DNA of 64,000 bases from Vibrio sp. DW001 (GTDB taxonomy: Bacteria; Pseudomonadota; Gammaproteobacteria; Enterobacterales; Vibrionaceae): the NCBI RefSeq assembly GCF_029016285.1, contig NZ_CP091976.1, forward strand, positions 558,001-622,000. The letters are read 5' to 3'. This document shows, one piece after another, positions 1-64,000 of this stretch. The translations under genes were made by a program, and so were the position numbers. The first letter of the stretch is position 1. Every line of letters begins with the position of its first letter. The notes beneath the pieces are model-generated. The model had not been told where the DNA came from and made no database searches. It saw nothing but the letters and a program-made list of their open reading frames with translations.

Positions 1-56
1 AGACCACGAGTAATGAGGCATCTATTGAAACCTCAAAAACTGAATCTAATCATTAT

Positions 57-73
57 AGACCGACGGTCAGTCA
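57..73. promoter_or_regulatory. TetR-type operator, copy 1
   Basis: This is a near-palindrome AGACCGACGGTCAGTCA with arms GACCGAC and GTCAGTCA. The same sequence recurs at 2592-2608, and in reverse orientation at 7285-7301. It lies about 225 bases upstream of the TetR-family gene that starts at 297. TetR regulators commonly bind such palindromes near their own gene, so autoregulation, or control of a gene to the left of the window, is likely. Binding itself is inferred. The rest of 1-284 is AT-rich with no gene I can support. Confidence 0.6.
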
Positions 74-296
74 TATACAAACTTGTTTGAGAATTTATAG
101 TCAATTATTTGATAATTATCGCTATTTTAGTTCAAATACTTAGGAAGTGAGATCGATTATACTTATTCATGTATGACTATTTGTCTGTCTCACATAAAAG
201 TTGTACAGCAAAACTGACAATAAATTATCATTAAATATTGATAGCACCTAGTGTCTTAGTTACTATCTACCGATTTTCAAAATAGTGTTCATTGAT

Positions 297-902
297 ATGC
301 GAATAGTTAAAAAACCTGAAGTTAGGATAATTGAATTAGAAAAGGCAGCAGAAGACCTTTTTTTAGATCTGTCTTACGATAAAACAACCGTCAGTTCGAT
401 AGTACAGAAAGCAAATGTAGCAAAAGGAACTTTTTATCATTACTTTGATAGCAAAGAGCAAATTTTGGATGCTGTCGTAAAGTCCATGGTAAGTGAGTAT
501 ACAAAACAAAAGCTTGAAAAGCTTACTTGTGATATGAATGCAATAGACAAAATTCGTACGTTACATTTTGAAGGTGCACCGAATGAAATTCCTAGCTCTT
601 TTGAATCGATACATAAACCCGGAAATATTTTATTTCATACTAAATTGGCTATTGAAATAACTCGACAACTGGCTCCTTTTACAGGAGAAGCGATTAGACA
701 AGGCGTAAAGGAAGAAGTTTTCAATGTATATAACCCCTTAGAAACGGCGGAATTATTGATAGCTGGTATACAATTTTTGACCGAGGATGGGTTGGATTTT
801 TGGACACAAGAGGAACTACGCCGACGTTATGCGTCTTTACCAAATCTCATGGATAGATGCCTTGGAGCTAAAGAAGGAACATTTTCATTTATTAATTCTT
901 AA
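297..902 (+). CDS. TetR/AcrR family transcriptional regulator
   Basis: About 201 residues, a typical TetR length. The N-terminal helix-turn-helix is clear: a segment reading VSSIVQKANVAKGTFYHYF is followed by SKEQILDAV, the standard end of the TetR DNA-binding domain. The C-terminal ligand domain shows no specific similarity I recognise. An in-frame GTG at 285 also exists, but ATG 297 fits the family length better; neither start has a strong ribosome binding site. It is monocistronic. Its probable targets are the repeated TetR-type operators at 57-73, 2592-2608 and 7285-7301. If so, it may control the PTS gene at 1121-2530. The ligand is unknown. Confidence 0.9.
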   Translation: MRIVKKPEVRIIELEKAAEDLFLDLSYDKTTVSSIVQKANVAKGTFYHYFDSKEQILDAVVKSMVSEYTKQKLEKLTCDMNAIDKIRTLHFEGAPNEIPSSFESIHKPGNILFHTKLAIEITRQLAPFTGEAIRQGVKEEVFNVYNPLETAELLIAGIQFLTEDGLDFWTQEELRRRYASLPNLMDRCLGAKEGTFSFINS

Positions 903-1049
903 ATCGATAGGATTGATAAAACTGTCGAATTTACATTTGCTAGTAACCTAAATTACTTAAGCTAATTCGTATTAGATATTATATTTAATTAAAATAATAA
1001 AGAATTTATTTTATTATTTATTCAATTTATCAATAGAATATTTTATATT

Positions 1050-1104
1050 TTACCATCCCACTCAAGGAGAGAGAATTCCGACTTATCCTTGAGTAGGATG
1101 GTAA
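1050..1104. repeat. 19-bp inverted repeat, stem-loop between TetR and PTS genes
   Basis: The arms 1050-1068 and 1086-1104 are complementary over 19 bases with one mismatch, around a 17-base loop. It lies between the ends of the convergent TetR gene (902) and PTS gene (1121), where a bidirectional terminator would be expected. However, neither 3' arm is followed by a T-run: the plus side reads ATAAAAAAACC. It may be a 3'-end stabiliser or a non-classical terminator. Confidence 0.6.
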
Positions 1105-1120
1105 TAAAAAAACCATATAT

Positions 1121-2530
1121 TTACTTGGTAAGTTTAAGTTCCGTTACTAGACTGTTGTATAGCTCATTATCTAAAAAGTTCGACAAAGAAATATGTAGTG
1201 CTGAACTTGTATACTGCCGAGCTCTATCTGTCAGATCTTTATGAGTAATTACAACGTCAGCATCGGATGTTAAGTTATTGATGGCTAGATTCGTCACTTC
1301 AATGTCAAGATTTGCCGCTTGTATTTTCTTTCGAAGAAGGCTCGCCCCCATAGCACTAGAACCCATACCGGCGTCACAAGCAACAACAATTTTTTTGACA
1401 TCTGACAGTAATAATTTTTGACCCTCGTGGCTAATTTCATTTTGTGAAGTATTTATATTTTGTGCTTCTTCGCTTGTTTGATGCAGAAAACTGTCTTCTT
1501 TTTCTGAACCAACTTTCTGTGTTTTCAATAAGAGTGAAGCAACAAAAAAACTAACCATAGTTGATGTAATAACCGACAATATCACACCTATAAACGACTC
1601 TTTTGGAGTCATTAACAGTACTGCAAAAATAGACCCTGGAGCTGCAGGAGAGACTAAACCTGCCTCAAATACTGAAAGTGTGGCTACTCCAGTCATTCCA
1701 CCTGCAATTGTTGCTAGAATTAAACGAGGGTTCATTAATATGTACGGGAAATATATTTCGTGAATACCACCAAGAAAATGAATGATAGATGCTCCTGCTG
1801 CTGATTCTTTTGCCTCTCCCTTACCAAATGCCATATAAGCAAGTAAAAGACCAAATCCTGGTCCTGGATTAGCTTCAATTAAAAAGAAAACCGAACGTCC
1901 CGCTTCTTTGACATCCTGTATTCCTAATGGTGTAAAGATTCCATGGTTTATAGCATTATTTAGAAAAAGTACTTTTGCAGGTTCAATAAAAATTGACGTC
2001 AAAGGAAGTAAACCAGATTCCACTAGTACGGCAACACCGCCAGTTAAGAGTAACGAAAGCGCTTTAACTGAAGGGCCAATAATCATGAAAGCGATAATAG
2101 CGCATACCATGGCGACGATACCGGCGGACATGTTATTGACTAACATTTCGAAGCCAGTTTTAATTTTACCTTCAATCATAACGTCAAATTTTTTGATCGC
2201 TAACCCGCCTAGAGGCCCCACAATCATTGCACCTATGAACATAGGTTGATCTGACCCTACAATCACTCCAATTGTAGTCACTGCTCCCACTACAGCCCCA
2301 CGTTGACCAGCAACAATCTTACCTCCTGTATACCCGATTAATAGCGGGAGTAAATACTTCACCATTGGAGTAACCATTGAAGCCAGAGCTTCATTTGGAA
2401 ACCATCCAGATGGAATAAATAACGCAGTAATAAAACCCCACGCGATAAACGCTCCAATATTGGGCATCACCATCGCCGAAAGAAAACGACCGACGTGTTG
2501 CATCTTAATCCTTATGTCTTGTCCTAACAT
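1121..2530 (-). CDS. PTS mannitol-type transporter subunit IICB
   Basis: A 469-residue membrane PTS permease of the mannitol family that would import and phosphorylate a hexitol. The IIC domain covers about residues 1-340, with the family signature GGIHEIYFPY at 254-263 and NHGI at 195-198. A linker of about 40 residues leads to a IIB domain with the phosphorylated cysteine in ACDAGMGSS (C385). E. coli MtlA also has a C-terminal IIA domain; this protein ends after IIB, so IIA must come from elsewhere. No mtlD or mtlR is nearby, so the substrate is only inferred. The start has AAGG seven bases upstream. A TetR-type operator sits about 60 bases upstream of the start. Confidence 0.9.
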   Translation of the reverse strand: MLGQDIRIKMQHVGRFLSAMVMPNIGAFIAWGFITALFIPSGWFPNEALASMVTPMVKYLLPLLIGYTGGKIVAGQRGAVVGAVTTIGVIVGSDQPMFIGAMIVGPLGGLAIKKFDVMIEGKIKTGFEMLVNNMSAGIVAMVCAIIAFMIIGPSVKALSLLLTGGVAVLVESGLLPLTSIFIEPAKVLFLNNAINHGIFTPLGIQDVKEAGRSVFFLIEANPGPGFGLLLAYMAFGKGEAKESAAGASIIHFLGGIHEIYFPYILMNPRLILATIAGGMTGVATLSVFEAGLVSPAAPGSIFAVLLMTPKESFIGVILSVITSTMVSFFVASLLLKTQKVGSEKEDSFLHQTSEEAQNINTSQNEISHEGQKLLLSDVKKIVVACDAGMGSSAMGASLLRKKIQAANLDIEVTNLAINNLTSDADVVITHKDLTDRARQYTSSALHISLSNFLDNELYNSLVTELKLTK

Positions 2531-2591
2531 ATAATTACCTTTTAGATTGAATAATTAATAAATATATAAGTGGTAAATAAATCATACTAAA

Positions 2592-2608
2592 CGACCGACG
2601 GTCAGTCA
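2592..2608. promoter_or_regulatory. TetR-type operator, copy 2
   Basis: CGACCGACGGTCAGTCA, identical to copy 1 over 16 bases. It lies 62 bases upstream of the start of the minus-strand PTS gene, the position of a promoter-proximal operator. The remainder of 2531-2866 is AT-rich and contains a short AATTATGTT tandem at about 2647-2670; I see no gene there. Confidence 0.65.
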
Positions 2609-2866
2609 ATTGGTTAAATGTACAAGATAAGTGAAATGCTGAGTTATAATTATGTTAATTATGTTAATTATAAATAGTTAGGATGTGCATGTTATTTACA
2701 GTTTAAGAGTTTGGAGAGGTTCAAAACTCATTTACAACTAATCTAGGGTATTACAAATTGTACTTCCATTATTGGATAGTGGAGCAGACCCACTTCGCTC
2801 GAAGAGAGAGTAGATCATATATCGATATATAAAAATGATACGTGAAGCCAACGAAAATATTCGTTA

Positions 2867-4207
2867 CTAATACTGTTGACTAATTAAAATTATAGCTTTC
2901 ATTCTAGCCATATTGATACCTTTAACCGTTTCAGAAACGGTTTTATTGACAACATAATCAGGAGTAATCGTGTACACTTCTTTCAATTTTGATGAGAGCG
3001 TTTCATATATTTTGGTGGAAATAATTAACTTCAAATTTGTATTCCTTAAGACTATTTTTTGAGCATATGAACTACAGCGATAGGAACCTCCAGTCTCAGA
3101 CCCAATAAGCGGCCCAATATTATTTTGTTTGATTAATGAAGCAAGGTGTGCACCTGTTGAAAAAACTCTTCCTCCTGTTAAAGTATAAATATTTCCCTTA
3201 AAGTTATTTTTTTTTGGTTCAGCGGATAAATACAATGAATGATACCAGTCATGATAGCTCTTTTTTTTACTAAAATACTGATAACTATTAGGTGATATAT
3301 ATGAATATAAATAATTTGCACTAAAAGGGTCACCGCCATCATTTTCTTGAATATCTAAAATTAAGTTTTTTAACCCTAACGCATCAACATCGCTAAAAAA
3401 CGCATCTAATTTTTCGTAAAACACCTGCCTTTCATTAGGTTTATAGTAATTAAAATGGTCAATAGTTAAAACCGCATATGTATCGAAGAACTCGATACCA
3501 ATAGATTCAGCATCCATATCTCCATAATTTAGTAGTACATTTAGCGCTTGGCGACTAACCGCTTCTATTTCTTCTATAACTATCTGATTATCTTTGGTTT
3601 TATATGTGACCTGATATTTATCTTGATTATCAACTAAATCAAAATAGACCCAGCTAAATATGGTACTCATTTGAGCATACTTAAATGCCTTGTTCCTTCC
3701 ATCAGAGCCAATCCGATTAAGTAATGTTTCAATGATCGCTTTACCAGATAAACCATTAATTGAAAGTATTTCTGCCCCCACTGGTATGCTTGCGGTGGAC
3801 ACTGATTTCTTAACGAACAGCTTGTCATTAACGACAAAGAGATCTAATGGTATATGATGGCTTTCTATCTCAAAATATTTCTTTTGATTTCGTCCAGACA
3901 ATTCAATGTAACTATGCCCACAACCGATTTTTTCAAGGAACTCAGACAAAATTCTGCTAAAAAATAAAACATCATCATCAACTATCGCATCTATGTATTC
4001 CTTAGCATAACTATCTAACTGTTCCTCTTTAATATAAAAATTTGAATGATAGGTTTTGATGGCTTCAACCGCTTGAAGGAAATCTTCTTGTAATTCATTC
4101 TTTGAATACACTTTATCTTCTATCACTTTTCTTTGGCTATAGAAGGACACGGCTGAAATCAAAACCGTAATAATAAGTCCAACAGTTATTGATTTATATT
4201 TTCTCAT
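2867..4207 (-). CDS. S41 family (tail-specific protease-like) peptidase
   Basis: A 446-residue protein with one N-terminal membrane anchor (about residues 5-22) and the rest probably periplasmic. A PDZ-like segment (VGAEILSINGLSG) is followed by the S41 core: LILDIQENDGGDPFS matches the family's strand-turn motif, and TGGRVFSTGAHLA carries the candidate catalytic serine (about residue 350). The partner lysine is not obvious to me. ATG 4207 is preferred over the upstream TTG at 4219 because GGAAAG lies just upstream of it. It stands alone; the substrate is unknown. The family assignment is firm, catalytic competence less so. Confidence 0.85.
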   Translation of the reverse strand: MRKYKSITVGLIITVLISAVSFYSQRKVIEDKVYSKNELQEDFLQAVEAIKTYHSNFYIKEEQLDSYAKEYIDAIVDDDVLFFSRILSEFLEKIGCGHSYIELSGRNQKKYFEIESHHIPLDLFVVNDKLFVKKSVSTASIPVGAEILSINGLSGKAIIETLLNRIGSDGRNKAFKYAQMSTIFSWVYFDLVDNQDKYQVTYKTKDNQIVIEEIEAVSRQALNVLLNYGDMDAESIGIEFFDTYAVLTIDHFNYYKPNERQVFYEKLDAFFSDVDALGLKNLILDIQENDGGDPFSANYLYSYISPNSYQYFSKKKSYHDWYHSLYLSAEPKKNNFKGNIYTLTGGRVFSTGAHLASLIKQNNIGPLIGSETGGSYRCSSYAQKIVLRNTNLKLIISTKIYETLSSKLKEVYTITPDYVVNKTVSETVKGINMARMKAIILISQQY

Positions 4208-4888
4208 ATCACTTTCCAAGAGTACGTAAGTTTAATCGCAACACCAAAAATCTTTGTTCATACGAGTTATTCATTGTCAAACTCTCTGCGATACTCTGAT
4301 TTTGCAATTTTTATTATCATTGTATAGGGTGTTTACCTGCTAACATTAATATTTCTACTATTAACTCAGATGAGTAAATAACTCGCATTCCCTTACCCGC
4401 CATCATTTGGCCTGATTGTAAATTCGCACATACAACTTCATATCTAAAACCACCATTTGTTCACGAATCGTTAACATGATTGTATTTGAGATTGAGCGGT
4501 CTTAAACGAAAACATTCAATATCAAATAAATATTTCAAAGTAAAAAAATATCCATACTTTTTCGATCACATTCATCTTGACATATACAGAAAGCATTTTA
4601 TAATCAGCCTATCAAACGACCGACCAGCAGTCAATACTATAATTAGAGAAGTCTCTTTTTCAGGCGATTAGACATGATAAATTAAATCATGATTGAAATA
4701 ATCAAATAAAATGAGAACACACGTATATTGTTGTAATTTAAATGCCGCCTATTGATTCTGTGGTATTGGAACATCAATTCGACACGAATCCCAACAATGT
4801 GATCCACCTTTAGAAGACCATGAATAAGAATACTTTCTGACTCTATAGTGATTAGAGTTATTTAAAAATTAGTAGATTAGAGGAAAAA
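4208..4888. other. intergenic region with coding-like debris
   Basis: No intact gene is supported in these 680 bases. Two minus-strand stretches look translated rather than random. One ends in a stop at 4317-4319 and runs back to about 4463 (45 codons, with segments such as QSGQMMAGKGMRV). The other ends in a stop at 4749-4751 and runs back to about 4866 (including SWSSKGGSHCWDSCRIDV). I recognise neither. They may be ends of decayed genes. The plus-strand open stretch 4480-4671 looks spurious. Confidence 0.35.
4617..4633. promoter_or_regulatory. degenerate TetR-type operator-like site
   Basis: CGACCGACCAGCAGTCA shares both arms with the operators at 57-73 and 2592-2608 but differs at the three central bases. 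It lies between the divergent S41 peptidase and the small gene at 4889. It could be a weaker site or a decayed copy. Confidence 0.35.
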
Positions 4889-5095
4889 ATGAACAAGAAA
4901 CGCAAAAGATATTTCTATTTATTAGAGTGCTCTGAAATACACTGTAATGGTTGTTCCTTACTTGATTTCTCAAACGGGGATATAAAGTGTCTAAGTGCAC
5001 ATGCAAACTCAACTGATGCACTAGCAGAAGCAAAATGGAACTATGGAGACAAACTTAATCATATAGTGTGCTGCAAGCATTGTTGTAAAAATTAA
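4889..5095 (+). CDS. small cysteine-rich hypothetical protein
   Basis: 68 residues, no family recognised. A strong purine-rich ribosome binding site (AGAGGAAAAA) directly precedes the ATG, which supports real translation. There are eight cysteines, grouped as C-x(4)-CNGC near the N-terminus and CCKHCC at the C-terminus, suggesting metal binding. There is no signal peptide or membrane segment, so it is probably cytoplasmic. Confidence 0.55.
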   Translation: MNKKRKRYFYLLECSEIHCNGCSLLDFSNGDIKCLSAHANSTDALAEAKWNYGDKLNHIVCCKHCCKN

Positions 5096-5316
5096 CAGGC
5101 ATAGGTGGAAAATATCTACTGGAGTCTGGGCAGTCCAACTCACCTATTAAAATTCAAAAATTACTAGCGAAGTTCATAATTGGTGGGGTTGTTATTGCTG
5201 AAAGAATCTAAATCGCTAGTACCAATTAGAAAGTTCGTTCAATATATTATTTTACAAATGATTATCATCTTTATCAAAGTAAATAATACCTATTAAATTA
5301 AAAATAAGAGTTTTCA

Positions 5317-5709
5317 ATGGAAACAAAAGTCATTACTACAAACATTGCCAATAGAGCAACATACTATACCGCTCGAACGGTAAATACTGCGGAAATAGAA
5401 TGGGTAGAGCATCCTACATATAGTGGTATTTACCTTAAAAAAGTTATAAATTCAGCGGCTACAAATGGTCTTTTAAGCTATCATTTAGTTAAAATTCCCC
5501 CTAATTTTTCCTTTAAGAATCATCGTTATATAAATCAAATAGAATTGCATGAAGTTATTGAAGGTTCTGGATTATGTGTACTAAACAAAGAGAGTGTTAC
5601 TTACCATTTAGGTACAATGGCGGTAATTCCTAGAGGAAAAGAACATATGATTCTAGCTGGTGATGACGGCTTAATTTTACTTGTTAAAATCATCACGACC
5701 ACGTTTTAA
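5317..5709 (+). CDS. cupin-domain protein
   Basis: 130 residues, a single small beta-barrel cupin. Motif 1 is seen as KNHRYINQIELHEVIEG, with histidines and a glutamate placed as metal ligands, and motif 2 as VIPRGKEHMI. This matches stand-alone cupins of the ChrR or sugar-binding type, whose roles range from metal-dependent isomerases to sensors. No enzyme partner is adjacent, so the substrate cannot be named. A short AAGAG lies upstream of the ATG. Confidence 0.75.
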   Translation: METKVITTNIANRATYYTARTVNTAEIEWVEHPTYSGIYLKKVINSAATNGLLSYHLVKIPPNFSFKNHRYINQIELHEVIEGSGLCVLNKESVTYHLGTMAVIPRGKEHMILAGDDGLILLVKIITTTF

Positions 5710-5947
5710 ATTTAATTGGTGAAAGAGGAATGAGACTCTTCTAAGTATTCAGAATTTGTTCTTAACTCTAGTCAGGTTTAACTGTATTGGCCCCAGATCT
5801 AACTAAGGTATTAATACGAAATATTGAGCATGTCATATTTGAATAATGTAACTGACAACTTATTACCTCAAAAATTAAAAAAATATAGCCCTATTATGAG
5901 TATATCCATTATGCATTACATATTAAAGTTAATCGAAAATTTTGTAC

Positions 5948-6379
5948 CTATGTTGATTTTAACTGTGCCATTTTTACCAATATAATATGTTCCTCATTCC
6001 GTTCTAGTAAATTCCATAAATTTCCATAAAAATCTTCGAACACAACTATCATCCCGTAATCTACCACTTCAAAAAACCTAATGAATTCGACCCCTTTTCC
6101 TTCATTTACCATTCTATTGTTATCTCGACAAGAAAGATCAGCGTTCGAAAACAAGAATGCACGCCCTCCAAATTGATGTCCTATAGCTTCATATAGTCCA
6201 AAATCTGACTCATGTACAAGCAATAATGTGACGCTATCATGGGCCGTCGTTGAATCGATAATCCAACGTTTATTTTGCTCCATTTGATAAGTATCTGCTG
6301 ACAACTCTAATTTCAACAAATCGATAGTGTCATCATAGTTTTCTACAACTAGGGCTATATGATTGATTGACTGTTCCAT
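5948..6379 (-). CDS. VOC superfamily (glyoxalase/bleomycin resistance-like) protein
   Basis: 143 residues, one vicinal-oxygen-chelate fold. The N-terminal INHIALVVENYDDTIDLL and the later VVFEDFYGNLWNLLE are the hallmark strand-helix and DxxGN-W motifs of the family. These proteins are metal-dependent lyases, isomerases or antibiotic-binding proteins; this one has no clear substrate. AGGA is placed correctly upstream of the start. A remnant acetyltransferase lies just upstream on the same strand. Confidence 0.8.
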   Translation of the reverse strand: MEQSINHIALVVENYDDTIDLLKLELSADTYQMEQNKRWIIDSTTAHDSVTLLLVHESDFGLYEAIGHQFGGRAFLFSNADLSCRDNNRMVNEGKGVEFIRFFEVVDYGMIVVFEDFYGNLWNLLERNEEHIILVKMAQLKST

Positions 6380-6628
6380 TCAAAATATCCTAAATTTATT
6401 GTTATTAATGCGTTATTAAGTAGCTTTTATGTAGTATTCAACCATGGGGGTTTTTAAATAATTAATAACGTTAAACCTTATATTAATATATTCAGTACAA
6501 TTAATGTGTATTTACAACATCTAATTTTTTTGAACAGCTATTTAATATTGTATACCCTAAAAAATTGTCAATTGAATACAATCTCTGCCCCTCACAATAA
6601 ATCGTCTCTCATATCTAATAACATTATT

Positions 6629-6960
6629 TTAGGAGGCATCTTCAATACGGGCCCAACTAAATTTCTCGTATAAATTGTCGTAACTTGTAGTTAATAATAG
6701 ATAATCAACAGTTGTATTTCGCAGTTTATCCTCAGAATATTAAAAATGATCTGGCTTAGATGTGCATCTCTGTATTAAGGTTCAATATAAAGACAACATA
6801 ACCACGGTCCTAGATCGGGACGGTTAATGCAATCATTAGCAATAATGCCATAACATCCAAAAATTGTAGAACCGTCAAGTAAAAGGAAGAACTGCAGTAT
6901 GGTGTCACTTTGACAACTCGAGTTTTCTGCAGCGTCTAAAAAATAAAAAAGTTATTTTCT
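6629..6960 (-). pseudogene. broken GNAT family N-acetyltransferase
   Basis: Read on the minus strand, one frame gives ILQFFLLLDG, then FGCYGIIANDCIN, then RPDLGPWLCCLYIEP. This matches the central acetyl-CoA region of a GNAT subgroup whose members read similar to LLLDG...GxYGLIxNDFISRxDLxPWLxALYVEPxYRG. Straight after IEP there is an in-frame TAA (about 6777) where the family has a codon before YRG, then YRDAHLSQI continues the homology. After a frame change the end reads YDNLYEKFSWARIEDAS and stops at 6629. One nonsense change and one frameshift therefore inactivate it. The N-terminal part is not recognisable. It sits in an otherwise empty 1-kb gap (6380-7393). Confidence 0.75.
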
Positions 6961-7111
6961 TATTTCCAATTACTATTAATATAAGGCATTGCTATCATTA
7001 ATCTTAAGGGATAATCTCTGCAGTTTATAATTTACATAATATCCCTAACTATTTCGTCCAATACACACGTTTATTTAGCTTAATGTCCTTTTCGGATTCG
7101 ATATTGTAAGC

Positions 7112-7144
7112 ACAACTACAACTACATCTACATCTACATCTACG
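7112..7144. repeat. short tandem repeat (ACATCT)n
   Basis: Two ACAACT units are followed by three exact ACATCT units in a noncoding stretch between the GNAT relic and the TetR-type operator at 7285. Such hexamer tracts can change length by slippage. No function is visible. Confidence 0.7.
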
Positions 7145-7284
7145 ATAATCTCGCTATTACTACAGCATATGTTAATACATCCTCAACTCATATAATTCTA
7201 AAACACACAATAACTAGGTGTCCATCGTTATTGCTGATACCAAAAATGGTCTATCTCTCAATTATATCGAGATAGACTAACACT

Positions 7285-7301
7285 TGACTGACGGTCGGTC
7301 A
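7285..7301. promoter_or_regulatory. TetR-type operator, copy 3 (reverse orientation)
   Basis: TGACTGACGGTCGGTCA. Its reverse complement matches copies 1 and 2 apart from the central base and one flanking base. It lies downstream of the diguanylate cyclase gene (ends at 7394 on the minus strand) and upstream of the decayed GNAT gene, so it probably once served that gene. Confidence 0.55.
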
Positions 7302-7393
7302 ATATAAATAGATCCTCTTCTGAACATTAATAATTTTCCAAAGAACCATTAACCTAAAATGAAATTCATCACCTCAATTGATGAGAATATACA

Positions 7394-8512
7394 TTATTTC
7401 CAACTATCGGTTGTTGCCTCCCTATGGGTAAACTTCATTTGATACATTCTTTGATCGGCGTGACGAATGAGTTCGTCAATATGAATGCTATCATTTGGGA
7501 AGTTTGCAAAGCCTATGCTGGTAGAAAGCTCGTAATGGGTATCTTCATACTTAAACGGGCGATGAAATATCGACTCGAGTACTTTACAAAAGTCATCACC
7601 TGAGCTCAAAAATTCTTCTGGTACCACCACAGCAAACTCATCCCCACCAATCCTAAATGGATAGGATTTCATGCTTCGATTCAAATTAAGACGCTTAGCA
7701 ACTTCGATCAAGGCTTTGTCGCCTACCTGATGCCCATATTTGTCATTTATTTGCTTGAAGCCATTTAAATCTAAAAGAAAAAGGTTAAATGACTTATTTT
7801 CATTATTTAATTCATCGACCACGTTAAACAGCGCTAATCGATTTGGTAATGAAGTTAATGTGTCCGTCAACGCGAGGCATCGACTGTATTTTAGCTCCTT
7901 GGCAAATATCAATCCGATGATGGATATGCAGACGACCAGTAACAGAAGTAACACTGTTTGCATCTGCTCTAAATTGTTTACTTGATTTCGTCTTTCCAAA
8001 TACAGAGGACTTGCAACACGAAAATTTCGATTAATATAGTCGACTAACTGTTTATGAATCTCTGTAGTCCCATTTACAAATTCAATAGAGCTCTTCGATT
8101 TTGTGTCTTCAATAGTATCGAGTAGAGGTTCAATCTTTTTGTACTCATCAAATAGATGAGTAAAGAAAGGCCTCGTGCCAGTCAATGCCATAAAGTCATC
8201 CGATTGCTTACTCGTCAACAATAGATCAAAACGGCTCCATGCAAGGTCGTATTTAAGCAATACCGTTGGCAGGTGATTATCACCGTCACCTAAATGGCTC
8301 GCATTCGCTGTAAGCTCTAACAACTCTTTATTCAACTGAAAAAGAAACCACGTTGCCTGGTTTTGTTGACTAGAAAAAGAAGCCACCAATTTCTTGGTTT
8401 CTCCCAATATATAAATGTTGGCTATCAATATAATGATCGCAAACATTGACAGCAAGAGTTTCGTTGTGCCTGAGTAAAGATGAGCCTTTTTAATGGAGCG
8501 CTCTATTTTCAT
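7394..8512 (-). CDS. membrane diguanylate cyclase (GGDEF)
   Basis: 372 residues that should make cyclic di-GMP from two GTP at the inner membrane. A membrane helix at about 18-38, a periplasmic domain at about 40-185 and a second helix at about 186-205 precede the GGDEF domain. The active-site motif RIGGDEF is intact (GGDEF at 289-293), with DTLTSLPNR and LLDLNGFKQIND upstream as expected. The RxxD inhibitory site normally just before GGDEF is absent, so product inhibition may be lost. Its ATG overlaps the stop of the upstream gene by four bases (ATGA), so the two are translationally coupled and the upstream secreted protein is probably its signal partner. Confidence 0.93.
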   Translation of the reverse strand: MKIERSIKKAHLYSGTTKLLLSMFAIIILIANIYILGETKKLVASFSSQQNQATWFLFQLNKELLELTANASHLGDGDNHLPTVLLKYDLAWSRFDLLLTSKQSDDFMALTGTRPFFTHLFDEYKKIEPLLDTIEDTKSKSSIEFVNGTTEIHKQLVDYINRNFRVASPLYLERRNQVNNLEQMQTVLLLLLVVCISIIGLIFAKELKYSRCLALTDTLTSLPNRLALFNVVDELNNENKSFNLFLLDLNGFKQINDKYGHQVGDKALIEVAKRLNLNRSMKSYPFRIGGDEFAVVVPEEFLSSGDDFCKVLESIFHRPFKYEDTHYELSTSIGFANFPNDSIHIDELIRHADQRMYQMKFTHREATTDSWK

Positions 8513-8973
8513 AGGCTATCGATTTTAATTTTTTCTAACTGCCAGATCATCTGAGAGTGATATGGGCTGACATCAATTATCGGAAAATCAGAAAGCGAGT
8601 ATATTATCCAATAAGGTCCTTTTTCTCGCACTATCATTTCCTTTCCATCTTTTAGATAGGCGATAATAGGATCAAATTTTTCTATATCACTCTTAACAAT
8701 ATCGACGGAATAGTCATTTAACGCGCGGAAGGTAACAACATCTGGGATGGTTCCAAACTGCTTAGTCAGAAAATACTTTAATGAAACGCCCGTAAACTCC
8801 GCTTCACCAGTAAACCAAGGCAAATGGGTTTTATAGCTTATTGAAGGCATAGTTTTAAGTTCGTCAAACGTAACTATTTTTACTGGCTTATTTGAAACTT
8901 CTAAAATTAAATCACGAGCTAAACCAACAGGGCTCAGCAATACCACCATTAATCCAAAGATAAGAACTCGCAT
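8509..8973 (-). CDS. secreted protein with molybdopterin-oxidoreductase (SUOX-like) fold
   Basis: About 154 residues with an N-terminal signal peptide (hydrophobic VLIFGLMVVLLSPVGLA), so periplasmic. The body resembles the oxidoreductase molybdopterin-binding fold: FTGVSLKYFL, then VTFRALNDYSVDI, then a C-terminal SLSDFPII and QLEKIKI. The cofactor-binding cysteine of true sulfite oxidases is not seen, so it may be a ligand-binding relative. ATG 8973 is chosen over 8985 because GGAG sits six bases upstream. It overlaps the downstream GGDEF gene, which suggests it feeds that enzyme's periplasmic sensor domain. Confidence 0.7.
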   Translation of the reverse strand: MRVLIFGLMVVLLSPVGLARDLILEVSNKPVKIVTFDELKTMPSISYKTHLPWFTGEAEFTGVSLKYFLTKQFGTIPDVVTFRALNDYSVDIVKSDIEKFDPIIAYLKDGKEMIVREKGPYWIIYSLSDFPIIDVSPYHSQMIWQLEKIKIDSL

Positions 8974-9096
8974 GTAATCTCCCACATATCAAATCTTTAT
9001 TATGTCGAGATAAATTATAGGCCCTGTCACGTATAGTTACAAATTAGCAACACCTTATTAACCCATCAAAACAACATGGGCAGTGCATTGATTCAT

Positions 9097-9693
9097 CTAT
9101 GCCGTGTTGTGATTCTGTTCTAACATCTCTAACAACTTCGCATGAGTTTTGTTACTTTCTTCTAAAGATTTAGCCGTTATCTGAATAGAATTTGCCATAC
9201 TTGCGACATTACCCGTCGCTGCCATTATGGTGCTCTGCATAGGTCGAATGACAAACCAATACAAACAGGCAATGACAATCGCTAACCCGACCACTATCAA
9301 AATCAGCACGATGAGTATATTCATTTTCAGATCACTCAGAAATATCCGGGCATTAGCGACAACGGATTCTCTTGCTTTGGCGATGGCCTCTGGCAATGCT
9401 TCTACCACTTCTGTTGATGACATGGCTAAGTGGCTAATATTCCCTGATGTCGAGGTAATTATTGCCGCTTGTTCTGGTGTAAGTTCTTGGTTATCGGATA
9501 TCCGATTTAACGCTTCTATTACCTGCTTCATAGACTGGTTGGTAATCAATATTGCTTCTTCTATTCCCTTCGTATCCACCACAACATCTAGCTCAATAAG
9601 TGGCCCACGAATCTCGGGTTCGGCAACCAATTCATTTTCAGCAGAAGAGAAACCACTAAACATCAAACAACAGATCACTAACATTCGAAACAT
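9097..9693 (-). CDS. signal-peptide membrane protein, chemoreceptor-like without signalling domain
   Basis: About 198 residues from ATG 9693, chosen because AGGA lies upstream and the product then begins with a signal peptide (LVICCLMFSGFSSA). A periplasmic helical stretch of about 100 residues is followed by one strong membrane helix (ILIVLILIVVGLAIVIACLYWFV). The cytoplasmic tail of about 50 residues (ending LEESNKTHAKLLEMLEQ) looks like a coiled coil. The layout resembles the front half of a methyl-accepting chemotaxis protein, but no HAMP or signalling hairpin is present. It is upstream of, and on the same strand as, the SUOX-fold/GGDEF pair, about 120 bases away. Function unknown. Confidence 0.6.
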   Translation of the reverse strand: MFRMLVICCLMFSGFSSAENELVAEPEIRGPLIELDVVVDTKGIEEAILITNQSMKQVIEALNRISDNQELTPEQAAIITSTSGNISHLAMSSTEVVEALPEAIAKARESVVANARIFLSDLKMNILIVLILIVVGLAIVIACLYWFVIRPMQSTIMAATGNVASMANSIQITAKSLEESNKTHAKLLEMLEQNHNTA

Positions 9694-10089
9694 CACGTAA
9701 TATCCTATTAAATAAGTATTTATTATCAATGAAGACTTTAGCGTATCTACAAAGCAAATGTGTATTTATTTCAGAAAAGAGAAAACCTTTGTCTAATATA
9801 TTTCATTATTAATAACACAAATCTTCCTTCAGTATCCGTCCTTAAAACGACATGCTCTTTAGGTTGATCTTTCTAACTCTACAGTCATTCGTATCACTTT
9901 TACTTTATATCTACCTTTATAGCAGATAGCATTTTCCGTTATGTGGTGAACGGTTAAATAAAACCAAAATTCATTGAATGATGTCTGAGTATAACATTTA
10001 GAGCAAAATGAAATAAAGAACGACACCAATCCTCCTCAATGAGCCAATTTACGTAACCAATTAGATATTAGTACATAAAAATTACACGT
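9694..10089. other. intergenic region, nothing recognised
   Basis: About 395 AT-rich bases between the chemoreceptor-like gene and the end of the galactonate operon. I see no gene, no strong hairpin and no copy of the TetR-type operator. It should contain the promoter of the minus-strand gene at 9097-9693. Confidence 0.5.
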
Positions 10090-10989
10090 TCAGAGGAGAT
10101 TGAATTCTCTTAAAAACATATCGACATCTTGCATATCTGATTCGGTAAGAGGGTAATCAGGTTTACGACAGTACCCAGTAGAAATAATACCTCGCCTAGT
10201 TAATATTTCTTTTTCTATTGATATAATATACTCACAACTCGACATCCATTTTCTTATATATTTCAATAATTTATTATGAAGTGTTTTTGCCTTTTCCTGT
10301 TTACCACTTTCCCATAATTGATAGATTGACACGTATATTTCAGCAAATGAGCAACCGGGCATTACTCCTTTCCCTCCGTTATCAAGCATGTCTAACATGT
10401 ACAAACCGGCATAACCATTCATAACAACCGCATCTGGTACGTATCTTAGTAGTTGTTTTGTATATTCCATTGGCGGATTACATTCAATTTTGAATACCAC
10501 ATTAGGGTGATTATCGCTGATCTCTTTCATATCTTCAGGCGAAATCGTCATGCCTGTTTCTGTTGGAGCATACTGAATGAAAACGGGGATATCGACCGCG
10601 TCTAGCACACTTTTAATATGATGAATTATATGTTTCGCGCTCGGATTTAAAAAAAATGGAGGTAAAAGCATCAATGAATCAAAGCCTTGATTCCAGTATT
10701 TTATTGCTTGTTCCACTGCCAATTCAGTTGCATGCTCCGTGATAGAAACACAACTGAACACTTTAGATCTTGAAGTTATTTGATGGAACCAATCAGCTAG
10801 ATTCTCCTTCTCATATATATTTAGTTTGTAGAATTCACTGGCAATTCCAAACAAAGTCAATCCATTGCAACCTATATTGACCAAATGTTCTACCAACCTT
10901 TTAAAACTCAAAATATCAACTCTACCAAAAGCATCGAATGGCATTGCAACAATGGGGTTCACCCCTATAATATCTTCAGGCTTTATCAT
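10090..10989 (-). CDS. dihydrodipicolinate synthase/N-acetylneuraminate lyase family aldolase
   Basis: 299 residues, a full-length class I aldolase of the DapA/NanA superfamily. The Schiff-base lysine lies in NVVFKIECN and the catalytic tyrosine in [10 protein letters not shown]; the substrate-carboxylate loop, usually GTTGE, reads FGIASEF. This superfamily includes 2-keto-3-deoxy-gluconate and keto-deoxy-pentonate aldolases. As the last gene of a sugar-acid operon and next to an IlvD-type dehydratase, it probably cleaves (or dehydrates) the dehydratase product rather than acting in lysine synthesis. The ATG overlaps the dehydratase stop (ATGA), so the two are coupled. Substrate inferred. Confidence 0.85.
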
Positions 10990-12689
10990 TTTAAAATCGC
11001 TCCATATGCTGCAGATGAAACTCGTTCTCGGTATAAACGTAAAAAACCTTTAGGTATTTCTTTGTGCAAACGAGTCCAAGAATTTCTACGGGAACCTAAT
11101 ATTGCATCATCGACATGTAACGTGATTTTTCTTGTCGTTAAGTCCAAGCTAATTTCATCACCATTATTTACTAATCCAATCAAGCCACCTTCATAGGCTT
11201 CTGGTGATATATGTCCTACAAAGAGACCACGGTTTGATCCAGAAAAGCGACCATCCGTAATTAATGCACAGCTCTCTGATAAACCCATTCCCTCGAGTAA
11301 TTTCATTGGCTTATACATTTCAGGTAATCCTGGGCCCCCTGTCGTTCCTTCATAACGAATTACAACAACACTACCTTCTTGAATTTTATCGTTCATTATC
11401 GCCTCAACAGCAGCCTGTTCAGACTCAAAAACGACAGCTTTGCCAGTAAACTTAAACATAGCTTCAGGCACAGCAGCAGGCTTAACCACCGAACCCAATG
11501 GAGATAAGTTACCTTTTAATATACCAACGCCAGCTTCTGGTAAAAAAGGATTATTTAATGTTCGAATTAATTCTCGATTAGTCGAAGTCTGAACACGTTC
11601 CAAGCACTCCTGTTTCGTACCTAAAACCGTGACCGCATCTAACTCAAGCAAAGAGGAAAGCTCTTTCTCTACTGCTGCCACACCTCCAGCCTCAAAAAAA
11701 TCAATCATATCGTATTTAGACGCAGGATAAATCGATGCTACCAAAGGAATTTTCTGACTCATTTTATCAAAAACATCAAGGTCTAATTCACCTAACTCTG
11801 CTTCGTAATGAATGGCCTGCAGATGAATAATTGCATTCGTTGAACCTCCCGTTGCTAGGAGCGTACAAATTGCATTATGTATACCGTTTTTAGAAATAAT
11901 CTTCCGAGCAGTCAACCCTTCTGCCAACATCTCAACAATACGAACACCGCTTTGATAACCAACTTCTAATCGTTGTGGATGTACGGCAGGAATAGTTGAA
12001 GTTTGGGGTAAAGTCATACCTAATGACTCAGATAGACAACACATAGTATTAGCCGTGCCATACATGGCACACGAGCCAATAGTTGGCTCTGCCAGATCTT
12101 CTATTTTGCGAAACTCTTTGTCATCTATCTGCCCTTTGTTTTTCCAACCTATCGCTTCAGTAACAATATTGCCGTCCCAATGTTTCCCGGCGTACTCTGC
12201 CGGATACATTGGTCCTCCATTAACTAAAATAGCTGGAATATCCAATCGAGCCGCGGCCATTAGCATCCCCGGTACAATTTTGTCGCACGAGCCAAGTAAC
12301 ACCATTGCATCAAAATTATGAGCCCTGACCATCACTTCTATCGACGCAGCGATGACTTCACGGGCGGCCAATATATAACGCATACCAATATGGCCTTCCG
12401 CAATTCCATCACAAGGAGCGATAGTGCCAAAAGTCATCGCTGTACCTCCGGACTCTTCGATACCTCTAATCACTTCAGCTCCAACCACGTCCAAATTAGC
12501 ATGGCCTGCAGTTGCATTGGTATAACTATTTACTACAGCAATGATTGGCTTTCTAAGGTCACTATCACTGTGACCCATAGACTTGTACAGAGCACGCTTA
12601 AGTGCACCATTGTCTTCTTTCAGTATCTCGTTGTAATGAGAAGTTAAATCCCCTACACCACACGAACCACATGATCCGCAATTACTCAT
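10986..12689 (-). CDS. IlvD/Edd family sugar-acid dehydratase
   Basis: About 567 residues, an iron-sulfur dehydratase of the dihydroxyacid/6-phosphogluconate dehydratase family. Cluster cysteines fit [10 protein letters not shown] and [21 protein letters not shown] and the C-terminal ITDGRFSG motif are present. The members acting on sugar acids (arabinonate, xylonate, gluconate) convert an aldonate to a 2-keto-3-deoxy acid. ATG 12689 is preferred to the longer frame start at 12743 because it has GGAG eight bases upstream and avoids overlapping dgoD. An odd N-terminus, [12 protein letters not shown], adds three cysteines not usual in the family. It duplicates the chemistry of DgoD in the same operon, so the substrate may differ. 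Confidence 0.88.
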
Positions 12690-12691
12690 CC

Positions 12692-13849
12692 TTACCACTC
12701 CGCAAAAGAACCGTCTTTGTTTGACCAATGAGGATTTCTCCATTTCGGCTCAGTTAACGCTTTTTCATGTTGTTCTCTCATGAATTCTTCCTTGATTTCA
12801 ATACCAAGGCCCGGTCCATTAATATTCAAGCAATAACCGTTATCAAACTCAAATACGTCTTTATTCTCAACATAATCAAGAACGTCACAACCTTTGTTGT
12901 AGTGCATTCCAATACTTTGTTCTTGAATAATTGCATTTTGACAAGTAGTGTCAATATGAACAGAAGAAGCTAAAGCGATCGGCCCAAGTGGGCAATGCGG
13001 TGCTAACGCCACGTCATAAGCTTCCGCCATTGAGGCGATTTTTTTAAGCTCAGTTAAACCACCACAATGACAAATATCCGGTTGAATAATGTCAACCCCT
13101 CCATGCTCCAATAGCTTTTTAAACTCCCAGCGTGAGTGCAATCTTTCACCCGTAGCTATTGGAATTGCGCCATACTGAGCAATTTCATGGATACAATCAA
13201 AATGCTCAGCAAGTACAGGTTCTTCAACAAACATAGGCCGCATAGGTGCTAACTCTTTCATCATAATTTTCGCCATCGCTTTATGAACGCGTCCATGAAA
13301 ATCAATGCCAATCCCAAAATCTTTGCCCATTGCATCTCGTAAACCTTGAACTCGGTCCAGCAACGCATCAATTTTACTAAAGTCATCAATAAAATTGAGT
13401 TCTGCCGTCCCGTTCATCTTTATTGCATTAAATCCAAGCGCTTTACGTTCTTTAGCCATACGCACTACATCATCAGGTCTATCACCACCTATCCATGAAT
13501 ATGTCTGTATTTTGTCTCGGCACTTACCACCCATTAATTGATATACAGGGGTATCTAACGCCTTTCCTTTAATGTCCCATAACGCTTGGTCAATACCTGA
13601 TAGCGCGCTCATCATCACGGCGCCACCGCGATAGAACGTCGAACGGTGTAGGTAGTTCCAATGAAGTTCAATATCCCTTGGGTCTTTGCCTATAAGGTAT
13701 TCCATTAACTCATCAACACAGGTGTGGACAGTATGTGTCCGTCCTTCTAGGCTTGGCTCACCCCAACCAACTATACCTTCATCGGTAATTATCTTTAGGA
13801 ATCCCCAACGAGGAGCAACAATAAATTTTTCATAACCTACAATTTTCAT
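12692..13849 (-). CDS. dgoD: D-galactonate dehydratase
   Basis: 385 residues, an enolase-superfamily (mandelate racemase group) enzyme that dehydrates D-galactonate to 2-keto-3-deoxy-galactonate. From memory, it aligns with E. coli DgoD over its whole length: [20 protein letters not shown] at the start, [14 protein letters not shown] with metal ligand, [10 protein letters not shown], the catalytic-histidine segment [15 protein letters not shown], and a C-terminus ending in [16 protein letters not shown]. It lies directly after the TRAP permease gene and 2 bases before the IlvD-type gene. The name is supported by dgoA, dgoK and dgoR in the same operon. Confidence 0.93.
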
Positions 13850-13857
13850 GACGTAAC

Positions 13858-15138
13858 CTATTTAAATAAATCTGGTAAAAAAGTAATAACGCCGGGCATA
13901 AATACCAATGCGATTTGTACAAGTAACATACTGATTAAAAATGGAATTACAGCGCGAGTTAGTTGGACCATAGATGATCCAGTAATGCCTTTTGCGACAA
14001 ATAAATTGACACCAACAGGTGGCGTGATTAGAGCAAGTTCAGTCCCCACGATAAGAATGATGCCGAAATGGTATGGGCTAATACCGAGTTGAACTAAAAT
14101 AGGTAAGAACAACGGTGTATAAATTAAAATCTGTGCAGCCGTTTCAATAAATAAGCCAGTAAACATAATCAAGGCGACAAAAATTAATAAAATTATTGTG
14201 GGGTTGTCCGTTAGTTCTAAAATTGCTTCCCCAATCTGTTGCGGAATCATGCTAATGGTCAAATACCGGGCAAATGCGGTGGCAAAACCTAAAATAATGA
14301 TGACACAACCGGTGGTTAGCGCGGCTCTTGATACCGTAGGAATCAGATCCTTAAAACTCATTTCTTTGTGGATAAAGAAACTTACAATCAACGTATAAAT
14401 AACCGTAATACAAGCCGCTTCAGTTGCAGTAAAAATACCTGAATAAATACCACCCAAAATAATAATTGGTGTTAACAACGCCCATTTTGCATCAAGGAAA
14501 GTTTCTTTTATTTTTGATAGTGAAAAGTCTTCGTCTTGCCCTTTATAACCACGCTTTTTAGAAATTACATAAACCGCAAAAATGAGACCAAAACCAATCA
14601 TCCCTCCAGGTATAAAGCCAGCTAAGAACATATCGCCAATAGATATTTCTGCAGTAACGGCATAAATAATCATTGGTATAGATGGAGGAATAAGAATTCC
14701 CAGAGATCCTGCCGATGCCGTTAACGCTCCAGCAAAATGACGGTTGTAACCTTTCTCTATCATCGAAGGCACCATCATTGAGCCAATTGCAGCGACTGTA
14801 GCTGGTGACGAACCTGAAATGGCTGCAAAAAACATACAAGCCACAACAGTAACGATCCCTAATCCACCAGCCGTACGCCCAACTAAACTGGAGGCAAAGT
14901 TAACTATCCGCTTAGAAAGCCCACCTTTTTCCATCACAAAACCCGCCATGATGAACATAGGGATTGCTAAGTAGGTAAAAGAATCCAGTGAGGTAAATGC
15001 CGTTTGAGCAATGAACGAAATAGGAATATCTGCGAGTATCAACGCGAAAGCAGTACACATACCGATGCTAATCGCAATTGGCATTCCTATTGCGAGTAAA
15101 GCGATAAAAACGAACATAGTAATCAGAAATGCTTCCAT
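13858..15138 (-). CDS. dctM: TRAP transporter large permease (DctM family)
   Basis: 426 residues, about 12 membrane helices, the large membrane subunit of a tripartite sodium-coupled acid transporter. Family motifs include GMPIAISIGM near the start, AISGSSPATVAAIGSMM, and GILIPPSIPMIIYA; the C-terminal half has TPPVGVNLFVAKGI. Its start codon overlaps the stop of the small permease by one base. The operon places it as the uptake system for galactonate or a related aldonate, as DctM proteins serve sugar acids in many bacteria. The gene symbol is the family name, not a proven orthologue. Confidence 0.92.
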   Translation of the reverse strand: MEAFLITMFVFIALLAIGMPIAISIGMCTAFALILADIPISFIAQTAFTSLDSFTYLAIPMFIMAGFVMEKGGLSKRIVNFASSLVGRTAGGLGIVTVVACMFFAAISGSSPATVAAIGSMMVPSMIEKGYNRHFAGALTASAGSLGILIPPSIPMIIYAVTAEISIGDMFLAGFIPGGMIGFGLIFAVYVISKKRGYKGQDEDFSLSKIKETFLDAKWALLTPIIILGGIYSGIFTATEAACITVIYTLIVSFFIHKEMSFKDLIPTVSRAALTTGCVIIILGFATAFARYLTISMIPQQIGEAILELTDNPTIILLIFVALIMFTGLFIETAAQILIYTPLFLPILVQLGISPYHFGIILIVGTELALITPPVGVNLFVAKGITGSSMVQLTRAVIPFLISMLLVQIALVFMPGVITFLPDLFK

Positions 15139-15683
15139 TATTTTATTCCTCGTTCATCTTCTATTTTTCTCAATGCTTCTTGTGCTTCACTGAGCGCATA
15201 TTCATGTTCAAGGTTGCCGTTTATTCGACGGTATACTCGTTGAATTAATCTCAGTGCGATTAAATAAAAAGTAAATGGAATAATCGCGTATACCCAACCT
15301 GCTTGCCATTCAAGAGCAGGTGTTGTTTGTTCAATACTTATGGCATCCATTGAAATATGTAAGCCGAAATATCCTAGCCAAATCATAAAGGCAGCGAACG
15401 ACAAATCAATTATAGAATCTAATATTTTTTTACTACTTCCTTTTATAATCCCATCTATAACTTCTACACGAACGTGAGCACCACGGACGACAGCAAGACT
15501 TGCGGAGAAATAAACTAATGCTATAAAAACATATCTAGATAATTCTTCAGTCCAAGAAAGTGAGAAATTAAAAACAAATCTAAATAATATTTGTAAAAAA
15601 CATAAGATTATTAGAGAAATAAAAAGAAATGTACTTATATATTCCTCAATATTGTCTGAAAATGAAGTTTTTTTATTAATCAT
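15138..15683 (-). CDS. dctQ: TRAP transporter small permease (DctQ family)
   Basis: About 181 residues with four membrane helices, the small membrane subunit that bridges DctM and the binding protein. The characteristic segment FSLSWTEELSRYVFIALVYF is present, followed by GAHVRVEVID. ATG 15683 (MINKK) gives the usual short cytoplasmic N-terminus but has a poor ribosome binding site; ATG 15719, preceded by AAGGG, would add 12 residues and is also possible. Confidence 0.88.
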   Translation of the reverse strand: MINKKTSFSDNIEEYISTFLFISLIILCFLQILFRFVFNFSLSWTEELSRYVFIALVYFSASLAVVRGAHVRVEVIDGIIKGSSKKILDSIIDLSFAAFMIWLGYFGLHISMDAISIEQTTPALEWQAGWVYAIIPFTFYLIALRLIQRVYRRINGNLEHEYALSEAQEALRKIEDERGIK

Positions 15684-15736
15684 AACGAAACCATATGTTA
15701 AATTAGGGCTGCATTGCACAGCCCTTGAATGAAAAA

Positions 15737-16720
15737 TTACTGTAGCTTAGCCACTTCTTTTGTTAGTTTCTTATATAATTCTGGATTAATTTTGGCTGCA
15801 TATTTCTCTACAATTGGAGCTACTTTTTCATGCATTTCCAACTTCACTTCCACAGATAACGGTGTATAGATTAGACCTGCGTCAATCATATTCTGTAACG
15901 ATTTTTCATCTTGAGATTTCACTGAAACACGCATGTGCTCAATAGCTATGCGAGCGGCTTCTTGCATCGTTTTCTGCTCATTCGTCGTTAAACCATCATA
16001 AAACTTCTTACCAACGACGAATACTACCCAAGAGTAAACATGACCAGTATTGGACACGTATTTTTGTACTTCATACAACCGCTGAGAATAAATGTTTGTA
16101 TAAGGATTTTCTTGTCCATCAACAACACCTTGTTGCAACGACGAGAACAACTCAGAGAAAGCCATTGGTGTTGGATTAGCACCTAGTGCACGAAACGCGT
16201 CAAGATGAGCCTTGTTTTGCATAGTGCGCAACTTTAGACCTTTCATGTCAGCTACTTTTTCTATAGGACGAACATTATTAGACACATGACGGAAACCAAA
16301 ATTACCGAAGCCAAGACCAACGTAACCCGCATTATCAAGTTTAGATAAGAGCTCTTTACCCCATTCACCGTCTACTATCTGATTAGCAACATTTTCGTCT
16401 GGGAAAATAAATGGGAGAGTTAAAATGTTAAAGTCCTTAACTATATTACCAAGTACAGCAGGTGAAGGTAGGTTCATTTGAGTTGCATTAAACTTAACCT
16501 GTTCAAGCGCTTCCAAATCGCTCCCTAATTGATTACTTGGGTAAACTTCCACATCTATTTCGGTGTTATCTTCAATGTGTTTTTCAAATTTCTTCATTGC
16601 AATAAATTCAAAGTGAGATTCAGGCACTCCAATTCCGATACGCATATCTTTTGCTTGAACATGTAATGACATAGCCATTAGAGGTATAGTTATTAAGGCA
16701 GTAATTTTATTTAGTTTCAT
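15737..16720 (-). CDS. dctP: TRAP transporter substrate-binding protein (DctP family)
   Basis: 327 residues with a cleavable signal peptide (ending near HVQAKD), so periplasmic. The DctP fold is recognised from LKLRTMQNKAHLDAFRALGANPTPMAFSE, which includes the conserved arginine that binds the ligand carboxylate, and from LQQGVVDGQENPYTN. It delivers the substrate to DctQM. Order P-Q-M between dgoA and dgoD indicates a sugar acid as ligand. Confidence 0.93.
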   Translation of the reverse strand: MKLNKITALITIPLMAMSLHVQAKDMRIGIGVPESHFEFIAMKKFEKHIEDNTEIDVEVYPSNQLGSDLEALEQVKFNATQMNLPSPAVLGNIVKDFNILTLPFIFPDENVANQIVDGEWGKELLSKLDNAGYVGLGFGNFGFRHVSNNVRPIEKVADMKGLKLRTMQNKAHLDAFRALGANPTPMAFSELFSSLQQGVVDGQENPYTNIYSQRLYEVQKYVSNTGHVYSWVVFVVGKKFYDGLTTNEQKTMQEAARIAIEHMRVSVKSQDEKSLQNMIDAGLIYTPLSVEVKLEMHEKVAPIVEKYAAKINPELYKKLTKEVAKLQ

Positions 16721-16738
16721 AGGGTAACCTTTTAATTT

Positions 16739-17413
16739 TTATGTGTTATGTGTTATGTGTTGTATGTTGTTCCAACTATCTCTATACGCTTTAGCACGTA
16801 TATTTAACTCTAAGGGCTTCATGCCCTTTTTATACAAAGCCGACCCTAAACCAAAACCATCTGCACCCACTTCTAAGTAAGATTTCATCTGTTTAGAGTT
16901 TGCTTCAATACCTCCAGTGGGACAGCAGATCACTTCAGATGGTAATACCGATTTGATCGCTTTCACCCCTAATGGTTGAATAAGTTCCGCTGGAAAGAAT
17001 TTTAATGCTGTAACACCACAATCTACTGCTGAAAACGCTTCTGTTGCAGTTTGTACTCCTGAAAAAACCACGCAATCATGTGCTCTTGCCAAACGAATGA
17101 CATCTGGATTCATGTTGGGTGTCACAATTAATTTAGCACCAGTTTGAAGAACAGATTTTAGTTTCTCGATATCGGTCACTGTCCCTGCTCCAATAAAAGC
17201 TTTATCTCTATACTTTTCTATTAATCTCTCAATGCTACATATTGCTTCAGGTGAGTTCAATGGCACTTCAATAAAGCGGAAACCGTTGTCAATTAAAACC
17301 TTAGCGATATCCAACACTTCACTTGGCTTGACACCACGTAAAATTGCAATTAATGGCAGTTCTCTAAACCATAGGTTATTTCTTAGTTGTTCACTATTCA
17401 TTGTCATTCCCAT
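16739..17413 (-). CDS. dgoA: 2-dehydro-3-deoxy-6-phosphogalactonate aldolase
   Basis: About 220 residues, a KDPG-aldolase-family class I aldolase. It cleaves 2-keto-3-deoxy-6-phosphogalactonate to pyruvate and glyceraldehyde 3-phosphate. LIAILRGVKP, IEVPLNSPEA, IGAGTV and the Schiff-base lysine in ALKFFPAE are all visible; EVPLNSP is the DgoA-type form rather than the KDPG-type. Three in-frame ATGs lie close together (17413, 17407, 17401); the last has GGGA at good spacing, so the true start is uncertain. The longest form overlaps the dgoK end by 20 bases. Confidence 0.92.
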   Translation of the reverse strand: MGMTMNSEQLRNNLWFRELPLIAILRGVKPSEVLDIAKVLIDNGFRFIEVPLNSPEAICSIERLIEKYRDKAFIGAGTVTDIEKLKSVLQTGAKLIVTPNMNPDVIRLARAHDCVVFSGVQTATEAFSAVDCGVTALKFFPAELIQPLGVKAIKSVLPSEVICCPTGGIEANSKQMKSYLEVGADGFGLGSALYKKGMKPLELNIRAKAYRDSWNNIQHITHNT

Positions 17414-18290
17414 TATTATATATTTTATTCATACCTTTTAGAAAACAGTCGTCACCATCAATAACTTCAAATTTAATATTTAGGTAATTTAATGAAATAG
17501 TATAAATGTCTGACAGCTTTTTAGACCCTATTAAATAGAGCTTTTCAGATACATCAATAAATGAAAACTCATGGCCTATAAGCATTCCAGAGATATAACA
17601 ATGAACGTGACACTCTTCTATTTCTTTAAATAGCCTTAACGTTCTTGCGCTAAATAAAACATGATTTAGAGGATGATTTTTACCTATATCTATACCCCTG
17701 ATAAAACTCTCTTCATTAAATTTTTGTTCAGGTAGTGATTTACTCAAAATGCTATGGTCGATCAATATTGAATATAGCTCTCCGGTCATTATTGTTGAAT
17801 AACGATCTAGTTTTCCATTCCGCCAGTATGCGTGCTTACTATGAGTGCCATATAAAATTGCCGTAAAATCTTGTTGGACTATTTCGCTTAGTCCAATCAA
17901 TTGAACTTCTTCACCTCGCATTACCTCAAAACTACCAAAGCCATTCTCATAACTTACACCCGATACAATCTTACCTTTGTTGCCAGAGAGAAGTTCTACC
18001 TCATGAATGTTTTCAAGAAGATCATTTACTGAAGCGGGAGCACAAACGTAAGGGACTTCGAGCCAACCCTGCTGTGAACCAACCATACCAGCCATGATTA
18101 CTGGTAATGACCCGAAACTTTTGGTCCAGCGCTCTGTTAATGCGTCAAATATCGACGGATATTGGCCTTGCTCAACAGATAGCAACCCCCTTGGTTGTTC
18201 GATTGTATCTATGCATTCACCGTTAACGGACATTAAAAAGGCCCTAAAATTTGTCGTTCCCCAATCTACAGCAATCCAATTAGTTTCCAT
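17394..18290 (-). CDS. dgoK: 2-dehydro-3-deoxygalactonokinase
   Basis: 298 residues, the kinase that phosphorylates 2-keto-3-deoxy-galactonate with ATP before DgoA cleavage. The N-terminal phosphate loop IAVDWGTTNFRAFLM, then MAGMVGSQQGWLEVPY, GFGSFEVMRGEEVQL and FTAILYGTHSKHAYW are the DgoK signatures. It is the first structural gene after dgoR, with a FadR-type operator (18324-18336) in its leader. The product is intact over the usual length. Confidence 0.92.
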   Translation of the reverse strand: METNWIAVDWGTTNFRAFLMSVNGECIDTIEQPRGLLSVEQGQYPSIFDALTERWTKSFGSLPVIMAGMVGSQQGWLEVPYVCAPASVNDLLENIHEVELLSGNKGKIVSGVSYENGFGSFEVMRGEEVQLIGLSEIVQQDFTAILYGTHSKHAYWRNGKLDRYSTIMTGELYSILIDHSILSKSLPEQKFNEESFIRGIDIGKNHPLNHVLFSARTLRLFKEIEECHVHCYISGMLIGHEFSFIDVSEKLYLIGSKKLSDIYTISLNYLNIKFEVIDGDDCFLKGMNKIYNNGNDNE

Positions 18291-18323
18291 TCCAACCTCT
18301 TAATGTATTACCTGAGTGAGCCT

Positions 18324-18336
18324 CTTGTATTACAAG
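18324..18336. promoter_or_regulatory. probable DgoR operator upstream of dgoK
   Basis: CTTGTATTACAAG is a perfect 13-base palindrome that matches the FadR-subfamily consensus TNGTNNNACNA. It is 34 bases upstream of the dgoK start, between dgoR and dgoK. A partial copy (ATGTATTAC) lies at 18304-18312. DgoR is the natural binder; this is inferred. Confidence 0.65.
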
Positions 18337-18393
18337 GGCTGTTAAACTAAACGACCACGATATTAATCATCGCAGCGTTTAATTTATTTCTGT

Positions 18394-19110
18394 TTATTTT
18401 ATATAGTCGCTACTACTCAATACTTTTGCTGTCTTAGCGATGGAATCCATAATAATTCCCCTCATCGTGTCTCTGGCTAGTTGCGGTTTACGCATCCGAA
18501 CTGCGTCCATCACATGAAAGTGATCATTAAGTGCTGGTTTACTCAAAATTACGTTCTGTTCCAATGTTCTAGAAAAAGAAACTTCCATCGTAGTCGTTAA
18601 CGCGTCACCCAGCGATATCAAAAATGGATTCTTAGTAGCCTGCAAAAGTTGTTTATGAAACTCTATATCACCAATGTTGATTTGCGCTCTATTTTCCTGT
18701 TTCAAGCCAGAAGCCATCATATTGTAACTTTTTTCAAGAGCGGCGAGGTTATCTCCAGTCGCGTTCAATGCAGCTAACGCTGCCGCATTTGGTTCAACCA
18801 TCAAACGCACTTCTAATAAATGAGGGATAAAAGTATCCGACTCTTTATACTGTGTAACCCAACGTAATACGTCATGATCTAGCCAATTCCATACATCGGG
18901 TAAATTCGCCACACTACCCACTTTTGGCGTTATAGTAATCAAGCCTTTACTCGCCAGAGTTTGCAATGCACTTCGAATTGAAGTTCTTGAAACACCTAAA
19001 GATTGCGCTAATTCATTTTCGCCTTTTAAAAATGACCCTGCTGGAATGTTTTCTTTTAGAATGTCATAAACAATCTGGTTTATAGCTAGTTTTGATTTTG
19101 ATTCCGTCAT
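18394..19110 (-). CDS. dgoR: GntR-family (FadR subfamily) regulator of galactonate genes
   Basis: 238 residues. The N-terminal winged helix (ENELAQSLGVSRTSIRSALQTLASKGLI) and the FCD ligand domain (HLLEVRLMVEPNAAALAAL, then DIEFHKQLLQATKNPF, then DHFHVMDAV with metal-type histidines) are complete. In E. coli, DgoR represses the dgo genes until galactonate (or its keto-deoxy product) binds. The gene heads the operon on the same strand and is flanked by FadR-type operators on both sides, consistent with autoregulation. Confidence 0.9.
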   Translation of the reverse strand: MTESKSKLAINQIVYDILKENIPAGSFLKGENELAQSLGVSRTSIRSALQTLASKGLITITPKVGSVANLPDVWNWLDHDVLRWVTQYKESDTFIPHLLEVRLMVEPNAAALAALNATGDNLAALEKSYNMMASGLKQENRAQINIGDIEFHKQLLQATKNPFLISLGDALTTTMEVSFSRTLEQNVILSKPALNDHFHVMDAVRMRKPQLARDTMRGIIMDSIAKTAKVLSSSDYIK

Positions 19111-19134
19111 TTGTTGTATTCATGTGTTCTCTTC

Positions 19135-19145
19135 TTGTAATACAT
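19135..19145. promoter_or_regulatory. probable DgoR operator upstream of dgoR
   Basis: TTGTAATACAT differs from the inverted form of the dgoK-leader palindrome at one base. It lies 25 bases upstream of the dgoR start; a second imperfect copy, TTGTATTCATG, lies at about 19114. Autorepression is the likely use. The rest of 19146-19360 is AT-rich with nothing recognised. Confidence 0.55.
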
Positions 19146-19360
19146 GATAAGCATTTGACAGGAGAAATTTGTGATTTAATTAACATTTTGACTATTAAGA
19201 TCAATTCCCTTAATAATTGATAATTATTTAATGCCTCTTTGTCGCTAACAAAAGGAACAATGTTGCAAGTAAACTATTAGAAATAATATAACGTTATTAA
19301 CCAATCTTTTTTAGCAGATGTCGCAACTGCTCGTATAAATTTTACCTTTATACTTATAAG

Positions 19361-19385
19361 AAAAAGCCCATCCGAAAGGATGGGC
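19361..19385 (-). terminator. rho-independent terminator of the fructose-type PTS gene
   Basis: On the minus strand GCCCATCC, loop TTTC, GGATGGGC is followed by a T-run. It lies about 130 bases downstream of the stop of the PTS gene at 19514. The stem is eight G/C-rich pairs, so confidence is high. Confidence 0.85.
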
Positions 19386-19513
19386 AGTAGGCACACAATT
19401 GAAAGCACAAGGCAATAAAATCAACACCGTGCTTCACATCTTACTTATTGGAATAACGTCCTATCTTTCTTAAAATTCGGCACTCGTTGGGTCAAGAGTG
19501 CCAAATGTTTTTA

Positions 19514-21025
19514 TCACGCCTGTGCTTTTACTTTTGCCTTACCTTGTTTGCCCACCATCTTAAGAGCGATAGTGAGGCCCATAGAAACGGCAACACCGAT
19601 GATAAAGTAGGTCAACCATGCCATAGGCTCACTAATTACTGGTAGCATAAACACCGCACCACCTGCAATCGTGCCGATTTGGATCTTGGATGAGAGAATA
19701 AGAGCAGCCGCAACACCACCACCAATCATATGAGCTGGGATGATACGCATTGGATCTTTAACAGCGTAAGGGATTGCACCTTCTGTAATACCGCAGAAAC
19801 CTAGAATTGCGGTAGATGGACCTGCAAGACGATCTTCTTCGTCGAAGAAACGAGGGAGTGCAATCGCCATGATACCAAGAGACATACCGGGGATACATTT
19901 CGCGGCGGTAAACGCGGCGTAGAACTCAGTATTACCATTTGTACCGGCACCAATACAGAATAGGTAGGCGGCTTTGTTAATTGGACCACCCATATCAAGG
20001 TTAGACATACAACCAAGGATGAAGCCAAGGATGAGTAGATTAGAACCGCTCATTACGTTTAGCCAATCAGCTAAAGAAGTGTTTAGGAACGCAAAGAACT
20101 TACCAGGGCCGACTAGCATGAATAGAATCGTTAATACGCCGGCAACAAGCGGAGTAATAATAAGAATCTTAACTGATTCTAATACTTGAGGGACCTTGAT
20201 TTGACGGACAAGCATAACAAACAATGCTGCTGCTGCACCTGCGACAAGACCACCAATGAAACCACCACTAACGATCGTTAGTTTACCGAAAGTGCCACCC
20301 ACGGCAACATAACCACCAACGAAGCCTGGCGCTAGGCCGGGTTTACCTACCATACCGTAGGCAGTAAATGCAGCAAGAACACAAATCAACAGTGGATTAA
20401 ATGCTTTTAGTGCAATGTAGTATAGATAGTGAACAATGCCTTGGTGTGTGGTGGCAAAGTCACCCATGAATTCTTTGTCAGCAATCTGTTCGCTTGTGAG
20501 GTTGTAAAGGTGGGTATAGTCATAACCATAAAAAAGATTGAGTAAACCAACACAAAGGCCGCCAATAATAACAAGAGGGATGATGTGAGATACACCAGAT
20601 AGTGCGCCCTTGTACCAATTTTTTAAGAACTTAACAACGAAGTTGCTATTGCTATCATCAGGTTCATCAAATGCCACGGTAGAAGCGCTAGTAACTTTAG
20701 AGGCTTCACCACCTGCTGCTTCAATCTTTTGTACTAGGGCATCAATCATTGCATCCGCTTTCTTGACACCGTCTTTAACTTTACCTTGAACAGATATTAG
20801 CCCTTCAAAACGTTCCATTTCCGCTACACCAACATCTGTGGCGAAAATGATACCTGAAGCTTGAGCGATATCTTGTGCCGTGATGCGGTCATCAATACCG
20901 TTAGCACCTTGTTTTTCTACTTTAATATCATAACCGCGCGCTTTCGCTTTTTTTTCTAACGTTTTAGCCGCCATATAAGTATGAGCGACCCCAGCAGTAC
21001 ATGCAGTAATTGCTAAGATTTTCAT
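19514..21025 (-). CDS. PTS fructose-type transporter subunit IIBC
   Basis: 503 residues. A single N-terminal IIB domain (about 1-105) carries the phosphocysteine in ITACTAGVAHTYMAA (C9). A linker leads to a IIC membrane domain with about nine helices and family motifs such as GFCGITEGAIPYAVKDP and LDMGGPINKAAY. It imports and phosphorylates fructose or a relative. It has one IIB domain, unlike the duplicated IIB of the main FruA, and no adjacent fruB or fruK, so it resembles the auxiliary Frw/Fry-type IIBC systems. A clear terminator follows. Its promoter lies in the 600-base gap upstream. Confidence 0.92.
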   Translation of the reverse strand: MKILAITACTAGVAHTYMAAKTLEKKAKARGYDIKVEKQGANGIDDRITAQDIAQASGIIFATDVGVAEMERFEGLISVQGKVKDGVKKADAMIDALVQKIEAAGGEASKVTSASTVAFDEPDDSNSNFVVKFLKNWYKGALSGVSHIIPLVIIGGLCVGLLNLFYGYDYTHLYNLTSEQIADKEFMGDFATTHQGIVHYLYYIALKAFNPLLICVLAAFTAYGMVGKPGLAPGFVGGYVAVGGTFGKLTIVSGGFIGGLVAGAAAALFVMLVRQIKVPQVLESVKILIITPLVAGVLTILFMLVGPGKFFAFLNTSLADWLNVMSGSNLLILGFILGCMSNLDMGGPINKAAYLFCIGAGTNGNTEFYAAFTAAKCIPGMSLGIMAIALPRFFDEEDRLAGPSTAILGFCGITEGAIPYAVKDPMRIIPAHMIGGGVAAALILSSKIQIGTIAGGAVFMLPVISEPMAWLTYFIIGVAVSMGLTIALKMVGKQGKAKVKAQA

Positions 21026-21636
21026 CTTGTTATCCTTTATCTCGTCTCTCTACCGTCTCGTATTAGTTGCGAACGTTATTGATGGCCCTTTCAATCTCTT
21101 TAGAAGAGGTGCACAACTATTTCAGAAATATATGAGTTAGTCACGACTTACTCAGTAGCTATATATTCTTACTATTTGTCCTAACTTTCCGTGACAATTA
21201 TCACATAAGAGTCATTTTATGTATTATAATTGTATTAATTTTAATGTAACCACATTAATACAACTGAACAATACAAAGAATCTGCAATGTTAATACAAGA
21301 AATACAAGTCATATTTGTTTTTAACTATTTGTTTATAAAGATTATTACCATTAAACTTTACTTTCATTCTACTTTTTATTACAGAACAAAATTAACTTAC
21401 ATTCATTTTAGACGATCTATTTTCTAAAACGAATTGAGAATAAAAGTAGTTAATTTTAAATTTTTACTCCAAAAAAAGTACACAAATGTTGCTCTCGATA
21501 ACACAATAATCGCGGCGGCAATTTACTCTGTCACCTTGAACAATTCCTATTATCAAACTAGCATTCATTAACATAATCATAACAATTACAACCAGTGCAG
21601 TATGTTTCCAGCGTTATCATCAAAGATTGACGTGGG
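21026..21636. other. divergent promoter region of PTS IIBC and cox operon
   Basis: 610 AT-rich bases between two divergent units. No gene is seen. It must hold both promoters, but I cannot point to a certain -10/-35 pair. A GC-richer patch near 21510-21520 stands out without a clear palindrome. Confidence 0.5.
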
Positions 21637-22839
21637 ATGCACTCGACTAAGATGGGGGGATATCGTTTGCATCAACTAGCTACTGTCCGAAAATTGTTCA
21701 TTTATTTACTTTTACTCTCACTACCAGTTAAAGCATTAGGTCAGACTTCACTCAACATGACACAAGGTGTGACAGAAATTAGCGGCAAAGTGTATGAATT
21801 GCATATGTTGATCTTCTATATATGCTGTGCCATTGCTTTTGTTGTGTTCGGTGCGATGTTCTACGCCATTTTCAATCACCGTCAATCTAAAGGTGCTGTC
21901 GCTGCCGACTTTCATGAAAGCACAAAGGTCGAGATTATATGGACAGTAATCCCTGTTATCATTTTGATCGCGATGGCGATTCCTGCAACCAAAACACTGA
22001 TTGCAATGGAAGATACAAGCAAGTCAGACTTGACTATAAAGATCACTGGTTCGCAGTGGAAATGGCACTATAGCTACTTTGGTGAAGAAATTGAGTTCTT
22101 CAGCTTACTCGCCACCTCCTCAGAAGAGATTGACGGTATTAAAGAGAAAGGGGCGAATTATCTACTTGAAGTTAACAATCCACTCGTCTTACCTATCAAT
22201 AAAAAAATTCGTTTTTTACTCACTTCCGACGACGTTATCCATTCATGGTGGGTGCCAGATTTTGCAGTAAAAAAAGACACCGTACCCGGCTTCATCAATG
22301 AGGCGTGGACAAAAATTGACAAACCCGGCATCTATCGCGGCCAATGCGCAGAGCTTTGCGGCCAAGCCCACGGCTTTATGCCTATCGTCGTTCACGCGAT
22401 GGAGGAAGTTGACTACGAACAATGGTTATTAGGTAAACGTCAGGACGTCGAACGTCAGAAAACCGAGGCTGCCAAAGCATTGGCAAACAATATGCCATTA
22501 GATCAACTCATGACCATAGGTGAAAAAGTATACCTGGAACGCTGCTCAGTATGCCACCAACCAAATGGAATGGGTCTGCCCGCCGTATTTCCTGCTATCA
22601 ATGGAAGTCCTATCGCTACAGGTGATATCTCTCTCCACATTGACACCATCGTTAATGGCCGCTCCGGCACCGCTATGCAAGCATTTGCTCTTCAACTCAC
22701 CGATCAAGAAATCGCTGCCGTTATCACTTACCAACGTAATGCTTGGGACAACAAAACAGGTGACGTGATTCAGGCTTCCGATATCAATGCATTTAAGAAT
22801 CCAGCTGAAGCAGATAAAAATTCGGAGGAAGAGCAATGA
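21637..22839 (+). CDS. coxB: cytochrome c oxidase subunit II with fused cytochrome c (caa3 type)
   Basis: 400 residues: signal peptide, two membrane helices, a cupredoxin domain with the CuA site and a C-terminal cytochrome c domain. The CuA motif CAELCGQAHGFM has its ligands at C237, C241, H245 and M248. The haem c site CSVCH is at residues 303-307, with KVYLERCSVCHQPNGMG around it. CuA accepts electrons from cytochrome c and passes them to subunit I. The exact start is uncertain (ATG 21637 or 21652). The gene's last four bases overlap coxA (ATGA). Confidence 0.95.
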   Translation: MHSTKMGGYRLHQLATVRKLFIYLLLLSLPVKALGQTSLNMTQGVTEISGKVYELHMLIFYICCAIAFVVFGAMFYAIFNHRQSKGAVAADFHESTKVEIIWTVIPVIILIAMAIPATKTLIAMEDTSKSDLTIKITGSQWKWHYSYFGEEIEFFSLLATSSEEIDGIKEKGANYLLEVNNPLVLPINKKIRFLLTSDDVIHSWWVPDFAVKKDTVPGFINEAWTKIDKPGIYRGQCAELCGQAHGFMPIVVHAMEEVDYEQWLLGKRQDVERQKTEAAKALANNMPLDQLMTIGEKVYLERCSVCHQPNGMGLPAVFPAINGSPIATGDISLHIDTIVNGRSGTAMQAFALQLTDQEIAAVITYQRNAWDNKTGDVIQASDINAFKNPAEADKNSEEEQ

Positions 22840-24467
22840 AAACTTCTATAGAAAGCAACAACATCGGCTCGACAATCGAATCAGAATTGGTAGCGTCAGA
22901 TACCGCTTCCTCCCATGATGTTCATCATGCGCCTAGCGGTTGGACCAGGTGGGTGTTTTCAACCAACCACAAAGATATAGGTACGCTCTATCTTATTTTT
23001 AGCCTAACCATGTTCTTCATTGGTGGTGCGATGGCAATGGTGATCCGTGCAGAACTTTTTCAGCCGGGGTTACAACTTGTCGAACCAAACTTTTTCAATC
23101 AGATGACAACGGTGCATGGACTGATCATGGTATTTGGTGCCGTCATGCCGGCATTTACTGGCTTAGCCAATTGGATGATCCCAATGATGATCGGTGCGCC
23201 AGATATGGCGCTACCTCGCATGAATAATCTCAGTTTTTGGATATTACCTTTCGCATTCTTAATCTTGCTGGCATCGCTTTTTACTGAAGGGGGCGGTCCG
23301 AATTTTGGTTGGACATTTTACGCACCACTTTCTACCACTTATAGCCCCGATAGCACTGCATTATTTGTTTTCTCGGTTCATATTATGGGTATTAGTTCTA
23401 TCATGGGCGCGATCAACGTTATCGTCACCATTTTCAATATGCGCGCGCCGGGCATGACACTAATGAAGATGCCGATGTTTGTGTGGACATGGTTGATAAC
23501 GGCCTTCCTACTCATTGCCGTTATGCCCGTGCTAGCGGGTGCGGTAACCATGGTATTGACCGATAAGTACTTTGGCACTAGCTTCTTTGATGCTGCTGGG
23601 GGGGGTGACCCTGTCATGTTCCAACATATTTTCTGGTTCTTTGGTCATCCAGAAGTGTACATAATGATCCTACCTTCTTTTGGCATTGTTTCCGCCATTG
23701 TTCCAGCTTTCTCTGGTAAGAAATTGTTTGGCTATAACTCCATGGTCTACGCGACCGTTAGCATCGCATTGATGTCATTTTTAGTGTGGGCGCACCATAT
23801 GTTCACAACGGGTATGCCCGTGTTTGCTGAACTGTTTTTTATGTATTGCACCATGTTGATTTCGGTACCCACGGGTGTGAAAGTGTTCAACTGGGTAGCC
23901 ACCATGTGGCGTGGCTCGCTTACCTTTGAAACCCCTATGTTGTTTGCTATCGCTTTCATTGTTCTGTTCACCATCGGCGGATTTTCTGGGTTGATGTTGG
24001 CCATTGTTCCGGCAGATTTCCAGTATCACGACACCTATTTTGTAGTCGCCCACTTTCACTATGTTCTGGTTTCTGGTGCCGTATTCTCCATCATGGCAGC
24101 GGCCTATTATTGGTTACCAAAATGGACCGGAAATATGTACAACCAACGCCTTAGTCTATGGCATTTTTGGACATCGCTTATCTCGGTAAACATTCTGTTC
24201 TTCCCAATGCATTTCCTTGGTCTTGCCGGTATGCCACGCCGAATACCCGACTACGCTATCCAATTTGCCGACGTGAATCAGATTGTTTCCATCGGAGGAT
24301 TCGCATTTGGTATATCACAGCTGCTATTCCTTTGGGTCGTCATTAAATGCATTAAAGGCGGAGAGAAAGCACCAGCAAAACCGTGGGAAAGAGCCGAAGG
24401 ACTAGAATGGACGGTCCCTAGCCCTGCCCCTCATCATACGTTTGATCAACCACCAAAAATCGATTAG
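22836..24467 (+). CDS. coxA: cytochrome c oxidase subunit I
   Basis: 543 residues, 12 membrane helices, the haem a/a3-CuB oxygen-reducing subunit. The CuB-ligand region WFFGHPEVYI, WAHHMFTTGM and the haem-binding HFHYVLVSG are all present. FSTNHKDIGTLYLIF marks the usual start of the domain, and the D-channel aspartate region follows. The start overlaps coxB, so translation is coupled. Confidence 0.97.
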   Translation: MKTSIESNNIGSTIESELVASDTASSHDVHHAPSGWTRWVFSTNHKDIGTLYLIFSLTMFFIGGAMAMVIRAELFQPGLQLVEPNFFNQMTTVHGLIMVFGAVMPAFTGLANWMIPMMIGAPDMALPRMNNLSFWILPFAFLILLASLFTEGGGPNFGWTFYAPLSTTYSPDSTALFVFSVHIMGISSIMGAINVIVTIFNMRAPGMTLMKMPMFVWTWLITAFLLIAVMPVLAGAVTMVLTDKYFGTSFFDAAGGGDPVMFQHIFWFFGHPEVYIMILPSFGIVSAIVPAFSGKKLFGYNSMVYATVSIALMSFLVWAHHMFTTGMPVFAELFFMYCTMLISVPTGVKVFNWVATMWRGSLTFETPMLFAIAFIVLFTIGGFSGLMLAIVPADFQYHDTYFVVAHFHYVLVSGAVFSIMAAAYYWLPKWTGNMYNQRLSLWHFWTSLISVNILFFPMHFLGLAGMPRRIPDYAIQFADVNQIVSIGGFAFGISQLLFLWVVIKCIKGGEKAPAKPWERAEGLEWTVPSPAPHHTFDQPPKID

Positions 24468-24475
24468 GTGTCGTC

Positions 24476-25090
24476 ATGGGAATAGGTGAAAAAAAAGACA
24501 AGCAAAAAGCAAACAAAGCGCTGACGACCAAACTACTGTTTGCCGTCATGGCGATGTTCGGTTTTGGGTACGCGCTTGTGCCTCTGTATGACGTCATGTG
24601 TGATGCTTTAGGCATCAATGGAAAGACGAATAAAGTCGCGATAGATCAGCCCCATGGAATGGTTATTGATCTATCTCGAACTATTGACGTAGAGCTTATG
24701 GCTCACATTCCGTCTGGTATGCTTTGGCAAATGAAACCAAAAGTTCGGACGCTCCAAGTTCACCCAGGACAGGTGATACAAACGGCGTATCTCGCCAAGA
24801 ATTTGTCGCAACAAGATACGATTGTACAAGCAGTACCTTCGATCTCTCCGGGCATAGCAGCTACACATTTTAACAAAATGGAGTGTTTCTGTTTTACTCG
24901 TCAACCACTTAAAGCCGGGGAAAGTACCGAGCTTGGGCTGGTATTCTATATCGAACCAGATATTCCCGATTCCATTCATACTCTTACACTCTCTTACACC
25001 GTATTCGACATAACCGACTCAGTAGAACAAGAGCCAAAAAGTGTCGCCATGCTCACTAACTCAACCGCGACACCAAGGAGATCAGAATGA
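24476..25090 (+). CDS. ctaG: cytochrome c oxidase assembly protein CtaG (Cox11)
   Basis: 204 residues: one N-terminal membrane helix and a periplasmic copper-binding domain. The family copper motif is seen as KMECFCFTRQPL, with both cysteines. Cox11 inserts CuB into subunit I. It begins eight bases after coxA and overlaps coxC by four bases. Confidence 0.95.
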   Translation: MGIGEKKDKQKANKALTTKLLFAVMAMFGFGYALVPLYDVMCDALGINGKTNKVAIDQPHGMVIDLSRTIDVELMAHIPSGMLWQMKPKVRTLQVHPGQVIQTAYLAKNLSQQDTIVQAVPSISPGIAATHFNKMECFCFTRQPLKAGESTELGLVFYIEPDIPDSIHTLTLSYTVFDITDSVEQEPKSVAMLTNSTATPRRSE

Positions 25091-25986
25091 GCGTAGAAGC
25101 CCCCCATTCACAACATCCTACTTACTATGTCCCAGCGCAGAGTCACTGGCCGATCATTGGTGCTATTGCTCTATTTCTGATCGCGGTAGGCGCAGGGGTA
25201 ACCGTCCAGTATAAAGGGACCGAGAGCCTTGGTTCTGTCATCGGTAAAGGCGTATTAACCATCGGTTTTTTGGTTCTATTGTATATGTTTGCAGGATGGT
25301 TTAAGAGCGTGATCACCGAATCTCTCTCTGGCTTGTATTCAGATCAGATCGATCGTTCATTCAAACAAGGCATGAGTTGGTTTATTTTCTCAGAAATTAT
25401 GTTTTTTGGTGCTTTTTTTGGTGCCCTATTTTACGCGAGGATGGTTGCCGTGCCTTGGTTAGCAGGTGCAGATAACAATGCGATGACTCACGAAATTTTG
25501 TGGCCCGCATTTGAAGCCCTTTGGCCCTTAACCAGTACACCTGCGGGCCAGTCAGTCGAAGCCATGCCGTGGCAAGGAATTCCACTTAAAAATACGATAA
25601 TCTTGTTGCTCTCTTCAATCACACTGCACTTCGCTCATGTCAGTTTGGAAAAAGGCCGCCGCACAGCATTGGTTTTCTGGTTAGAGATAACCATCGTGTT
25701 AGCGGGGCTGTTTCTGTTCTTCCAAATCGAAGAATACATCCATGCCTACCAAGAACTCGGACTCACATTGCAATCTGGTATTTATGGCAACACCTTCTTT
25801 ATGCTGACCGGATTTCACGGCCTGCACGTCTTATTGGGGTCCATCTTTCTGATAATTCTGCTTTGTAGAATTGCATATGACCATTTTACACCTCGAAACC
25901 ATTTTGCGTTTCAAGCCGGAAGTTGGTATTGGCATTTTGTTGACGTGATCTGGCTCTGCCTGTTTGTATTCGTTTATGTGCTATAG
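25087..25986 (+). CDS. coxC: cytochrome c oxidase subunit III
   Basis: 299 residues, seven membrane helices. WFIFSEIMFFGAFFGALFYAR and the C-terminal GFHGLHVLLGSIFLI and GSWYWHFVDVIWLCLF are the subunit III hallmarks. It supports the stability and proton uptake of subunit I. The start overlaps ctaG (ATGA). Confidence 0.96.
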   Translation: MSVEAPHSQHPTYYVPAQSHWPIIGAIALFLIAVGAGVTVQYKGTESLGSVIGKGVLTIGFLVLLYMFAGWFKSVITESLSGLYSDQIDRSFKQGMSWFIFSEIMFFGAFFGALFYARMVAVPWLAGADNNAMTHEILWPAFEALWPLTSTPAGQSVEAMPWQGIPLKNTIILLLSSITLHFAHVSLEKGRRTALVFWLEITIVLAGLFLFFQIEEYIHAYQELGLTLQSGIYGNTFFMLTGFHGLHVLLGSIFLIILLCRIAYDHFTPRNHFAFQAGSWYWHFVDVIWLCLFVFVYVL

Positions 25987-26023
25987 AGACGGTTTGACTC
26001 ACGAATAGAACGCATTCTAATGA

Positions 26024-26251
26024 TCAATAAGGACGAACATTGGGCTCTATTAAGCCTGAGCTCAAAGCAATAATAAGTAATATAACGACACCTACTGATA
26101 CCATAAGTCGGCGGCCTAAAAATTGACTCATGGAAGGGGTTTTTTCACCATCAGAAGGTGATGATTTCACCATATAATAAAGGGCTATCGCCAAGTTGCC
26201 GATGATGAAAAGTAACATGAATATCAGTGCTGTTTTGAAAGCAAAAACCAT
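26024..26251 (-). CDS. DUF2909 small twin-transmembrane protein
   Basis: 75 residues with two membrane helices (LIFMLLFIIGNLAIALYYMV and MVSVGVVILLIIALSSGLI) joined by a short basic loop. It matches the DUF2909 proteins found between coxC and SURF1 in gammaproteobacterial cox operons. It is read against the operon direction. ATG 26251 is chosen because GGAG lies six bases upstream; a longer frame back to 26338 would run into the SURF1 coding region. Function unknown, probably oxidase-related. Confidence 0.8.
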   Translation of the reverse strand: MVFAFKTALIFMLLFIIGNLAIALYYMVKSSPSDGEKTPSMSQFLGRRLMVSVGVVILLIIALSSGLIEPNVRPY

Positions 26252-26267
26252 AGCATCTCCTATTGCT

Positions 26268-26996
26268 GTGTTATCCCACTCCGTCTCGTATTGGGTTGCA
26301 GCACTATTAACTGTGGTTGTATTTTTTCTATTGGTCAACTTAGGATTATGGCAATTAAGTCGAAGCGAGGCGAAACAACTGCTTGAACAACAGTTAGAAA
26401 CGAGAGCAGTACAAACTCATATCCCCCTTAGTGAATTGACCGATTATTCGGTTCCTGTCACTGGACTAAAAGTATCCGCAGCCTTCAATACCAGCGATAA
26501 CCCTTTAATCTATCTTGATAATCAAACCCATAACGGCCAAGCCGGTTATTTGGTGTATCAAATTGTTAAGCCTCATAACCATAACGATCACCTGTTGATC
26601 GAGCTCGGATTCATACCAACGGGGTATGATCGTTCAATACTCCCTGTTACCCCACAAACTTTACAACAAGAACGTTTAACAGGTCGACTGTATGCTCGAA
26701 GCTTGAATAAGCTTAGCTTAGACCTGATGCCCGAAACTATCAAACATCTTAGAATTCAAAATTTAAACTTCAAACAACTTGAAACCAAACTTATGGTTTC
26801 CTTATTACCTTTCGCTCTACAACCCGATCAAGTAGAAGACTGGCCTCTCCCTCAACCATGGAAACCGATACCCATGGCTTCATCTAAACACTTCGCTTAT
26901 TCAGTACAGTGGTTTGCGATGGCAACCGTTTGGTTACTGCTCATGTTAACCATTTTCTATAAAAAATTACGAGCCATTAACAGGGATATATCATGA
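26268..26996 (+). CDS. SURF1 family cytochrome oxidase assembly protein
   Basis: About 243 residues with the SURF1 layout: an N-terminal helix (WVAALLTVVVFFLLVNLGLWQLSR), a periplasmic domain with VYLDNQTHNGQAGY-like sequence (here IYLDNQTHNGQAGYLVY) and a C-terminal helix preceded by KHFAYSVQWFAMA. SURF1 helps haem a insertion. GTG 26268 gives the normal short N-terminus; ATGs at 26196 to 26217 are possible but would overlap the opposite-strand DUF2909 gene. No start has a good ribosome binding site. It overlaps the next gene by four bases. Confidence 0.88.
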   Translation: MLSHSVSYWVAALLTVVVFFLLVNLGLWQLSRSEAKQLLEQQLETRAVQTHIPLSELTDYSVPVTGLKVSAAFNTSDNPLIYLDNQTHNGQAGYLVYQIVKPHNHNDHLLIELGFIPTGYDRSILPVTPQTLQQERLTGRLYARSLNKLSLDLMPETIKHLRIQNLNFKQLETKLMVSLLPFALQPDQVEDWPLPQPWKPIPMASSKHFAYSVQWFAMATVWLLLMLTIFYKKLRAINRDIS

Positions 26997-27568
26997 CCAT
27001 CTCACTAGAAGAAAACCCCACCAATAGCCGAACCAAAGGCCGAATCGTTTTGGTTTCTCTTATTCTCATGTTCATGATTCCAGCCATCGCGGCTAAATTA
27101 ATATTGACTCAACATTGGTACCAGTCAGGTGTAACAAACAAAGGCGTCCTGATCGAACCAAGACTCACCTATTCAATGCTTAAGATAGAGATGCCCGTAA
27201 GCAAAATTTGGCACATGGGAATCGTCATCCCTGCTGAGTGTGGTGAACTATGTAAACAACAGGTTTATTTACTCAACCAAAGCTATATCGCACTAGGAAA
27301 ATACCAACCTAGAGTTGAAGCCGTCCTTTATGTCACCGAAAAAAGTGACCTTAATAGCTTATCCAGTCTAAGTGACTTATTTACAACCATTAAAGTGACA
27401 GATAACTTTATGGACTACATCGATTCATCAGAGTATTTGTTAGTCGATCCTCTCGGGCAATTAGTAATGAAATATCCTCGACAGTCATTAGAAAACGAAC
27501 TTTTTAAGCAGCATAAAGAACTACTTACTGATTTTCGTAAGTTATTAAAGCTTTCCAGAGTCGGATAA
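26993..27568 (+). CDS. membrane-anchored SCO-like protein of the cox operon
   Basis: 191 residues: one N-terminal membrane helix, then a periplasmic thioredoxin-like domain. The segment VIPAECGELCKQQVYLLNQ has a CxxxC motif at the place where SCO1 proteins have their copper-binding CxxxC. The later histidine that completes the SCO copper site is not obvious. It is the gene usually annotated as hypothetical between SURF1 and ctaA. A role in copper delivery or thiol reduction for CuA is inferred from motif and position. Confidence 0.65.
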   Translation: MTISLEENPTNSRTKGRIVLVSLILMFMIPAIAAKLILTQHWYQSGVTNKGVLIEPRLTYSMLKIEMPVSKIWHMGIVIPAECGELCKQQVYLLNQSYIALGKYQPRVEAVLYVTEKSDLNSLSSLSDLFTTIKVTDNFMDYIDSSEYLLVDPLGQLVMKYPRQSLENELFKQHKELLTDFRKLLKLSRVG

Positions 27569-27578
27569 GGATACCGAA

Positions 27579-28643
27579 ATGCAGAACGAACCGCGGGTTT
27601 TATTATTGGTATTAAAGCTGAGTATTATATTAACTCTGTGTGTCATCGTTTTAGGTGCCTATACTCGTCTCTCCGATGCCGGATTGGGCTGTCCGGACTG
27701 GCCGGGGTGTTATGGTCACCTTAGTGTACCCACTTCCACGACTGAGATAGCAAAAGCGAATCAACTTTACCCTCATCTTGACGTCGTCGAGAGTAAAGCA
27801 TGGCCAGAAATGATTCACCGCTACTTCGCTGGCTCTCTCGGCTTACTTGTTTTTGCTGTCACGTGGATTTCATTGCGACACAACCGTGTCGGCTTCATAC
27901 TTCCAATCTCGCTATCGATAGTCGTTATAGCACAAGCATTACTCGGCATGTGGACCGTCACCCTTAAACTCATGCCTATCGTGGTGTTAGCCCATCTATT
28001 TGGTGGTTTTACATTACTCAGTTTGCTGGTGCTTCTGTACACCAAAATACATCTACGTACCGTTGCGCCTGCACAAATTAACGAACCGTTACAAGGCGCT
28101 ATAAAACCACTCGCACTGATCATCTTGGTTTCAGTCATCGGTCAGATATTTTTGGGTGGCTGGACATCAGCCAATTATGCCGCGCTAATGTGCACAAGTC
28201 TGCCGATTTGCCAAGGTGAATGGACGCAATATCTTAATTTTAAAACGGCGTTTACACTCATCCAATCTGGCCATGATAATTATGAATTTGGCGTATTGGA
28301 TTACGCGAGCCGAATGACCATACATATCAGCCACCGCATTGGCGCGATTGTCGTCGTCATCGTTGTATTGCTATTTCATTGGCAGGCAAAGCGGAGCACT
28401 GATCCATTTCTTCGCCATCAATCACATTGGCTCCTCTTTTTGTTACTGATTCAAATAAGTTTAGGGATCAGTAACGTTTTACTTCAATTACCATTGCCTA
28501 TCGCTGTTCTGCATAATCTTTGCGGTGCACTGATTCTCATTACCACAGTCAGAATCAACTACGTTATTTACGTACACAGTAAGAACCACAACATTGCAAC
28601 TTCTCACTCTATCGAATCACACATTAGGGGGACTCATGAATAA
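27579..28643 (+). CDS. ctaA: haem A synthase (COX15/CtaA)
   Basis: 354 residues, about eight membrane helices. It oxidises haem O to haem A for the oxidase. [19 protein letters not shown] near the start, [12 protein letters not shown] and the second-half [11 protein letters not shown] supply the haem-ligand histidines. Two further cysteines at CTSLPICQG form the family's second pair. It overlaps ctaB by eight bases. Confidence 0.95.
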
Positions 28644-29541
28644 AACACTTGTCGCAAGCAGTACGGCTGAATTTGAACAGTCAAAATGGCGTCTTTACCT
28701 CTCGCTCACCAAACCAAAAGTAGTCGCACTTATGTTGCTTACTGCGGTTGTAGGTATGTGTTTAGCCGTGCCCACTTCGTTACCCGTACAGCAAAGCCTA
28801 CTGGGTCTATTGGGTATTGGCGCGATGGCAGGTTCTGCTGCCGCATTTAACCACCTAATCGATAGAAGAATCGATGCTTTGATGATGAGGACTCAAAAAA
28901 GGCCGCTCCCGTCGGGAAATATCAACGCTTATGAGGTTTCGTTTTTTGCTTTCGCATTAGGGGTCATTGGATTTGCCGTGCTCTATATAGGTGTTAACGC
29001 ATTAACTGCATTTCTCACCCTGGTGAGTCTGCTCGGTTACGCCGTGGTCTACACCATGTACCTAAAAAGAGCCACGCCGCAAAATATTGTCATAGCAGGT
29101 ATTGCAGGCGCGATGCCTCCTCTATTAGGTTGGACCTCTGTTACAGGAGAACTCCATGCTAACGCGTGGTTATTGGTGATGATTATTTTTGTTTGGACCC
29201 CGCCTCATTTCTGGGCACTCGCGATCCACCGAAAAGATGAGTATGCCAAAGCTGATATCCCTATGCTCCCCGTTACTCATGGAGTGGAATACACAAAAAC
29301 AAGTATTTTGCTTTACACCATTTTACTATTTTTGGTTTGCTTATTACCGGTTCTTGTCGGCATGAGTGGAATGCTATATTTGTCGATTGCAACGGTATTA
29401 AGCAGTGGGTTTATTTTCCATGCATGGCAGCTTAAATATAACTGTAAAAACAGCACAGCAATGGATACATTTAAGTTTTCTATTTATCACTTAATGCTTC
29501 TATTTGTTGCTCTTTTGGTTGATCACTACCTGAATTTGTAA
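28636..29541 (+). CDS. ctaB: protohaem IX farnesyltransferase (haem O synthase)
   Basis: About 301 residues, nine membrane helices, a UbiA-family prenyltransferase that adds farnesyl to haem B. The aspartate-rich site [20 protein letters not shown] is complete, and the second motif lies near [17 protein letters not shown] 28636 is chosen, not the upstream 28594, because GGGGG lies just upstream. It is the last gene of the cox operon; no SCO1/SenC gene follows, unlike many related operons. Confidence 0.95.
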
Positions 29542-29738
29542 AATAATTCGTTTTTATGAGTATTTTTTGTCGAACAAATCGCATTAAATTGTCTTATTAA
29601 TGAGACGGATACAATTTTACAGTGTAAATAGTGATGACGATGCAAATCTATTTACTAATAAACCCTATCGGATCAATAAGATCAGAGCTACACTAAATTC
29701 GAGTTAAAAAAAGATGACATTACATAACAGGAGTGTGC

Positions 29739-30011
29739 ATGAATAACAAATTACTAATAGCAGTCGGTATGGGTTCTCTTCTTTTACTAGGAGGCTGTGC
29801 CTCTGGACCCGATGAAGAAACAACCAGTCAACTTGCCGCGCTATCTTCACAAGTAGATGAGTTAAGCAGTGAAGTTTCTTCGCTTAAATCAAGTCAATCA
29901 GCTGCTGAAATGAAAGCAGGTAAAGCGACTGATGCAGCTATGTCAGCTCAAGATGAAGCAGCTAGAGCAAACGAGCGAATCGATAATATCGCTCAGTCTT
30001 ATACGAAGTAG
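29739..30011 (+). CDS. Lpp-type outer membrane lipoprotein
   Basis: About 90 residues. The signal peptide ends in the lipobox LLGGCAS, so the mature protein starts at a lipidated cysteine. The body is a heptad-repeat alanine-rich coiled coil (LSSQVDELSSEVSSLKSSQ, then AGKATDAAMSAQDEAARANERI), like Lpp and OprI. The C-terminus YTK fits Lpp, where the terminal lysine is linked to peptidoglycan. ATG 29739 has GGAG seven bases upstream. A strong terminator follows, so it is monocistronic. Confidence 0.9.
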   Translation: MNNKLLIAVGMGSLLLLGGCASGPDEETTSQLAALSSQVDELSSEVSSLKSSQSAAEMKAGKATDAAMSAQDEAARANERIDNIAQSYTK

Positions 30012-30062
30012 CTTTCAAATACTAAGTAGTGATAGACAGCTTTACTAAATAGCAACAAAACA

Positions 30063-30097
30063 ACGCTAAGCCCTAACCTTTGTTAGGGCTTTTTTTA
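30063..30097 (+). terminator. rho-independent terminator after the Lpp-type gene
   Basis: AGCCCTAAC and GTTAGGGCT form a stem with a short TTT loop, followed directly by a run of seven Ts. The remaining bases to 30308 show no gene. Confidence 0.92.
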
Positions 30098-30308
30098 TCT
30101 ACGGTTTACAACCAATATCAGTCAAATTGATTATGTGATTAAAATGAATTTGGTTTGTCGAACCGATCGAGACATGTGAGCGTGAACACTTTGCATCTAA
30201 CCTATCTTTTAGTGGTACTGGTATAAATACCTAGTATCTCAATTGAAATAACGCGAATAGTGTAATACATTCGCTCTGTCTCTAATTCATTAGGTTTAAA
30301 AGCATAAT

Positions 30309-31097
30309 TTGGCAAAATTCTATGTCGTTTGGCGAGGCCGTAAAACGGGTATTTTTACTGATTGGGCAACGTGTAAGACTCAAGTTGAAAAATTCGCTGG
30401 GGCTCGTTATAAATCATTTACGACTCGCATTGAGGCTGAAGAGGCATTTGGCCAATCAGCGAACACCGAAATAATACCTAAATCGCCCGCCGTTAAGTCC
30501 AAACGCGGAAACAAATCTATCGCGGGCTCTAAAAAACCAAAAGTCTCAGCTCTAACCGATGAACATATTAACGCCATGCCTTATGAGGTTAAGATTTTTA
30601 CCGATGGGGCTTGCGAGCCAAATCCTGGTGAAGCGGGGTCAGGTATTGCTATCTATCATTCCAACAAGCTTACTGAGCTATGGTTTGGAATCTACCAAGC
30701 CGAAGGGACCAATAACACGGCAGAACTGAATGCTCTTCATCAGAGCTTATTGATCAGTCAAGCCTATCTGGATAACAACAAAACCGTTGGCATTTATAGC
30801 GATTCTAGTTACTCAATCCAGTGTTTAACCACATGGGCGAAAGGATGGGCAAAGAACGGATGGGTTAGGAAAGGGGGCGAGATCAAAAATATCGAGCTTA
30901 TTAAAAAGATGTTTGCCCTATACCAAACCCTAGAGAGTAAAATAGCGATCCACCACGTCAATGGCCACATTGGTGTAGAAGGCAATGAACTCGCCGACAG
31001 AATGTCTATTTTAGCAATCGAAACGAAACAAGATAAGCTGAGCTTATACACTGAAGCGCTAGATATTGACGCTATTCTTAAAAAACGCCGCGGATAA
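30309..31097 (+). CDS. rnhA: ribonuclease HI with N-terminal hybrid-binding domain
   Basis: 262 residues. The N-terminal ~45 residues (KFYVVWRGRKTGIFTDWATC, then YKSFTTRIEAEEAF) are the RNA/DNA hybrid-binding (viroplasmin-type) domain typical of eukaryotic RNase H1. A basic linker leads to the catalytic domain: KIFTDGACEPNPGEAGSG, ELNAL, YSDSSYSI and HVNGHIGVEGNELADRM carry the acidic active-site residues. It degrades RNA in RNA-DNA hybrids. The only suitable start is TTG 30309. E. coli RNase HI lacks the N-terminal domain, so this is probably a second, hybrid-binding RNase H. Confidence 0.9.
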   Translation: MAKFYVVWRGRKTGIFTDWATCKTQVEKFAGARYKSFTTRIEAEEAFGQSANTEIIPKSPAVKSKRGNKSIAGSKKPKVSALTDEHINAMPYEVKIFTDGACEPNPGEAGSGIAIYHSNKLTELWFGIYQAEGTNNTAELNALHQSLLISQAYLDNNKTVGIYSDSSYSIQCLTTWAKGWAKNGWVRKGGEIKNIELIKKMFALYQTLESKIAIHHVNGHIGVEGNELADRMSILAIETKQDKLSLYTEALDIDAILKKRRG

Positions 31098-31178
31098 TTC
31101 AGCGCTAAATAAATCGATATATAATGTTGTTGATATCAACAGTAATTATAAATGCTAAGCAGTAAGGAAAGACCCAGA

Positions 31179-31769
31179 ATGAGTAACCTCACTCAAGAAC
31201 AAGAACACGCCATTACTCTTTTTAAAGGTAACCTTCATCTTCCTGATGGCGGCTTCCATCGTCTTATCCTTGCACTTTGCATAGAATTTCAATTGCCGTT
31301 TCAAAAGGTAAGAGCGGTATTGAAAGAATCACAGGTCTTTGTAGAACACAAAATCGTTAATGAGTTTGAAAGTGTGGATGAACACACATTAACCAAAGCA
31401 AACTGGCTAAGCATTATCAGACAAACGTTGTCATCTTTGTCAAAGGATAATAAGCCGATTATGGAAAGCCTCATTAATAACCTGCACTACATAAAGGCTG
31501 TAGACAATGCCAATAAGCCAATAGAGAGTGAACACGATCGTGAGATGATTATCGCGGATCTCTCTCAAGCGTATGAAACGGAAGTATACAAGCCGCTATC
31601 CGCTATGCTTTACACCTCAGATTTATATTGGTTATTATCCAACGAGTTAGTCGAAATGGATAACGTTCGCTGCCAACCATTTCAAGACTACCCTCAACAT
31701 ATCGAGGCAATAATGCACCTGACTACGTTTCTTCAACGCGTCGCTTCACTTTCCTTAACGATCAAATAG
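31179..31769 (+). CDS. conserved hypothetical protein, helical
   Basis: About 196 residues from ATG 31179 (MSNLTQEQ), which has GGAAAG upstream; ATG 31152 is an alternative. The product is soluble and largely helical with no signal peptide or membrane segment. I do not recognise the family. It follows the RNase H gene by about 80 bases on the same strand and may be co-transcribed. Confidence 0.65.
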   Translation: MSNLTQEQEHAITLFKGNLHLPDGGFHRLILALCIEFQLPFQKVRAVLKESQVFVEHKIVNEFESVDEHTLTKANWLSIIRQTLSSLSKDNKPIMESLINNLHYIKAVDNANKPIESEHDREMIIADLSQAYETEVYKPLSAMLYTSDLYWLLSNELVEMDNVRCQPFQDYPQHIEAIMHLTTFLQRVASLSLTIK

Positions 31770-31792
31770 ATTGCAGCATACCCAACTCGAAC

Positions 31793-32029
31793 CTAATCAG
31801 ATTCGAGTTGGTCAAATTCACTTTTCTTGCTATCGAACCAAACCTTCATCGCTTCAGGGTCTGACATCAATTGTTGAATTCGAGCCATCGCTTCCAAATG
31901 CTGAGCATCTTGTTGTTGAAACATCGCCATTCCATGCTGTTTGCTTAGCTCGACCAACTCTTCAAAAGTATTGGCACTAAATACTTCATCACAAGCACCA
32001 CCTAGTTGCTTACACGTCATCGTTTTCAT
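31793..32029 (-). CDS. DUF1059-type small protein
   Basis: 78 residues. The N-terminus MTCKQLGGACDEVFSANTFEELVELSKQ is characteristic of DUF1059 proteins, which begin with a CxxLGxxCD motif. The tail is a charged helix (MARIQQLMSDPEAMKVWFD). Cytoplasmic, function unknown; the two cysteines may bind metal. It is convergent with the gene ending at 31769. Confidence 0.75.
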   Translation of the reverse strand: MKTMTCKQLGGACDEVFSANTFEELVELSKQHGMAMFQQQDAQHLEAMARIQQLMSDPEAMKVWFDSKKSEFDQLESD

Positions 32030-32258
32030 TACCTCATCCTCTTCAGGGTTAAGTTTGTCTCTCGCATGTCGGTTAATTGTAGTTCAAATACCACTGGCAT
32101 TGTTGGTATGCACACTTCTCTACATTCATTTTAAACCGCAAAAAATGACGGCATTGTCAAAAACAAGATCTACGCACCCAATCACTCAACCCAAAGTAAT
32201 ATTTGTCGTTATACTCATAGAATAATAATATGTAATTGGCTAGAAAAGAGACATTCAT

Positions 32259-34700
32259 TTGGGCTTTATTAAAAAACACAAAACCACCATCAGTATGTTG
32301 CTTGTGTGGTCGATTTTGATTGCTGGCTCACTTAGCTGGAATATTATCGCTGCGAGAGAAAGCATCATAAGTCGAGCCTATAGCGAGGCTAAAACGTCTA
32401 TCAATAAAGACATCACATTTCGCCTATGGGGAGCGTCTCATGGTGGCGTCTATGTGCCTGTTTCGGACAAACAACAACCAATTAAATGGTTAAGCCATAT
32501 CCCAAATAGGGACGTCAAACGCCTAGATGGTACAATGCTCACTCTTGTGAATCCTGCCGCGATGCTTCGTCAGTCATCTGAGAAGTATGCCACATTATTT
32601 GGTATACAGAGTCGAATTACATCCTTAAAGCCGATCAACAAGTTCAATGCACCTGACGCTTGGGAGACGCAACAGTTGACCGCATTTGAACAGGGTGTCA
32701 TAACAGAAAGTTGGGATACAGAGTTAATCGATGGAGTACCTAATCTTCGCTACCTGAGAGCCATGAACGTTGAAGAAGGGTGCCTTAAATGCCACGCTTC
32801 ACAAGGCTATCGACTTGGTGATATCAGAGGTGGTATCGGAGTAAGTTTACCTCTTACCGAACACTATCAATTAGTTGAGCGATCCATTAACAACCTGTCA
32901 GCTAGCCATTCTATTCTTTGGGTTTTAGGTGGACTGGGTATCTTCTTATACTCAAATATATCCTCTTCTCAGGTCAGGGAACGTCAACAAAGAGACATAG
33001 AAAGAGAAGAGTCAGCCGAGGTTCTAGGTCTCTATGCTAACGCCTTTTCCAGCAGCGGTGAAGCTATGTTGATCATTGACCAAAACCAAAAAATCATCAA
33101 TGCAAATCGTGCGTTTTTAAAACACAGTGGTTATTCAATTGAGGACGTTATTTCCAAAAACTGGGCAATGATGCACGCGAATAATACGCCAATTTCTACC
33201 TACCTTGAGATGACGAGTACATTAGAAGACAAAGGATTTTGGCAAGGAGAAGCCTACGGCCGGAAAAAAGATGGCAACGTATTCCCCAAATGGCTTTCAA
33301 TTTCCAAAATACAAAAGGAAAGCAATGATTCATCCTTTTATATCAGTACTTACAGTGATATTAGCGAGCGAAAAGAAGCAGAAAAGAAAATTGCCCATCT
33401 TGCTCACTTCGACATTTTAACCGATCTGCATAACCGCTACAGCTTAGAAGAGAGGCTAGAGCGAGTATTGGAACAAGCCCAAAAATATCACTACAAAGCG
33501 GCGATGTTGTTCATTGACCTCGACCGATTTAAAACGATTAATGACTCACTTGGTCACGCATTTGGCGACAAACTGATCATAGAAGTGGCGCACGAACTTT
33601 CAAAAATAAAGCGAGATCAAGATACCCTTGCACGGATCGGTGGTGATGAGTTTGTACTGATTCTTCCTCAAGTAACTGATGCTTCAGATGTTGCTCTTGT
33701 TGCTCAACGGATCCAAGAGAAACTAAACAAGCTCTATCACATTAGTAATCGCGATGTGGAGACCTCTGCCAGTATTGGTATTTGTTTATATCCAGATGAT
33801 GGTACGACGACGGTCGAACTGATGAAAAATGCCGATATAGCCATGTATCAGGCAAAACTAAAGGGGCGAAATAACTACCAATTTTTTACCACCGCTTTGT
33901 CCCAAGCCGCAGATGAAAGGTTGAAACTAGAGAACCAAATGAGGGTTGCATTGGAGTTGGGTCAATTCGAAATCTACTTTCAACCTATCGTGAACACAAA
34001 CTCTCTGGCTATCGTTAGTGCAGAAGCACTTATCCGCTGGAAACATCCAGAGCACGGGTTCTATCCACCCGACAAATTTATACCTATCGCAGAGGACACT
34101 GGATTCATTCACACCCTTGGCGATTGGATATTGGATGAGGCTTGCCATTCATTCTCTCAAATAAAACAGCGTGGCTGTGGCTTAACGAAAATATCCATTA
34201 ACCTTTCAGTCAACCAACTGCAATCCACTAAACTGATCGACAAAGTAAACAAGGCAATGAAAAAATATGGCATTTCAGTCGGTGAACTAGAATTTGAAAT
34301 CACAGAGACAGCCGCAATGCAAGATCCAGACTTTGCCGTTTCACAACTTACCGCTCTCAGTAATCTAGGTATCTCATTGGCTATCGATGATTTTGGCACA
34401 GGTTATTCATCGCTGAGTTATTTGAAAAAATTACCTATCCAAACCCTCAAGGTAGACAGAACATTTGTTAGCGATATAGGAAGGGATATCAATAATGAAG
34501 AGATCTGTATTACAACGATTTCCTTAGCTCACAATCTGGGATTGCAGGTCGTTGCGGAAGGGGTTGAAACAGAACAGCAAATCGCCTTTTTAAAACAGCA
34601 CCACTGTGATCGCTTACAGGGTTACTACTTTAGCCAACCCGTTCCCATAAACGAACTTTGTCTATACATAGAGCAAAATACTGCACCGCCAATAATATGA
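32259..34700 (+). CDS. haem-sensor PAS-GGDEF-EAL cyclic di-GMP protein
   Basis: 813 residues. An N-terminal membrane helix (about 10-30) and a periplasmic DUF3365-type domain with a c-type haem motif CLKCH (175-179) are followed by a second helix, a PAS domain, GGDEF and EAL. The cyclase motif RIGGDEF and the RxxD inhibitory site (RDQD) are intact. The phosphodiesterase domain keeps AEALIRWKHPEHG, ISINLSVNQ, DDFGTGYSS and AEGVET, so both activities are possible. The haem domain suggests redox or gas sensing. The start is TTG 32259 with a weak site. Monocistronic. Confidence 0.9.
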   Translation: MGFIKKHKTTISMLLVWSILIAGSLSWNIIAARESIISRAYSEAKTSINKDITFRLWGASHGGVYVPVSDKQQPIKWLSHIPNRDVKRLDGTMLTLVNPAAMLRQSSEKYATLFGIQSRITSLKPINKFNAPDAWETQQLTAFEQGVITESWDTELIDGVPNLRYLRAMNVEEGCLKCHASQGYRLGDIRGGIGVSLPLTEHYQLVERSINNLSASHSILWVLGGLGIFLYSNISSSQVRERQQRDIEREESAEVLGLYANAFSSSGEAMLIIDQNQKIINANRAFLKHSGYSIEDVISKNWAMMHANNTPISTYLEMTSTLEDKGFWQGEAYGRKKDGNVFPKWLSISKIQKESNDSSFYISTYSDISERKEAEKKIAHLAHFDILTDLHNRYSLEERLERVLEQAQKYHYKAAMLFIDLDRFKTINDSLGHAFGDKLIIEVAHELSKIKRDQDTLARIGGDEFVLILPQVTDASDVALVAQRIQEKLNKLYHISNRDVETSASIGICLYPDDGTTTVELMKNADIAMYQAKLKGRNNYQFFTTALSQAADERLKLENQMRVALELGQFEIYFQPIVNTNSLAIVSAEALIRWKHPEHGFYPPDKFIPIAEDTGFIHTLGDWILDEACHSFSQIKQRGCGLTKISINLSVNQLQSTKLIDKVNKAMKKYGISVGELEFEITETAAMQDPDFAVSQLTALSNLGISLAIDDFGTGYSSLSYLKKLPIQTLKVDRTFVSDIGRDINNEEICITTISLAHNLGLQVVAEGVETEQQIAFLKQHHCDRLQGYYFSQPVPINELCLYIEQNTAPPII

Positions 34701-34726
34701 AGATAGCCTCCGTTCTCGAACGAAAA

Positions 34727-35626
34727 CTATGGCCCAGCTATCTCTATAGGAATACCACTTTGAACTAGAATCGCCGCTTTTGCTTTATTTTTAGACATTC
34801 CAAACTCATCCATCCAACCCTCTAAACTTTTGGGGACAGCCAAGGTTTTTTTCTCACCGTTGCTTCTGGTCAAGGGCTCATGCACTTCCATAAATACGCT
34901 GCTATCAGGTTCTAACGTCATTTTCACAGGCGTATTCACTACTTTCACTTTATCTTTACGAGAGACTTGATGAAATAACCAATCAATATCTTTTGGTTCC
35001 ATTCGAATACAACCAGAACTTACACGCAGTCCTATGCCAAAATCTTTATTGGTTCCATGAATGAGGTAATCCCCTACTCCATAACCTAAGCGTAATGCAT
35101 ACAACCCCAGAGGATTATTTGGTCCAGCAGGAACAACCTTGGGTAGTTCAATACCATTGGCCAATGACTCAGCTCGAATTGTCTGCGTTGGTGTCCAAGT
35201 TGGGTCCTTAATTTTTTGATTAATATATGAGGTCATTTCTGGAGTATCACGGCCAATACGACCGATACCGACAGGAAAAACATGCACATTTTTTTTGTCT
35301 TTATCAAAATAATAGAGCCGTAATTCTGCAAGATTAATCACTATTCCTTCGCGGTCTTTGGAAGGTAGAATAAAGAGTGAAGGTATAGTAAGGACAGTCC
35401 CTTCTTCTGGTAAAAAAGGGTCCACGCCTTGGTTTGCCGCCATTAATGATAGAAAACCGACATCATATTGTTTTGCAATACCGGCCATTGATTCGCCCTG
35501 TTCCACCAAGTGATTTTGTATTCGACCAACGAGTTGACTACCGTCGGTTGGCAGTCGATAACTTGCAGCTTGCAGTGGTGCAACAAACAGTAGGCTAACC
35601 AATAAAAACCATCTAGATATCATCAA
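34727..35626 (-). CDS. L,D-transpeptidase with LysM domain (ErfK/YbiS family)
   Basis: 299 residues: a signal peptide, a LysM peptidoglycan-binding module (YRLPTD...HLVEQGESMAGIAKQYDVGFLSL) and a YkuD catalytic domain. The active site HGTNKDFGIGLRVSSGCIRM contains the catalytic histidine and cysteine. It forms 3-3 crosslinks or attaches an Lpp-type lipoprotein to peptidoglycan in the periplasm. The Lpp-type protein at 29739 would be a natural substrate (inference). Monocistronic. Confidence 0.93.
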   Translation of the reverse strand: MMISRWFLLVSLLFVAPLQAASYRLPTDGSQLVGRIQNHLVEQGESMAGIAKQYDVGFLSLMAANQGVDPFLPEEGTVLTIPSLFILPSKDREGIVINLAELRLYYFDKDKKNVHVFPVGIGRIGRDTPEMTSYINQKIKDPTWTPTQTIRAESLANGIELPKVVPAGPNNPLGLYALRLGYGVGDYLIHGTNKDFGIGLRVSSGCIRMEPKDIDWLFHQVSRKDKVKVVNTPVKMTLEPDSSVFMEVHEPLTRSNGEKKTLAVPKSLEGWMDEFGMSKNKAKAAILVQSGIPIEIAGP

Positions 35627-35797
35627 AAATCTGTTCCTTTCGATTTAAAAACGCAACGACTACATTTTGTAGTAACCAAATCACTCGTTTCCATTTATTG
35701 GAGGAAGTCCCTGTTTCGATATGACACCATACTACTACATAATTGTGCAGACGAAATGTTAGTATAGTAACTGACCTTACACGACAAGCTTAACTCC

Positions 35798-36142
35798 ATG
35801 GAAAAACTTTTTAAACTGCTCATTTTTGTTGCCCTATCCAACGTATTCTTTGTTGGAGCTATTTTCCTTATCGAGTATCAAACTGGCGTTCTAGCGGTTA
35901 AATTTATATCGGATTACTTCTTCTATAGCATGATGGCGCAATGGCTTATTGGTACCTTCTTTATGGTTTCTACACCGACAAATACTCGCTATATAAAACA
36001 CAGCCCAAATTTAGCGACAAGCAAAGCGTCGTCAATGAGTGATAGTTCAAGTGAACAAACATTTACTTATGTTGATCTACCTTTAAGTCAGAAATTGTTT
36101 TTGTCTGGTTTAGCTAGCCTCTTATTCTGTTTAGTGCTCTGA
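35798..36142 (+). CDS. small membrane protein, unknown
   Basis: 114 residues with three membrane helices: LFKLLIFVALSNVFFVGAIF, a second near FFYSMMAQWLIGTFFMV, and a C-terminal one (LFLSGLASLLFCLVL). A polar serine-rich loop sits between the last two. No family recognised. It stands alone between the divergent L,D-transpeptidase and serC. Confidence 0.6.
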   Translation: MEKLFKLLIFVALSNVFFVGAIFLIEYQTGVLAVKFISDYFFYSMMAQWLIGTFFMVSTPTNTRYIKHSPNLATSKASSMSDSSSEQTFTYVDLPLSQKLFLSGLASLLFCLVL

Positions 36143-36348
36143 CGTCTAAAAAAGAACGGCATAAGCGAGTACCAGTAAAAACAAAGCTATCAAACACAAA
36201 AAATAACTAAAACTTCACGAAAACAGCTTATTTATTCACGTATGTACGAAAATCGCGCAAGGATCAAGTTTCCCAACCTATATAATTTTTATACTCATTG
36301 GCTTGATTCAACCTATTTTCGAATCGGCTATCGCCACCAAGGAGCAAT

Positions 36349-37464
36349 ATGAAACCTCAGAAACAGCCTGCTAACCCTAATTTCTCTTCAGGCCCATGCG
36401 CCAAGCGCCCAGGATACGATGTAAGCCAACTCGATTTATCCACTCTGGGGCGCTCCCACCGTAGTACGATTGGTAAGGCCGCCTTACAGTCGGCGATTAA
36501 ACAAACAAAAGCAGCGTTAGAACTTCCAGAAGGTTACAGAGTGGGTATCGTGCCCGCGTCAGATACTGGAGCAATGGAAATGATCCTTTGGTCCATGTTA
36601 GGTCAACGTCCTGTTGATATTTTTACGTGGGAATCGTTTGGTGAGGAATGGCTCACCGACGTAACCAAGCAACTCAAGCTCAACGACGTCCGCCATTTTG
36701 GTGCCGATTATGGACAACTACCAGACCTTAATCAGGCTAATTCAGATCATGACGTCGTGTTTACTTGGAACGGAACAACGTCGGGGGTCTGTGTCCCTAA
36801 CGGCGACTGGATAGAAGATGATCGAGATGGGTTGACTATCTGTGATGCAACCTCTGCCGTCTTCGCCATGCCAATGCCTTGGGATAAATTAGACGTCACG
36901 ACCTACAGCTGGCAAAAAGTTCTGGGTGGTGAAGGCGGGCATGGAGTTATCGTGCTTAGCCCAAGAGCCGTTGAACGTTTAGAGAGTTACACTCCAAGTT
37001 GGCCGATGCCTAAAATCTTCCGCTTAACCAAAGGGAGCAAGCTTATTGAAGGTATCTTTAGCGGCGCGACGATCAACACGCCATCTATGTTGTGTGTGGC
37101 CGACTACTTAGACGCACTTCAATGGGTTGACTCTATTGGTGGCCTCTCTGCATGTATCGCAAAATCACAAGAAAACTTAGCCGTTATAGAAGAATTTATT
37201 GCCAATAATGAGTGGATAGATTTTCTGGCAATAGACCCCCAAACTCGTTCTAATACCAGTGTATGTCTCTCTTTAGACGCAACGCCAGAACAAGTTAAAG
37301 CGTTAGTAAAATTGCTTGATGTTGAAGGTGTCGCCTACGATATTGGTGCTTATCGCGATGCCCCAGCAGGCCTTCGAATCTGGTGTGGCGCCACGGTTGA
37401 ATCAAGCGACCTCAAAACACTACTTCCATGGTTAAGCTGGGGTTATCAGCAGGTGAGTAAATAA
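36349..37464 (+). CDS. serC: phosphoserine transaminase (SerC)
   Basis: 371 residues, a class V PLP-dependent aminotransferase that converts 3-phosphohydroxypyruvate to phosphoserine. [15 protein letters not shown] at the start, [18 protein letters not shown] and the PLP lysine in [14 protein letters not shown] are visible. It is of the shorter subgroup often paired with SerA outside the E. coli-type serC-aroA operon. AGGAG precedes the ATG. serA follows 45 bases later, which makes this a serine-synthesis operon. Confidence 0.92.
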
Positions 37465-37515
37465 TCACACCCCCTTAAATAAATACTGAATACCACGTAT
37501 AAGAGAGCCATGCTA

Positions 37516-38685
37516 ATGCGAAAAATTCGTACCTACAATAGTATCAGCCCCCATGGATTGGACTGTTTTCCCCGTGATAGCTATGAAGTCGCCAGTGAGA
37601 TAAGCGAACCCGACGCCATTATGTTGCGCAGTCAAAACCTACATGACATCTGTTTTCCTGAGCGAGTTAAAGCCATTGCACGCTGTGGCGCTGGTGTTAA
37701 CAACATTCCAGTGGGTGATTGCACCCATCAAGGGATTGTCGTATTCAACACGCCCGGAGCAAACGCAAATGCAGTAAAGGAGTTAGTCTTAACTGGCATG
37801 TTAATGTCTTCGCGAAAAATCATTAACGGTATCGATTTTACCAGAATGCTTGTTAGTGAACGCAATAACCCTCAGTTTTCAAAGCTGGTTGAAAAAGAGA
37901 AGAAAAATTTCGTAGGTTCAGAGTTATCAGGTAAAACTTTAGGGGTTGTTGGTTTAGGTGCTATTGGAGCAAGTGTCGCACACGCGGCGTTGGCTCTGGG
38001 TATGAAAGTGGTGGGTTACGATCCTGCACTCAGTGTCGATACAGCGTGGCGACTCTCTTCACAAATACAACGCGCAGAAAATATGCAGTGGCTCATTGCA
38101 CGTAGTGATTTTATCAGCTTGCATGTTCCTGCTAATGAACATACCAAAGATATGCTCAATTCAGAAACCTTATCTCACGCGAAACCAGGTTCCGTACTAC
38201 TGAACTTCGCTCGTGGTAGTATTGTGAATCAACAAGCCCTTCTCGCCTCACTAGAGCAAGGGTTGATTGAACAATACGTATGTGACTTCCCATCACCAGA
38301 GCTTCTAGAGCATCCTCAAGTAATTCTGCTACCGCACTTAGGGGCAAGCACGCACGAGGCCGAACAAAATTGCGCCACAATGGCCGCCGACCAACTGATG
38401 GACTTCCTTGAAAATGGTAATATTCGCAATTCAGTGAACTTTCCAACGATTAGTTTAGATAGAACGAAAGGCTATCGAATTGCTTTTGCTAACGACAACG
38501 TTCCGAAGGTATTAAGTCAAGTTCTTCTGGTTCTTTCTGACTTGGAGATCAACGTAATTGACATGCTCAACAGAAGCCGCGACGACATTGCGTACACCAT
38601 TGTCGATATCGAATCTCAACCTACTGAGCATTTGCTGGCTAAAATAACCGCTGTCGAACATGTTTTTAATGTCAGTACATTTTAA
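37516..38685 (+). CDS. serA: D-3-phosphoglycerate dehydrogenase
   Basis: About 389 residues, NAD-dependent, the first step of serine synthesis. The 2-hydroxyacid dehydrogenase core is complete: ARCGAGVNNIPV, the Rossmann motif LGVVGLGAIGASV, NFARGSIVN, and LLPHLGASTHEAEQNCA with the catalytic histidine. A short C-terminal ACT-like domain (about 320-389) probably mediates serine feedback. ATG 37516 is preferred to 37510 on spacing from AGAGAG. It forms an operon with serC. Confidence 0.92.
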   Translation: MRKIRTYNSISPHGLDCFPRDSYEVASEISEPDAIMLRSQNLHDICFPERVKAIARCGAGVNNIPVGDCTHQGIVVFNTPGANANAVKELVLTGMLMSSRKIINGIDFTRMLVSERNNPQFSKLVEKEKKNFVGSELSGKTLGVVGLGAIGASVAHAALALGMKVVGYDPALSVDTAWRLSSQIQRAENMQWLIARSDFISLHVPANEHTKDMLNSETLSHAKPGSVLLNFARGSIVNQQALLASLEQGLIEQYVCDFPSPELLEHPQVILLPHLGASTHEAEQNCATMAADQLMDFLENGNIRNSVNFPTISLDRTKGYRIAFANDNVPKVLSQVLLVLSDLEINVIDMLNRSRDDIAYTIVDIESQPTEHLLAKITAVEHVFNVSTF

Positions 38686-38693
38686 TATATGAC

Positions 38694-38729
38694 ACAAATT
38701 AGGCGTGCCTCACTACGCGTCTAATTTGT
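38694..38729 (+). terminator. possible hairpin terminator after serA
   Basis: ACAAATTAG and CTAATTTGT, extended by a few inner pairs, form a stem nine bases after the serA stop. No T-run follows, so it is a weak or rho-assisted terminator or a 3'-protecting hairpin. Confidence 0.45.
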
Positions 38730-39181
38730 ACTGCTACCTACTATAAGGCTTTATTCCTGCAACCCTACTTCAATCTGGATATATTCTTACGTTATCTCTA
38801 CAACATAAATATTATTTTACTTATCTCCATCTAGAATACATTGACCTAGTAAACGTTATTAATCCGTGGCATAGACAATCTATGACAACCGAAAACCATC
38901 CGTTCACTATATTAATAAATACAACTATTTTTTAACAATTACTTTAAATACAATTAGTTATTAATAAACCATTTAATCTATACATTTCCCATAGGAATAC
39001 TACATATAGCTAAACATATAAGATTAAAATACTCACAATAATACGGTACAAACATCAGATTAATTATATAGCACATGTCATTTAAAAAATTAATATTACG
39101 CTATTATTACTGTTAGAAAATACGTTTACCATAATGCCCTTCAACGCAAACCTTAACTGCAACTCTTAATCATATTTCCTT

Positions 39182-39209
39182 AAATGCAGCCTACATTAAG
39201 GTTGCATTT
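39182..39209 (+). terminator. terminator-like hairpin with no gene before it
   Basis: AAATGCAGCC and GGTTGCATTT pair over ten positions (one G-U) around an eight-base loop, followed by TTATT. It lies about 75 bases before the OmpA-family start and 500 bases after serA. The gap 38686-39285 is very AT-rich and holds no protein gene. The hairpin could end a small RNA or act as a leader attenuator of the OmpA-family gene. Confidence 0.5.
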
Positions 39210-39285
39210 TATTCACAACCAGAATCAAGGTTAATTCTTGATTCAATTAATAAGAAATCTTAACATTTATGTTGAATGGAGAATT

Positions 39286-40314
39286 ATGAAAAAAATAACA
39301 CTATGTCTATTGGGTGCCAGTGTCGCATTCAACGTGGCCGCCAATGAGAGCGGTTTCTATATTGGTGGTAAAACTGGCTGGACTCATTTTTCTGGGAGCT
39401 GCGAACCATTAAGTTTAGATTGCGACAAAGAAGCGATGGGTGGCGGTTTATTCCTTGGTTATAGCATCAATGATTGGCTTGCAATTGAAAGTGGTTATGA
39501 TTACTTGGGCAAAGCTAAGGCGACCTACCCGAGTTCAAGTGAATCATCAATAAACGCTTCTAATAGCACGAAAGTCCGAGGTGTAGAACTCGGTCTTAAA
39601 GCCGATTATTACTTGGTCGATAGTCTAAATATTTTTGGTAAAGTTGGTGGCTTTAGATGGCAAACGGAGCAAAAGAGACAAGAACCAAACCGTAGCACCC
39701 GTAATACAGACGACGGGACATCCTTAATGCTTGGTACCGGTCTTGAGTATCATTTATCTGACCAATTAAGAACGAGATTAGAATACCAATGGTTTGATGA
39801 TGTAGGCGTAAGTGGTTCAGACATTAGCTTTGTAACCGTAGGTCTAACCTATGCGTTTGGCTCTACTGATAAAGCCATTCCCGCCTCAGAACCAGAAGTT
39901 ATTATTGTTGAGCCTGAAGTGATTGAACCTGAGGTCATTGAGCCTGAAGTGGTGAGCATCAATGAATTGAATAGCTATGCTCTGTTCAAATTTGATAGCA
40001 CTAATTTACTGCCAGAAGCAAATAGACACCTGAGTCCAATGCTGAAAAGACTTCAAGATCATTCAGAGGCTCAGTTGTTCATTATTGGCCATACCGATTC
40101 TCAAGGATCAGAGCGCTACAATGATCAAATCTCTCTACAACGAGCACAAAGTGTCGCCTCCTATTTTGAAAATAATGGCATTGAGGCAAGTCGTATTCAG
40201 CTTGAGGGCAGAGGGGAAAGTGAGCCAGTTGCAGACAACAACACGCTAGAAGGGCGAGCACTGAATCGCCGCACTGAGGTCACTTCACCATCATTTACTC
40301 AATCGGCGCCATAG
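39286..40314 (+). CDS. OmpA-family outer membrane protein
   Basis: About 342 residues: signal peptide, an eight-stranded OmpA-like barrel (GFYIGGKTGWTHF through VTVGLTYAFG), a hinge of repeated EPEVI units, and a periplasmic OmpA C-domain that binds peptidoglycan. FIIGHTDSQGSERYNDQIS and ALNRRTEV contain the conserved binding residues. ATG 39286 gives a proper signal peptide and has GGAG upstream; the frame open from 39238 is too long. It has a terminator-like hairpin on each side. Confidence 0.9.
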   Translation: MKKITLCLLGASVAFNVAANESGFYIGGKTGWTHFSGSCEPLSLDCDKEAMGGGLFLGYSINDWLAIESGYDYLGKAKATYPSSSESSINASNSTKVRGVELGLKADYYLVDSLNIFGKVGGFRWQTEQKRQEPNRSTRNTDDGTSLMLGTGLEYHLSDQLRTRLEYQWFDDVGVSGSDISFVTVGLTYAFGSTDKAIPASEPEVIIVEPEVIEPEVIEPEVVSINELNSYALFKFDSTNLLPEANRHLSPMLKRLQDHSEAQLFIIGHTDSQGSERYNDQISLQRAQSVASYFENNGIEASRIQLEGRGESEPVADNNTLEGRALNRRTEVTSPSFTQSAP

Positions 40315-40386
40315 CCCCTTGTTATCATAAACCCACCTTCTAAACCCTTTACTTTGAAGGTAGGTCTATAAACACGCTCTAGATAT

Positions 40387-40425
40387 AAAAATCCCTGAAT
40401 CAAGATTCAAGGATTTTTATATCTA
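40387..40425 (+). terminator. terminator after the OmpA-family gene
   Basis: AAAATCCCTGAATC and GATTCAAGGATTTT form a long stem with a minimal loop, ending in T-rich sequence. A weaker hairpin (ACCTTC/GAAGGT) precedes it at about 40333. The rest of 40426-40629 shows nothing else. Confidence 0.75.
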
Positions 40426-40629
40426 TTTTTGAATAAGTAAACTAATTTCACCCTGCTAGAAAGCGCAATACCAATCTAAAAGATTAATTTATTCGCAATA
40501 TGAACGTTATGTCGCCGACATCAATGAGCGTAAAGCCCATTGTTAAGCCGTTTTCTATTATTACTTACCCATTTTATTCTTTTTTAGGTATAGACTTAAG
40601 AAAAGACTTTTAATCAAAAAGGGAAAGGA

Positions 40630-41160
40630 ATGAAAGCGTTAAGAAATTTGACCATACTAATTATCTGCATTCTTACATTGTCAGGATGTACAGGTAAACC
40701 GAACGATATCGAACCTGTTGCCAATTTTAATCTCGATAACTATCTAGGTAAATGGTACGAAATTGCCAGGCTAGATCACAGCTTTGAGCGTGGGCTCAAC
40801 AATGTCAGCGCAACGTATTCTGTCAATGATGACGGATCGGTACGTGTAATAAACCGCGGATGGAAGAAAGAAGACAAAGAATGGAGTGAAGCGGAAGGTA
40901 AGGCCAAATTTGTCATCACACCCGATATAGCGCATTTAAAGGTGTCGTTCTTTGGGCCATTTTACGGCAGTTACATTGTCTTTTATTTAGAGTCTGATTA
41001 TTCAACGGCACTAATCAGTGGCTATAACACCGACTATTTTTGGATTTTGTCTCGCACACCAACGATTGCTCAGGATAAAATGGACAAGTACATCATGATA
41101 GCGAAGGCTGCTGGATTTAATACCTCAGAGCTTATCTTTCCTACGCAAGAACTAAAATAG
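40630..41160 (+). CDS. blc: outer membrane lipoprotein lipocalin (Blc-like)
   Basis: 176 residues. The signal peptide ends with the lipobox LTLSGCTG, so it is a lipoprotein. The lipocalin signature is DNYLGKWYEIARLDHSFERGL, with NVSATYSVNDDGSVRVINRG and the later YFWILSRTP, as in Blc, which binds lysophospholipids and fatty acids. Full length, with purine-rich GGGAAAGG just upstream of the ATG. Monocistronic. Confidence 0.93.
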   Translation: MKALRNLTILIICILTLSGCTGKPNDIEPVANFNLDNYLGKWYEIARLDHSFERGLNNVSATYSVNDDGSVRVINRGWKKEDKEWSEAEGKAKFVITPDIAHLKVSFFGPFYGSYIVFYLESDYSTALISGYNTDYFWILSRTPTIAQDKMDKYIMIAKAAGFNTSELIFPTQELK

Positions 41161-41173
41161 TTAATTTAACAAC

Positions 41174-41195
41174 GCTCTGGTTTGTGGACCAGAGC
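41174..41195. terminator. hairpin between convergent blc and AraC genes
   Basis: GCTCTGGT and ACCAGAGC pair perfectly with a six-base loop, 13 bases after the blc stop and 11 bases after the AraC stop on the other strand. There is no strong T-run on either side. A bidirectional terminator is likely. Confidence 0.55.
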
Positions 41196-41205
41196 AAAAC
41201 GCGCT

Positions 41206-42045
41206 TTACGAAGATCTCACGCCCCCATACACATCGATAGTGAACCCTCTCTCTTTTGCATAGCTTTTTGGCGTCAATCCAATCTGTTTTTTTAAATGCC
41301 TAATAAGATGAGGCTGATCACTAAACCCAAATTGGAATGCAACCTCCACCCAGTCTATTTCACTAGCACTACGCTTATAGAGATACTCTAACATCTGTTC
41401 TAGTTTGTTCATTGTCTGACATTGTTTCAAAGTGAAGCCCGTCACTCGGCTGAAGCTTCTTTCCAACGTCCTTTGCGAGCAAAACAACGCACTACTTAGA
41501 TCGGAAATGAGGGTATTACCAAGGAGCGGAAGGACTTTATTAGTGAGTTCGCCGTGTTGATCTTCTTTGGCATTCTCGAGCCATGGTTGCAATAACTTAT
41601 CTAATTGAGTACAGCAAAGATTGGGGTCGTTTCTCGCATAATCAATAAGATCAAGCTCTACTAATCCATCCATACTAAATAAGCTGGTCAAGTTGAACGC
41701 TTCTACAGCGTCCAACATCGGGTGGGCGCACGCGGGTATTTCTAATGTATACAAAGCACCAATACGGAACTTAATGCCCAGATGTACAAAAGCTTGTGAA
41801 TGGTCCAACTGCAAGGTTTGCTGATGAGGAAACAACCAATGACTACCCTTACCTTCAACTATTGCAGGATTCATGTCGTAACGATATTCTTGATTCGAAG
41901 GCGAAAGTATCAAGTGCGCGGACGGGTCTGGGTTTAGCTTTGGATATTGGTGGCTTATTGCGTCCGGTCGTTTTTCAATAAACCAATAACACTCAATATA
42001 CTTTGCTACGCTTGGTAATTCTGGAGCCTGAAGCCAATGAATCAT
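41206..42045 (-). CDS. AraC-family transcriptional regulator
   Basis: 279 residues. The C-terminal double helix-turn-helix (LISDLSSALFCSQRTLERSFSRVTGFTLKQ and VEVAFQFGFSDQPHLIRHLKKQIGLTPKSY) is standard AraC. The N-terminal part is of the DUF6597 type (IECYWFIEKRP, LNPDPSAHLILSPSN), often found in regulators of stress or small-molecule response. The likely target is unknown; no metabolic gene is adjacent. Ligand unknown. Confidence 0.9.
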   Translation of the reverse strand: MIHWLQAPELPSVAKYIECYWFIEKRPDAISHQYPKLNPDPSAHLILSPSNQEYRYDMNPAIVEGKGSHWLFPHQQTLQLDHSQAFVHLGIKFRIGALYTLEIPACAHPMLDAVEAFNLTSLFSMDGLVELDLIDYARNDPNLCCTQLDKLLQPWLENAKEDQHGELTNKVLPLLGNTLISDLSSALFCSQRTLERSFSRVTGFTLKQCQTMNKLEQMLEYLYKRSASEIDWVEVAFQFGFSDQPHLIRHLKKQIGLTPKSYAKERGFTIDVYGGVRSS

Positions 42046-42169
42046 AGTGTTATATAACCGCGATCGTTTTTGTCATCTGACTATATGCCAAATAGAGACG
42101 AAATTCAGTGTTCTTATAATGAAACAAAAGCTCAACCCTTTTATTGAATATGAACCTAATAGCGACAAG

Positions 42170-42991
42170 TTAAGCGCGATCAAATTCGAACTGAACGATT
42201 CGATTTGAAGAAGTAAGCCCCGCTCGCATAATCGCTTTTTGTGCACCTGTATTACCACATTCAGTTGAACACATCACCTTTAATCCTTGTTCCGCTGCTC
42301 TATTTTTTAAGAATCGCAAGACTCTAGTAGCAATGCCTTTTCCTCGCTCAGATTTCGCCACAATCATACCCATATCGGCAAAATCGACCTGATACTCGTC
42401 AAATAAACGGCACTCTCCTGAGGCGACTAATTTCTCATCTATCCAATACCCCCAAAGCTCTTGGCGCTTAATTAAATTATCGTAATACCCAGATAACCAT
42501 TGCTCCGGAGCACCGATAGCTTCGATGGCAAATTCTACAAAACTTTTAAGCTGTTCCTGATTGGCCATTTTCATTTCCAACCATTTTGTTTGGTCAACTT
42601 TACTTGTTGTATTTTGGCAATACATCAATGCATTTACCGTAAACGATGACGAATTGTCTAAACACAGCGAGAGATAATCCGTTTCAGCCGTACTGACAAA
42701 TGCCCCGACAACCTCACCTATATCGACACTGTTTTGCTGTGCAATTAAGGTGAACAATTCTGTTGCCTGTACCTTAGCCACAGGCGACAGATAAAACTGC
42801 AACAGATAACCATCCTCATTGACGCAACAATATCCGACTAGAGCTTTATCTTCATAGAATCCAAAATGATTCGACATAGGAGCAAACCCAAAGTGCCACA
42901 TACCATCTAGTGGGGCCTTAGTTTGTTCAAAATAAGCCGCTCTTAGTTCACGGATCTCATCTATTGACCCGATTTTTTTTATTTCTAACAT
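42170..42991 (-). CDS. GNAT family N-acetyltransferase
   Basis: About 273 residues from ATG 42991 (MLEIKK). The acetyl-CoA motif is MIVAKSERGKGIATRVLRFLKNRAAEQG, followed by CGNTGAQKAIMRAGLTSSNR. The N-terminal half looks like a second, degenerate GNAT fold (FGFYEDKALVGYCCVNEDGYLLQFYLSP), so this may be a tandem-GNAT protein. The acceptor substrate cannot be inferred. Confidence 0.85.
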   Translation of the reverse strand: MLEIKKIGSIDEIRELRAAYFEQTKAPLDGMWHFGFAPMSNHFGFYEDKALVGYCCVNEDGYLLQFYLSPVAKVQATELFTLIAQQNSVDIGEVVGAFVSTAETDYLSLCLDNSSSFTVNALMYCQNTTSKVDQTKWLEMKMANQEQLKSFVEFAIEAIGAPEQWLSGYYDNLIKRQELWGYWIDEKLVASGECRLFDEYQVDFADMGMIVAKSERGKGIATRVLRFLKNRAAEQGLKVMCSTECGNTGAQKAIMRAGLTSSNRIVQFEFDRA

Positions 42992-43224
42992 CGCTTTTCT
43001 ACCTACCAAATTCAATCAACTATCGTTTTAAATGGTGAGAGCACTTAACTTTCATCCGCCTCCCGCATCTGATGGCTGAAATAGTAGTTGATGCATCCAT
43101 AGTAAGATTGAATAAAAACGACAAATTATTAAAAAAATGAATAAATCGATTGACCTGACTATAGGGGTAGCCCTTATAGTGTTGCGCTTTTCGACTCGCC
43201 TATTAATCTTCAAAGAGGTTGTTA

Positions 43225-44577
43225 ATGGCCATTGGTTTTGATTTCGGTACTGCTAACTGCTCGGTTGCGCATATTATTAATGAGAAGGTTCACGCCATCC
43301 CATTATCTGGAAGTGATATTTATTTGCCATCAACACTCAGCGCACCCAATGCGGAGTCTGTGTCCGAGTACTTGTTCCGGTGCCTTGATATTAGACCAGC
43401 TAACGCTATAGGAGAATCCGTACTCCGCCGAGCCATTAAACTTAATAAAGAAGAGGGACTAATAGTTCGACCAGATGACATTCATTTTGGTCAAGCCGCC
43501 TTAGATCTTTACTTAGACGACCCCAAAGACGTCTACTATGTACAATCACCCAAGTCTTTTTTAGGCACACAAGGTTTGCGAGATGTTCAGCTCTCTTTCT
43601 TTGAAGACCTCATCTGTGCCATGATGGCAAACGTAAAACAGAAGACAGAACTCGCTTTAAATAAACCCGTATCAGCGGTTGTTATTGGCCGCCCGGTTAA
43701 TTTTCGTGGTCGCGGTGGTGAAAAATCCAATCAGCAAGCCGAAGGCATTTTGCAGCGCGCTGCGACTCGAGCAGGTTTCAAGCATATTGAATTTCAATTT
43801 GAACCTGTTGCAGCAGGATTCGAGTATGAATCTAAATTAACTTCAGATAAAACCGTATTGGTCGTTGATATTGGCGGCGGTACATCAGATTGTTCTTTAA
43901 TTCAAATGGGCCCCACCTGGCGAGGAAATCAAAATCGCTCCGAATCCCTTCTTTCACATAGTGGTTTATCCGTTGGCGGAAATGACCTTGATATTTCGAT
44001 TGCATTCAAAAAATTCATGGCCGATTTTGGTTTAGGTACGGAACAGTTATCAGACTTACCTGTCCCTATTTCTCAATTTTGGAACTGTATTGCCGTCAAT
44101 GATGTCGTTGCCCAAAGAGACTTTTATAAATTCGATAATTTAAAGCCGATCTACGAACTCATTAAAAATGCAAAGCAACCAGAAAAACTGAAACGCTTAG
44201 CATACGTTCATGAAGGGACGCTTGGGCACAGTGTTGTCCGAGAGGCTGAATTAGCAAAAATAGCACTCGGCGATCAAGAGGAATACATTTCTACTCTGAA
44301 TCTATTGGAAGAAACCCTTGATATTAGACTGCTTAGAGAGCAGATGGCCGATGCGATTTCAGAACCAGTAAGAAAAATCACGCAGATGGTACAGGAGGCA
44401 GAAAAACAGGGGCAAGTAAAACCGGATATTGTCTACATGACTGGGGGTTCGGCACGTTCTCCCATACTAAGAAATGCGATAAAATCGGTGTTACCAGATA
44501 CAGAAATTGTAAGCGGCAGTTATTTCGGGTCGGTAACCGCAGGTTTATCTCGCTGGGCGGATCTTTGTTTCAAATAA
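43225..44577 (+). CDS. yegD: YegD-like Hsp70-family chaperone
   Basis: About 450 residues: an actin-like ATPase of the Hsp70 group without the substrate-binding domain. AIGFDFGTANCSVAHI (phosphate 1), VLVVDIGGGTSDCS (phosphate 2) and VYMTGGSARSPILR (adenosine) are clear. E. coli YegD has the same length and layout. ATG 43225 is chosen because GAGG is upstream; TTG 43219 is not needed. Monocistronic; role in protein folding unknown. Confidence 0.9.
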   Translation: MAIGFDFGTANCSVAHIINEKVHAIPLSGSDIYLPSTLSAPNAESVSEYLFRCLDIRPANAIGESVLRRAIKLNKEEGLIVRPDDIHFGQAALDLYLDDPKDVYYVQSPKSFLGTQGLRDVQLSFFEDLICAMMANVKQKTELALNKPVSAVVIGRPVNFRGRGGEKSNQQAEGILQRAATRAGFKHIEFQFEPVAAGFEYESKLTSDKTVLVVDIGGGTSDCSLIQMGPTWRGNQNRSESLLSHSGLSVGGNDLDISIAFKKFMADFGLGTEQLSDLPVPISQFWNCIAVNDVVAQRDFYKFDNLKPIYELIKNAKQPEKLKRLAYVHEGTLGHSVVREAELAKIALGDQEEYISTLNLLEETLDIRLLREQMADAISEPVRKITQMVQEAEKQGQVKPDIVYMTGGSARSPILRNAIKSVLPDTEIVSGSYFGSVTAGLSRWADLCFK

Positions 44578-44616
44578 CGTAAAGTGTACATTACCTCAGC
44601 ACGAGCAGATGCATGC

Positions 44617-45534
44617 CTACCGGCAGTCTAGCATCTGCTCGTGCAGGTATTCTACAAATAGCTTTAATTGAGCTGGTACATATTTCGATTGTAAATATTG
44701 TGCAACTATTTGCCCTTGATAGCGACCATTTAATGTCCAATCAGGGAGCACTTCTACCACCTCTCCTGACTGAATAAGTTCGTTAATAGTAAACTCTGGA
44801 AACACCGAAATACCTAGCCCTCTCAACACTGCATCTTTTCTTATTTCGGTATGATTTGCTGCAAAGTTTCCGTCGATATTAACCGTTTCTATGTTACGTT
44901 CAAGGTTAAACGACCATTTCCTATCCGCGGCTGACTCACCCAATCGAATGCAGTTATGTGTGACCAAATCAGATGGTGAATGCGGCACACCATGTGTGTC
45001 AATGTATGCAGGGCTAGCGCATAGAACCAGCCGACTATTTCCTAATAATTTGGCAACCAAGCCTTCAACGGGTTTATCGGTAATATGGATGACAACATCT
45101 ACCTCATTGCCGATTGGATCAATGAAATGATCTTCGGATTGAATCTGAATAGAGACATTAGGGTGGGTCTGCAGAAAATCCAAAATAATTGGCGATAATA
45201 CTTGTCTAGCCAAAGCCTTAGGCGCCGAAACTCGAACCAAACCAGAAATCGTATCCGATTCTGAATAGGCAGCATTCACTGCCGATTTAGCTGAGTTCAA
45301 CATATCGATACAGAGACAAAATACCTCTTCACCAATTGTACTCAGGCGCAGGCTTCTGGTGGTTCTTTCAATCAATTTTTGCTGCAGTGCATTCTCTAGC
45401 CTTGCTACCGAACGGCTAACCGATGAAGGCGCGACGCCAAGTTTTATTGCCGCTCTTGAAAAACTGCCTTCCTCAATAACAACAACAAAGATAGCCATCT
45501 CTGGTAAAAGTACCATCAACTTATTCATATCCAC
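44617..45534 (-). CDS. LysR-family transcriptional regulator
   Basis: 305 residues. The N-terminal winged helix is seen in EEGSFSRAAIKLGVAPSSVSRSVARLENALQQKLIERTTRSL; the C-terminal effector domain begins at about residue 90 (VRVSAPKALARQVLSP). It is divergent from the EamA-family transporter at 45633, with a 98-base shared promoter that contains two GTACTA repeats (about 45579 and 45592). That arrangement makes the transporter its probable target. Confidence 0.92.
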   Translation of the reverse strand: MDMNKLMVLLPEMAIFVVVIEEGSFSRAAIKLGVAPSSVSRSVARLENALQQKLIERTTRSLRLSTIGEEVFCLCIDMLNSAKSAVNAAYSESDTISGLVRVSAPKALARQVLSPIILDFLQTHPNVSIQIQSEDHFIDPIGNEVDVVIHITDKPVEGLVAKLLGNSRLVLCASPAYIDTHGVPHSPSDLVTHNCIRLGESAADRKWSFNLERNIETVNIDGNFAANHTEIRKDAVLRGLGISVFPEFTINELIQSGEVVEVLPDWTLNGRYQGQIVAQYLQSKYVPAQLKLFVEYLHEQMLDCR

Positions 45535-45632
45535 AACGCAATAATCCTTTCTATTTCGACCTATTGTTTATCACAGAGTACTAGTTGATAGTGTACTAAT
45601 CAATCACGTAAGCACTCTGAGATACCCTAACA

Positions 45633-46538
45633 ATGAACATAGCAACTGAATCTAAACAGCATTCTACCTTTACGTTTCCAACCACCGAGGTACTGTTACT
45701 GCTTGTCGCCATCGTATGGGGAACCAGCTATGGCTTAACAAAAAGTGCGCTCAGTTACACCTCGGTACTGCTGTTTATTGCTATTCGGTTTTCCATGACT
45801 TGTTGTTGCCTTCTCCCTTTTGTTTTGAATGACATTGCAAAACAAAGGAATAAGGATTGGATAGTGTCATTACCAACGGGGTTTATATTGGCCGCTATCT
45901 TCTTCTTTGAGGTTTATGGCGTAAGCAAAACTACCGCAGCAAACGCCGCATTTCTTATAAGTCTCAATGTCATTTTTACTGCCTTTATTCAGAACATAGT
46001 TAATAAAGAAAAGCCGAGTGTGGGGTTAATAACACTTTGTGCCTCAAGCGTGTTTGGGGTGTTGTTACTCACTGACTCTTTAAACGTGAGTATCTCACTT
46101 AACGCAGGCGACTACTGCATCCTTAGCGCTGCTGTACTTCGCGCATTAATGGTCACAACAACAAGACGATTAACCAATGGCAAGCAAATAGCAAACACGA
46201 CGCTTACTTTTGTTCAATCTTTTGTCGTCGCCAGTTGCTCCGTTATCGCACTCTTTACCACAGTAGAATTCTCCGTAATATCTCTGCCAACCGAACTTAG
46301 CTTTTGGCTATATGTTACTTATTTAGTCCTATTCTGTACGCTGCTGGCTTTTTTTGTACAAAACTATGCAGTCAGAAAAATTTCTGCCACCAAAACGTCG
46401 TTGTTAATGGGTAGTGAGCCGTTGTTTGGTGCAATATTTGCGTATTTTTGGTTAAACGAAACCTTTACCGCGCTGCAACTGTTCGGCGCCGCTATTATTT
46501 TGACTAGCGTCATTCTTACTTCCAATCGAAATATTTAG
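45633..46538 (+). CDS. EamA/DMT superfamily transporter
   Basis: 301 residues with ten membrane helices arranged as two EamA repeats. The first begins LLLLVAIVWGTSYGLTKSAL, and the second ends with LLMGSEPLFGAIFAYFWLNETF, the usual conserved close of an EamA domain. Such proteins export or import amino acids, nucleotides or drugs; the substrate is not predictable. It is divergent from a LysR regulator that probably controls it. Confidence 0.9.
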   Translation: MNIATESKQHSTFTFPTTEVLLLLVAIVWGTSYGLTKSALSYTSVLLFIAIRFSMTCCCLLPFVLNDIAKQRNKDWIVSLPTGFILAAIFFFEVYGVSKTTAANAAFLISLNVIFTAFIQNIVNKEKPSVGLITLCASSVFGVLLLTDSLNVSISLNAGDYCILSAAVLRALMVTTTRRLTNGKQIANTTLTFVQSFVVASCSVIALFTTVEFSVISLPTELSFWLYVTYLVLFCTLLAFFVQNYAVRKISATKTSLLMGSEPLFGAIFAYFWLNETFTALQLFGAAIILTSVILTSNRNI

Positions 46539-46626
46539 CTTTAAAAAATATAACAAATAAATAACCCCTTCTGAAAACTCATCCGTTTATATAGGAAACA
46601 GACTGACTACACAGAAGGAAATACAC

Positions 46627-48327
46627 ATGACTTTACGCAAGATATCAACGGTATTCACGGCGCTGACCGCAGTAATGGGTTGCAGTGACCAGATAGCTAA
46701 CGAACAAGACCAAGCATCAAACTCAAACACACAGCAGGTCGCCACAACCGAAGTTATTACTCGAGAGACAAAAATTCACGCTATAGAAGAACAAGAAATG
46801 TATGCTGCTGCTGTATTAGAAAGACAATCGAAATCCAAATTATCTAAACAAGCCGTGCGTTCTGCGCACGTATCTCAAATGGATATGATGCTTAGACTAG
46901 AGCCGCCGACTTACAACCAAGATCGTGACAACTACCTTGAAAGTGTCAGCAATAACGTACATCAGGTACTTAATACCCCTCTATCCACGTTTTCTATTGA
47001 TGTGGATACTGGCAGTTATGCCAACGTTCGTAGTTATCTCAATATGGGCCGTAAACCCCCTACCGACGCGATTCGTGAAGAAGCTTTCATCAACTATTTT
47101 GACTATCAATACGCTGCATCACAGAACAAAAATCAACCATTTTCGGTTAATACCGAAATTGCCCCCTCTCCTTGGAACGAGCATCGACAGCTGCTTCGAA
47201 TCGCACTTAAAGGTTATGACGTCCCACAGACTGAACGTAAATCTTCAAATTTGGTCTTCTTAGTCGATGTTTCTGGCTCCATGAATGAACCAAATAAACT
47301 GCCCTTACTAGTACAAAGCCTTTCCATGTTAGTTAAGGAGCTGAACGAGAAAGACACCGTGAGCTTAGTGACCTATGCAGGTCATTCAAGTGTCGTACTC
47401 GAGCCAACAAAAGGAAATGAAAAAGAGACCATTACCAACGCGCTAAAAAGCCTGTCTGCGGGAGGAGGAACCTACGGAGAAAGTGGCATTACCATGGCCT
47501 ACCAACAAGCACGTGCTAGTTTCATCAACGAGGGGGTAAATCGCGTAATCTTAGCCACAGATGGCGATTTTAATGTAGGTATAGCGAGTATTGATGCGCT
47601 AAAAAAGATGATTGCCAACGAACGTGACAAAGGGGTCTCACTAACAACACTTGGCTTTGGTCGTGGTAATTACAATGATGCGATGATGGAGCAACTCGCT
47701 AACATTGGTGATGGTAATCATGCGTATATTGATACCTTACATGAAGCTAAAAAAGTTCTACTTCGTCAGATGAGTGGCACATTACAAACCATTGCGTCGG
47801 ATGTTAAAATTCAGATTGAATTCAACCCAAATATTGTCAAAGAGTACCGTTTAATCGGATATCAGAACCGTATTCTGAAAGACGAAGACTTTAACAACGA
47901 CAAAGTAGATGCGGGTGAAATAGGAGCGGGTCATACCGTAACGGCATTATACGAAATCACACTTGCAGGCGAAAAAGGTCAAATAGACGACCTACGGTAC
48001 GATCGCAAAGCTATAACAGCAGAAAATTTTGAAGGTGAGCTAGCGCAAGTGAAGGTACGTTACAAATTACCAGAGTCAAAAAAGAGCGTTTTGACCACGA
48101 GCATCGTAAGCAGCCATCAGATAAAAGAACGCTTTAACCATGCCAGTGAAGACTTCCAATTTGCTTCTAGCGTTGCTGCATTTGCTCAAAAGCTTAAGGA
48201 CAACGACTACTTAGATAGCTTCTCCTATGAAAAAATTGCTGATATTGCCCGAGAAAATCGTGGCAAAGACCCGTACAATTATCGTGGAGAATTTATTAGC
48301 TTAGTTGAATTAGCACAGAGTCTTTAA
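46627..48327 (+). CDS. von Willebrand factor A domain protein (YfbK-like)
   Basis: 566 residues. A signal peptide with a lipobox-like TAVMGCS suggests a lipoprotein. A vWF_A-associated N domain (VHQVLNTPLSTFSIDVDTGSYANVR) is followed by a VWA domain with the metal-site motif FLVDVSGSMN and a C-terminal DUF3520 domain. These proteins bind other proteins through a metal-ion site; a role in envelope stress sensing is possible. Its stop overlaps the ATG of the ECF sigma gene by one base, so the three genes 46627-49480 form an operon. Confidence 0.9.
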   Translation: MTLRKISTVFTALTAVMGCSDQIANEQDQASNSNTQQVATTEVITRETKIHAIEEQEMYAAAVLERQSKSKLSKQAVRSAHVSQMDMMLRLEPPTYNQDRDNYLESVSNNVHQVLNTPLSTFSIDVDTGSYANVRSYLNMGRKPPTDAIREEAFINYFDYQYAASQNKNQPFSVNTEIAPSPWNEHRQLLRIALKGYDVPQTERKSSNLVFLVDVSGSMNEPNKLPLLVQSLSMLVKELNEKDTVSLVTYAGHSSVVLEPTKGNEKETITNALKSLSAGGGTYGESGITMAYQQARASFINEGVNRVILATDGDFNVGIASIDALKKMIANERDKGVSLTTLGFGRGNYNDAMMEQLANIGDGNHAYIDTLHEAKKVLLRQMSGTLQTIASDVKIQIEFNPNIVKEYRLIGYQNRILKDEDFNNDKVDAGEIGAGHTVTALYEITLAGEKGQIDDLRYDRKAITAENFEGELAQVKVRYKLPESKKSVLTTSIVSSHQIKERFNHASEDFQFASSVAAFAQKLKDNDYLDSFSYEKIADIARENRGKDPYNYRGEFISLVELAQSL

Positions 48328-48875
48328 TGATAAACAGAACCGATGAACAACTAATGGCAGCATTTGGGAAAGGCGAGCAAGACGCTTTTTCCGAGCTGTA
48401 TCAACGGCACAAGGACCCGCTTTATCGATACTTTGTGAGGCAGCTTGAACCCTCACAAAATGCTCACGCGGAAGAGCTGTTCCAAGACGTATGGTTTCGA
48501 GTTGTCGACAAGCGAGAGTCCTATACACCATCAGCCAAATTTACCACTTGGTTGTATAGAATGGCGCATAACTTGATTATCGATGAATATCGAAAACGCA
48601 TGTCTGAAAAAGCGTATAGCGCACAAATCAACAATGAAAAATTCACTGAATTACACGACCCAACCGAGCAAAATAAAGGCGCGATAAAACACTGTATGTC
48701 ACAGCTTGCCCCCCTTCAGCGAGAAGCCTTTTTATTGCGATACGAATCCGGTTTCGAATCCGCTCAAATCTGCACGATTGTTGACGCAAAACCAGAGGCG
48801 ATAAAAACCCGTCTTCGCTATGCATTAGATCAATTACGCCAATGCCTAACACGCAAACTAGGAGGTCAAGAATGA
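48327..48875 (+). CDS. ECF-type RNA polymerase sigma factor
   Basis: 182 residues, sigma-70 family of extracytoplasmic function type. Region 2 is seen as EELFQDVWFRVVDKRE then FTTWLYRMAHNLIIDEYRK; region 4 as LAPLQREAFLLRYESGFESAQI then PEAIKTRLRYALDQLRQ. It directs transcription of a small regulon, often its own operon. The last four bases overlap the next gene (ATGA), as in sigma/anti-sigma pairs. Confidence 0.93.
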   Translation: MINRTDEQLMAAFGKGEQDAFSELYQRHKDPLYRYFVRQLEPSQNAHAEELFQDVWFRVVDKRESYTPSAKFTTWLYRMAHNLIIDEYRKRMSEKAYSAQINNEKFTELHDPTEQNKGAIKHCMSQLAPLQREAFLLRYESGFESAQICTIVDAKPEAIKTRLRYALDQLRQCLTRKLGGQE

Positions 48876-49480
48876 ACCGACCACTAAAAGATGAGGAGAT
48901 GGTTTCGCTTTACCAACAAGGCGCAACAGAAACAACTTCAAGTGAACTGGATGAAAAAATTCTTGGCTACGCTAAGCAACAAAGCAAAAAACAGAAAACG
49001 TGGTGGCCGCACATAGGATTAGCAGCATCGCTCACTTTTGTCACACTTCTTGCACCTTGGAATTGGTTAGATCAGACGTTGCAAAATCCGACCGAGCAAG
49101 AACAATATAATGCGCTTCCACTTATATCGGAAATTGAATCCGAGAATCAATTAATGCATGACACGCCAAAACTGGAGTCTCGCAGTATCAAGGCCAAAAA
49201 GGTCGAATCTGAAACATTGTTATTACGTTCAATACAAGAAAATGCATCGCAATCTGACGCCAGCAAAAGGTTGATGAAAAACAGCGAAACATCAGGCATG
49301 ACAATGGATATACCGGAGACCAAAGAACATTATTTGTTTGCAGAAATCGAATTGCTATTGACCAATGGTGAAATAGAGAAAGCGCGCGAACAATTACTGG
49401 AGATGCTCAAAGGTGACCCAGAAATTGAAGAAAAATTACCCCAAGAATTGAGAGACTTGCTCGCAAATAAACCGAAATAA
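48872..49480 (+). CDS. single-pass membrane protein, probable anti-sigma factor
   Basis: About 202 residues. ATG 48872 is chosen because it gives the ATGA overlap with the sigma gene; the frame is open to 48842. A cytoplasmic segment of about 45 residues, one membrane helix (HIGLAASLTFVTLLAPWNWL) and a periplasmic, charged domain ending in a tetratricopeptide-like helix pair (AEIELLLTNGEIEKAREQLL). The zinc anti-sigma motif HxxxCxxC is absent. Operon position and topology suggest it holds the sigma factor until an envelope signal arrives. Confidence 0.65.
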   Translation: MNRPLKDEEMVSLYQQGATETTSSELDEKILGYAKQQSKKQKTWWPHIGLAASLTFVTLLAPWNWLDQTLQNPTEQEQYNALPLISEIESENQLMHDTPKLESRSIKAKKVESETLLLRSIQENASQSDASKRLMKNSETSGMTMDIPETKEHYLFAEIELLLTNGEIEKAREQLLEMLKGDPEIEEKLPQELRDLLANKPK

Positions 49481-49514
49481 CACAATTTGAGAACTGGGTT
49501 TCTATCATCACAAG

Positions 49515-49551
49515 TCTCATCGCTTTGTTGTAGGGCAACAGAGCGATGGGA
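49515..49551. terminator. hairpin between convergent genes
   Basis: TCTCATCGCT and AGCGATGGGA plus TGTTG/CAACA form a stem of about 15 pairs with one mismatch. It lies between the end of the probable anti-sigma gene (49480) and the end of the gene at 49569. No T-run is adjacent; bidirectional termination is likely. Confidence 0.55.
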
Positions 49552-49568
49552 TCTTACTCCGCCGCGAA

Positions 49569-50003
49569 TTACAGAATTTTCGCCGTCAGTTTACCGACTC
49601 GACTTTTAAACTTGCGCGATTCATCTAAGTAATACTTGTGTTCTTGCATATAAGAGTCATATCCATTTCTCACATTGCATTCGTCTTGTAAACCATTAGA
49701 TTTCTGCAAATAATCATTGAGTAAAGTGACTTCTCCACTGTGCATATTGTTATGAACCATCGGGCGCAAATACCCTTTATCAAGCAACTTTGAACTCACT
49801 TTCACTCGACACATCGATTCCACACTCCTTGCTTTATATAGATTTGTTTGAAATTGACTGGTGTTGAGATGATAGGCTTTCGCCGCCGATTTGATATAGC
49901 TTAATGCGTAAGTAGAAAAAGACGCAGAAAGCAATATGACGCCCGTTGTAAAACAAACAATTTTAAGTAAGGTCTTGCTGATCATAATAGTCGTATTCTT
50001 CAT
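49569..50003 (-). CDS. exported hypothetical protein
   Basis: 144 residues with an N-terminal signal peptide (LLKIVCFTTGVILLSASFSTYA), so secreted or periplasmic. Three cysteines remain in the mature part (SMCRVKV, DECNVRN). The body is helical and charged. No family recognised. It overlaps a plus-strand open stretch (49936-50205) that appears spurious. Confidence 0.55.
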   Translation of the reverse strand: MKNTTIMISKTLLKIVCFTTGVILLSASFSTYALSYIKSAAKAYHLNTSQFQTNLYKARSVESMCRVKVSSKLLDKGYLRPMVHNNMHSGEVTLLNDYLQKSNGLQDECNVRNGYDSYMQEHKYYLDESRKFKSRVGKLTAKIL

Positions 50004-50186
50004 GGTCGCCGTACTGGAGATACATTTATACGTTACGGGTTACGACACAATGTCAGCCACTGGTAAAAGAGATACGTCTAATAACAATGTGTCTTTATTA
50101 CTTCCGTTTAAGGGCATTTTCAATCATGAGAAAGGACGTTGTGTCAGCAGCATGGGTTTCAATCTGGCACTGATCTGGACATACCC

Positions 50187-50325
50187 AATAGGACATCAGT
50201 TCTAAGCGAGAGGAGCATAATGCGCCAAAGTTTCCGCGATGATATACCTATCAAAGGAACGTTTGCATTGCGTACTCTTCATCGTCCTAACCCGATTGGT
50301 ATTGCGGTATTACCCATTGTTTTTA
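50187..50325 (+). pseudogene. remnant of a TrmO (TsaA/YaeB)-like tRNA methyltransferase
   Basis: The frame through ATG 50220 reads KGTFALRTLHRPNPIGIAVLPIV. This matches the signature of TrmO-family proteins, usually xGxFAtRSPhRPNPIGlsvv. TrmO methylates N6-threonylcarbamoyladenosine in tRNA. Only about 45 codons survive: the N-terminal strands and the C-terminal domain are missing, and the sequence breaks off where the opposite-strand LysR gene ends. It is a fragment, not a working gene. Confidence 0.7.
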
Positions 50326-51219
50326 AGCAGACATCACTGATGCGATTTTCTCCCGAAGTAATTCCCTGAAGGCTATAACAGCGGGCGTGACCTGTTCTCT
50401 ACTCGGACAAATTAAATGTAGTTCGACAGGCGGTGATTCGTAGTCAGTTAATAACCGAACGAGTCGTCCACAACGCAAATCTGGCATAATATCTATTTCA
50501 GAACGGTAGGTAATACCTTTTCCATTTACCGCCCACCGCCTTACGATGTCCGTATCATTACTTACTCGATTACAATCTACCTTGATTTTGTATGTACTTG
50601 AGTTTTCCATATACTCCCAATGATTAAAAAGACGACCTGCACGTCGATACAATAAACAATGATATTCTCGTAAATCTTTAGGATGTATTGGCTCCCCGAA
50701 CGTGGAGATATAGTCTGGAGAAGCACAAGTAACCCTTCTCGTCGTCGCAATTTGAAATGAAACCATAGTTGAATCTTCAGGCTTCCCATAACGAAGAACC
50801 ATATCAACTTGATCCTGAAAAAAGTCAGATAATGAATCACCTACCATCAAATCTACCGACAACATAGGATGCTGATCTAACAACTCATCGATCCAAGGGA
50901 GAAGAGTATTACGTCCTAAATCAGATGACACTGACAATCGTAACTTCCCACTGACTTTTCCTTGGGTGACATGGGCCGCAACGCGACCCTGTTCCAAACT
51001 ATCTAACGCTTGACGACAATAAAACAGAAATTGCTCCCCTTGAGGTGTAATTCTCAATCGCCTAGTCGTTCTTATGAGTAGCTGTATATCGAGTTGGTTC
51101 TCTAATCTTTTCAGGGCGGAACTAACAGCAGAAGGCGTTACATTAAGTTGTCTTGCCGTTTCCGTTATGCTGCCCGTCTCTACAATTCGTATGAATAGGT
51201 TCAGATCTGAAGTGTTCAT
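50323..51219 (-). CDS. LysR-family transcriptional regulator
   Basis: About 298 residues from ATG 51219 (MNTSDLN). The helix-turn-helix is TGSITETARQLNVTPSAVSSALKRLENQLDIQLLIRTTRRL. The effector domain follows at about residue 90 (LRLSVSSDLGRNTLLPWI). It is divergent from the old yellow enzyme gene at 51345, which is its likely target. Confidence 0.92.
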   Translation of the reverse strand: MNTSDLNLFIRIVETGSITETARQLNVTPSAVSSALKRLENQLDIQLLIRTTRRLRITPQGEQFLFYCRQALDSLEQGRVAAHVTQGKVSGKLRLSVSSDLGRNTLLPWIDELLDQHPMLSVDLMVGDSLSDFFQDQVDMVLRYGKPEDSTMVSFQIATTRRVTCASPDYISTFGEPIHPKDLREYHCLLYRRAGRLFNHWEYMENSSTYKIKVDCNRVSNDTDIVRRWAVNGKGITYRSEIDIMPDLRCGRLVRLLTDYESPPVELHLICPSREQVTPAVIAFRELLREKIASVMSA

Positions 51220-51344
51220 TATTAACTTATTTCTAATAGTGTGTGTATTATTAGCGTGTTTATAGTTTAGTAAAAAATGCACATAATGTCTCTACTATGA
51301 TTAGACGCCACGATTTATAGACATGAGTTCCATACGAGGTAGAG

Positions 51345-52544
51345 ATGAATAAACCAAATGATCCTTGTCATTTACTTGGCTGCACATTAGAACTTCCCTG
51401 TGGTGCAGTAATAAAAAATCGACTTATAAAATCAGCGATGTCTGATTCATTAGCAGACGGAGAAGGAAACCCAACAACCGAACAGGCTCGGCTTTATGAA
51501 CGATGGGCTGAAGGTGGCGTCGGTTTGTCCATCGTTGGTGAGGTTCAGGTGGATCCTAGATTTCCTGAAAAACCTGGCAATCTGGTATTAGATCCTCATT
51601 CAAATCTTAAAGCATTGCAGGTATTAACCTCCCGAGCTTCAATTGATGAGACCCACATATGGCCTCAGTTAGGTCATGCTGGAGGGTTAGCCTACTCGTC
51701 AATAAGCCAACCTAAAGGACCATCTGAGCTAAATATAGGTGGCTTTCGTTGCTTAGGGATGACAGAGGGAGAAGTTGCTGAACTACCCGGTATGTATGCT
51801 AGAGCAGCAGAAATTGCAAAAAAATCTGGATTCACAGGTGTGCAAATTCATGCTGGTCATGGTTTTTTGCTTAGCCAATTCCTATCCCCATTATTTAACC
51901 GACGTACCGACCAGTATGGCGGCTCCATAGAGGCGCGTAGCAAAATTATCGTCACGATCATTGAAAAAGTCCGAAGCGTTGTTGGTTGCGCATTTCCTAT
52001 TGGAATTAAGATCAACACGTCTGATCAGATAGAAGGAGGCCTGACCCAAGAAGACGCTTTAAAGGCAATTTCAATTTTAAACCAAACCTCTATCGACTTG
52101 ATTGAGTTAAGCGGAGGGTCTTATTTCCCAGGAGCAAAGTCTTGTTCTGATAGTGGTTCAACCGGGCCATATTTCGTTGGTTTTGCAAAAAAGGCTAAGC
52201 GTTTAACGCGTATACCATTGGTTGTTACGGGTGGTTTTAAGACTCGGGCACAGGTAGTACACGCATTATCTTCAGAGACATTTGATTTTGTTGGACTGGG
52301 GCGCGCACTAGCGCTGATCCCAGACCTCCCTACAAAGTGGCTAAAAGGAATGGGAATCGACCCAAACTTTCCAAGATTTGAATCCCCACCTCAAGGCGGC
52401 GTTACGGCTTGGTATACTATGCTCTTAACGACACTAGGTAGTGACAACGAAATAGATCTCAATCTCACCCTAATAGCCGCAATCCAGAGTTACGAGCAAC
52501 GCGATAAAGCTCGTATTATGAAATGGTTAACAAAATACAATTAG
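51345..52544 (+). CDS. NADH:flavin oxidoreductase, old yellow enzyme family
   Basis: 399 residues, an FMN barrel enzyme. The N-terminal NRLIKSAMSDSLAD, the substrate-anion pair region GVQIHAGHGFLLSQFLSP (histidine) and RRTDQYGGSIEAR, and VTGGFKTRAQV with VGLGRALAL are standard. It reduces activated double bonds of enones, nitro compounds or similar electrophiles. Divergent from a LysR regulator. A C-terminal extension of about 50 residues follows the barrel. Substrate unknown. Confidence 0.9.
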   Translation: MNKPNDPCHLLGCTLELPCGAVIKNRLIKSAMSDSLADGEGNPTTEQARLYERWAEGGVGLSIVGEVQVDPRFPEKPGNLVLDPHSNLKALQVLTSRASIDETHIWPQLGHAGGLAYSSISQPKGPSELNIGGFRCLGMTEGEVAELPGMYARAAEIAKKSGFTGVQIHAGHGFLLSQFLSPLFNRRTDQYGGSIEARSKIIVTIIEKVRSVVGCAFPIGIKINTSDQIEGGLTQEDALKAISILNQTSIDLIELSGGSYFPGAKSCSDSGSTGPYFVGFAKKAKRLTRIPLVVTGGFKTRAQVVHALSSETFDFVGLGRALALIPDLPTKWLKGMGIDPNFPRFESPPQGGVTAWYTMLLTTLGSDNEIDLNLTLIAAIQSYEQRDKARIMKWLTKYN

Positions 52545-52657
52545 ATCTGTTTTAGCTGCCTACTTAGCAACATTTCGGCAGAGTTGGGCTAATTTTATGA
52601 CAACAATACTGCCATCTTACATAATTATGTTTAAAATTCAGGTGGTTGAGCAACATA

Positions 52658-52810
52658 TCATTCATAAACTGTATTGTGGGACGGTGATATTGTTTCCCGA
52701 TTAATTTGGTCAAGAATCCATTGTCTGAACTCGCTAATACTCTTACTTCGAACATTGTGCTCTGGTATTGACAAGTAGTTTTTCGAACACTGGCGCGAAT
52801 TAAGACACAT
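52658..52810 (-). pseudogene. C-terminal remnant of a LysR-type regulator
   Basis: One minus-strand frame reads KNYLSIPEHNVRSKSIS then EFRQWILDQINRE and stops at 52658. This matches the end of LysR effector domains, which close with yyLvyPe...FrdWLl. No DNA-binding or effector core is found upstream; the sequence before 52810 is not LysR-like. A short plus-strand stretch at 52827-52913 (KNEVMVELYQQLKRQQHRI) is also coding-like. The gap 52545-52967 thus holds gene debris. Confidence 0.6.
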
Positions 52811-52967
52811 GTGATGTGTTAAGCAAGTGAATAAAAACGAAGTGATGGTAGAGCTCTATCAACAATTAAAACGTCAACAACACCGCATAACCAATGACTT
52901 AGCCGTCCCTTGACTTGTCTATAGGTATAGGGTTTAAAGTCATCTTTCACCATAAAGAGAGATTCCC

Positions 52968-53903
52968 ATGTCGTTAACCAAATCAATTGTAAATCGATTC
53001 GAAAACAATAGGTTGTGGCTCAGACTTTCTTACTCACTTTCCCCAACAGAAAAAGGTGTGTTGCTTGCACTGGTTTCTACTGCGATGTTTGTGTCAGTTG
53101 GCGTTATCGTTAGGACACTAAGTGACCATATCGACCCATTTCAGATCCTATTTTTTCGTCAGATTGTATTTGTTATTCTATTGACCCCTGCAATAACATC
53201 AAACATTCAGGTACTTTTAAAGCCTAATAAAATCAGTTTTCATATACTGAGAGTATCCGGTGCTTTTATAGCGCTTTACTTTGGTTTTCTAACAGTGAGT
53301 AACCTTCCTTTTGCCGATGCAACTGCATTGGGCTTTATTCAGGTACTTTTTGTTGCTGCTATATCTCGATTGTTTCTGTCTGAAGAGGTAGGTTCTGCCC
53401 GCCGATTTACAATCATTGTCGGATTTATTGGGGTTATGTTAGTTGTTCGGCCAACCTTCGGTGGAGCATCGTCACTTTATGTATTATTTGGCGTGATTGC
53501 CTCTCTTGGCGCGGCAGTGGCCGTTATTTGTGTTCGAAAAGTCGCTCAAACAGAACCTCGAATAACCTTATTGGCTTATCAGGCCATATTCGTGGGTCTT
53601 ATAGTATTTGTTCCAAGTATGCTTTCATGGCAATGGCCGACGTCAAATGAATGGATACTACTGATACTGGTCGGAGTGATATCTTCGATTGCTCAATGGA
53701 TAGGTATCACTGCTTACAAGTGGGGTGAAGCAAATGTCGTCGCCAATGTCGAGTATGTTAAAATTATCTATTCTTTATTAATTGGTTATTGGCTGTTTTC
53801 CGAGATTCCGGACATTTATGCCTTAGCAGGGACTGCCATTATAATAGCCAGCGTGGTCATGCCTAATCTGGCAAAATTAAGACAGAAAAAAACAATATCT
53901 TAA
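52968..53903 (+). CDS. EamA/DMT superfamily transporter
   Basis: 311 residues, ten membrane helices in two EamA repeats after a 30-residue cytoplasmic start. The first repeat includes DPFQILFFRQIVFVILLTP and LPFADATALGFIQVLFVAAISRLFLSEE, the second ends YSLLIGYWLFSEIPDIYALAGTAIII. It resembles the RhaT/YdcZ-like group of drug and metabolite exporters. The MerR regulator 37 bases downstream, same strand, probably belongs to the same operon. Confidence 0.9.
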   Translation: MSLTKSIVNRFENNRLWLRLSYSLSPTEKGVLLALVSTAMFVSVGVIVRTLSDHIDPFQILFFRQIVFVILLTPAITSNIQVLLKPNKISFHILRVSGAFIALYFGFLTVSNLPFADATALGFIQVLFVAAISRLFLSEEVGSARRFTIIVGFIGVMLVVRPTFGGASSLYVLFGVIASLGAAVAVICVRKVAQTEPRITLLAYQAIFVGLIVFVPSMLSWQWPTSNEWILLILVGVISSIAQWIGITAYKWGEANVVANVEYVKIIYSLLIGYWLFSEIPDIYALAGTAIIIASVVMPNLAKLRQKKTIS

Positions 53904-53940
53904 TGACCCTTAACGCCAACATTTAGGTAGGAAAAGATTC

Positions 53941-54471
53941 ATGTTAACCGTCATGCAATTAGCGAAAAAATTCGAAATTTCTCGTACAGCTATCCTCTAT
54001 TACGAACGTGAAGGATTGCTTGAAGCAGTATGTCGAACGGCAAGTGGCTATAGACAATATGGTCCGAAAGAGGTTGAGAGGCTCCAGTGCATTATGTCTT
54101 ATCGTTCTTTTGGTGTTTCAGTACGGGATATTCTTCCGCTGCTTGATAACCAGAATACAAAAAATCGGGAACAAATATTACGTAACCAATTCACTTCGTT
54201 AGGTCAGGAAATCCAGAAGTTACGTCAACAACAAGCATCCGTTGTAGCAATTTTGAAAGACCCCTCGCTACTTAGCGATAAGCCGATGACAAAAGACCAA
54301 TGGACCGACGTTTTAAGAGCGTCAGGCCTCGATGAAGAGGGGATGGTTAATTGGCATATACAATTTGAAAAAATAGAGCCAGAAGGACACCAAACGTTTC
54401 TTAAATCGTTAGGTATTGAAGCCAGTGAAATCCGTAAAATAAGAACATGGTCAAAAAAACAGAATGGGTAA
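53941..54471 (+). CDS. MerR-family transcriptional regulator
   Basis: 176 residues. The winged-helix LTVMQLAKKFEISRTAILYYEREGLL, then SGYRQYGPKEVERLQCIMSYRSFGVSVRDI, is the MerR DNA-binding domain; a coiled-coil dimer helix (NREQILRNQFTSLGQEIQKLRQQQ) follows. The C-terminal domain of about 70 residues has no cysteine metal site, so it senses an organic ligand or a protein. Probably co-transcribed with the EamA transporter. Confidence 0.9.
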   Translation: MLTVMQLAKKFEISRTAILYYEREGLLEAVCRTASGYRQYGPKEVERLQCIMSYRSFGVSVRDILPLLDNQNTKNREQILRNQFTSLGQEIQKLRQQQASVVAILKDPSLLSDKPMTKDQWTDVLRASGLDEEGMVNWHIQFEKIEPEGHQTFLKSLGIEASEIRKIRTWSKKQNG

Positions 54472-54650
54472 ACCATTTACAATTCTGCATATGCCGATGT
54501 AAAGATCGATGTAATGTAACTAAAATTGTTTGATCACTGTGAACATCTAAAGACTTTTCCCTACTGTTAAATGGAAGTTGAGGGAACATATAAAAACAGG
54601 GTTATATGTCCCCTCAGCAACGAGTAATAAGCCCACGGTCTCGCTTTCTT

Positions 54651-55661
54651 TCAGAATATATTTAGACCATAAATATCTTTTACATCGCTTAGCACTTCGT
54701 TGGCTTGTGCATTAGCAGCATCTGTCCCCGCGCGTAATATGTTAGCCAGTTCTTGCCTATCTGCTAAGAATGCCTCACGCCTCTGTCGAATAGGCAATAA
54801 TAGTTCTTGGAGGCACTCTTCAAGAATTTTTTTCGTTGTACCATCACCAAGCCCACCCCGCTGATATTGTTCTTTTAAGCTTTGAACATACCCTTGGTCT
54901 TCACAGAAAGCGTCCAAATAAGTAAACACCACGTTTCCTTCTATCTGGCCAGAATCCTCGACCCTCACATGATTCGGATCTGTATACATCGACTTTACCG
55001 CAACACTTATCGCTTTAGGCGTGGAACCTAATGAGATCGTGTTTCCCATTGATTTGGACATTTTATTTTTGCCATCAGCGCTTGGTAACCTTGGCATATG
55101 ACTAAGCAATGGTTCGCACTCAGTAAGGATCGGCCTGTTCGCGAGGCGATTGACCTTTCTAACAATCTCATTCGTCAGCTCAAGCATGGGAAGTTGATCA
55201 TCACCCACGGGAACGGTATCAGCTCGAAACGCCGTGATGTCTGCCGCTTGAGAAATGGGATAGGTAAAGAAACCTGTAGGGATAGATCGACCGAAGCTTT
55301 TGGATTGGATCTCATTTTTTACAGTAGGGTTGCGTTCTAATCGCGCCACAGACACGAGGTTACTATAAAACATCGTAAGCTCTGCTAACGCTGGGATCTT
55401 AGACTGTAGACAAATAGTTGTTTTAGTGGGTTCAATACCCACAGCCAAATAGTCCGCTACTACATTCAAGATATTGCTCGATACTTTTTGAGGATCAAAC
55501 GCATTGTCCGTAAGGCCTTGCATATCGGCGACTAAGATAGTTTGATTGTGATTATGTTGTAATACGACGCGAGGCTTAAGAGAACCAACGTAATGCCCTA
55601 GATGCAAAGCGCCTGTCGCTCTATCACCCGTTAAGATTGTCTTTTTCGATAATATTGTCAT
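54651..55661 (-). CDS. trpS2: tryptophanyl-tRNA synthetase, auxiliary (TrpRS II) type
   Basis: 336 residues, class I synthetase that charges tRNA-Trp. HLGH (20-23) and KMSKS (200-204) are the two ATP signatures. TGDRATGALHLGH, ILVADMQGLTD, SNLVSVARLERNPTVK and PVGDDQLPMLE match the TrpRS II group (Deinococcus TrpRS II, Streptomyces auxiliary enzyme) rather than the housekeeping E. coli form. The site where housekeeping enzymes have DxHAIT is DMQGLT, so a key histidine is glutamine (Q48). Ribosome binding site GGAG is present. A Trp-codon leader peptide lies 112 bases upstream. Confidence 0.93.
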   Translation of the reverse strand: MTILSKKTILTGDRATGALHLGHYVGSLKPRVVLQHNHNQTILVADMQGLTDNAFDPQKVSSNILNVVADYLAVGIEPTKTTICLQSKIPALAELTMFYSNLVSVARLERNPTVKNEIQSKSFGRSIPTGFFTYPISQAADITAFRADTVPVGDDQLPMLELTNEIVRKVNRLANRPILTECEPLLSHMPRLPSADGKNKMSKSMGNTISLGSTPKAISVAVKSMYTDPNHVRVEDSGQIEGNVVFTYLDAFCEDQGYVQSLKEQYQRGGLGDGTTKKILEECLQELLLPIRQRREAFLADRQELANILRAGTDAANAQANEVLSDVKDIYGLNIF

Positions 55662-55728
55662 TTTTTATCTCCAGTTTATGTGCCACCGAAGATAATAAGA
55701 GGGAGAAATGGTTATCGTTTTTGTCCCC

Positions 55729-55860
55729 AGCTACCTTTCGGCGGCTAGTGAACACAATGATTCGACGCCGCTCTAAAAAGAGCGCCACCAATTAATAAGA
55801 TGTGAAGAAACAGTCGTGATTTTAATTTTATTCATAGTCTTTCAAACTATCAGAGCGGCA
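55729..55860 (-). promoter_or_regulatory. putative Trp-responsive leader/attenuator of trpS2
   Basis: On the minus strand, AGAGCGGC (55774-55767, starting within the leader stop codon) can pair with three partners: GCCGCTCT before the leader ATG (55859-55852), GCGCTCT overlapping the tandem Trp codons (55785-55779), or GCCGC downstream (55745-55741). That last segment can instead form a GAAA-loop hairpin AGCCGCC/GGTAGCT (55746-55729). These are mutually exclusive, as in ribosome-mediated attenuators. No T-run follows the last hairpin, so termination may be rho-dependent or control may act on translation. The bases 55862-56176 upstream show nothing else. Confidence 0.6.
55773..55835 (-). CDS. 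leader peptide with tandem Trp codons
   Basis: A 20-codon reading frame, ATG to TAG, too short for normal gene calls. Codons 16 and 17 are TGG TGG, followed by CGC TCT TTT and the stop. The peptide ends NWWRSF. Two adjacent Trp codons at the end of a short upstream frame, just before trpS2, is the arrangement of classic attenuator leaders. The ribosome binding site (GAAAG) is modest. Ribosome stalling at these codons when charged tRNA-Trp is scarce would favour synthetase expression. Confidence 0.65.
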   Translation of the reverse strand: MNKIKITTVSSHLINWWRSF

Positions 55861-56176
55861 CTTAGCTGTCAAAGATAAATAGATCGTCATCTAAACAACT
55901 AAATGTACTCAAGAAAATGAGCGCCTCATTACCAAAATTCGATATCGTCAAAGTACGACAATATTTGAAGCTTACTTTATATCAGTAATCAATTTTACCG
56001 ATTAAAATTTTTTAGTAAAAAGCCATAATTGCAGAGCGAAGTTTAGAATGCTAAACTCCTGCGGAAAATTACTTCGTATAATCCCAATGATATGGTTTGG
56101 GAGTTTCTACCAAGGGCCAATAACTCTTGATTATGAAGTCTGTAACTTTATTTACCACCAATAAAGGTAGAGGCTC

Positions 56177-57172
56177 ATGAACTATTTTAACCTGCCAAAA
56201 ATCGATCTTCACTGTCACCTTGACGGAAGTGTTCGTCCACAAACTATTATTGATCTCGCTAACCAACAAGACTTAAGCTTGCCGAGTAACGACATCAATG
56301 TAATTCGCTCAATGATGATTGCACCTGAAACCTGCCAGAACCTTGACGAGTATTTGATGCGATTTGAACTTCCGCTTTCTGTCATGCAAACTGAATATGG
56401 CATCGAACGTATCGCTTTCGAGGTCTTTGAAGACGCAGCAAAAGAGAACGTAAAGTACTTAGAAGTTCGCTTTGGACCATTACTACACCTTCAGAATGGT
56501 CTTAACCTTGACCAAGTATTACGCAATGCAATTAAAGGCATGAAAAAGGCTGAAGAACAGTATGATATCAAAGGCAATTTCATTCTTTCAGTATTAAGAC
56601 ATATGCCTAAAGATAGAATTAATGAGGTTATTGATGCCGGCGCAAAGTACTTGCATAACGGCGTCATTGCATTCGACATAGCGGGTAGCGAAGTACCAGG
56701 ATTCAGTCATGAGTTCGTGCCTTATGCAAAGTATGCCGAAGACAATGGGTATCGAATTACGATTCATGCGGGTGAGCAAGGTGATGGTCAAAATGTACAC
56801 GATGCCGTCTCACTGTTAAATGCTGAACGTATCGGTCACGGTATTGGTATTAATGCTCACGAAAGTGCCTATAAATTGGTTAAAAACGACGCAGTTGTAC
56901 TGGAAACATGCCCCAGCAGCAATATCCAAACCAAAGCAGTCGATAAACTTAGCAACCACCCGTTAGAAGCTTTCTATAAAGATGGTTTACTCGTTACTAT
57001 AAACACCGATAACCGTACCGTTTCCAATACCACAATGACGGAAGAAGTTCGTAGAGTTATGGAGGAGTTTCAACTACGTCGTGAAGACTATTTTGAAATC
57101 TATAGAGTAAGCGTAGAACGTTCATTCGCCTCCGATTCTGTAAAACAATATTTGTTAACCTTCGCAGAATAA
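56177..57172 (+). CDS. add: adenosine deaminase
   Basis: 331 residues, a zinc hydrolase that converts adenosine to inosine in purine salvage. [14 protein letters not shown] supplies the first metal histidines, [15 protein letters not shown] and ERIGHGIG the catalytic glutamate and histidine, and [12 protein letters not shown] the metal aspartate. Full length, with AGAGG upstream of the ATG. Monocistronic. Confidence 0.95.
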
Positions 57173-57467
57173 ACCCACATTTGTATTACGAACTTATAAA
57201 ATGGTGAGTTAAATGCCCTCACCGCTTTATGCCCTTCATTAGAAGCTTCTGACTTAGTGATTTATTGCACCTCTCGAATATAATTTACGAGTGTCGTCTG
57301 TAATAAATGTCCACAACAACCTTATGGTTCTTGGATGAAAGGTTAAATCCTGCTCAATTCACTTTCATAACACAGTACTCAATCACATATATGCAAATAT
57401 ACACGTGGTCAAACTGCGCTGCGTTTGCTAAGTTTAAGTGACACAGTGATTGAAAAGGTATAATTAT

Positions 57468-57824
57468 ATGAAAGTAAATGTTCAAACACATCACGTTTCA
57501 ATTAATGACGACTCACGTAAAGAAATTGAAAGTAAATTTGAGAAGGTATCCGCTCACTTTCCACAACTCATCAGCAGCGACATCATCATTACCAAAGAGC
57601 ATGGACAATACGATGTGGAAATTTTTACCAATTATGAGGGTGTAAGGGTTTCAGCAAAGTCAACCAACGCTATCATGTATCCTGCGATTGCGGCAACATT
57701 GAAAAAACTAGAGACAGGTCTAAGTAGCCGTAAAGGGCAATTAAAATCGGACCTTCACGAGAAACCAACTAGCACGAAACCAGAGATTGCTTCAGATATT
57801 ATCCAAGAGATGAAATTACTTTAA
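57468..57824 (+). CDS. ribosome hibernation factor (HPF/YfiA family)
   Basis: 118 residues, short HPF/RaiA type. The fold is seen in VNVQTHHVSINDDSRKEIESKF, EHGQYDVEIFTNYEGVRVSAKSTNAIMYPAI and KKLETGLSSRKGQLK. These proteins bind the 30S decoding centre in stationary phase and silence ribosomes. The sequence is more divergent than typical HPF and may be a second copy. ATG 57468 has AAGG upstream. A good terminator follows. Confidence 0.85.
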   Translation: MKVNVQTHHVSINDDSRKEIESKFEKVSAHFPQLISSDIIITKEHGQYDVEIFTNYEGVRVSAKSTNAIMYPAIAATLKKLETGLSSRKGQLKSDLHEKPTSTKPEIASDIIQEMKLL

Positions 57825-57848
57825 GCAACGACAAATAACCAGATTCAT

Positions 57849-57876
57849 AAAGCCAGCAAATCAGTGCTGGCTTTTT
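57849..57876 (+). terminator. rho-independent terminator after the hibernation factor gene
   Basis: AAGCCAGC and GCTGGCTT form an eight-pair stem with an eight-base loop, then a T-run. The remaining bases to 58096 show no gene. Confidence 0.92.
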
Positions 57877-58096
57877 ACATTTAAAATACAAGAAAATACA
57901 CAACGGTTCCTTCAACCTTCCGCTCGCAAACGAGTTTATCTCCACAAAGGTTCTGTTCAAGTTAGCAGTTCGAGAATATACCTGTGCAAAATCTATTTTA
58001 TTGTTCCTATACTAATAATTACAGTACCTTGATAGAGTGGACAACAAGCCTCCCTTCTCATTCGCTGGATAACAAATAGAATAAAAGGTGCAATAG

Positions 58097-61000
58097 TTGG
58101 ATACGATTGCTTTAGAAAAAAAATGGGGATCCTTAAGCGGAGCAACCTTTCTGTGCTTAATTTTGGTTCTAACCTCTTGGGTTTCACCGTCGTTGGCATC
58201 GCAATTCGCTATATCAAAAAACTCTGCATCAGAATCATCTGTATCAAATCCGTCAGACCCCAACGTGGTCTATATACAGCTGCGTTGGCATCATCAATTC
58301 CAGTTCGCTGGTTACTATGCTGCATTAGAAAAGGGCTTCTATAAAGACGAAGGAATCGACGTTCAAATTCTTAACGGTGACCCAAAACGTCAACCAGTCG
58401 CTGAAGTATTGTCAGGTCGTGCACAATACGCGGAAGGGAACAGCGAAATCCTTTATCAGCGCTTGCAAGGCAAGCCGCTCATCGCCCTTGCATCTATATT
58501 CCAGCATTCCCCTTCCGTACTACTTACACTAAAAAGTTCTGGTATCCGCTCTGTACACGATCTCATCGGCAAAAAGGTCATGCTTGCCAATAAGAACGAA
58601 GATGCGGACTTTTTAACCATGTTGGTCAACGAAGGTATTTCCGTTTCACAAATCAATGCGATACATAGTAGCTATCAGCTTGAAGACCTTATCTCTGGCA
58701 AAGTAGATGCCTTCAACTCTTACACCACTAACGAACCGTATTTTCTGAAACAACGTAATATCGAATACAACATTATCGACCCAGTATCTTACAGTGTCGA
58801 TTTTTATAGTGATATTTTCTTTACGTCTGAACACGAATTACGTAGCAACCCGAAAAGGGTTGAAGCGATGACCAGAGCAACACTAAAAGGTTGGCGTTAT
58901 GCGATGGATAACCCAGAAGAAATAATCGAACTTCTATTAACAAAATATAAGGTGCAAAAAACAAGGGATCATCTCCGTTTTGAAGCCGAAGAAATGCGTA
59001 AGTTGATTATTCCTAACCTAATTCAAATCGGCCATATGAACCCTGAACGTTGGCAACATATGGCCAATGTTTTTGTGACGGCTGGGCTAATACCCAATGA
59101 CGAAAACCTTGACGGCTTTATCTACGATACTAATCCTAGTCGATTACCCGACTGGGTATTCCCAGTACTCGCCATCGCACTAGTCATCGTACTAGGCACT
59201 AGTTCCTTCAACTTTTATCTCCATCGATTTAATCAGCGAATTGCCCACGCAAAGAAGACCATCCAAGAGAGCGAAGAACGGTTTAAGGCGCTTAGTAGTG
59301 CGACAAATGGCGGCGTTATCATTCATGATGAAGGTCAGATACTGGAGTGCAATACTGGTCTATCTGACATGACTGGCTTCAGTTACAAGGAGCTTATCAA
59401 CATGAATGGTCTTGAGCTGATCGCACCAGAATGCATTGAAACCGTCTTTGACAAAATGCGAATCGATTATACCCAAAGCTATGAAGTCATTGGTATGCGT
59501 CGTGATGGGTCTCAATATCCACTGTCAATCAAAGGCAAAAATATTGTCTACAAGGAACGGAATGCAAGAGTCATTGAGTTTCTCGATATCACCGAACGTA
59601 AAAAAACGGAAGAACAGTTAAGGCTTGCCGCCAGTGTATTCACTCATGCACGTGAAGGTATTATAATCACTGACACTTCAGGCACCATTATTGACGTAAA
59701 TGATACCTTCACTCATATCACTGGTTATTCTCGCGAAGAGGCGATAGGTGAGAACCCTCGTATTCTCCGTTCCGGTCGTCATGACCAAGCATTCTACACT
59801 GAGATGTGGACATCACTACTCAACAAAAAGCAATGGTCTGGAGAGATCTGGAACGAGCGTAAAAATGGCGAGTTATTTGCTGAATTAGTCACTATCAGTG
59901 CTGTAACTGATACCAAAGGTCAAACACAAAGCTACGTCGCTTTATTCTCAGATATTACCCCAATGAAGAACCACCAGCAGCAACTCGAACATATTGCGCA
60001 TTACGATACCCTCACGAACCTACCTAACCGCATATTGTTGGCGGACCGCCTACACCATGCAATGGCTCAAAGTGAACGACGGGGGCAATCTTTGGCGGTT
60101 GCGTATCTTGATTTAGACGGTTTTAAAACGGTGAATGATTCCTATGGCCATGACGTAGGTGATGAGCTATTGATCGAACTTTCTACACTGATGAACAATT
60201 GCTTACGCGACGGCGACACCCTCGCTCGTATCGGTGGCGACGAATTTGTGGCCGTTCTCGTCGACATAGAGGAAATGAGTCAGTGCACGCTAGTATTAGA
60301 GCGATTATTACAAGCATCCATGAGCCCCATCACGATCAAGAATAACACGTTACAGGTATCCACCAGCATCGGCGTCACATTGTATCCTCAAGATGGCGTC
60401 GACGCTGACCAATTGATGCGTCATGCAGATCAAGCAATGTACATTGCTAAACAGACGGGAAAGAATCGCTATCACCTGTTTGATATTCATAAAGACAAAT
60501 CTATCCAGACACAACGAGAGACTATCGAACATATCAAGCGAGGGCTCGATCAACACGAATTCGTGCTACATTATCAACCCAAAGTTAACATGAGAACGGG
60601 TGCTATATTCGGTGCGGAGGCCTTGATTCGCTGGCAGCACCCAGAACGAGGGTTAGTCTACCCGAATGATTTTCTACCAATCATCGATAACCACCCAATC
60701 AGTTTGGAAATAGGTGAATGGGTTATCGATACCGCACTGATCCAGATGGCCAAGTGGCAATCTGCAGGGCTCAATATGCCCGTCAGTATCAATATAGATG
60801 CTTTCCAGTTACAACAACGAGACTTCATCAATAAGTTGTCCGCTGCACTGAAAAAATACCCGATGATCAGCCCTAACTCTTTACAACTTGAGATATTAGA
60901 AACCAGTGCGTTAGGAGACCTAGTCGAGGTATTAACCATAATGAAATCGTGTATCGATATTGGTGTAAGCTTCTCTCTTGATGACTTCGGTACTGGATTT

Positions 61001-61300
61001 TCATCGTTGACCTACCTAAAACGTTTGCCAGTAGATCAGCTAAAAATCGACCAAAGCTTTGTTAGAGATATGCTAATCGACCCTGATGATCGCGCTATCG
61101 TAGTGGGAGTCATCAGTTTAGCGTCTGCTTTCAGTCGTCAGGTGATAGCCGAAGGTGTTGAGACCATTGATCATGGAACCCAATTATTATCTATGGGCTG
61201 TGACCTCGCTCAAGGCTATGGTATCGCGCGTCCTATGCCAGCGGAAGATTTGCCCAAGTGGGTGGCGGAATGGAGCCCAGATGCGGCTTGGAAATCATGA
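58097..61300 (+). CDS. NMT1-type binding domain fused to PAS-GGDEF-EAL
   Basis: 1067 residues. A signal/anchor segment (about 17-35) leads to a periplasmic NMT1/THI5-like solute-binding domain (about 55-340: YIQLRWHHQFQFAGYYAALE, then EVLSGRAQYAEGNSEIL), of the kind used for pyrimidine, nitrate or flavin ligands. A membrane helix near 355-375 is followed by two PAS domains, GGDEF and EAL. RIGGDEF with inhibitory RDGD is intact, and AEALIRWQHPERG, DDFGTGFSS and AEGVET are complete, so both c-di-GMP activities are possible. The start is TTG 58097 with AAGG upstream. It senses a periplasmic nutrient directly. Monocistronic. Confidence 0.92.
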   Translation: MDTIALEKKWGSLSGATFLCLILVLTSWVSPSLASQFAISKNSASESSVSNPSDPNVVYIQLRWHHQFQFAGYYAALEKGFYKDEGIDVQILNGDPKRQPVAEVLSGRAQYAEGNSEILYQRLQGKPLIALASIFQHSPSVLLTLKSSGIRSVHDLIGKKVMLANKNEDADFLTMLVNEGISVSQINAIHSSYQLEDLISGKVDAFNSYTTNEPYFLKQRNIEYNIIDPVSYSVDFYSDIFFTSEHELRSNPKRVEAMTRATLKGWRYAMDNPEEIIELLLTKYKVQKTRDHLRFEAEEMRKLIIPNLIQIGHMNPERWQHMANVFVTAGLIPNDENLDGFIYDTNPSRLPDWVFPVLAIALVIVLGTSSFNFYLHRFNQRIAHAKKTIQESEERFKALSSATNGGVIIHDEGQILECNTGLSDMTGFSYKELINMNGLELIAPECIETVFDKMRIDYTQSYEVIGMRRDGSQYPLSIKGKNIVYKERNARVIEFLDITERKKTEEQLRLAASVFTHAREGIIITDTSGTIIDVNDTFTHITGYSREEAIGENPRILRSGRHDQAFYTEMWTSLLNKKQWSGEIWNERKNGELFAELVTISAVTDTKGQTQSYVALFSDITPMKNHQQQLEHIAHYDTLTNLPNRILLADRLHHAMAQSERRGQSLAVAYLDLDGFKTVNDSYGHDVGDELLIELSTLMNNCLRDGDTLARIGGDEFVAVLVDIEEMSQCTLVLERLLQASMSPITIKNNTLQVSTSIGVTLYPQDGVDADQLMRHADQAMYIAKQTGKNRYHLFDIHKDKSIQTQRETIEHIKRGLDQHEFVLHYQPKVNMRTGAIFGAEALIRWQHPERGLVYPNDFLPIIDNHPISLEIGEWVIDTALIQMAKWQSAGLNMPVSINIDAFQLQQRDFINKLSAALKKYPMISPNSLQLEILETSALGDLVEVLTIMKSCIDIGVSFSLDDFGTGFSSLTYLKRLPVDQLKIDQSFVRDMLIDPDDRAIVVGVISLASAFSRQVIAEGVETIDHGTQLLSMGCDLAQGYGIARPMPAEDLPKWVAEWSPDAAWKS

Positions 61301-61521
61301 TGCTACGTTACAAAGAAACCGCGCTTGGTCTCCTCTACAAGACAAACACTAAGAAGTAAACTTACTGCTCGGTCGTTCAGGTGTTTTCAAGTCCACATAA
61401 TATTCCCGCCAATTTCTTAATTTCTCCATTATTCCTTCAATATCCTGCTAGAGAATGATTGTAAAGTGAACATATTGATTCATTTTCTGACCTTAGTATT
61501 TTCTTATATTGGAATGCACCT

Positions 61522-62904
61522 ATGGCAACATCTTCAGAAAACAACGACAACGTCCCCGGTCAAGGTCCTTTGGTATTAAGCAGAAAGAGAAAAATGGCCG
61601 TGATCTATTTCATCGGGCTTTTTATCCCTTACGTTATCTCACGCACGATCAATATGGACAATAAAGGCGTCTATGCTTCTGTCCTCAGTATTATTAATCT
61701 GCTAGCAATGATGGCATTTTTTGTTCAGTTTCCATTGGCAAGCCGATTAAAACAGATCTCTCTCTTTGCCAACATCGACTGGAATATCTCAAAGCATAAA
61801 AAAGTAGGTCAGTGGTTAAGTGTAATATTTCTTTTGCACCCTATCCTGATTCTTGCCCCACGATTTTCCGTCTCATTTGACGATGCTGTCGTCAGTATTG
61901 TCGATACCGTTACCTCTCCGCAGATGCTCACTGGCGTTATAGCTTGGTGTTTGATGATCACCTGGATCCTTACCTCAATATTTAAAAATCGTCTCCCAAT
62001 ACGCTACGAAACCTGGCGCTTATTCCATGTCGTTGGGTTCGTCTTTGTCGCTATTCTTGCTACCTTGCATATAACAAACATAGGCAGTCATGGTCAGTTC
62101 CAGTCTCAGTTTAACCTTGTTTGGTGGGTGCTATGTTCGCTGTCTGTTTTAATGGTTGGCTATAACTATTTTGTTAAACCAACGCAGTTGAAGAAAAATC
62201 CATTCACATTGACCCAAGTAACTAAAATCAGCAGTAGTGATTGGCTGGTTACTCTAGAAAATAAAAACCGTAACGATTTCAACTTTGAAGTAGGACAGTT
62301 TGTGTGGCTTAACACCAGTGGGTCGACTAAGGGAATAAATGACCATCCATTCTCTATTGCTTCATGTAAAAAAGACCTGCCTAGCCTTTCATTCATTATT
62401 CGCGAATTAGGTGACTACACTTCGACACTTGGTGCCTTAAAAGAAGGACAAGATGTCTATGTCGACGGCCCTTATGGAAGCCTCAATTTAAAAGATAGTG
62501 AAGGTACACACGGCATTACCCTTATCGCTGGAGGTGCGGGGATTGGTCCTATGTTAAGCCTACTCAGAGAACTGGCGTACAAGCATGATTCTCGTCCAGT
62601 TCGACTCATCTACGGCAACAATAAGCTCGATCAGATGGTGTTTCAGCAAGAGATTCAACAATTAGAGTCTGAAATGGCTAATTTTCGCCAACAGTTAGTC
62701 TGCATTGAAAAGACAGACTTAAGCGATGTTCATACCGGTGTAATTGATAAAGCGTGTTTAGAAAACAGCATCAACCCTAACCATAAAGATAACTGGGCGG
62801 TTTATTTATGTGGTCCTGCACCAATGATACAGGCCGTTAACCAGCACGCGAAAGTATTAAAGATCCATAGCGATCAAATTCACTACGAACAGCTCGCTTT
62901 TTAA
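61522..62904 (+). CDS. membrane ferric-reductase-like flavin oxidoreductase
   Basis: 460 residues. Six membrane helices (about 25-215) form a ferric reductase-like domain with candidate haem histidines in FLLHPILIL, FHVVGFVF and TLHITNI. A cytoplasmic FNR-type domain follows: GQFVWLNTSG, DHPFSIASCK (FAD), GGAGIGPMLSLLREL and YLCGPAPMIQAV (NADH). It moves electrons from NADH through FAD and haem across the membrane. No C-terminal 2Fe-2S domain. It is the first gene of a redox operon with the ferredoxin 25 bases downstream. Confidence 0.88.
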   Translation: MATSSENNDNVPGQGPLVLSRKRKMAVIYFIGLFIPYVISRTINMDNKGVYASVLSIINLLAMMAFFVQFPLASRLKQISLFANIDWNISKHKKVGQWLSVIFLLHPILILAPRFSVSFDDAVVSIVDTVTSPQMLTGVIAWCLMITWILTSIFKNRLPIRYETWRLFHVVGFVFVAILATLHITNIGSHGQFQSQFNLVWWVLCSLSVLMVGYNYFVKPTQLKKNPFTLTQVTKISSSDWLVTLENKNRNDFNFEVGQFVWLNTSGSTKGINDHPFSIASCKKDLPSLSFIIRELGDYTSTLGALKEGQDVYVDGPYGSLNLKDSEGTHGITLIAGGAGIGPMLSLLRELAYKHDSRPVRLIYGNNKLDQMVFQQEIQQLESEMANFRQQLVCIEKTDLSDVHTGVIDKACLENSINPNHKDNWAVYLCGPAPMIQAVNQHAKVLKIHSDQIHYEQLAF

Positions 62905-62928
62905 GTAACAGCAGAATTAGGAACGACT

Positions 62929-63144
62929 ATGCCCATTCATCAAATATCCGGTTGTATAGGCTGCAAAACCTGTATTGAAAGCTGTCCGACCGACGTCATT
63001 CAGTTCGATAAGAATAAGAAAATTGCGGTAATCAAATACCCTGAAGATTGCCAAATCTGTCACCTATGTAGGCTCTATTGTCCCGTTGGTGCAATCACCA
63101 TCACACCTGAAAAATCGATCCCTGTTATGGTTTCGTGGAGGTAA
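62929..63144 (+). CDS. ferredoxin with two 4Fe-4S clusters
   Basis: 71 residues. CIGCKTCIESCP and CQICHLCRLYCP are two 4Fe-4S motifs, and the fold is a bacterial two-cluster ferredoxin with a short tail. There is no signal peptide. It lies between the membrane flavin reductase and the Tat flavoprotein and is the probable electron carrier. The next gene starts six bases later. Confidence 0.93.
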   Translation: MPIHQISGCIGCKTCIESCPTDVIQFDKNKKIAVIKYPEDCQICHLCRLYCPVGAITITPEKSIPVMVSWR

Positions 63145-63149
63145 CAACA

Positions 63150-64000
63150 ATGAGTAATAAAGTAGGTCTATCTCGTCGACAGTTTATTGGTGTGGCAGGT
63201 GGTGTTCTGGGTGCATCCGCATTTGCATCTATACCATTTAGTCAGGAAACGGAAGAAAATAACACGGCACTTGATGTGAAAAACTTCATTACCAAGCAGT
63301 ATGATACCGATGTACTCGTTATCGGTGGTGGCATGGCAGGTTTATTTGCCGCGGTTAAAGCTCATGACGCAGGTGCAAAAGTCATGATGGTATCTAAAGG
63401 ACGACTCGGTAGTTCTGGCCTGACACCTTTCGCTAAAGGTATTTTTAGTTACGACAAATCCAATGCTAGTGTGAGTATCGACGAATTCGTGGCCAAGGTC
63501 TCTGAGTCCTCACTTAACACCAGTAATCCTGTTTTTACACGTCAATTAGCAGAGCATTCTTTTGAACGGGTTCAGGAACTAAAGGAATGGGGTTTTTTCG
63601 ACTCAGCATTGTATAACCATAGTTTTATGAAGCCGATGAACGAAAGACAAATTCCATTGCTTGAACGTATTATGATTACCCATCTTCTCAAAGAAGATGG
63701 TCGTATTGCGGGGGCTTCAGGTTTTAGTTTAAATGAGCAAGAGATCATCCATTTTCACGCGAAAAGTGTGATCATTTGTACTGGTTCTGGCGGCTTCAAA
63801 CCAAGCGGTTTTCCGGTATGCGACCTTACCCATGATGGTTCCATCATGGCGTACAAAATTGGTGCGAAGATCACGGGTAAAGAATGGAATGATGGTCACC
63901 CAGGTTCGGCCAAAAATTCAGGATCTTGTTACGATAACTGGCACGGGCAAATCGAAGAAAAACCAAGCACAACAACGGTTCAAATCAATCACCATTTGGG
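63150..64000 (+). CDS. Tat-exported FAD flavoprotein, fumarate reductase-like (cut by window end)
   Basis: The first 283 residues are present. The twin-arginine signal LSRRQFIGVAGG is followed by an FAD-binding Rossmann motif VLVIGGGMAGLFAAVKA, then GSSGLTPFAKGIFSYD, and SVIICTGSGGFKP, all of the fumarate reductase/succinate dehydrogenase flavoprotein type. No FMN-binding domain precedes it. GGAGG lies upstream of ATG 63150. The gene runs off the window, so the catalytic residues are not all visible. Together with the two upstream genes it probably forms an extracytoplasmic reductase; the substrate is unknown. Confidence 0.88.
   Translation, partial: MSNKVGLSRRQFIGVAGGVLGASAFASIPFSQETEENNTALDVKNFITKQYDTDVLVIGGGMAGLFAAVKAHDAGAKVMMVSKGRLGSSGLTPFAKGIFSYDKSNASVSIDEFVAKVSESSLNTSNPVFTRQLAEHSFERVQELKEWGFFDSALYNHSFMKPMNERQIPLLERIMITHLLKEDGRIAGASGFSLNEQEIIHFHAKSVIICTGSGGFKPSGFPVCDLTHDGSIMAYKIGAKITGKEWNDGHPGSAKNSGSCYDNWHGQIEEKPSTTTVQINHHL

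Follow-up and report, generated by a model that had tools for sequence, protein, structure and literature searches.

The gene for a second tryptophanyl-tRNA synthetase of Vibrio sp. DW001, trpS2, is preceded by a conserved element that is unmatched in Rfam above threshold and that most likely is an attenuator which senses Trp-tRNA, acts mainly on translation and has a leader peptide read from a predicted leaderless mRNA. Judging from sequence and folding models, we would put the probability at roughly 0.7 that a Trp-tRNA-sensing, ribosome-mediated attenuator controls trpS2, in this genome chiefly at the level of translation. Within the window, that is the whole stretch of 64,000 nucleotides that was analysed, trpS2 lies on the minus strand (54651-55661) and encodes a protein of 336 amino acids that matches TIGR00233. 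The nearest solved chains, at 340 bits, are 1yi8 and 2a4m; 2a4m is named TrpRS II, presumably the enzyme of Deinococcus, and the other TrpRS of the same genome is a paralogue with 30% identity to TrpS2. An Rfam scan of positions 55500-56200 left the trpS2 leader unmatched, the sole match being a purine riboswitch aptamer on the opposite strand (RF00167, 74 bits, 56054-56153, plus strand). This riboswitch lies 5' of an adenosine deaminase gene (56177-57172, plus strand), and both are divergent from trpS2.

The leader peptide frame, MNKIKITTVSSHLINWWRSF, comprises 20 codons on the minus strand and reads ATG AAT AAA ... AAT TGG TGG CGC TCT TTT TAG (55835-55773). An earlier note on this DNA had described such a frame with tandem Trp codons at positions 16 and 17, and the sequence bears this out: TGG TGG, the predicted stall site, is found at 55785-55790, and the TAG stop (55775-55773) overlaps the stretch AGAGCGGC (55774-55767). 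The start of trpS2 follows 111 nt after the leader stop. The residues upstream of the two Trp codons (hereafter WW) and their number vary widely among leaders, with lengths differing by whole codons, while WW is constant, though WW was itself required in the search. Divergence is somewhat greater at third codon positions (0.18 versus 0.13 and 0.12 at the other two, 337 pairs), and 160 of 162 leaders have their stop codon 12-18 nt beyond the base that opens the first Trp codon.

How widely is this frame kept? The note had proposed aligning the upstream regions of trpS2 orthologues for a conserved WW frame and covarying stems, and both are found. Among 80 loci kept from named genomes, 66 have at least 60% identity (L004-L067, L069, L079), and 63 of these 66 carry a WW frame at similar distance upstream of trpS2; the remaining three are L007 (237 nt available before the enzyme motif), L060 and L079, whose contig ends within the gene. 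No WW frame was credited for the 14 named loci of lower identity, apparently mostly Firmicutes but with some proteobacterial metagenome-assembled genomes among them (L080, L082), a long frame in L071 being accepted by the frame test and not credited. Searches at E<=1e-60 found trpS2 in 54 of 121 genomes of the family, 49 of 295 of the order, 10 of 369 of the class and 33 of 398 of the phylum; within the genus a full-length match is present in 72 of 196 genomes, as counted by hand from the list, and the housekeeping paralogue is visible in almost all 196. From these searches 169 distinct trpS2 places were fetched (L001 and L084-L251, including five broken or truncated copies, L191 and L248-L251), a set that overlaps in species with the named-genome set. 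A frame running from ATG through WW to a stop is present at 152 of the 169 places, and at 152 of the 157 with at least 59% identity. It is absent from 12 distant places with at most 54% identity (L163-L171, L188-L190), and five of the 157 closer places are without a WW frame: L115 with a short flank, L157, L158 with a one-Trp frame, L199 and L202. A near-identical test on control open reading frames of at least 150 amino acids, taken from 65 loci and the window, with the same codons and stop rule and with distances counted from the frame start instead of the enzyme motif, gave no match among 262 frames, the single match among the 263 tested being a trpS2 fragment. The WW frame upstream of trpS2 thus exceeds chance.

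In the phylum search, 9 of 17 further inspected matches have a WW leader, three within Gammaproteobacteria (L266, L267, L285) and six outside the class (L268, L271, L272, L274, L286, L288). Of the rest, L269 has a single Trp codon, as seen by eye, and seven are without (L264, L270, L273, L287, L289-L291); at 55-60% identity, 5 of 14 lack the frame. The idea that attenuation logic operates on a gammaproteobacterial trpS2 is thus partly supported: conservation speaks strongly for a WW leader whose stems covary and exclude each other, but this is not one gammaproteobacterial case, since six of the nine leaders lie outside that class. Among five annotated records inspected, the frame is present in Salmonella, on an E. 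coli plasmid, on a Klebsiella plasmid and in Variovorax, and no leader frame was found within 290 nt in the Acinetobacter record. The leader upstream of the Salmonella orthologue ends RWWLPS. Horizontal transfer of trpS2 together with its leader appears likely from sequence comparison, because the window TrpS2 is 97% identical to that of one congener (L084) and at most 75% identical to those of the remaining listed congeners, while that of Photobacterium sanctipauli reaches 79%.

Some loci deserve separate mention. In L158 and L269 a single Trp codon replaces WW, and other parts of the element can be recognised by eye. In L060 and L157, which are identical to each other in this region, the leader frame is gone and an E-like stretch, TCTCCGATAGG, persists before trpS2. 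Broken or truncated trpS2 copies in congeners (L248-L251) retain the WW leader, and two of the genomes concerned, G062 and G090, also have a full copy. trpS2 with its leader is found on the E. coli plasmid pB379_2 near IS26 (L293) and on an IMG/VR contig filed as viral (L284).

Upstream of the leader frame lies what appears to be a sigma-70-type promoter, with the -35 hexamer TTGACA (55867-55872, minus strand) and an extended -10 element, TGA-TAGTTT (55844-55852), that ends 8 nt before the leader ATG. This arrangement is conserved. Among 66 of the 67 non-redundant leaders (L230 was left out as it has no ATG in the searched range), 57 carry the pattern TTG-N19..21-TANNNT with its end 5-9 nt ahead of the leader ATG. 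Measured to the most upstream in-frame ATG, the offset is 6, 7, 8 or 9 nt in 33, 15, 7 and 2 leaders, respectively, and any other offset occurs at most twice. In the 33 leaders with a spacing of 6, T is found at -15 in 88% and G at -14 in 94%, as in extended -10 promoters. The exact pattern was counted since an unconstrained promoter scan of these AT-rich leaders was hardly informative (mean score 5.7 versus 5.5 in shuffled sequences), even if it placed 34 of 66 promoters at 5-9 nt versus 6% in shuffles. Moreover, the promoter-adjacent ATG is in frame with TGGTGG and free of intervening stops in 60 of the 60 leaders having such a promoter (67 examined, all pre-selected for possessing some in-frame ATG), at a distance of 30 to 51 nt that is always a multiple of three. 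A sigma-70-type promoter with its -10 element mostly 6-8 nt before the ATG is therefore a conserved predicted feature of the leader. From this spacing the transcript is predicted to start at the leader ATG or within about 3 nt of it, and since there is no room for a Shine-Dalgarno sequence of the leader between promoter and ATG, the leader is predicted to be translated as a leaderless mRNA.

The promoter bears on the pairing partners of AGAGCGGC, of which the note had listed three. Two are retained, CGCTCT (55784-55779) and GCCGC (55745-55741). The third, GCCGCTCT (55859-55852), was rejected as an upstream pairing partner because it sits in the promoter spacer between TTGACA and TAGTTT (55849-55844) and so is not expected in the RNA; the spacer is also without consensus in the alignment.

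The RNA can be described by six segments, namely A within the codons for Arg and Ser, B across the stop, C, D, E, and F with the trpS2 Shine-Dalgarno, which form the helices P1 (A:B), P2 (B:C), P3 (C:D), P5 (C:E) and P4 (E:F), all on the minus strand. P1 is the hairpin CGCTCT/AGAGCG (55769-55784). P2 pairs GCGGC of segment B (55767-55771), which is weak alone, with 55745-55741, and its inner strand GAAT (55760-55763) with GTTC (55753-55750). P3 is a hairpin with a GAAA loop (55753-55723), the GNRA-loop hairpin that had been expected to compete with the last pairing of AGAGCGGC; it does so through segment C, GCCGCCGAA (55737-55745), which is common to P2, P3 and P5. Two parts lie downstream of the stretch that the note covered and were absent from it: the Shine-Dalgarno hairpin P4, TTATCTTCGGT/ACTGGAGATAA (55695-55665), an 11-bp helix over the trpS2 Shine-Dalgarno GGAGA (55668-55672) that is also found by minimum-energy folding, and the long-range helix P5 between C and segment E, TTCGGTGGC (55682-55690), which acts as a putative anti-sequestor.

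Covariation supports these helices to different degrees. In an alignment of 63 leaders (A3), P5 is paired in 91.6% of cells with 68 double-change cells and double changes in 8 of 9 pairs, none of 500 shuffles equalling it on any measure, and pairing drops to 30-46% when P5 is shifted by one column. P4 is 89.3% paired with double changes in 7 of 7 pairs, and P1 95.7% paired with double changes in 5 of 9, two of its measures being reached by 1 and 3 of 500 shuffles. For P2 the figures are 93.4% (98% of cells in its outer part) and 7 of 9 pairs with double changes, and here too none of 500 shuffles equals it on any measure, whereas P3 is 74.6% paired and its number of double-change pairs is matched by 26 of 500 shuffles. 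Parsimony mapping on a trpS2 tree of those 43 of the 63 leaders whose gene is complete counts 12 double changes for P5 (9 pairs), 5 for P4 (6 of 7 pairs), 5 for P1 (6 of 9), 5 for inner P3 (5 of 15) and 4 for P2 (7 of 9); pairs of P5 are broken 29 times and kept via one-sided change 19 times. When pairing potential is compared with shuffles independently of any alignment, C:E ranks in the top 5% in 77 of 80 leaders, A:B in 73, E:F in 58 and B:C in 24, several leaders from other classes being outside the top 5% for E:F (P4). Hence P5 and P4 covary well, and P2 is weaker and the least secure helix. The alignment was made with a covariance model (R1), built from 28 leaders, that includes P1, P3 and P4 but not P5 and P2. 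At E<=0.001 this model detects 63 of the 67 non-redundant leaders, and those it misses (L160, L162, L181, L184) all belong to one family, f25. In the genome of the window R1 finds one site up to E=10, and under strict filters, with f25-type leaders missed by the model, it finds one site each in 16 of 148 order genomes, by coordinates directly before the trpS2 match in all 16.

How could these helices sense tryptophan? Transcription would start at the leader ATG or few bases from it, and ribosomes would translate the leader as a leaderless mRNA. As long as Trp-tRNA is plentiful, a ribosome would reach the stop codon and, as this codon lies so close behind the first Trp codon in nearly all leaders, should therefore cover segment B, so that C would fold with D into P3, whereupon E would pair with the trpS2 Shine-Dalgarno in P4 and the gene would be off. 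An untranslated leader would be off as well, because P1 would hide B. If Trp-tRNA is short, the ribosome would stall on WW, cover A and leave B free. Free B could then capture C in P2 and keep P3 from forming, and once E has been transcribed it could displace B from C, entering via the free 3' end of C, to give P5 and leave the Shine-Dalgarno open.

Static folding of the window leader keeps the Shine-Dalgarno paired with or without a stalled ribosome, and the off state lies lowest in energy, by a median of 3 kcal/mol; the switch would therefore rest on kinetics. If A is treated as covered, as it would be by a ribosome occupying the first Trp codon, and C has been transcribed, P2 differs from the whole early ensemble by at most 0.3 kcal/mol in 57 of 63 leaders. 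By median stability, P3 exceeds P2 by 3.5 kcal/mol, P5 exceeds P2 by 1.7 kcal/mol once E is out, and P3 with P4 exceeds P5 by 3.0 kcal/mol at full length. Median path barriers, obtained for 59 of 63 leaders, are 5.3 kcal/mol from P2 to P5, 12.3 from P2 to P3 and 18.6 from P3 to P5. In a coarse co-transcriptional model of 55 of 63 leaders the free fraction of the Shine-Dalgarno is 0.77 with the ribosome stalled and 0.28 with the ribosome at the stop (0.64 and 0.24 for the window leader). The stalled state is ahead by more than 0.5, as expected, in 29 of the 55 leaders and the stop state by more than 0.5 in 1, and in the stop state 15 of 55 are still more than half open. All these kinetic estimates assume direct paths at 37 C, without ribosome or polymerase dynamics, and the rate constant of the coarse model is arbitrary. 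For 25 of the 63 leaders, hand-picked with the output of this model known, the rate constant was varied from 1e5 to 1e7 with an optional 2 s relaxation, giving six settings. Mean free Shine-Dalgarno was 0.76-0.90 in the stall state versus 0.07-0.59 in the stop state, 12 to 20 of the 25, depending on the setting, had a stall value more than 0.3 above the stop value, and the reverse occurred in 3, 1, 1, 1, 0 and 0 leaders; L004 and L099 went the wrong way at five of six settings, and L057 was open at all. The coarse kinetic model thus yields the expected sign in most leaders, not in all.

The opposite sign, with B:C blocking C:E so that stalling turns the gene off, was considered and is less likely given the low barrier from B:C to C:E, which is below that from P3 to C:E in 55 of 59 leaders, the exceptions (L200, L204, L206, L207) being without C:E. 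These four belong to a sub-clade (L200, L203-L207) without P5. In all six of its leaders E is predicted to pair with D alongside P2 while the ribosome is stalled and the Shine-Dalgarno has yet to be transcribed; at full length, four of the six minimum-energy folds return to P4. From this modelling the anti-sequestor strand seems to have changed from C to D in the sub-clade, and since E:D is compatible with P2, it would support the sign under which P2 goes with an open Shine-Dalgarno.

Does the switch act on translation or on transcription? The window has both the helix that covers the Shine-Dalgarno (P4) and the alternative fold that frees it (P5), as expected of a translational attenuator. 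It also shares with classical attenuators the tandem cognate codons near the leader end and the mutual exclusion of P2 and P3 via C, and this competition would fit classical transcription attenuation with P3 as terminator, P2 as antiterminator and P4/P5 as secondary. Such a reading draws further on T-rich tails: in 24 of 80 leaders five or more of the 9 nt that follow the strongest hairpin are T (L065 and L288 alone reach 8 of 9, L033 and L037 reach 7 of 9), a rough count as the scored hairpin differs from P3 in part of the leaders and the stem absorbs the T-run in others, e.g. L160. We nevertheless consider it unlikely: the other 56 leaders have fewer than 5 T, P4 and P5 are well supported yet superfluous to a terminator, and in the window AAAACGATAACC follows the GAAA-loop hairpin without a U-run, the tail AACCATTTC holding 3 T of 9. 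The note had already remarked on the missing U-run and had left rho or translation as the mode, which fits the window, where the best conserved output is the Shine-Dalgarno helix with its anti-helix. P5 itself, followed by the U-rich stretch of many Vibrio-type leaders, was also tried as a terminator and rejected, as the stretch is absent from the window and from other clades. U-tracts are clade-specific, and because P4/P5 at the Shine-Dalgarno is the widely kept output, translation is likely the main layer, to which termination appears to have been added in some clades.

Alternatively, the leader frame might be translated while the switch answers to something other than Trp, be it general ribosome stalling or a peptide acting in trans like Sinorhizobium peTrpL. 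Action in trans of a Trp leader peptide has been published, according to the accessible part of the source (PMC7298713), but here WW is the constant part of a peptide otherwise free to vary in length and residues, albeit in a search that required WW, and we regard this explanation as very improbable. That the element is a conserved but inactive remnant or reflects another constraint, such as a DNA site or an overlapping RNA, is hardly credible given that five helices show compensatory changes and that leaders differ in length by whole codons, even though the leader is lost in L157, L199 and L202 and truncated trpS2 copies retain theirs.

We thus favour the Trp-tRNA-sensing translational attenuator. 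A more elaborate version of it can be held tentatively, at somewhat less than even odds: a stalled ribosome on a leaderless WW leader would start a toehold strand-displacement relay, in which B:C gives C to E and opens the trpS2 Shine-Dalgarno, and the element would be a widespread proteobacterial one whose ancestral form was tuned to termination or to translation by lineage, with the anti-sequestor moved from C to D in one sub-clade.

How does the element relate to known systems? In translational attenuators of the ermC/catA type a drug-stalled ribosome refolds the leader and frees the Shine-Dalgarno, as proposed here for the trpS2 leader, whereas the predicted signal here is missing charged tRNA and not a drug, the peptide would be leaderless and the strand is predicted to be handed over from P2 to P5. 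The enterobacterial trp operon leader (RF00513) has a WW leader peptide and a 1:2, 2:3 and 3:4 logic of alternative stems, similar to the trpS2 leader, which in the window differs by having no U-run. No RF00513 match over the gathering threshold was obtained at the window trpS2 leader or in ten other leaders scanned, one of which (L288, 172-253, minus strand) has a below-threshold match (25.6 of 41 bits, E=0.27), and the genome of the window has its own RF00513 site away from trpS2. The pheST operon of E. coli, likewise a gammaproteobacterial aminoacyl-tRNA synthetase locus under leader-peptide attenuation, differs in using Phe codons and a terminator. In Firmicutes the same enzyme family and presumably the same signal are served by the T-box, a tRNA-binding RNA: T-boxes were found at five of eight Firmicutes loci of trpS2 orthologues scanned (L076 and L077 over threshold; L068, L070 and L073 below, E<1e-9), and no WW leader was found at those loci. 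No T-box (RF00230) was matched within 55500-56200 of the window. T-box and WW leader before trpS2 orthologues are a case of convergent control.

Similar in gene context are the Streptomyces systems, as far as the accessible parts of the sources describe them. A leader peptide and a predicted attenuator precede trpS genes in S. avermitilis (trpS2; PMC1262725) and S. lividans (trpL2; PMC8079986), and leaderless leader peptides are reported in the latter species for trpL1 and leuL2 (PMC8079986). TrpL2 of S. lividans apparently contains a single Trp, in contrast to the WW, the proteobacterial distribution and the Shine-Dalgarno switch described here. The trpL RNA of Sinorhizobium meliloti begins with the ATG of its leader frame, as predicted for the trpS2 leader, whereas according to the same partly accessible source it controls trpE(G) and uses a transcription terminator (PMC7298713). 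A literature search, outside which most subscription journals lay, found no earlier description of the element in the accessible texts. What would be new is a variant of ribosome-mediated attenuation that reaches other proteobacterial classes and Salmonella.

Reported expression of Salmonella trpS2 (STM4508, assumed to be the orthologue with the RWWLPS leader) follows that of trp genes: according to the accessible parts of two reports, it rises twofold in biofilm along with them, and in a tolC mutant it is lowered together with mtr and trpABCDE (PMC2805695, PMC12506092), which agrees with the favoured model. Pseudoalteromonas luteoviolacea produces indolmycin, and its cluster seems, from the part of the source available, to include a TrpRS gene. 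The element would be a further Trp-responsive control element for a spare TrpRS across Proteobacteria, including Salmonella, and it predicts that the spare enzyme is made at Trp-tRNA shortage, as an inhibitor like indolmycin from marine Pseudoalteromonas would cause. It would also be a natural case for studying leaderless initiation jointly with ribosome stalling and RNA strand displacement.
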